Assembly: GCA_927798255.1 (NCBI GenBank)
Contig: CAKMMH010000019.1
Coordinates: 1-15,657 of the forward strand
Length of the DNA: 15,657 nt
Source of the DNA: an uncultured bacterium
GTDB lineage: Bacteria > Bdellovibrionota_C > UBA2361 > CAKMMH01
Reading direction: 5' to 3'
The translations under genes and the position numbers were made by a program. This document shows, one piece after another, positions 1-15,657 of this stretch (its first letter is position 1; each line of letters opens with the position of its first letter). The notes under the pieces were generated by a model. That model saw only the letters and a program-made list of their open reading frames with translations. It was not told where the DNA came from and searched no databases.

Positions 1-443
1 AAAAGATTTAAAAATTTTATGATTTTTTTATTGATTTCATAGTAATATTTTTTATCAAATTGAAATGCGTTATTAAAAAAAGCAAAAATATAATTAATAT
101 TTTTTAAACTTATAGGGATAAAGATAGAATAATTATAATCAAATATTTTTTTATTTGATGCTATTGTCTTTTTGTTTTCAATTAATTTGCGATAAACTTT
201 AATATCTTTAATTATCTTTTCTTTTGAAAGATTTTTAGAATTTATATTAATATTTTCATTATCAATTCTAATTACGAAACCTGCTTGCAAACTAAAATAC
301 CTTAATATACTTTTAACAAAATAATCAAAAGCATCGAAGCCTTCATTATTTTTGCATAGTGAATTTAAAAGATATTTATAATCAAACATGAAATCTTTTT
401 TTATAAAATTATGTTGATATTTACTAATAGCATCAAAGCGCAT
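1..443 (-). CDS. Partial protein, possibly GAF-like sensor (N-terminal part)
   Basis: The minus strand is open without a stop from the ATG at 443 to the left edge, giving 147 codons, so the gene is incomplete at its 3' end. The protein starts MRFDAISKYQHN. It has a helix-rich start (about residues 23-50, with LLNSLCKNNEGFDAFDYF) followed by a strand-like segment ending in GFVIRID, then a charged stretch and a second strand-like part (YSIFIPISL, IFAFFNNAFQFD). This helix-then-strand order resembles the start of a GAF domain, but no diagnostic motif is visible and the assignment is tentative. It lies 42 bases downstream of the FlhB-family gene on the same strand, so the two are probably co-transcribed. 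An in-frame TAA lies a short way upstream of the ATG. There is no clear ribosome binding site, and a second ATG at codon 19 is an alternative start. The downstream effector domain lies outside the window. Confidence 0.6.
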   Translation of the reverse strand, partial: MRFDAISKYQHNFIKKDFMFDYKYLLNSLCKNNEGFDAFDYFVKSILRYFSLQAGFVIRIDNENININSKNLSKEKIIKDIKVYRKLIENKKTIASNKKIFDYNYSIFIPISLKNINYIFAFFNNAFQFDKKYYYEINKKIIKFLNL

Positions 444-485
444 AGAAATAAAATAATATTAAATAATAAAAAATGGTGTTAATAA

Positions 486-1256
486 TTAATCAACAATTAT
501 TACTTTAGAATTACGAACTTTAGCTTCAATTTTTTGCATTAAAAGAGATTCATGCAAATGTTTTCGCTCAGATTTTAGAAGCGGGTCTCCCTCATCTTCC
601 TTATACTCTCTCTTTAACTCATCTTGGCTCATTGAAAGTTCGCAGCTATATCTTCTCTTTTTAACGAAGTATTCAATTATAGCTCCTAAAAAAAAGACTA
701 CTATAGCGTATATAGAGAAGTTTTTAAAAATATTTAAGATTAAAACCAAATTGTAATCTTGCAAAAAGTTACTTAATAGAAAAGTTATTTTATTTTTTAA
801 AAAACAAATTATAAAAATTGCAATTAATGCTAATTTTATGCAAGTAATCCAAATATCTTTAAACGAACCGAAAAAATTCTTAAAACCATTAATAGGATTA
901 ACTTTTTTTAAATCAATTTTTGCTAAAGACCATATAAAAAAGTTCTTTCTGTTGTTATATCCCATAACTGACAATGTGAGTATTAGGGAAATAATCATAG
1001 GAAGAAAGCAAAACAAAACTAAACTCTCTGAATATACTTCTATACATGATTGTAGCATATTAAACGGATTAATAACACATTGTTTTATTTTATTTTTTTT
1101 ACTTTCATAGTTAATGGTTATGCATATATAAGTACTTAAAATTAAAAAAGAAAAATACAAAATTTGATTAAAATAAGGGACTTTAAAGGTATTTCCTTCT
1201 TCTAAGGCTTTTTTCTTCTTTTTTTCGCTAGCATCAAATCCTTTATATTCTGCCAT
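486..1256 (-). CDS. FlhB/SctU-family export apparatus protein lacking the C-terminal domain
   Basis: This is a 256-residue membrane protein of the flagellar/type III export switch family. The basic N-terminal segment (residues 10-25, SEKKKKKALEEGNTFK) matches the family's usual start. Hydrophobic segments lie at about 31-49, 77-98, 137-153 and 178-197. NPINGFKNFFG (120-130) and MSQDELKREYKEDEGDP (208-224) are characteristic; the latter is the cytoplasmic linker. Family members continue through an NPTH motif, where they cut themselves, into a cytoplasmic domain of roughly 100 residues. Here the frame ends in KVIIVD, the last residue falling at the position of the NPTH asparagine, and no remnant of the cytoplasmic domain follows. 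It may be a gene for the pre-cut membrane half or a truncated decaying gene. AGGAA stands just before the ATG. FlhB is favoured over SctU because a FliL gene lies in the same window. Confidence 0.8.
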   Translation of the reverse strand: MAEYKGFDASEKKKKKALEEGNTFKVPYFNQILYFSFLILSTYICITINYESKKNKIKQCVINPFNMLQSCIEVYSESLVLFCFLPMIISLILTLSVMGYNNRKNFFIWSLAKIDLKKVNPINGFKNFFGSFKDIWITCIKLALIAIFIICFLKNKITFLLSNFLQDYNLVLILNIFKNFSIYAIVVFFLGAIIEYFVKKRRYSCELSMSQDELKREYKEDEGDPLLKSERKHLHESLLMQKIEAKVRNSKVIIVD

Positions 1257-1422
1257 ATTTCCTGTTTGATTAACATATATGAGTATACTTCCTAGAGTTT
1301 ATCGAATTATTAATAAAAAAGTTGCCTACTTAATTAAGATCTTTTAAAAATTTGAAGCAAAAGACATAATAGTAAGGACTAGTACATATAAAACATTACA
1401 TATGAAATAAAGGTGGTGCTAT
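1257..1422. promoter_or_regulatory. Divergent intergenic region between the FlhB-family gene and the 109-residue gene
   Basis: This 166-base region separates two genes transcribed away from each other, so it should hold a promoter for each. I see no confident -35/-10 pair on either strand. On the plus side a strong ribosome binding site (AAAGGTGG) lies just before the ATG at 1423. ACATAT occurs several times (in ACATATATGAG, ACATATAAAAC and ACATATGAAA), but the copies are too short and AT-rich to call an operator. Confidence 0.35.
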
Positions 1423-1752
1423 ATGTCAGTAAATTTAGAAAATCTTTTAAAGTCAATCGATAAATTAGAAGAAGCTATATATTCAGCAGAATTAAAATTA
1501 TCACAAGGCAAGAAAAATAGTAAATATGCATCTCGTTTTGATTCATACAGAAGAATTTGTGATATGCAAAGAAGATTTTCTGAAGAAATTTTTTATTTAA
1601 AAGCTATAAACAATAAAGATGAAATAGTTAGGAGAGTTGGCTTGATAAATGGGTTATCTGCAATGATTCTTGATGATATAAGAAACATCACCACGCAAAA
1701 TGAACAAATTAGAAATAAATATTCTTACCAAGATACATACAATATGAATTAA
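1423..1752 (+). CDS. Unrecognised 109-residue helical protein
   Basis: I do not recognise this family. The protein is hydrophilic, without a signal peptide or membrane segment, and is predicted by eye to be almost entirely helical. Helices cover about residues 3-27 (NLENLLKSIDKLEEA), 38-62 and 66-98, with a polar tail ending YQDTYNMN. A basic patch, YASRFDSYRRICDMQRRF, sits in the middle. The start is well supported by AAAGGTGG six bases before the ATG. It stands between the divergent FlhB-family gene and the ABC-like set, and a hairpin followed by a T-run lies between it and the next gene. The size and helical character would fit a small chaperone or adaptor, but nothing in the sequence proves this. 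Confidence 0.75.
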   Translation: MSVNLENLLKSIDKLEEAIYSAELKLSQGKKNSKYASRFDSYRRICDMQRRFSEEIFYLKAINNKDEIVRRVGLINGLSAMILDDIRNITTQNEQIRNKYSYQDTYNMN

Positions 1753-1796
1753 ATTTTGGTAACTAGTCTAAAAATTTTTTTCATAAAGATACTTTT

Positions 1797-1855
1797 AAAA
1801 AACAATAAAAATTAATAAACTATAGATAGCAAAAAGTTTTTATTATTGTTTTTTT
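1797..1855 (+). terminator. AT-only hairpin with T-tract between the 109-residue gene and the binding-protein gene
   Basis: AACAATAAAAA (1801-1811) can pair with TTTTTATTATTGTT (1837-1850), leaving a three-base bulge, and a run of T follows to 1855. The loop is 25 bases and the stem is purely A-T, so it is a weak intrinsic terminator by composition. It would end the 109-residue gene's transcript. The T-run finishes only seven bases before the next gene's ATG at 1863, so the same structure could also attenuate or mask that start. Confidence 0.4.
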
Positions 1856-1862
1856 GTATTTT

Positions 1863-3080
1863 ATGAAAGAATTTAAGAGAGTTATATATTCAATAATAGT
1901 TATATTCGTCTTAGAAGCTTTACTTATGGCTCGTAGTAGAGCTAAATCAAATTTAGATATTCCGAGTGATTCACAAATAAACGAATTAAAGGTCGACCTT
2001 GATAAAAACAATGATAAAATTAATCAAAAAATACAAAAACGTATAGCAAGAAGAAAAGAGTCTGTAAAAAATAAAATAAAAATATCAAAAGATGAAATAA
2101 TTAATAATAAAATAGCTGATATTGAAAAGATTTCTTTTACACCTACTATAACTAAAACTAATATAGCTAACAAAGATTCTCTAGATAAGGATACTAATAT
2201 TTACTTTGTTAGCTTTCAAGATAATTTTATAGTTAATAAAATTAGTGATAACATTAAAAAATCTCTAAATCTTGATAAATTATTTAAAACTAACGTTAAA
2301 ACATTTGTATTAAATTATGATTTTAATAATTTACAAGAAATAATAAGTGAAATTCAGTCGGATACTAATAATAAGTATGTGGTAACTTTTTCGCAGTTAA
2401 TATTTGAAAAATTCTCAAATATCTTTAAAGATACTTATTTAATACCAACTCTTTTGTTAAGTTCTAATAAATTAAGTGATAATTCAAAGTTAAGTATAAG
2501 TAAGAAGACTTTTGGAGTACGTGCGCCCCTTGCTTTTACATCAATTTCAAATGTAATAAAGAAATCGTTTGCTGATAAGCAAATAATTATTTTATATTCT
2601 AGTTTAGAACAAGAAAGTGCATATGGTTATAAGAAATTAATAGAATCATTTAAAAAATATCATATAAATAATTACATAAAGTATAATGTAAAGAATAAAA
2701 GTGATATTGAAAATTTGCAAGTATTAGAAAACGATGCAGAGAAAAGTGTTGTGCTTCTTATAACTTCAAATATATTCTTAAATAATAATCAAAAGGTTAA
2801 AGAAATATTTGAAAAAATCAAAATGCCTATTATTGCTTTTTCAAAAACAGAATTAGAAAAATTTAATGGTGTTTTATCTCTTGGTGTGAATTATACTGTT
2901 CTTGGTTCTCAAACAGGAGAAATAATTAATAATTTATTAAAAAATAATAATTTTAAACCAAGAGAAAGTATTGCATTAGCTAAGTTATATGAACTTACAG
3001 TTAATTTAAAACATGCAAATGAAATTGAATTTAATATTCCTCAGGATTTAATAAAAAATGCTAATTCAGTAATTAAATAA
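1863..3080 (+). CDS. ABC transporter substrate-binding protein, TrpX-like (ABC_sub_bind family)
   Basis: The protein has 405 residues from the ATG at 1863. A TTG at 1854 would add three residues, but it lies inside the T-run, so ATG is preferred. The N-terminus (KEFKR, then hydrophobic residues 7-23) is a signal peptide or membrane anchor without a lipobox cysteine. A charged, lysine-rich linker follows to about residue 105. From about residue 110 (IYFVSFQDN) the two-lobed binding fold of the ABC_sub_bind family follows. It is clearest at the end, where MPIIAFSKTELEKF, LGVNYTVLGSQTGEIINNLL and a close of the form NIPQDLIKNANSVI match TrpX-type proteins. Relatives bind small ligands such as tryptophan; the ligand here is unknown. 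The gene leads a set with the STAS and permease genes. No ribosome binding site is visible. Confidence 0.8.
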   Translation: MKEFKRVIYSIIVIFVLEALLMARSRAKSNLDIPSDSQINELKVDLDKNNDKINQKIQKRIARRKESVKNKIKISKDEIINNKIADIEKISFTPTITKTNIANKDSLDKDTNIYFVSFQDNFIVNKISDNIKKSLNLDKLFKTNVKTFVLNYDFNNLQEIISEIQSDTNNKYVVTFSQLIFEKFSNIFKDTYLIPTLLLSSNKLSDNSKLSISKKTFGVRAPLAFTSISNVIKKSFADKQIIILYSSLEQESAYGYKKLIESFKKYHINNYIKYNVKNKSDIENLQVLENDAEKSVVLLITSNIFLNNNQKVKEIFEKIKMPIIAFSKTELEKFNGVLSLGVNYTVLGSQTGEIINNLLKNNNFKPRESIALAKLYELTVNLKHANEIEFNIPQDLIKNANSVIK

Positions 3081-3094
3081 TTAATGGTGTACTA

Positions 3095-4345
3095 ATGAAA
3101 GTTGATACTAATGTAAACAATGAAAAAGAATTTGTGATTGCAATTGGTGGAAGATTAGACGCAAATACTGCAAAAGATCTAAATAATATTTTATCTAAGA
3201 CTTTAGATAATGGATATACTAACGTTTTAATTGATTGTGCAAATTTAAAAGAAATATCCTCTGCAGGATTAGATTTTTTACTTAAAAATCATAATAAATT
3301 TAATGAATTTAATGGTTCACTTGTACTTAAAAATACTTCATATGAGCTTGAGAAAATATTAAATAAAGAAAATGCTAGTTCAATAATTTATGGAAAGACC
3401 TCATCTCATAGCGTTGTTGTCGACAAACCTAATAAATTTATAAAAGATGATAATACTATATATAAGTATTATAAGGCATTATATCATACACCAAATACTA
3501 CACTTGAAGCTTTTGGAAATCCCGATAAATTTGAATTTCAAGAATTTGCTCCTACAGACCCTTTTTTGCTCCAATACTCTCCTAGCACAATTGGATTAGG
3601 ACTTGGCTCTTTATCATATGATATAAAGACATCGCATGATAGTTTTGGGGAATTTTTGAATATAGGAAATTATACTTTTCATATGCCTCCTAAAGATAAT
3701 TGTTACCCAGATTATCAAAAAGTAAATAATATTCATGAAAATTCTATTTATAAAATTCACACATTATATGCTTTAAGAGCATATAATGATTTTTGTAATG
3801 TTATTAATTTTAGCAATGAAGATAATAATTCACTTAATTTATCAGATCTATTAAAAGTCCTTATGAATCAAACAAAATCTAAGGCTATTTCTTTTGTTAT
3901 TTGTGGAAAAATTAAAAATTTTTGTGGAGTAAAATTAACAAAAGCTATTTTAGCCAGTAAAAATAACAATATTTTTAGTATAAATAATTTTAATAATAAT
4001 TTTAAAATTATAACACAAGATGATTACCATAATCATATAGCTATCTTAGTTGGATTTGCGATAAATAATACAAATAAAATTATAAGTAAATTTTTAAAAC
4101 CATACTATGGTTCTAATCCATCGCTTTTCACACATATACATAGTTTAATTTTTAATTATCAACCTTTAAAGTTTTCGTACAAAGATTCAGTGAATGATTT
4201 GATTGAAGCATTCATGAGGGATAATAAAGCACTTGATTTGTGTCATATTATAAATGACCCTATAAACAATAATGAAACATCATTTGTCGATGGCATATGC
4301 TACTTTAATTCTTTAAATGAATTTAAAACGGGAGAATTTAAATAA
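3095..4345 (+). CDS. STAS-domain protein with a large unrecognised C-terminal region
   Basis: Residues 1 to about 108 form a STAS domain, the fold of anti-sigma-factor antagonists and some transporter regulatory domains. GGRLDANTAKDL (18-29) and VLIDCANLKEISSAGLDFLL (44-63) are typical, and Ser56 before AGL is the position phosphorylated in SpoIIAA/RsbV-type proteins. The remaining 300 or so residues (about 115-416) belong to no family I recognise. They include GLGLGSLSYD (167-176), a histidine/aspartate-rich stretch DDYHNHIAILVGFAI and a late FVDGICYF. There is no signal peptide or clear membrane segment, so a cytoplasmic location is inferred. The gene starts 14 bases after the binding-protein gene, with GGTG before its ATG, and its TAA abuts the permease ATG. 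This arrangement implies one transcript and a shared function. Confidence 0.8.
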   Translation: MKVDTNVNNEKEFVIAIGGRLDANTAKDLNNILSKTLDNGYTNVLIDCANLKEISSAGLDFLLKNHNKFNEFNGSLVLKNTSYELEKILNKENASSIIYGKTSSHSVVVDKPNKFIKDDNTIYKYYKALYHTPNTTLEAFGNPDKFEFQEFAPTDPFLLQYSPSTIGLGLGSLSYDIKTSHDSFGEFLNIGNYTFHMPPKDNCYPDYQKVNNIHENSIYKIHTLYALRAYNDFCNVINFSNEDNNSLNLSDLLKVLMNQTKSKAISFVICGKIKNFCGVKLTKAILASKNNNIFSINNFNNNFKIITQDDYHNHIAILVGFAINNTNKIISKFLKPYYGSNPSLFTHIHSLIFNYQPLKFSYKDSVNDLIEAFMRDNKALDLCHIINDPINNNETSFVDGICYFNSLNEFKTGEFK

Positions 4346-5230
4346 ATGAGTATTATATTAAATAGTATAAATAGCGGATTAATCTTATCGTTAATTGCGA
4401 TATCTTTTTATGTTTGTAGCTCGAAATTAAAATTTGCTAATATCGCATTAGGTTCATGCTTTTGTGTTTCCGGTTTTTTATCAGCATTACTATTTAACTT
4501 CACTGGTTCATTATTTTTGGCAGTCATTATTCCATTTTTATTTAATATTATATTAGCAATTTGTAATATTATATTTATAAAACTTAAAATCGATAAATTT
4601 CTGTCTAATATTTTAATTTTAGGTTTATCAAATATTATCATAAACTATATATCAATTAATCCGAGATTGTTTGAAAATAGCATTTCGGTTAATTATAGTT
4701 TAAATGAATTTAGTTTATTCTCTATTTTAGTCATAATTAATATTTTTGCTTTTTTTACATTTTCATTACTAATAAAAAAAGACAATTCTTTTATTAATTC
4801 TTTATACATATTAAGTTTGGCAAATATTTTTTCAGGGTTTGCAGGACTTTTTAATGTTATTAAAAGCACTGTCTTAAATTTTGACTATGTCACACCAGTA
4901 ATTATTTCAATCACAGCTTTTTTAGTTTCAAGACTATTTTTAGGAAAATATCAGAAAATATCAACGAAATTGTTACTTTTGATAACGTCATCAATTATAG
5001 TTAGTCAATTGTATGAATTATTAATTGTTTTTAAATTTGATTTTATAACTATTAATGCTTTATATATTTTTTTAGCAGTAGTTATAGAAGTTTATTTAAA
5101 ATTACACTATTCTAGATTTTCAATATACGATGACATTTCATTATTAGATAATATAACTAGCACTTCAGAAAGTAAAAAATCTTTTACTAGTATAGATTTT
5201 GTTAATGCAATTAAATCTCAATATATTTAA
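4346..5230 (+). CDS. ABC transporter permease, TrpY / branched-chain (LivH) type
   Basis: This 294-residue protein is very hydrophobic, with about eight membrane segments spread over residues 5-250 and a polar cytoplasmic tail (about 252-294). The start, SGLILSLIAISFYVCSSKLKFANIALGS, follows the pattern of LivH/TrpY permeases (GLxxALxALGxYLTxRxLxFAxxALGS). The glycine positions are only partly kept, so the protein is diverged. It is expected to form the membrane channel for the binding protein encoded first in this set. Its ATG directly follows the TAA of the STAS gene; GGGAG lies 11 bases before it, inside the upstream gene. No gene for the ATP-hydrolysing subunit follows: the stop is immediately adjacent to that of the convergent peptidase gene. 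Confidence 0.8.
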   Translation: MSIILNSINSGLILSLIAISFYVCSSKLKFANIALGSCFCVSGFLSALLFNFTGSLFLAVIIPFLFNIILAICNIIFIKLKIDKFLSNILILGLSNIIINYISINPRLFENSISVNYSLNEFSLFSILVIINIFAFFTFSLLIKKDNSFINSLYILSLANIFSGFAGLFNVIKSTVLNFDYVTPVIISITAFLVSRLFLGKYQKISTKLLLLITSSIIVSQLYELLIVFKFDFITINALYIFLAVVIEVYLKLHYSRFSIYDDISLLDNITSTSESKKSFTSIDFVNAIKSQYI

Positions 5231-6241
5231 TTAATCCATTTTTTGTGCAGCATACACACTGTTTGTTGTATAGTCTAAATAGTTTGCCAAATGAATAAAT
5301 GAAATGGGATTAACAGATTTTTTGTTAACTTTAACTTCGTAATGTAAATGATTTCCAGTTGAACGTCCTGTAGAACCGACTAATCCTATTATATCTCCCC
5401 TATTTATAATTTTTCCTTTAGGTACTAAAATTTTAGAAAGATGTGCATAACGTGAAATTACATTTTTTTTATGCCTAATATCAACCATATATCCATAAGT
5501 ATTGCTATATTTTGCTTTTACGACTACGCCCTTTCCAGTAGAATGAACAGGCGCACCATATTTAGCTGAAAAATCTATACCTAAATGTTTTACAATTTTT
5601 CCTGTAAAAGGTGAACGTCTAATTCCAAAATTTGAGCTAATGATATTGCTTTTTAATGGTAATCCTATTGGCAAAACTTGGACCATTTTGTTAATTTTAT
5701 CCATTTGTTTAATTAACTCTTGTCTTTTTAAATCATCGAAATTTTCGATATTAAAGCTATCTTTGATAAGATTTTTATCAGCTGATGAATTAGTGTCTTT
5801 TTCTAGACCGCCAATTGGTGCCTTTGGAACATTAACTAAATTACTGCTTGCTGCAATATCAATTTTAGTTGTATTTTCTATTAAATCAGCAAGTTCCTTA
5901 TTTCTTTTACTTATATTAATTTCATATTCGGAAATTTTTTTATTTGCATCAAGAATTTTTGCTAACTCAGTTTCAAGATATGTATTTTTTCTTTCTAAAA
6001 ACTCTTTTTCATTTTTTAAATTTCTTAATTTTAAATCTCCTAGCATATAGGCAAAATGCTTCTTGGTTTGAGTTATTGCACTAGATGATGAAAAAAATCC
6101 AACTGCAAAAAATCCAAAAAGAAATAAAAAGAAAAAAGACATGAAGACTATAAGTGGTAAAACGTCAATTTCAAATTTTCTTAATTCTTTTGAATTTGGT
6201 AATAAATACCAAAATTGTATTTGTTTATCTTTTAAACGCAT
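5231..6241 (-). CDS. Membrane-anchored M23 (LytM-type) metallopeptidase with coiled coil
   Basis: This 336-residue cell-wall enzyme or regulator is anchored by one membrane segment (about 27-50). A coiled coil follows (about 62-125, rich in K, E and L), then a linker and a LytM domain from about residue 197 to 325. The zinc site looks complete: HLGID provides H219 and D223, and HLH provides H300. The catalytic histidines are H267 (in YAHL) and H298. The family cuts peptide cross-links in peptidoglycan, and the coiled coil plus anchor resembles periplasmic cell-shape or division endopeptidases. The start lies 33 bases downstream of the recN stop, so it is probably in the same transcript. No good ribosome binding site precedes its ATG. 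Confidence 0.9.
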   Translation of the reverse strand: MRLKDKQIQFWYLLPNSKELRKFEIDVLPLIVFMSFFFLFLFGFFAVGFFSSSSAITQTKKHFAYMLGDLKLRNLKNEKEFLERKNTYLETELAKILDANKKISEYEINISKRNKELADLIENTTKIDIAASSNLVNVPKAPIGGLEKDTNSSADKNLIKDSFNIENFDDLKRQELIKQMDKINKMVQVLPIGLPLKSNIISSNFGIRRSPFTGKIVKHLGIDFSAKYGAPVHSTGKGVVVKAKYSNTYGYMVDIRHKKNVISRYAHLSKILVPKGKIINRGDIIGLVGSTGRSTGNHLHYEVKVNKKSVNPISFIHLANYLDYTTNSVYAAQKMD

Positions 6242-6274
6242 TTTTAACTACAAAATATAAATAGAGTAATTTCT

Positions 6275-7927
6275 TTAAGATGCTATAAGTTCTCTTGCGG
6301 AAGCTTTTGAAGCTTCTGTCACTTCATAACCAGCTATCATCCTTGCAATTTCCTCTATTCTATCTTCTCCTTTAATCTCAATTATTTGGCTTAAAACTAA
6401 ATTACTATCATTTTTAAACACCTTATAATGAGTATCAGCTAGCGATGCAACTTGTGGTAAATGTGTAATACAAATTACTTGTGACGTTGATGATAGTTCT
6501 TTTAACTTTATTCCTACTGCGCGTGCTGTCTTTCCAGACATTCCGCTATCAACCTCATCAAATACTAAAACATTTACGCCGTACTTATCTTTTAAAATTT
6601 TCTTTAGAACAAGTAAAATTCTTGAAAGTTCACCGCCAGAAGCAATTTTCTTTAAAGGCTTAACTTCATATCCTTTGTTCAAAGAGAGCATAAATTCTAC
6701 ATCATCGCCCCCTGTTTCGTCAATCTCTGTCCTATTAAATTGAACTTCAAACTTCGCATTTGGTAAATTTAGCTCACTAAGCTCTAATTTTACATTTTCT
6801 TGAAGCTTCTTAGCAAATATTTTTCTTTCATTTGATAATAATTGAGCAAGTTTACTAACTTCTTGTTTTGCTTCAATAACTTTATCTTTTAATTTATCAA
6901 AGTTATCAAAATCCTTGTATGAATTTAACTCACTAACGATTTTTTCATACATTGTAATAAGCCCTGCTTCGTTTGTTGCATATTTTCTTTCTAATTTAGC
7001 AATATCAGAAAGTTCTTCTCTAAGATTTTCTAAATAGTCGTTATCGACGTTTAGTGACGATGAGTATTTATTAAATTCATTTTCAAAATCAGAAATAAGT
7101 GGTTGTAAACTTGCGAAATTATCTTCTAGATATGTAGCGCTTTCATCACATTTTGAAATTTTATTAAGTCTTTTGTTAATTTCGTTTACAATACAAAATA
7201 AGCCATTATCATTCATTAAAAAGTCTGATATTTCGTTTGATAATTCCTGAATTTTTTCAATTTCAGTAAATTTTTTGATTTCGTTTTCCAAAAAAGCATG
7301 TTTTCCATTTGATAAATTAACAGTTTCTAAATCTTCTTTTATAGCATTTAATTCAGCTATCCTAAGTGCTGTTTCATTTCTTTTAAGCTCAAAAGTGTTA
7401 TATTGTTTTTCTAATTCCTTATAATTTTTATATTTTTCTTTATATTCTTTAAGTTTATCATCAAGTTTAGAGTATCTATCTAATACTGTTAAATGATATG
7501 CCGGATTTAGTAAATCAACGTGTTCATTTTGGTTACAAAGGGAGATAATTTTAGATGTTACTAACTCAAGAGTAGAAAGATTAGAAAGAATACCATTTAT
7601 GTATATACGCGATTTGTCTTTGTTAATTATTCTACATATTATAAGCTCTTTTTTATTTGTTTTATCAGATTTTGCAATATCAGGTAATAAATAGTATGTG
7701 TCATCTTTAAAATATGATAAATCGAATATTGCCTGGATTTTGCAAGAATTCCCATTAGGTCCAATTACATCTAAATTTGCTCTTTGGCCAAGAATCATAT
7801 TTATAGCTGAAATAATGATAGATTTTCCAGCTCCAGTTTCACCTGTAATAACATTAAATCCATCATGAAAATCAATTACAGATTTTTTAATGATAGCTAA
7901 ATTTTCTATATCAAGTTCTTTAAGCAT
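6275..7927 (-). CDS. recN: DNA repair protein RecN
   Basis: RecN is an SMC-like ATPase that acts at DNA double-strand breaks during recombinational repair. The protein has 550 residues, normal for the family. The ATPase head is split. Walker A, GETGAGKS, is at 29-36 in the N-terminal half. The signature ASGGELSR (429-436), Walker B VLVFDEVDSG (about 453-462) and CITHLPQVAS are near the C-terminus. The middle (about 150-385) is the helical coiled-coil arm. FDEVDSGMSG replaces the commoner FDEIDTGISG. The start is supported by AGAGGA seven bases before the ATG. A TATAAT-like hexamer (on the complement at 7971-7976) upstream could give recN its own promoter, but a matching -35 is not convincing. 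Confidence 0.95.
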   Translation of the reverse strand: MLKELDIENLAIIKKSVIDFHDGFNVITGETGAGKSIIISAINMILGQRANLDVIGPNGNSCKIQAIFDLSYFKDDTYYLLPDIAKSDKTNKKELIICRIINKDKSRIYINGILSNLSTLELVTSKIISLCNQNEHVDLLNPAYHLTVLDRYSKLDDKLKEYKEKYKNYKELEKQYNTFELKRNETALRIAELNAIKEDLETVNLSNGKHAFLENEIKKFTEIEKIQELSNEISDFLMNDNGLFCIVNEINKRLNKISKCDESATYLEDNFASLQPLISDFENEFNKYSSSLNVDNDYLENLREELSDIAKLERKYATNEAGLITMYEKIVSELNSYKDFDNFDKLKDKVIEAKQEVSKLAQLLSNERKIFAKKLQENVKLELSELNLPNAKFEVQFNRTEIDETGGDDVEFMLSLNKGYEVKPLKKIASGGELSRILLVLKKILKDKYGVNVLVFDEVDSGMSGKTARAVGIKLKELSSTSQVICITHLPQVASLADTHYKVFKNDSNLVLSQIIEIKGEDRIEEIARMIAGYEVTEASKASARELIAS

Positions 7928-7999
7928 TAAAATATCCTCTTTAATATATTAATAATATATTTAGAACTTGATTATATTTTGCATTTTTTTGAAACATTT

Positions 8000-8932
8000 T
8001 TAAAGATTTTGTAATAAATTTTTATCACATATTCCTAATTGGCCTAAACTAATATTATTTGCTTTTGCGTAGACTTCTCTATATACACCTTCAAGATAAG
8101 TTCTATACTGACATCTACTCATATTATCAATTTCATTTTTAAATTTATCTAAAGAAATGAATCCAAGTCTTAGCGCAATTTCTTCTGGGCATGCCATTTT
8201 TAGACCTTGTCTTGCTTCAACAATTTCAACAAAGGTTGAAGCTTCAGATAAAGCTGATGTTGTGCCGCTATCTAACCACGCGACTCCTCTTCCCATAGGG
8301 TAAACTCGTAATTTTCCCCTATTTAAATACTCAACATTAACATCAGTAATTTCGTATTCTAATCTTTTTGAAGGTTTTAAATTTGTTGCGATATCAATTA
8401 CATCATTATCGTATATATATAAACCAGGAACGATATAGTTAGACTTGGGTTTTTGAGGTTTTTCTTCTATACTTATAACTTTTCCTTCGTTATCAAATTC
8501 AATAACACCAAAATCTCGAGGGTTTGTTACTGGGTATCCAAAAATAGTAGCTCCATTTTTATGGTCTCTGATAGCTTGAATAAGTCCAAAATCACCATAA
8601 AAAATGTTATCTCCCAAGATTAGTGTTACATTATCATCACCAATGAAATCTTTACCCAAAATAAAAGCTTCTGCAATACCTTTTGGCAATTGTTGAACAA
8701 TATAACTAAAATTTAACCCGAACCTACTTCCATCACCTAAAAAATCTTTTAAGACAGGAGTATCTTTAGGGGTTGATATAATACAAATATCTTTAATACC
8801 TGCAAGCATTAATGTAGATAGAGGGTAATATATCATTGGCTTATCAAAGACAGGGAGCAATTGCTTACAACAAACTTTTGTTAGTGGATAAAGTCTCGTC
8901 CCTGTTCCTCCAGCTAAGATGATTCCCTTCAT
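8000..8932 (-). CDS. rmlA: Glucose-1-phosphate thymidylyltransferase
   Basis: RmlA (RfbA) joins glucose-1-phosphate to dTTP to make dTDP-glucose, the first step of dTDP-rhamnose synthesis for surface polysaccharide. The 310 residues begin with the nucleotidyltransferase motif GGTGTRLYPLT, followed by KQLLPVFDKPMIYYPLSTLM. VTLILGDNIFYG binds nucleotide and metal, and IEEKPQKPKSNYIVPGLYIYD and GRGVAWLDSGT are typical of the family. Length is slightly above the usual 290. AAAGGAG four bases before the ATG is a strong ribosome binding site. It follows rpmE by 43 bases. No other rhamnose-pathway gene (rmlB, rmlC, rmlD) is in the window, so the pathway is inferred from this gene alone. Confidence 0.95.
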   Translation of the reverse strand: MKGIILAGGTGTRLYPLTKVCCKQLLPVFDKPMIYYPLSTLMLAGIKDICIISTPKDTPVLKDFLGDGSRFGLNFSYIVQQLPKGIAEAFILGKDFIGDDNVTLILGDNIFYGDFGLIQAIRDHKNGATIFGYPVTNPRDFGVIEFDNEGKVISIEEKPQKPKSNYIVPGLYIYDNDVIDIATNLKPSKRLEYEITDVNVEYLNRGKLRVYPMGRGVAWLDSGTTSALSEASTFVEIVEARQGLKMACPEEIALRLGFISLDKFKNEIDNMSRCQYRTYLEGVYREVYAKANNISLGQLGICDKNLLQNL

Positions 8933-8975
8933 TAAACTCCTTTATGGTTTTATTGATCACTACTTTAGCTTAAAA

Positions 8976-9188
8976 TTACTGATTTTGGAACTTAGCATAT
9001 TTCTTTCTAAACTTATCTACACGACCTTCAGAGTCAATAATTTTTTGTTTTCCTGTGTAGAAAGGATGACATTCGTTGCATATACCAACATGAATTTCTT
9101 TTGATGTAGAACCAACTTCAAAAGTATTACCACAACCACTACATATAACTTTTGATTGATAAAATTCTGGATGTATATCTTTTTTCAT
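8976..9188 (-). CDS. rpmE: Ribosomal protein L31, zinc-binding type
   Basis: L31 sits on the large ribosomal subunit and helps bridge it to the small subunit. The protein has 70 residues, normal for the family, and begins [11 protein letters not shown]. Two cysteine pairs, CSGC (residues 16-19) and CNEC (37-40), identify the zinc-containing form rather than the cysteine-free paralogue. HPFYTGKQK is the family's signature. AAGAGA lies five bases before the ATG. The leader upstream carries two hairpins, one with a terminator-like T-tract, which may regulate the gene. Confidence 0.97.
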
Positions 9189-9223
9189 AATTATCTCTTA
9201 ACTTATTTAAATAACAAATAAAT

Positions 9224-9251
9224 AAAAAACGAAGCCTTGTAAAAAAGCTTC
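9224..9251 (-). terminator. Terminator-like hairpin in the rpmE leader
   Basis: Read on the minus strand, GAAGC (9251-9247) pairs with GCTTC (9235-9231). The stem can be extended by TT/AA past a one-base bulge, and it is followed by GTTTTTT. This is an intrinsic terminator by form. It ends 35 bases before the rpmE start codon, so it would either stop transcripts arriving from upstream (tRNA-Leu side) or act as an attenuator of rpmE. Confidence 0.55.
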
Positions 9252-9272
9252 ATTAATTTTCTTAGTAAACTT

Positions 9273-9293
9273 ATAAACTTCTTGTGAGTTTAT
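9273..9293 (-). promoter_or_regulatory. Perfect 7-bp hairpin upstream of the rpmE terminator
   Basis: ATAAACT (9273-9279) and AGTTTAT (9287-9293) are exact inverted repeats around a 7-base loop. The hairpin lies about 20 bases upstream, in minus-strand sense, of the terminator-like hairpin. L31 genes in several bacterial groups have structured leaders bound by L31 itself, so this pair may be such an element. I see no sequence match to a named L31 leader, and the stem is A-T rich. Confidence 0.35.
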
Positions 9294-9432
9294 CCTATTT
9301 ATAATATAAAATCAACTAATTACTATTAAAAATATAATAAATTGTATACGATAACAAAAGAAAAATTAAATTTTTATAAGGGTTAAAAATAAACATAGTC
9401 ACGAATTATTCTCATAGTAATCAAACAGTTAA

Positions 9433-10280
9433 TCCAAAAATATAATAGTATTAATAATATTTTTAGGTATTATATTTCCTCTCTTATTTAAATCATTTAC
9501 TACGGTAAAAGCAGGTACTATCGGAATACATCAAAGACTTGGAGCTGTAAAAGATGAACCTTTACATGAAAGGTTACATTTTATAATCCCCTTTATTGAT
9601 GAAATAATTTTAATGAATACAAAACTTATAAATAATAAACACAATACAGAATAGGCATCAAAAGATTTACAAACTGTAAGAACTCAAGTTTCTGTTCAAT
9701 ATTCTTTAAATAGTAGTTTTGCGCCTCAAGTTTATAAAAAATAGGCTTAGAATCAGCTATTACACAAACTCTTATTGAGCCAGCAATATTAGAGTCACTT
9801 AAAGCTGTAACAGCCAAATATACTACTGAGGAGCTTGTAACACAAAGGGCAAAAGTTAAAGTTGAAAAACAAGAATCAATAACAAATTTTATAAATAATA
9901 CGTGAAAAGCAAAAGATGTACTTGGTGAATTTAATGTTGTAAATGTTGCGATAATAGATTGTGGTTTTTCTCAAGAATTTAACAGAGCAATTGAATTAAA
10001 AGTTAAAGCTGAGCAAGAAGCATTACAAGCAAAAAATGAAAAAGCGAGAAGATCAACACAAGCTGAAGCAGCGCGTTAGAGATAAAGCTAGCGACAGATG
10101 CTGAGGCATATAAAATAGAAACTATTTCAAAAGCAAGAGCAGAGGCTATGAAACGAGAAGCAGAAGCATTAAAGAAATCATCCTGATTTAATTAAGCTTA
10201 AAATTGCAGAGAAATGGAATGGAGAGTTGCCAAAAATTTCATCTGGGGAAACTATGTTTCCTATGATCAATTTAAGTTAA
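9433..10280 (+). pseudogene. Prohibitin-like SPFH/band 7 protein, broken by several lesions
   Basis: Stitched across frames, this encodes about 280 residues of a prohibitin-family membrane scaffold protein. A hydrophobic anchor (IIVLIIFLGIIFPLLF) comes first, then VKAGTIGIHQRLGAV and LHFIIPFIDEI. Later parts are ASKDLQTVRTQVSVQYSL, LKAVTAKYTTEELVTQRAKV, FSQEFNRAIELKVKAEQEAL and an ending EKWNGELPKISSG. Damage is extensive. There is no start codon before an in-frame TAA at 9430-9432, a TAG lies at 9652-9654 and a TGA at 9903-9905. Frameshifts occur near 9736-9741 (A-run), 10071-10076 (GCGCG) and 10171-10178. The family's normal stop position is still present at 10278-10280. Homology remains easy to read, so the loss is fairly recent. 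Confidence 0.92.
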
Positions 10281-10309
10281 GTAAATAAGTAATATAATTA
10301 ATATTAGAG

Positions 10310-10360
10310 ACGCAAATCTACCTTACACTGTTAAGGTTCAGTGAAAAAATCAATTTGCGT
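10310..10360. repeat. Nested inverted repeats with two mutually exclusive inner hairpins
   Basis: ACGCAAAT (10310-10317) and ATTTGCGT (10353-10360) are exact inverted repeats. Inside them ACCTTA (10320-10325) pairs with TAAGGT (10332-10337), while CACTG (10326-10330) pairs with CAGTG (10339-10343). The two inner stems overlap and cannot form together. No T-run follows on either strand, so this is not an intrinsic terminator. Confidence 0.55.
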
Positions 10361-10588
10361 TATGAGATTAGAAAGTTCGTTAAATTATGAAGCATTTTGG
10401 AAAATTGCTTTATAGTTACAATTGATATACGCCTATTTTCAAGATTTATATCAAATATTAATGAATATGGACTAAAAAGAAAAATTATATTTAAATTCAA
10501 TAAAAATTATTCAGCCTTTCACTGCCATCAACAAAAACATGAACCAACAAGCTCTACTCTACGCAGCCAAAGGTAAATAAAAAATATA

Positions 10589-10723
10589 ATTACGTAACGA
10601 GTCGAAAAATTCATTTAAAGTACTAGTCTTTTTGATAAATTTATTCGCAGGTGTACTGGAGGTACAGCAAGAATAAATTTATTAAAATAACGAAATAATT
10701 TAAATGAAATTTCTAATCGTAAT
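10589..10723. repeat. Large imperfect palindromic element of about 135 bases
   Basis: Four nested inverted repeats share nearly one centre near 10658. ATTACG (10589-10594) pairs with CGTAAT (10718-10723), and TTCATTTAAA (10610-10619) with TTTAAATGAA (10699-10708). ATAAATTTATTC (10635-10646) pairs with GAATAAATTTAT (10671-10682), and TGTAC (10652-10656) with GTACA (10662-10666). The segments between are partly complementary. The tip is richer in G and C than the arms. The form fits a dispersed palindromic repeat or MITE-like element. Only one copy is visible here. Confidence 0.65.
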
Positions 10724-10757
10724 AGCAATTTGATTTTTTTACTGAACTAAAGAAAAA

Positions 10758-10838
10758 TGCGGAAGAAGGGAATCGAACCCCCACGCCTAAGGCATCAGAT
10801 CCTAAATCTGACGTGTCTACCAGTTCCACCACTCCCGC
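10758..10838 (-). tRNA. tRNA-Leu (anticodon UAG)
   Basis: On the minus strand the acceptor arm GCGGGAG (10838-10832) pairs with CTTCCGC (10765-10759), with one G-T pair, and A at 10758 is the discriminator base. The anticodon stem TCAGA/TCTGA encloses loop TTTAGGA, giving anticodon TAG, which reads leucine CUN codons. A long variable arm (about GATGCCTTAGGCGT), usual for leucine tRNAs, and the T-loop GGTTCGATTCC are present. The 3' CCA is not encoded. It lies 89 bases downstream of clpX and has its own promoter. Confidence 0.97.
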
Positions 10839-10863
10839 GTACTGAACTCTTTTGACTTTTTTA

Positions 10864-10892
10864 ATTCTATATTAACGTAACAAAAATATCAA
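10864..10892 (-). promoter_or_regulatory. Sigma-70-type promoter for tRNA-Leu
   Basis: On the minus strand TTGATA (10892-10887) and TAGAAT (10869-10864) are separated by exactly 17 bases. Each matches the -35 and -10 consensus at five of six positions. Transcription would start about 20 bases before the mature tRNA. It sits in the gap between clpX and the tRNA, in the right orientation. Confidence 0.65.
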
Positions 10893-10927
10893 GTAATAGC
10901 TTAAAAATTTTTTTAAATTTTTAAAAA

Positions 10928-12262
10928 CTAATTAGCTGATTCTTTTTTCTTAACATTTTTTGTTTCTTGTTTATCGACATAAACAACTTTTGGACTATCG
11001 CCATTAATAATAGTTTCTTTTGAAATTATTACTTCTTTAACGCTATCTCTTGAAGGAATATCATACATAATATCAAGCATAATATTTTCCATTATTGCAC
11101 GAAGTCCACGAGCACCAGATTTCCTTAATATTGCTTCTTTGGCTATTTCAACGATTGCATCATCTGTAAATTTTAGCTCAACATCTTCAAGCTCAAATAA
11201 TTTCTTATATTGTTTAACAAGAGCATTTTTAGGCTCTTTTAATACTCTTATTAACGCTTCTTCATCTAGCTCTTCTAATGTCGCAATTATTGGAAGTCTT
11301 CCCACAAATTCTGGGATTAGACCAAAATGAAGTAAATCTTCTGGTTGAACTTTTGATAACAACTTACCTTTTTCAGAATCAACTTTAACTTTTATTCTTG
11401 TTTCAGTAGCTTTGACACCAAAACCTAATTTCTTTTCACCTACTCTTCTTCTTATGATATCTTCTAATCCAACGAATGCTCCACCACAAATAAATAATAT
11501 ATTACTTGTATCAACTTGCAAAAATTCAGATTGTGGATGTTTTCTTTCTCCCTTTGGTGGAACACTTGCGATAGTTCCTTCTAAGATTTTAAGGAGTGCT
11601 TGTTGTACGCCTTCCCCCGAGACATCTCTTGTTATTGAAGGATTATCTGACTTTTTAGAGATTTTATCGATTTCATCGATATATACTATACCTCTTTGAG
11701 CCTTTTCTACATCGTAATCAGCAGCTTGAAGCAAATTTAAAATAATATTTTCGACATCTTCTCCTACATATCCCGCTTCTGTTAAAGAAGTAGCATCAGT
11801 AATTGTAAAAGGAACTTTTAAGATCCTTGCGAGCGTTTGCGCAAGGAGTGTTTTTCCAGAACCAGTTGGTCCTATGAATAAAACGTTTGATTTTGCAAGC
11901 TCAACGTCTTTTGAATGGTTTTTCGAATTAATTCTTTTATAGTGATTGTAAACGGCAACAGAAAGAACTTTCTTAGCTCTATCTTGTCCTATTACGTATT
12001 CATCTAAAAATTCTTTTAATTCTCTCGGAGTAGGAAGTTTGTCGCCATTAAGAGTATTATTTGCTTCTTTTAACTCTTCTTCAATAATATCGTTACAAAT
12101 TTCAATACATTTATCACAAATATAGGCATTATTACCGCCAATTAGTTTAATTACTCCCTCATCTTCCGTAGATCTGTTACAAAAAGAGCAAACAACAGTA
12201 GCTATATCATCTCTTTTGTTATCTTTTGAATCATTTTTATTGTTGTCTTTATCTTTTGCCAA
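10928..12262 (-). CDS. clpX: ATP-dependent Clp protease ATP-binding subunit ClpX
   Basis: ClpX is the hexameric unfoldase that recognises substrates and feeds them to ClpP. The protein has 444 residues. The N-terminal zinc finger has C25, C28, C49 and C52. Walker A, GPTGSGKT, is at 131-138, GYVGEDVEN follows, and Walker B IVYIDEID is at 192-199. The pore loop motif ERKH is at 239-242. The ClpP-binding loop is LGF (279-281) rather than IGF. The sensor-2 region GAR is at 383-385. A charged, lysine-rich tail ends the protein. The start codon is TTG, supported by AAGAAGGA seven bases upstream. The gene follows clpP by 17 bases, in the common order tig-clpP-clpX. Confidence 0.97.
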
Positions 12263-12279
12263 TTTACAATCCTTCTTAA

Positions 12280-12879
12280 TTAATTTTTAGCTGCATCTAC
12301 TCTCTTATCAAACACGTTATCAATTAAGCCGTATTCTTTAGCTTCAAGTGCAGACATAAAATTATCTCTATCTGTATCTTTTTCTATTTGCTTAATATTT
12401 TTTCCTGAGTGAAATGCTAAAAGTTGGTTTAATTCTTTTTTTACTCTAGCCATTTCCCTAGCATGGATATCGATATCAGAAGCTTGACCTCTAAAACCAC
12501 CAAGAGGTTGGTGAATCATAATTCTTGAATGCGACAAAGCAGAACGTTTTCCTTTAGCTCCACCAGAAAGAAGCACTGCACCCATGCTAGCAGCTTGTCC
12601 AACACAAACAGTTGCAACATCTGGTTTTATATATTGCATTGTGTCATAGATTGCCATACCAGCAGAAACTGAACCTCCAGGACTATTAATATAAAGATAA
12701 ATATCCTTTTCAGGATCTTCGCTTTCTAAAAATAGTAATTCAGCAGTGATAATATTTGCGACATTATCATCAACCTCTGTTCCTAAAAATATAATTCTAT
12801 CTTTTAAAAGACGTGAATAAATATCATAAGAACGTTCACCTCTTCCTGTTTGCTCAATTACATAAGGTATATAATTCAT
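12280..12879 (-). CDS. clpP: ATP-dependent Clp protease proteolytic subunit ClpP
   Basis: ClpP is the serine protease chamber that degrades proteins unfolded by ClpX. The length of 199 residues is normal. The catalytic triad is complete: S98 in GQAASMG, H123 in MIHQPLGG and D172 in [28 protein letters not shown] is the oxyanion-loop region. AGAGAGG five bases before the ATG is a strong ribosome binding site. The N-terminus [16 protein letters not shown] starts close to the mature protein, so little or no propeptide is expected. It lies 56 bases after tig. Confidence 0.97.
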
Positions 12880-12935
12880 AAAAACCTCTCTTATTAAATT
12901 GTTATAAATAATTATTTAAACTTGTTCTTAAAAAA

Positions 12936-14477
12936 TTAAGCTTCTTCTTTTTTCTTTCTTCCCCTCTTTTTAGGAGCTTCTTCTGCGCCCTTAGCTTCAG
13001 TATTGCTTATAGCAGCATCATCTTTAGCTTTTTTAGAAGCTTGTTTTTTCACCTGTTTAGTTGAATCTTCATTTTTTTCGCTTGCACTTTTTTTACTTGA
13101 AGATTTGCTAGCTTTTTTATTTGAAGATGATTTTTCATCTGAAACTTCAACATAAGTAATATTTGCTTTATCACATAGCATATCCCAAGTTTTAGTTCTA
13201 ATTAATTCTAGAATGATACTTGGCTTCAAATTATTTGCCTTGATATCGTGTTTAATTTTATCAACGCTTACATTAGTTTCATTTGAAATCTTATTTATGT
13301 AATCATTGTAATCATCATCAGTTGCATCAATATTTTCTTTCTTTGAAATAGCATCAATTAAGAAAGCAACTTGTATTCTTTCCTTTGCAAGGTTATTATA
13401 AACACTTCTTATATGTTCAAGTGTTTCATTACTTACCTTTGAAAGATCAATTTGGTGTGTATATTGAGAACCTTGCATATTTAAAACATTTTGTATTTCG
13501 TTATCAAGCATAACTTGTGGAATTTCAAAATCATAAGATTCTAATAATTTATGAATGACAGCAGATTTTTTTCTTTCATCATTTGCTTTTTGAATTTCAC
13601 TTTCGATGACGCTTGACATTCTATCTTGAAGCTCTTTTACACTGCTTAGTTCATAACCTGGCAAGCTTTTTACAAAATCATCTGTAAGCTCAGGAGTAAC
13701 TTTTTGTAAAATTTCAAGTAAATTAATTTTATATGTAACATCCCCTGCTTCAAAATCTCCTTTGCTATTAGAAATTTTGATTGTTGATTTACAATCTTTA
13801 GATTCACCAACATTCATATTTAATAATGAATCTCTTACAACGCTATCAAAACTAGCACTTCCTTCAATATTCCACGCATCTTTATCAAAAGCTCTAACGT
13901 ATTCCCTAGATTCTTCGCTAGTACCATCATTATAAGATACAACAAAATTAAATTTTACAGTATCATTTTCGTTTGGTTTTTTTCTATCATTAACAAGCTC
14001 AAGTTTGCTGTGGTAACCTAATAGTTGATTAATAGCTTCATCAACTTTATCTTGAGTAAATTCGTCTTTTTGAGCTTCAACTTTTATTCCTTCAAAGTTT
14101 GGAACTTCTGGTGGAGTTGGGAAAACTTCAACTGTTGCTGAAAATGAAAATCCATCTTCTTTTGTATCATCTTTAAAATTTACATCTGTAACTTGTAATA
14201 CTTTTAAATTATTAGCTTTGATACCACTATCAATTGATTCACGCACCAATTTCTCTTTTGCATCTGCAATAAGTGCATCTTTATACATAGATTCAATCAT
14301 ATTAATTGGCGCTTTTCCTGGCCTAAAGCCGTTAATTTTGATTTTTTGTTGAGTATTATTTAATACTTGCTTATATGATTTTAAGAAATCTTCTTTACTT
14401 ATGACGATATCAAGTGATTTTTTAACACTGTTTATATCATTTATTTTACAATTAAACTTTTGACTATCCGAACTCAT
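12936..14477 (-). CDS. tig: Trigger factor, with a lysine-rich C-terminal extension
   Basis: Trigger factor is the ribosome-bound chaperone that meets nascent chains at the exit tunnel. The N-terminal domain holds the ribosome-binding loop GFRPGKAP (50-57). The FKBP-like PPIase domain is at about 160-255 and the helical chaperone domain at about 260-440. At 513 residues it is longer than the usual 430-450. The excess is a tail from about residue 445, made of Lys, Ser, Ala and Glu and ending KKRGRKKKEEA. The tail is probably disordered and positively charged. AAAGGA seven bases before the ATG supports the start. It is first in the tig-clpP-clpX cluster, linking folding of new proteins to degradation. 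Confidence 0.95.
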   Translation of the reverse strand: MSSDSQKFNCKINDINSVKKSLDIVISKEDFLKSYKQVLNNTQQKIKINGFRPGKAPINMIESMYKDALIADAKEKLVRESIDSGIKANNLKVLQVTDVNFKDDTKEDGFSFSATVEVFPTPPEVPNFEGIKVEAQKDEFTQDKVDEAINQLLGYHSKLELVNDRKKPNENDTVKFNFVVSYNDGTSEESREYVRAFDKDAWNIEGSASFDSVVRDSLLNMNVGESKDCKSTIKISNSKGDFEAGDVTYKINLLEILQKVTPELTDDFVKSLPGYELSSVKELQDRMSSVIESEIQKANDERKKSAVIHKLLESYDFEIPQVMLDNEIQNVLNMQGSQYTHQIDLSKVSNETLEHIRSVYNNLAKERIQVAFLIDAISKKENIDATDDDYNDYINKISNETNVSVDKIKHDIKANNLKPSIILELIRTKTWDMLCDKANITYVEVSDEKSSSNKKASKSSSKKSASEKNEDSTKQVKKQASKKAKDDAAISNTEAKGAEEAPKKRGRKKKEEA

Positions 14478-14549
14478 TAAACATTCCTTTAGATAAAAAT
14501 ATAAATAAATTAGTTAATAAAATTAAAAGGTTTTTATTACAAAAAATTT

Positions 14550-14563
14550 TTTTGTATACAAAA
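14550..14563. promoter_or_regulatory. 14-bp perfect palindrome upstream of tig, in a candidate promoter region
   Basis: TTTTGTATACAAAA is a perfect palindrome lying 73 bases upstream of the tig start codon. On the minus strand it overlaps or directly precedes two possible tig promoters: TTGTAT with TAATAA 16 bases later, or TTGTAA with TATTAA 17 bases later. The placement would suit a repressor or activator site, but A-T palindromes arise easily in such a genome. Confidence 0.35.
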
Positions 14564-14632
14564 CAGTGATAAGATTATCAGAAAGTACTAAATATTACAA
14601 CGGTTTTTAAAAATGAATTAATATTAGCATTT

Positions 14633-14668
14633 AAAAAAATCGATGAGTCAAGAATTTATCAACTACTC
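14633..14668 (-). terminator. Weak candidate terminator after the universal stress gene
   Basis: On the minus strand TGAGT, overlapping the stop codon region of the stress gene, can pair with ACTCA 16 bases later. After TCGA comes a run of seven T (14639-14633). The stem is only about five base pairs and the loop is long, so this is a weak terminator. Confidence 0.3.
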
Positions 14669-15109
14669 ACAAGGAACGATAAGTACAGGGATTCTTGATT
14701 CTCTTAATACCTTTTCAGACACTGAACCTAAAATTAATCTTCTAAGCCCTGCTCTTCCATTACTAGACATTACAATAAGATCAATATTATTGTTTTTGGC
14801 ATAATTTACTATGGCAGCGTGAACAGATTCTGAACCTTCTAGGACTAGTGGCGTAACTTTTTTATACCCGATCTCATTTGCAAGCTTATCTAAATCTTTT
14901 TTTACTTCTTCTAAAATTTTCTTTTGTACATCTTCTGAAATTAAGTTAGGTTGTTCAATGACTGAAAACAAAGCTGTTTCAGCTAAATCTGTTACTACTG
15001 CAACAAGGATAATCTGAGCTTCATATTTTGATGCAATATCTTTTGCAATACTAAAAGCTTGTTTAGAGTTATCGGATAAATCTGTACACAAAACTATTTT
15101 TTTTATCAA
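14663..15109 (-). CDS. Universal stress protein (UspA family), ATP-binding type
   Basis: Single-domain Usp proteins are small cytoplasmic dimers, induced by starvation and stress, which often bind ATP. The 148 residues begin MIKKIVLCTDLSDNSKQAF, where the early aspartate is typical. The C-terminal half has VMSSNGRAGLRRLILGSVSEKVL, the family's nucleotide-binding loop: G-x9-G-S is kept, with serine in the first glycine position as in many members. It ends with the usual PVLIVP. The start codon is TTG with AAGG about ten bases upstream; no better ATG is near. The gene lies 54 bases downstream of fliL on the same strand. That association may be incidental or may tie it to motility control. Confidence 0.93.
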   Translation of the reverse strand: MIKKIVLCTDLSDNSKQAFSIAKDIASKYEAQIILVAVVTDLAETALFSVIEQPNLISEDVQKKILEEVKKDLDKLANEIGYKKVTPLVLEGSESVHAAIVNYAKNNNIDLIVMSSNGRAGLRRLILGSVSEKVLRESRIPVLIVPCE

Positions 15110-15163
15110 TTTAATTTAGCCTTAAATAATAAAATTTATAAAATACAATAAAAAAATAAGCTA

Positions 15164-15657
15164 TTACTGCATTATAAAATCTTTAAAATAAACTGAAACT
15201 ACCACACTTTCTTCAAGGCCTAAAGCTTCATTTATAGCATCTACTAGCTCTTCTTTTAATGCTTCCTTACCCTCTTGTGTTAAAAGTTCGTTTGGTGTTT
15301 TGTACGACAAAGTAGAAATTATTGCATCTCTAATCATCGCGTCACGTTTTTCAAAAAGTTTAGGAAGAGATTTTGAATCAACTCCACCTTCTCCACCTTT
15401 TTCTTCTTTATCTTTTTCATCACCGCCAGAAAGTACGCTTGGATCATATTCAACTAAAATTGTAGTACGTAAAAAGTTTGAAGCTTTAGCTAAGTTTACA
15501 ACAAACGTATCAAATTCATAAACTTCAAGTTTAGCATTTTCTTCACTTACCTCAGTGCTTGCCTCTTTTTTTGCACCAGCATCATCTTTTTTACCTAAGA
15601 CAAAAAATGCTACTGCCCCACCAATCACAGCTAATAAAACGACTATAATTAATATTA
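15164..15657 (-). CDS. fliL: Flagellar basal-body protein FliL (N-terminus beyond the window)
   Basis: FliL is an inner-membrane protein that surrounds the flagellar stator and helps it work under load. The frame stays open to the right edge, so the true start is outside; the GTG at 15628 lies inside the membrane segment. Visible residues begin ILIIVVLLAVIGGAVAFFVLGKK, the single membrane span. A charged linker follows, then the periplasmic FliL domain: FDTFVVNLAKASNFLRTTI, KRDAMIRDAIISTLSYKT and the family's ending VVSVYFKDFIMQ. A Gly/Glu/Lys-rich insertion (GGDEKDKEEKGGEGG) interrupts the domain. In many bacteria motA/motB and fliM/fliN lie beside fliL, so stator genes may lie just beyond this edge. 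Confidence 0.88.
   Translation of the reverse strand, partial: ILIIVVLLAVIGGAVAFFVLGKKDDAGAKKEASTEVSEENAKLEVYEFDTFVVNLAKASNFLRTTILVEYDPSVLSGGDEKDKEEKGGEGGVDSKSLPKLFEKRDAMIRDAIISTLSYKTPNELLTQEGKEALKEELVDAINEALGLEESVVVSVYFKDFIMQ

What the first reader, a model, noticed from the sequence alone, without database searches (positions are those of the whole stretch)
1863..5230. ABC-like set with a STAS-domain protein and no ATPase gene
TrpXYZ-type transporters normally have a binding protein, a permease and an ATPase. Here the binding protein and permease flank a STAS-domain protein, joined by a 14-base gap and then by directly abutting stop and start codons. The neighbours on both sides are unrelated, so the ATPase is absent from the locus. 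STAS domains are phosphorylation switches, so the set could be a ligand sensor in which the former transporter signals through STAS, or a transporter gated by STAS that uses an ATPase encoded elsewhere. I know of no described system with this composition.
Basis: partly seen in the sequence, partly recalled or inferred. Interest (0 to 1): 0.8.

Follow-up and report, generated by a model that had tools for sequence, protein, structure and literature searches.

The report
ATPase-less ABC-type set with STAS protein
Three adjacent bacterial genes look like a nutrient pump without its motor gene, whose membrane protein is also shortened where the motor would grip it, and a signalling-type protein sits in between, so the set may now be a sensor or gated channel rather than a pump.

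Summary
In detail: a TrpX-type binding protein (1863-3080), a 416-aa protein with an N-terminal STAS domain (3095-4345) and a BPD_transp_2-like permease (4346-5230) form a tight + strand unit with no ABC ATPase on the contig. Added here: (1) The permease is the genome's only PF02653 match. Its first half is securely homologous to TrpY/LivH permeases, but the region of the ATPase-coupling stretch is 15-21 residues shorter than in TrpY in all eight alignments, and the motif is absent; where the gap lies varies. (2) None of 25 ABC-ATPase loci scored is TrpZ-like (best 104 bits; true TrpZ 319-430). (3) Partner switching is weakened: no SpoIIE phosphatase, only two weak HATPase_c_2 matches, and the other STAS locus lacks the kinase gene that lies near it in 23 of 27 same-order relatives. 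(4) The STAS protein carries 316 residues without significant matches. No orthologue was found: STAS and binding protein in 44 relatives, permease in 27 relatives and (by six peptide patterns) GTDB contigs, all three in plasmids. Best reading, unproven: a transporter-derived membrane sensor or gate with the STAS protein as cytoplasmic partner.

The parts
1863..3080 (+). TrpX/ABC_sub_bind-type binding protein, 405 aa; hydrophobic segment 7-25, then (by reading) a charged linker; C-lobe recognisable at 238-404
3081..3094 (+). 14-nt gap
3095..4345 (+). STAS-domain protein, 416 aa: STAS about 1-100 with S56 at the phospho-acceptor position; residues 101-416 without significant matches
4346..5230 (+). 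BPD_transp_2/TrpY-like membrane protein, 294 aa; shortened in the coupling region after hydrophobic segment 125-143; 43 residues after the last hydrophobic segment
4775..4792 (+). codons 144-149 (KKDNSF): the only polar residues between two hydrophobic stretches where TrpY permeases carry about 28 residues with the coupling motif (lengths by reading)
1423..1752 (+). unassigned 109-aa ORF, 110 nt upstream on the same strand; may or may not belong to the unit

Best explanation
The set derives from a TrpXYZ-type importer that has stopped being an ATP-driven pump. The periplasmic binding protein still has a recognisable C-lobe. The membrane protein keeps the permease fold, at least in its first half, but is shortened in the cytoplasmic region through which such permeases grip their ATPase, and no matching ATPase was found. 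The STAS protein, encoded between them, takes the ATPase's place as cytoplasmic partner. Ligand-loaded binding protein would change the state of the membrane protein, which is read by the STAS protein (through the short loops or the 43-residue tail) and passed on by its unknown 316-residue C-terminal part. Shown: gene content, order and spacing; shortened coupling region without the motif; no TrpZ-type ATPase among those scored and no classical partner-switch enzymes found in the 88.6% complete genome. Inferred: complex formation, topology, direction of signalling, ligand, output. That the stretch is the ATPase-docking coupling helix is recalled.
For: Tight packing with abutting stop and start. 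PF02653 has one match in the genome. The permease's first half is homologous to TrpY: 19.6 bits, 0 of 2000 local shuffles as good; 33.7 bits, 0 of 2000, with a combined BPD profile. In all eight alignments (four MAFFT modes, with 24 and with 6 other permeases) 49-55 residues stand opposite 70 of the Ilyobacter TrpY around the motif, and the motif pattern is absent. Predicted helices 118-142 and 148-175 are joined by 5 residues (low confidence). 25 ABC loci scored with a TrpZ profile: best 104.1 bits, against 318.6-430.4 for six TrpZ in leave-one-out. Four annotated trpXYZ-like operons do carry an ATPase.
Against: Only one genome has the set, so nothing shows that it is maintained. The permease's second half has no significant similarity to TrpY (126 of 2000 shuffles as good), so placing the gap rests on the first half and on hydropathy. 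Only 3 of 8 alignments empty the motif columns (4 of 20 filled); 5 of 8 fill 12-15 of 20, with gaps on both sides. The 18 non-TrpY permeases were picked by the motif. The three proteins are rich in AT-encoded residues (FYMINK 0.45-0.47, eight reference genes 0.27-0.40), which also fits relaxed constraint. No kinase or phosphatase for the STAS domain was found. About 11% of the genome is missing. Both single-sequence models are poor.
Confidence: 0.37

Rival explanations
1. ATP-independent, STAS-gated channel or carrier. The membrane protein moves a solute passively or with an ion, helped by the binding protein as in TRAP-type systems, and the STAS protein gates it as the STAS tail may do in SulP/SLC26 carriers.
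For: Same shortened coupling region and no cognate ATPase; retained binding protein. STAS domains of SLC26/SulP transporters are mentioned in PMC7367683 section 9; the TRAP analogy and the gating role are recalled.
Against: ABC permease folds are not known to me as passive carriers; the substrate path cannot be assessed because the second half is unrecognisable.
Confidence: 0.2
2. An ordinary transporter that uses an ATPase encoded elsewhere, with the STAS domain binding that ATPase as MlaB binds MlaF. One candidate is the ATPase on contig C101, which has no permease beside it.
For: STAS binding to an ABC ATPase is established for MlaFB (PMC7367683 abstract and sections 9, 11). The C101 ATPase (L096:1123-1869) has no permease next to it on the contig; its best NCBIfam match is PhnC, 143 bits, and MlaF scores 132 bits, both under cut-off. 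In 5 of 8 alignments part of the coupling columns is filled. About 11% of the genome is missing.
Against: The coupling region is shortened in all eight alignments and has no motif. The C101 ATPase starts 11 nt downstream of what reads as a histidine kinase-receiver gene, so it has its own operon context. None of the 25 ABC loci scored is TrpZ-like. MlaB model NF033618 scores 13.4 bits against a cut-off of 90.
Confidence: 0.15
3. A decaying transporter remnant with a chance STAS neighbour, without function as a set.
For: Strong divergence; no orthologues found; TrpX-type N-lobe not recognisable; residues encoded by AT-rich codons are frequent (FYMINK 0.45-0.47, eight reference genes 0.27-0.40); a kinase gene lost at another STAS locus.
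Against: Three intact ORFs of 294-416 aa in 27% G+C DNA, where open frames should decay fast; packing kept; per-codon synonymous score 0.30-0.31, inside the 0.28-0.38 of the eight genes that served as its own reference.
Confidence: 0.16
4. Classical partner switching: binding protein and permease control an RsbW/SpoIIE-like cycle on the STAS serine and thereby a sigma factor.
For: Serine at the acceptor position; the best NCBIfam match of the STAS protein is the anti-sigma antagonist model TIGR00377 (43.8 bits, under its cut-off of 53.45).
Against: SpoIIE: no match in the own genome, 35 of 45 genomes of the class (own included) have one. HATPase_c_2: two weak matches in the own genome, best E 5.6e-4 (their rows were not shown). 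The kinase gene is missing from the STAS locus on C111.
Confidence: 0.07

Closest known systems
TrpXYZ-type ABC importers (ABC_sub_bind binding protein, single BPD_transp_2 permease, TrpZ ATPase)
   Same: Binding-protein C-lobe, first half of permease, single permease gene, binding protein before permease
   Different: No ATPase found, coupling region shortened and without motif, STAS gene between binding protein and permease, N-lobe unrecognisable
MlaFEDB with STAS subunit MlaB
   Same: STAS protein associated with an ABC-type membrane set (PMC7367683)
   Different: Permease family differs, none of the ten window proteins scanned is an Mla protein, STAS protein is 416 aa against a 94-position MlaB model that it does not meet
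SulP/SLC26 carriers with STAS tail
   Same: Membrane transporter plus STAS
   Different: STAS is on a separate protein; the membrane protein matches BPD_transp_2 and no other Pfam family at E up to 1; SulP carriers work without a binding protein (recalled)
Partner-switching modules (SpoIIAA/RsbV, RsbW, SpoIIE)
   Same: STAS domain and acceptor-position serine
   Different: No phosphatase and only weak kinase-family matches in this genome

Membership tests
TrpXYZ ABC importer | ABC_sub_bind/TrpX binding protein | tested here: met
   PF04392 45.7 bits over cut-off 25.9 with the N-terminus removed; as TrpX proper, NF041285 50.3 bits is far under its equivalog cut-off of 390
TrpXYZ ABC importer | BPD_transp_2 permease | tested here: inconclusive
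   26.2 bits against cut-off 26.8, first half only; 0 of 2000 shuffles reach the first-half score; second half not significant, 126 of 2000
TrpXYZ ABC importer | Cytoplasmic coupling stretch that docks the ATPase | tested here: not met
   Region 15-21 residues shorter than in Ilyobacter TrpY in 8 of 8 alignments; motif columns 4 of 20 filled in 3 alignments, 12-15 of 20 in 5; motif pattern absent
TrpXYZ ABC importer | Cognate TrpZ ATPase, at the locus or elsewhere | tested here: not met
   Own genome, 88.55% complete: 25 of 32 PF00005 matches scored as loci, best 104.1 bits; true TrpZ 318.6-430.4
Partner-switching module | STAS domain with phosphorylatable Ser/Thr | tested here: met
   S56 aligns with the serine after the aspartate of the SpoIIAA motif; that this is the acceptor is recalled
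Partner-switching module | RsbW/SpoIIAB-type kinase | tested here: not met
   Own genome: two PF13581 matches, best E 5.6e-4, rows not shown; listed matches near E 4e-5 have about 24 bits, so under the cut-off of 27.4 by comparison; 36 of 45 genomes have one over cut-off
Partner-switching module | SpoIIE/RsbU phosphatase | tested here: not met
   0 matches in own genome; 35 of 45 genomes have one
Mla (MlaB) | MlaB-type STAS next to MlaF/MlaE | tested here: not met
   NF033618 13.4 bits against 90; no PF00005 match on this contig
SulP/SLC26 | Sulfate-transporter membrane domain | tested here: not met
   Not among Pfam matches of the permease at E up to 1
Any of the above | Physical interaction of STAS protein with permease | not testable with these tools
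   Single-sequence models too poor (mean pLDDT 37.9 and 46.9)

The most novel reading that the evidence does not exclude
An ABC importer converted into a transmembrane receptor: the ATPase gene and the docking part of the permease were lost together, and a STAS-plus-unknown-domain protein was recruited to the vacant cytoplasmic face as signal output, in a lineage that has also lost its partner-switching kinase and phosphatase.
Probability: 0.28. Interest if true: 0.75.

Novelty: new variant of a known kind. Interest (0 to 1): 0.5.

Why it matters
ABC importers are defined by their ATPase. A set in which the motor is gone and its docking part is cut down, while binding protein and membrane part stay as intact genes, would show how a pump can become a receptor or gate. 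It would also give a STAS domain a partner outside SulP carriers, MlaF and sigma-factor control. As it stands this is a single-genome case with an unproved function.

Tried and rejected
Orthologue searches without result: P0001 in 76 genomes besides the own one (eight matches in six genomes, all on the STAS domain only) and in 44 relatives of the phylum; P0002 in 27 same-order relatives; P0003 in 44 relatives of the class; P0002 in genome contigs through six peptide patterns (one LivH of a Treponema MAG, 25% identity, inside what reads as a branched-chain operon); plasmids with P0002, P0001, P0003 and the C-terminal part of P0001 (one search gave four STAS-only matches); IMG/VR with P0001 only. 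NF041285 in the class gave four other genomes (G035, G032 and two weak ones); none has a PF02653 match on that contig, and the G035 place is a run of binding-protein pieces that reaches the contig end.

A weak STAS match on C9 (16.6 bits) was rejected: it lies antisense to an ORF that reads as ScpB. The hairpin upstream of 1863 folds no better than shuffles. Promoter-like sites are fewer than in shuffles (26 against a mean of 37.4). Rfam lists only the tRNA. PHROGs and PADLOC gave nothing useful. Fold searches were not run because both models are low in confidence. A recalled impression that the C-terminal part of the STAS protein belongs to a widespread unnamed family could not be tested and is not used.

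Selections to know: the 18 BPD permeases were picked by the coupling motif out of 121 ORFs, so their having it proves nothing; the six TrpY were picked by gene context, from seven of 21 plasmid hits that I opened. One search scored 13 ATPases, all 25 fetched loci; seven of the 32 PF00005 matches had no locus and were not scored (E 2.9e-4 or weaker singly). I lowered the best explanation from 0.40 to 0.37 and the novel case from 0.30 to 0.28, and raised the shared-ATPase rival from 0.13 to 0.15 and the decay rival from 0.15 to 0.16 for this and for the residue composition.
Full report
WHAT IS THERE. The window is the whole of contig 19 of a 1.77 Mb, 240-contig genome, 88.55% complete. Its phylum is held as 45 genomes, the own one included, all of one class; no other genome of its family appears among them. 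On the + strand lie 1863-3080 (405 aa), 3095-4345 (416 aa) and 4346-5230 (294 aa). ORFs of this length are not expected by chance in this composition. The per-codon synonymous score (0.30-0.31) lies inside the range of the eight genes used as its reference (0.28-0.38), but the proteins are richer in residues with AT-rich codons (FYMINK 0.45-0.47 against 0.27-0.40).

THE BINDING PROTEIN. NCBIfam TrpX matches residues 242-403, counted from a TTG three codons upstream. Pfam ABC_sub_bind is over its cut-off when the first 89 residues are left out (45.7 bits). A profile of seven TrpX-like proteins matches 238-404 only (37.2 bits), including GVNYTVLGSQTGEI, which stands opposite GFNYYDVGKQTGEI of the Rhizobium protein. 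The N-lobe is not recognisable. Ahead of it come one hydrophobic segment (7-25) and a charged linker. I read this as a periplasmic, possibly membrane-anchored protein (inference).

THE STAS PROTEIN. Residues 13-102 match STAS PF01740, and the single-sequence model reaches moderate confidence only there. S56 aligns with the serine after the aspartate in the SpoIIAA motif. That this serine is the phospho-acceptor is recalled; PMC7367683 section 11 states that a structurally equivalent Ser or Thr is phosphorylated in SpoIIAA, RsbR and RsbS. Residues 101-416 give nothing significant: Pfam at E up to 10 (Stv 18.6 bits under cut-off 24.2), NCBIfam, PDB sequences (one chance match at E 0.24), plasmids; the whole protein has no PHROGs or PADLOC match. 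This part is three quarters of the protein and probably holds its output.

THE PERMEASE. PF02653 matches residues 3-138 over profile 1-138, 26.2 bits against a cut-off of 26.8. It is the only PF02653 match in the genome; 33 of 45 genomes of the class, own included, have one. To compare with TrpY I opened seven of 21 plasmid hits of a TrpX-like query. Four annotated ones have the order binding protein, permease, ATPase; two unannotated ones were read as ORFs; one had binding proteins without permease. A profile of the six TrpY first halves scores 19.6 bits on residues 1-145, and none of 2000 block shuffles that keep the hydropathy pattern reaches it (best 13.4). The combined BPD profile scores 33.7 (0 of 2000). 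The second half is not significant: 2.6 bits, reached by 126 of 2000.

THE SHORTENED COUPLING REGION. In the six TrpY a hydrophobic segment is followed by a stretch such as GLAMRATGANARMARAQGVD. In the window's protein the Pfam match runs to residue 138, inside hydrophobic segment 125-143, and what follows is KKDNSF and then INSLYILSLANIFSGFAGLF. I ran eight alignments: four MAFFT modes with 24 other permeases and four with the six TrpY. In all eight, 49-55 residues stand opposite 70 of the Ilyobacter TrpY around the motif, a loss of 15-21. Where the gap falls differs: in three alignments only 4 of the 20 motif columns are filled, in five 12-15 are filled, mostly by hydrophobic residues plus KKDNSF, with gaps on both sides. 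The motif pattern is absent. The single-sequence model shows helices 118-142 and 148-175 with 5 residues between (mean pLDDT 46.9, so weak support). That this stretch is the ATPase-docking coupling helix in BPD_transp_2 permeases is recalled knowledge, not a result of a call.

NO COGNATE ATPASE FOUND. PF00005 gives 32 matches in the genome, none on this contig. All 25 fetched loci were scored against a profile of six TrpZ: 22 of 25 match below E 1e-3, the best with 104.1 bits. TrpZ proteins left out of the profile score 318.6-430.4. By reading, the 13 ATPases look like MlaF types, LptB, LolD, FtsE, MacB, a CysA/PotA type, an exporter, a Wzt type, SufC, an ABC-2 type and ABC-F; four were checked against NCBIfam and none passed a cut-off among the rows shown. 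Two of the three MlaF-type ones sit beside genes that read as MlaE and MlaD. A cognate ATPase in the missing 11% of the genome cannot be excluded.

NO CLASSICAL PARTNER SWITCH FOUND. SpoIIE (PF07228) has no match in the own genome and a match in 35 of 45 genomes of the class. HATPase_c_2 (PF13581) has two matches in the own genome, best E 5.6e-4, whose rows were not shown; 36 of 45 genomes have one over cut-off. In 23 of 27 same-order relatives a STAS match and an HATPase_c_2 match lie within 1.3 kb (recounted; the list was cut, so this is a lower bound). In the two that I read, the order is HDOD, STAS, receiver-HATPase, zinc-ribbon protein (names by reading). The window's genome has HDOD, STAS and zinc-ribbon on contig 111 with 17 nt between the last two and no gene between them. 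So the kinase is gone from this place by a real difference, not by an assembly gap; it could still sit in the missing part of the genome.

MECHANISM. The lack of an ATPase and the shortened docking region, together with intact and tightly packed genes, fit a set selected for something other than ATP-driven import. I favour a sensor or gate in which the STAS protein is the cytoplasmic partner (0.37), then an ATP-independent STAS-gated channel or carrier (0.2), decay (0.16), a transporter sharing an ATPase (0.15) and partner switching (0.07). A STAS domain acting on an ABC machine has a precedent in MlaB binding MlaF; [quoted passage not shown]).

LIMITS. The genome-contig search was made with the permease only, reaches close relatives only and may leave out the genome itself.

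Noticed in passing
own genome contig C111 (L092:2079-2758): The STAS/receiver-HATPase/zinc-ribbon locus read in two relatives lacks the receiver-HATPase gene here: STAS and zinc-ribbon genes are 17 nt apart.
   Followed up: partly
486-1256, - strand: FlhB/SctU-type export protein ends at residue 256 and Pfam Bac_export_2 covers profile 3-256 of 335; the part where the self-cleaving NPTH motif would lie (recalled) is missing and the bases just downstream show no continuation.
   Followed up: partly
L096:1123-1869 (own genome contig C101): An ABC ATPase without a permease beside it, 11 nt downstream of what reads as a histidine kinase-receiver gene.
   Followed up: partly
3762-3788: Inverted repeat of 11-12 pairs inside the STAS gene, listed as terminator-like on both strands; 2 sites found against a shuffle mean of 0.6.
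   Followed up: no
1423-1752: Unassigned 109-aa ORF preceded by AAAGGTGGTG, 110 nt upstream of the set.
   Followed up: partly
L091:4864-7076 (G035): TrpX-like binding-protein pieces in adjacent or overlapping frames, without a permease before the contig end.
   Followed up: no
15164-15655, - strand: ORF that reads as FliL at the contig end; with FlhB at the other end this suggests a flagellated organism.
   Followed up: no
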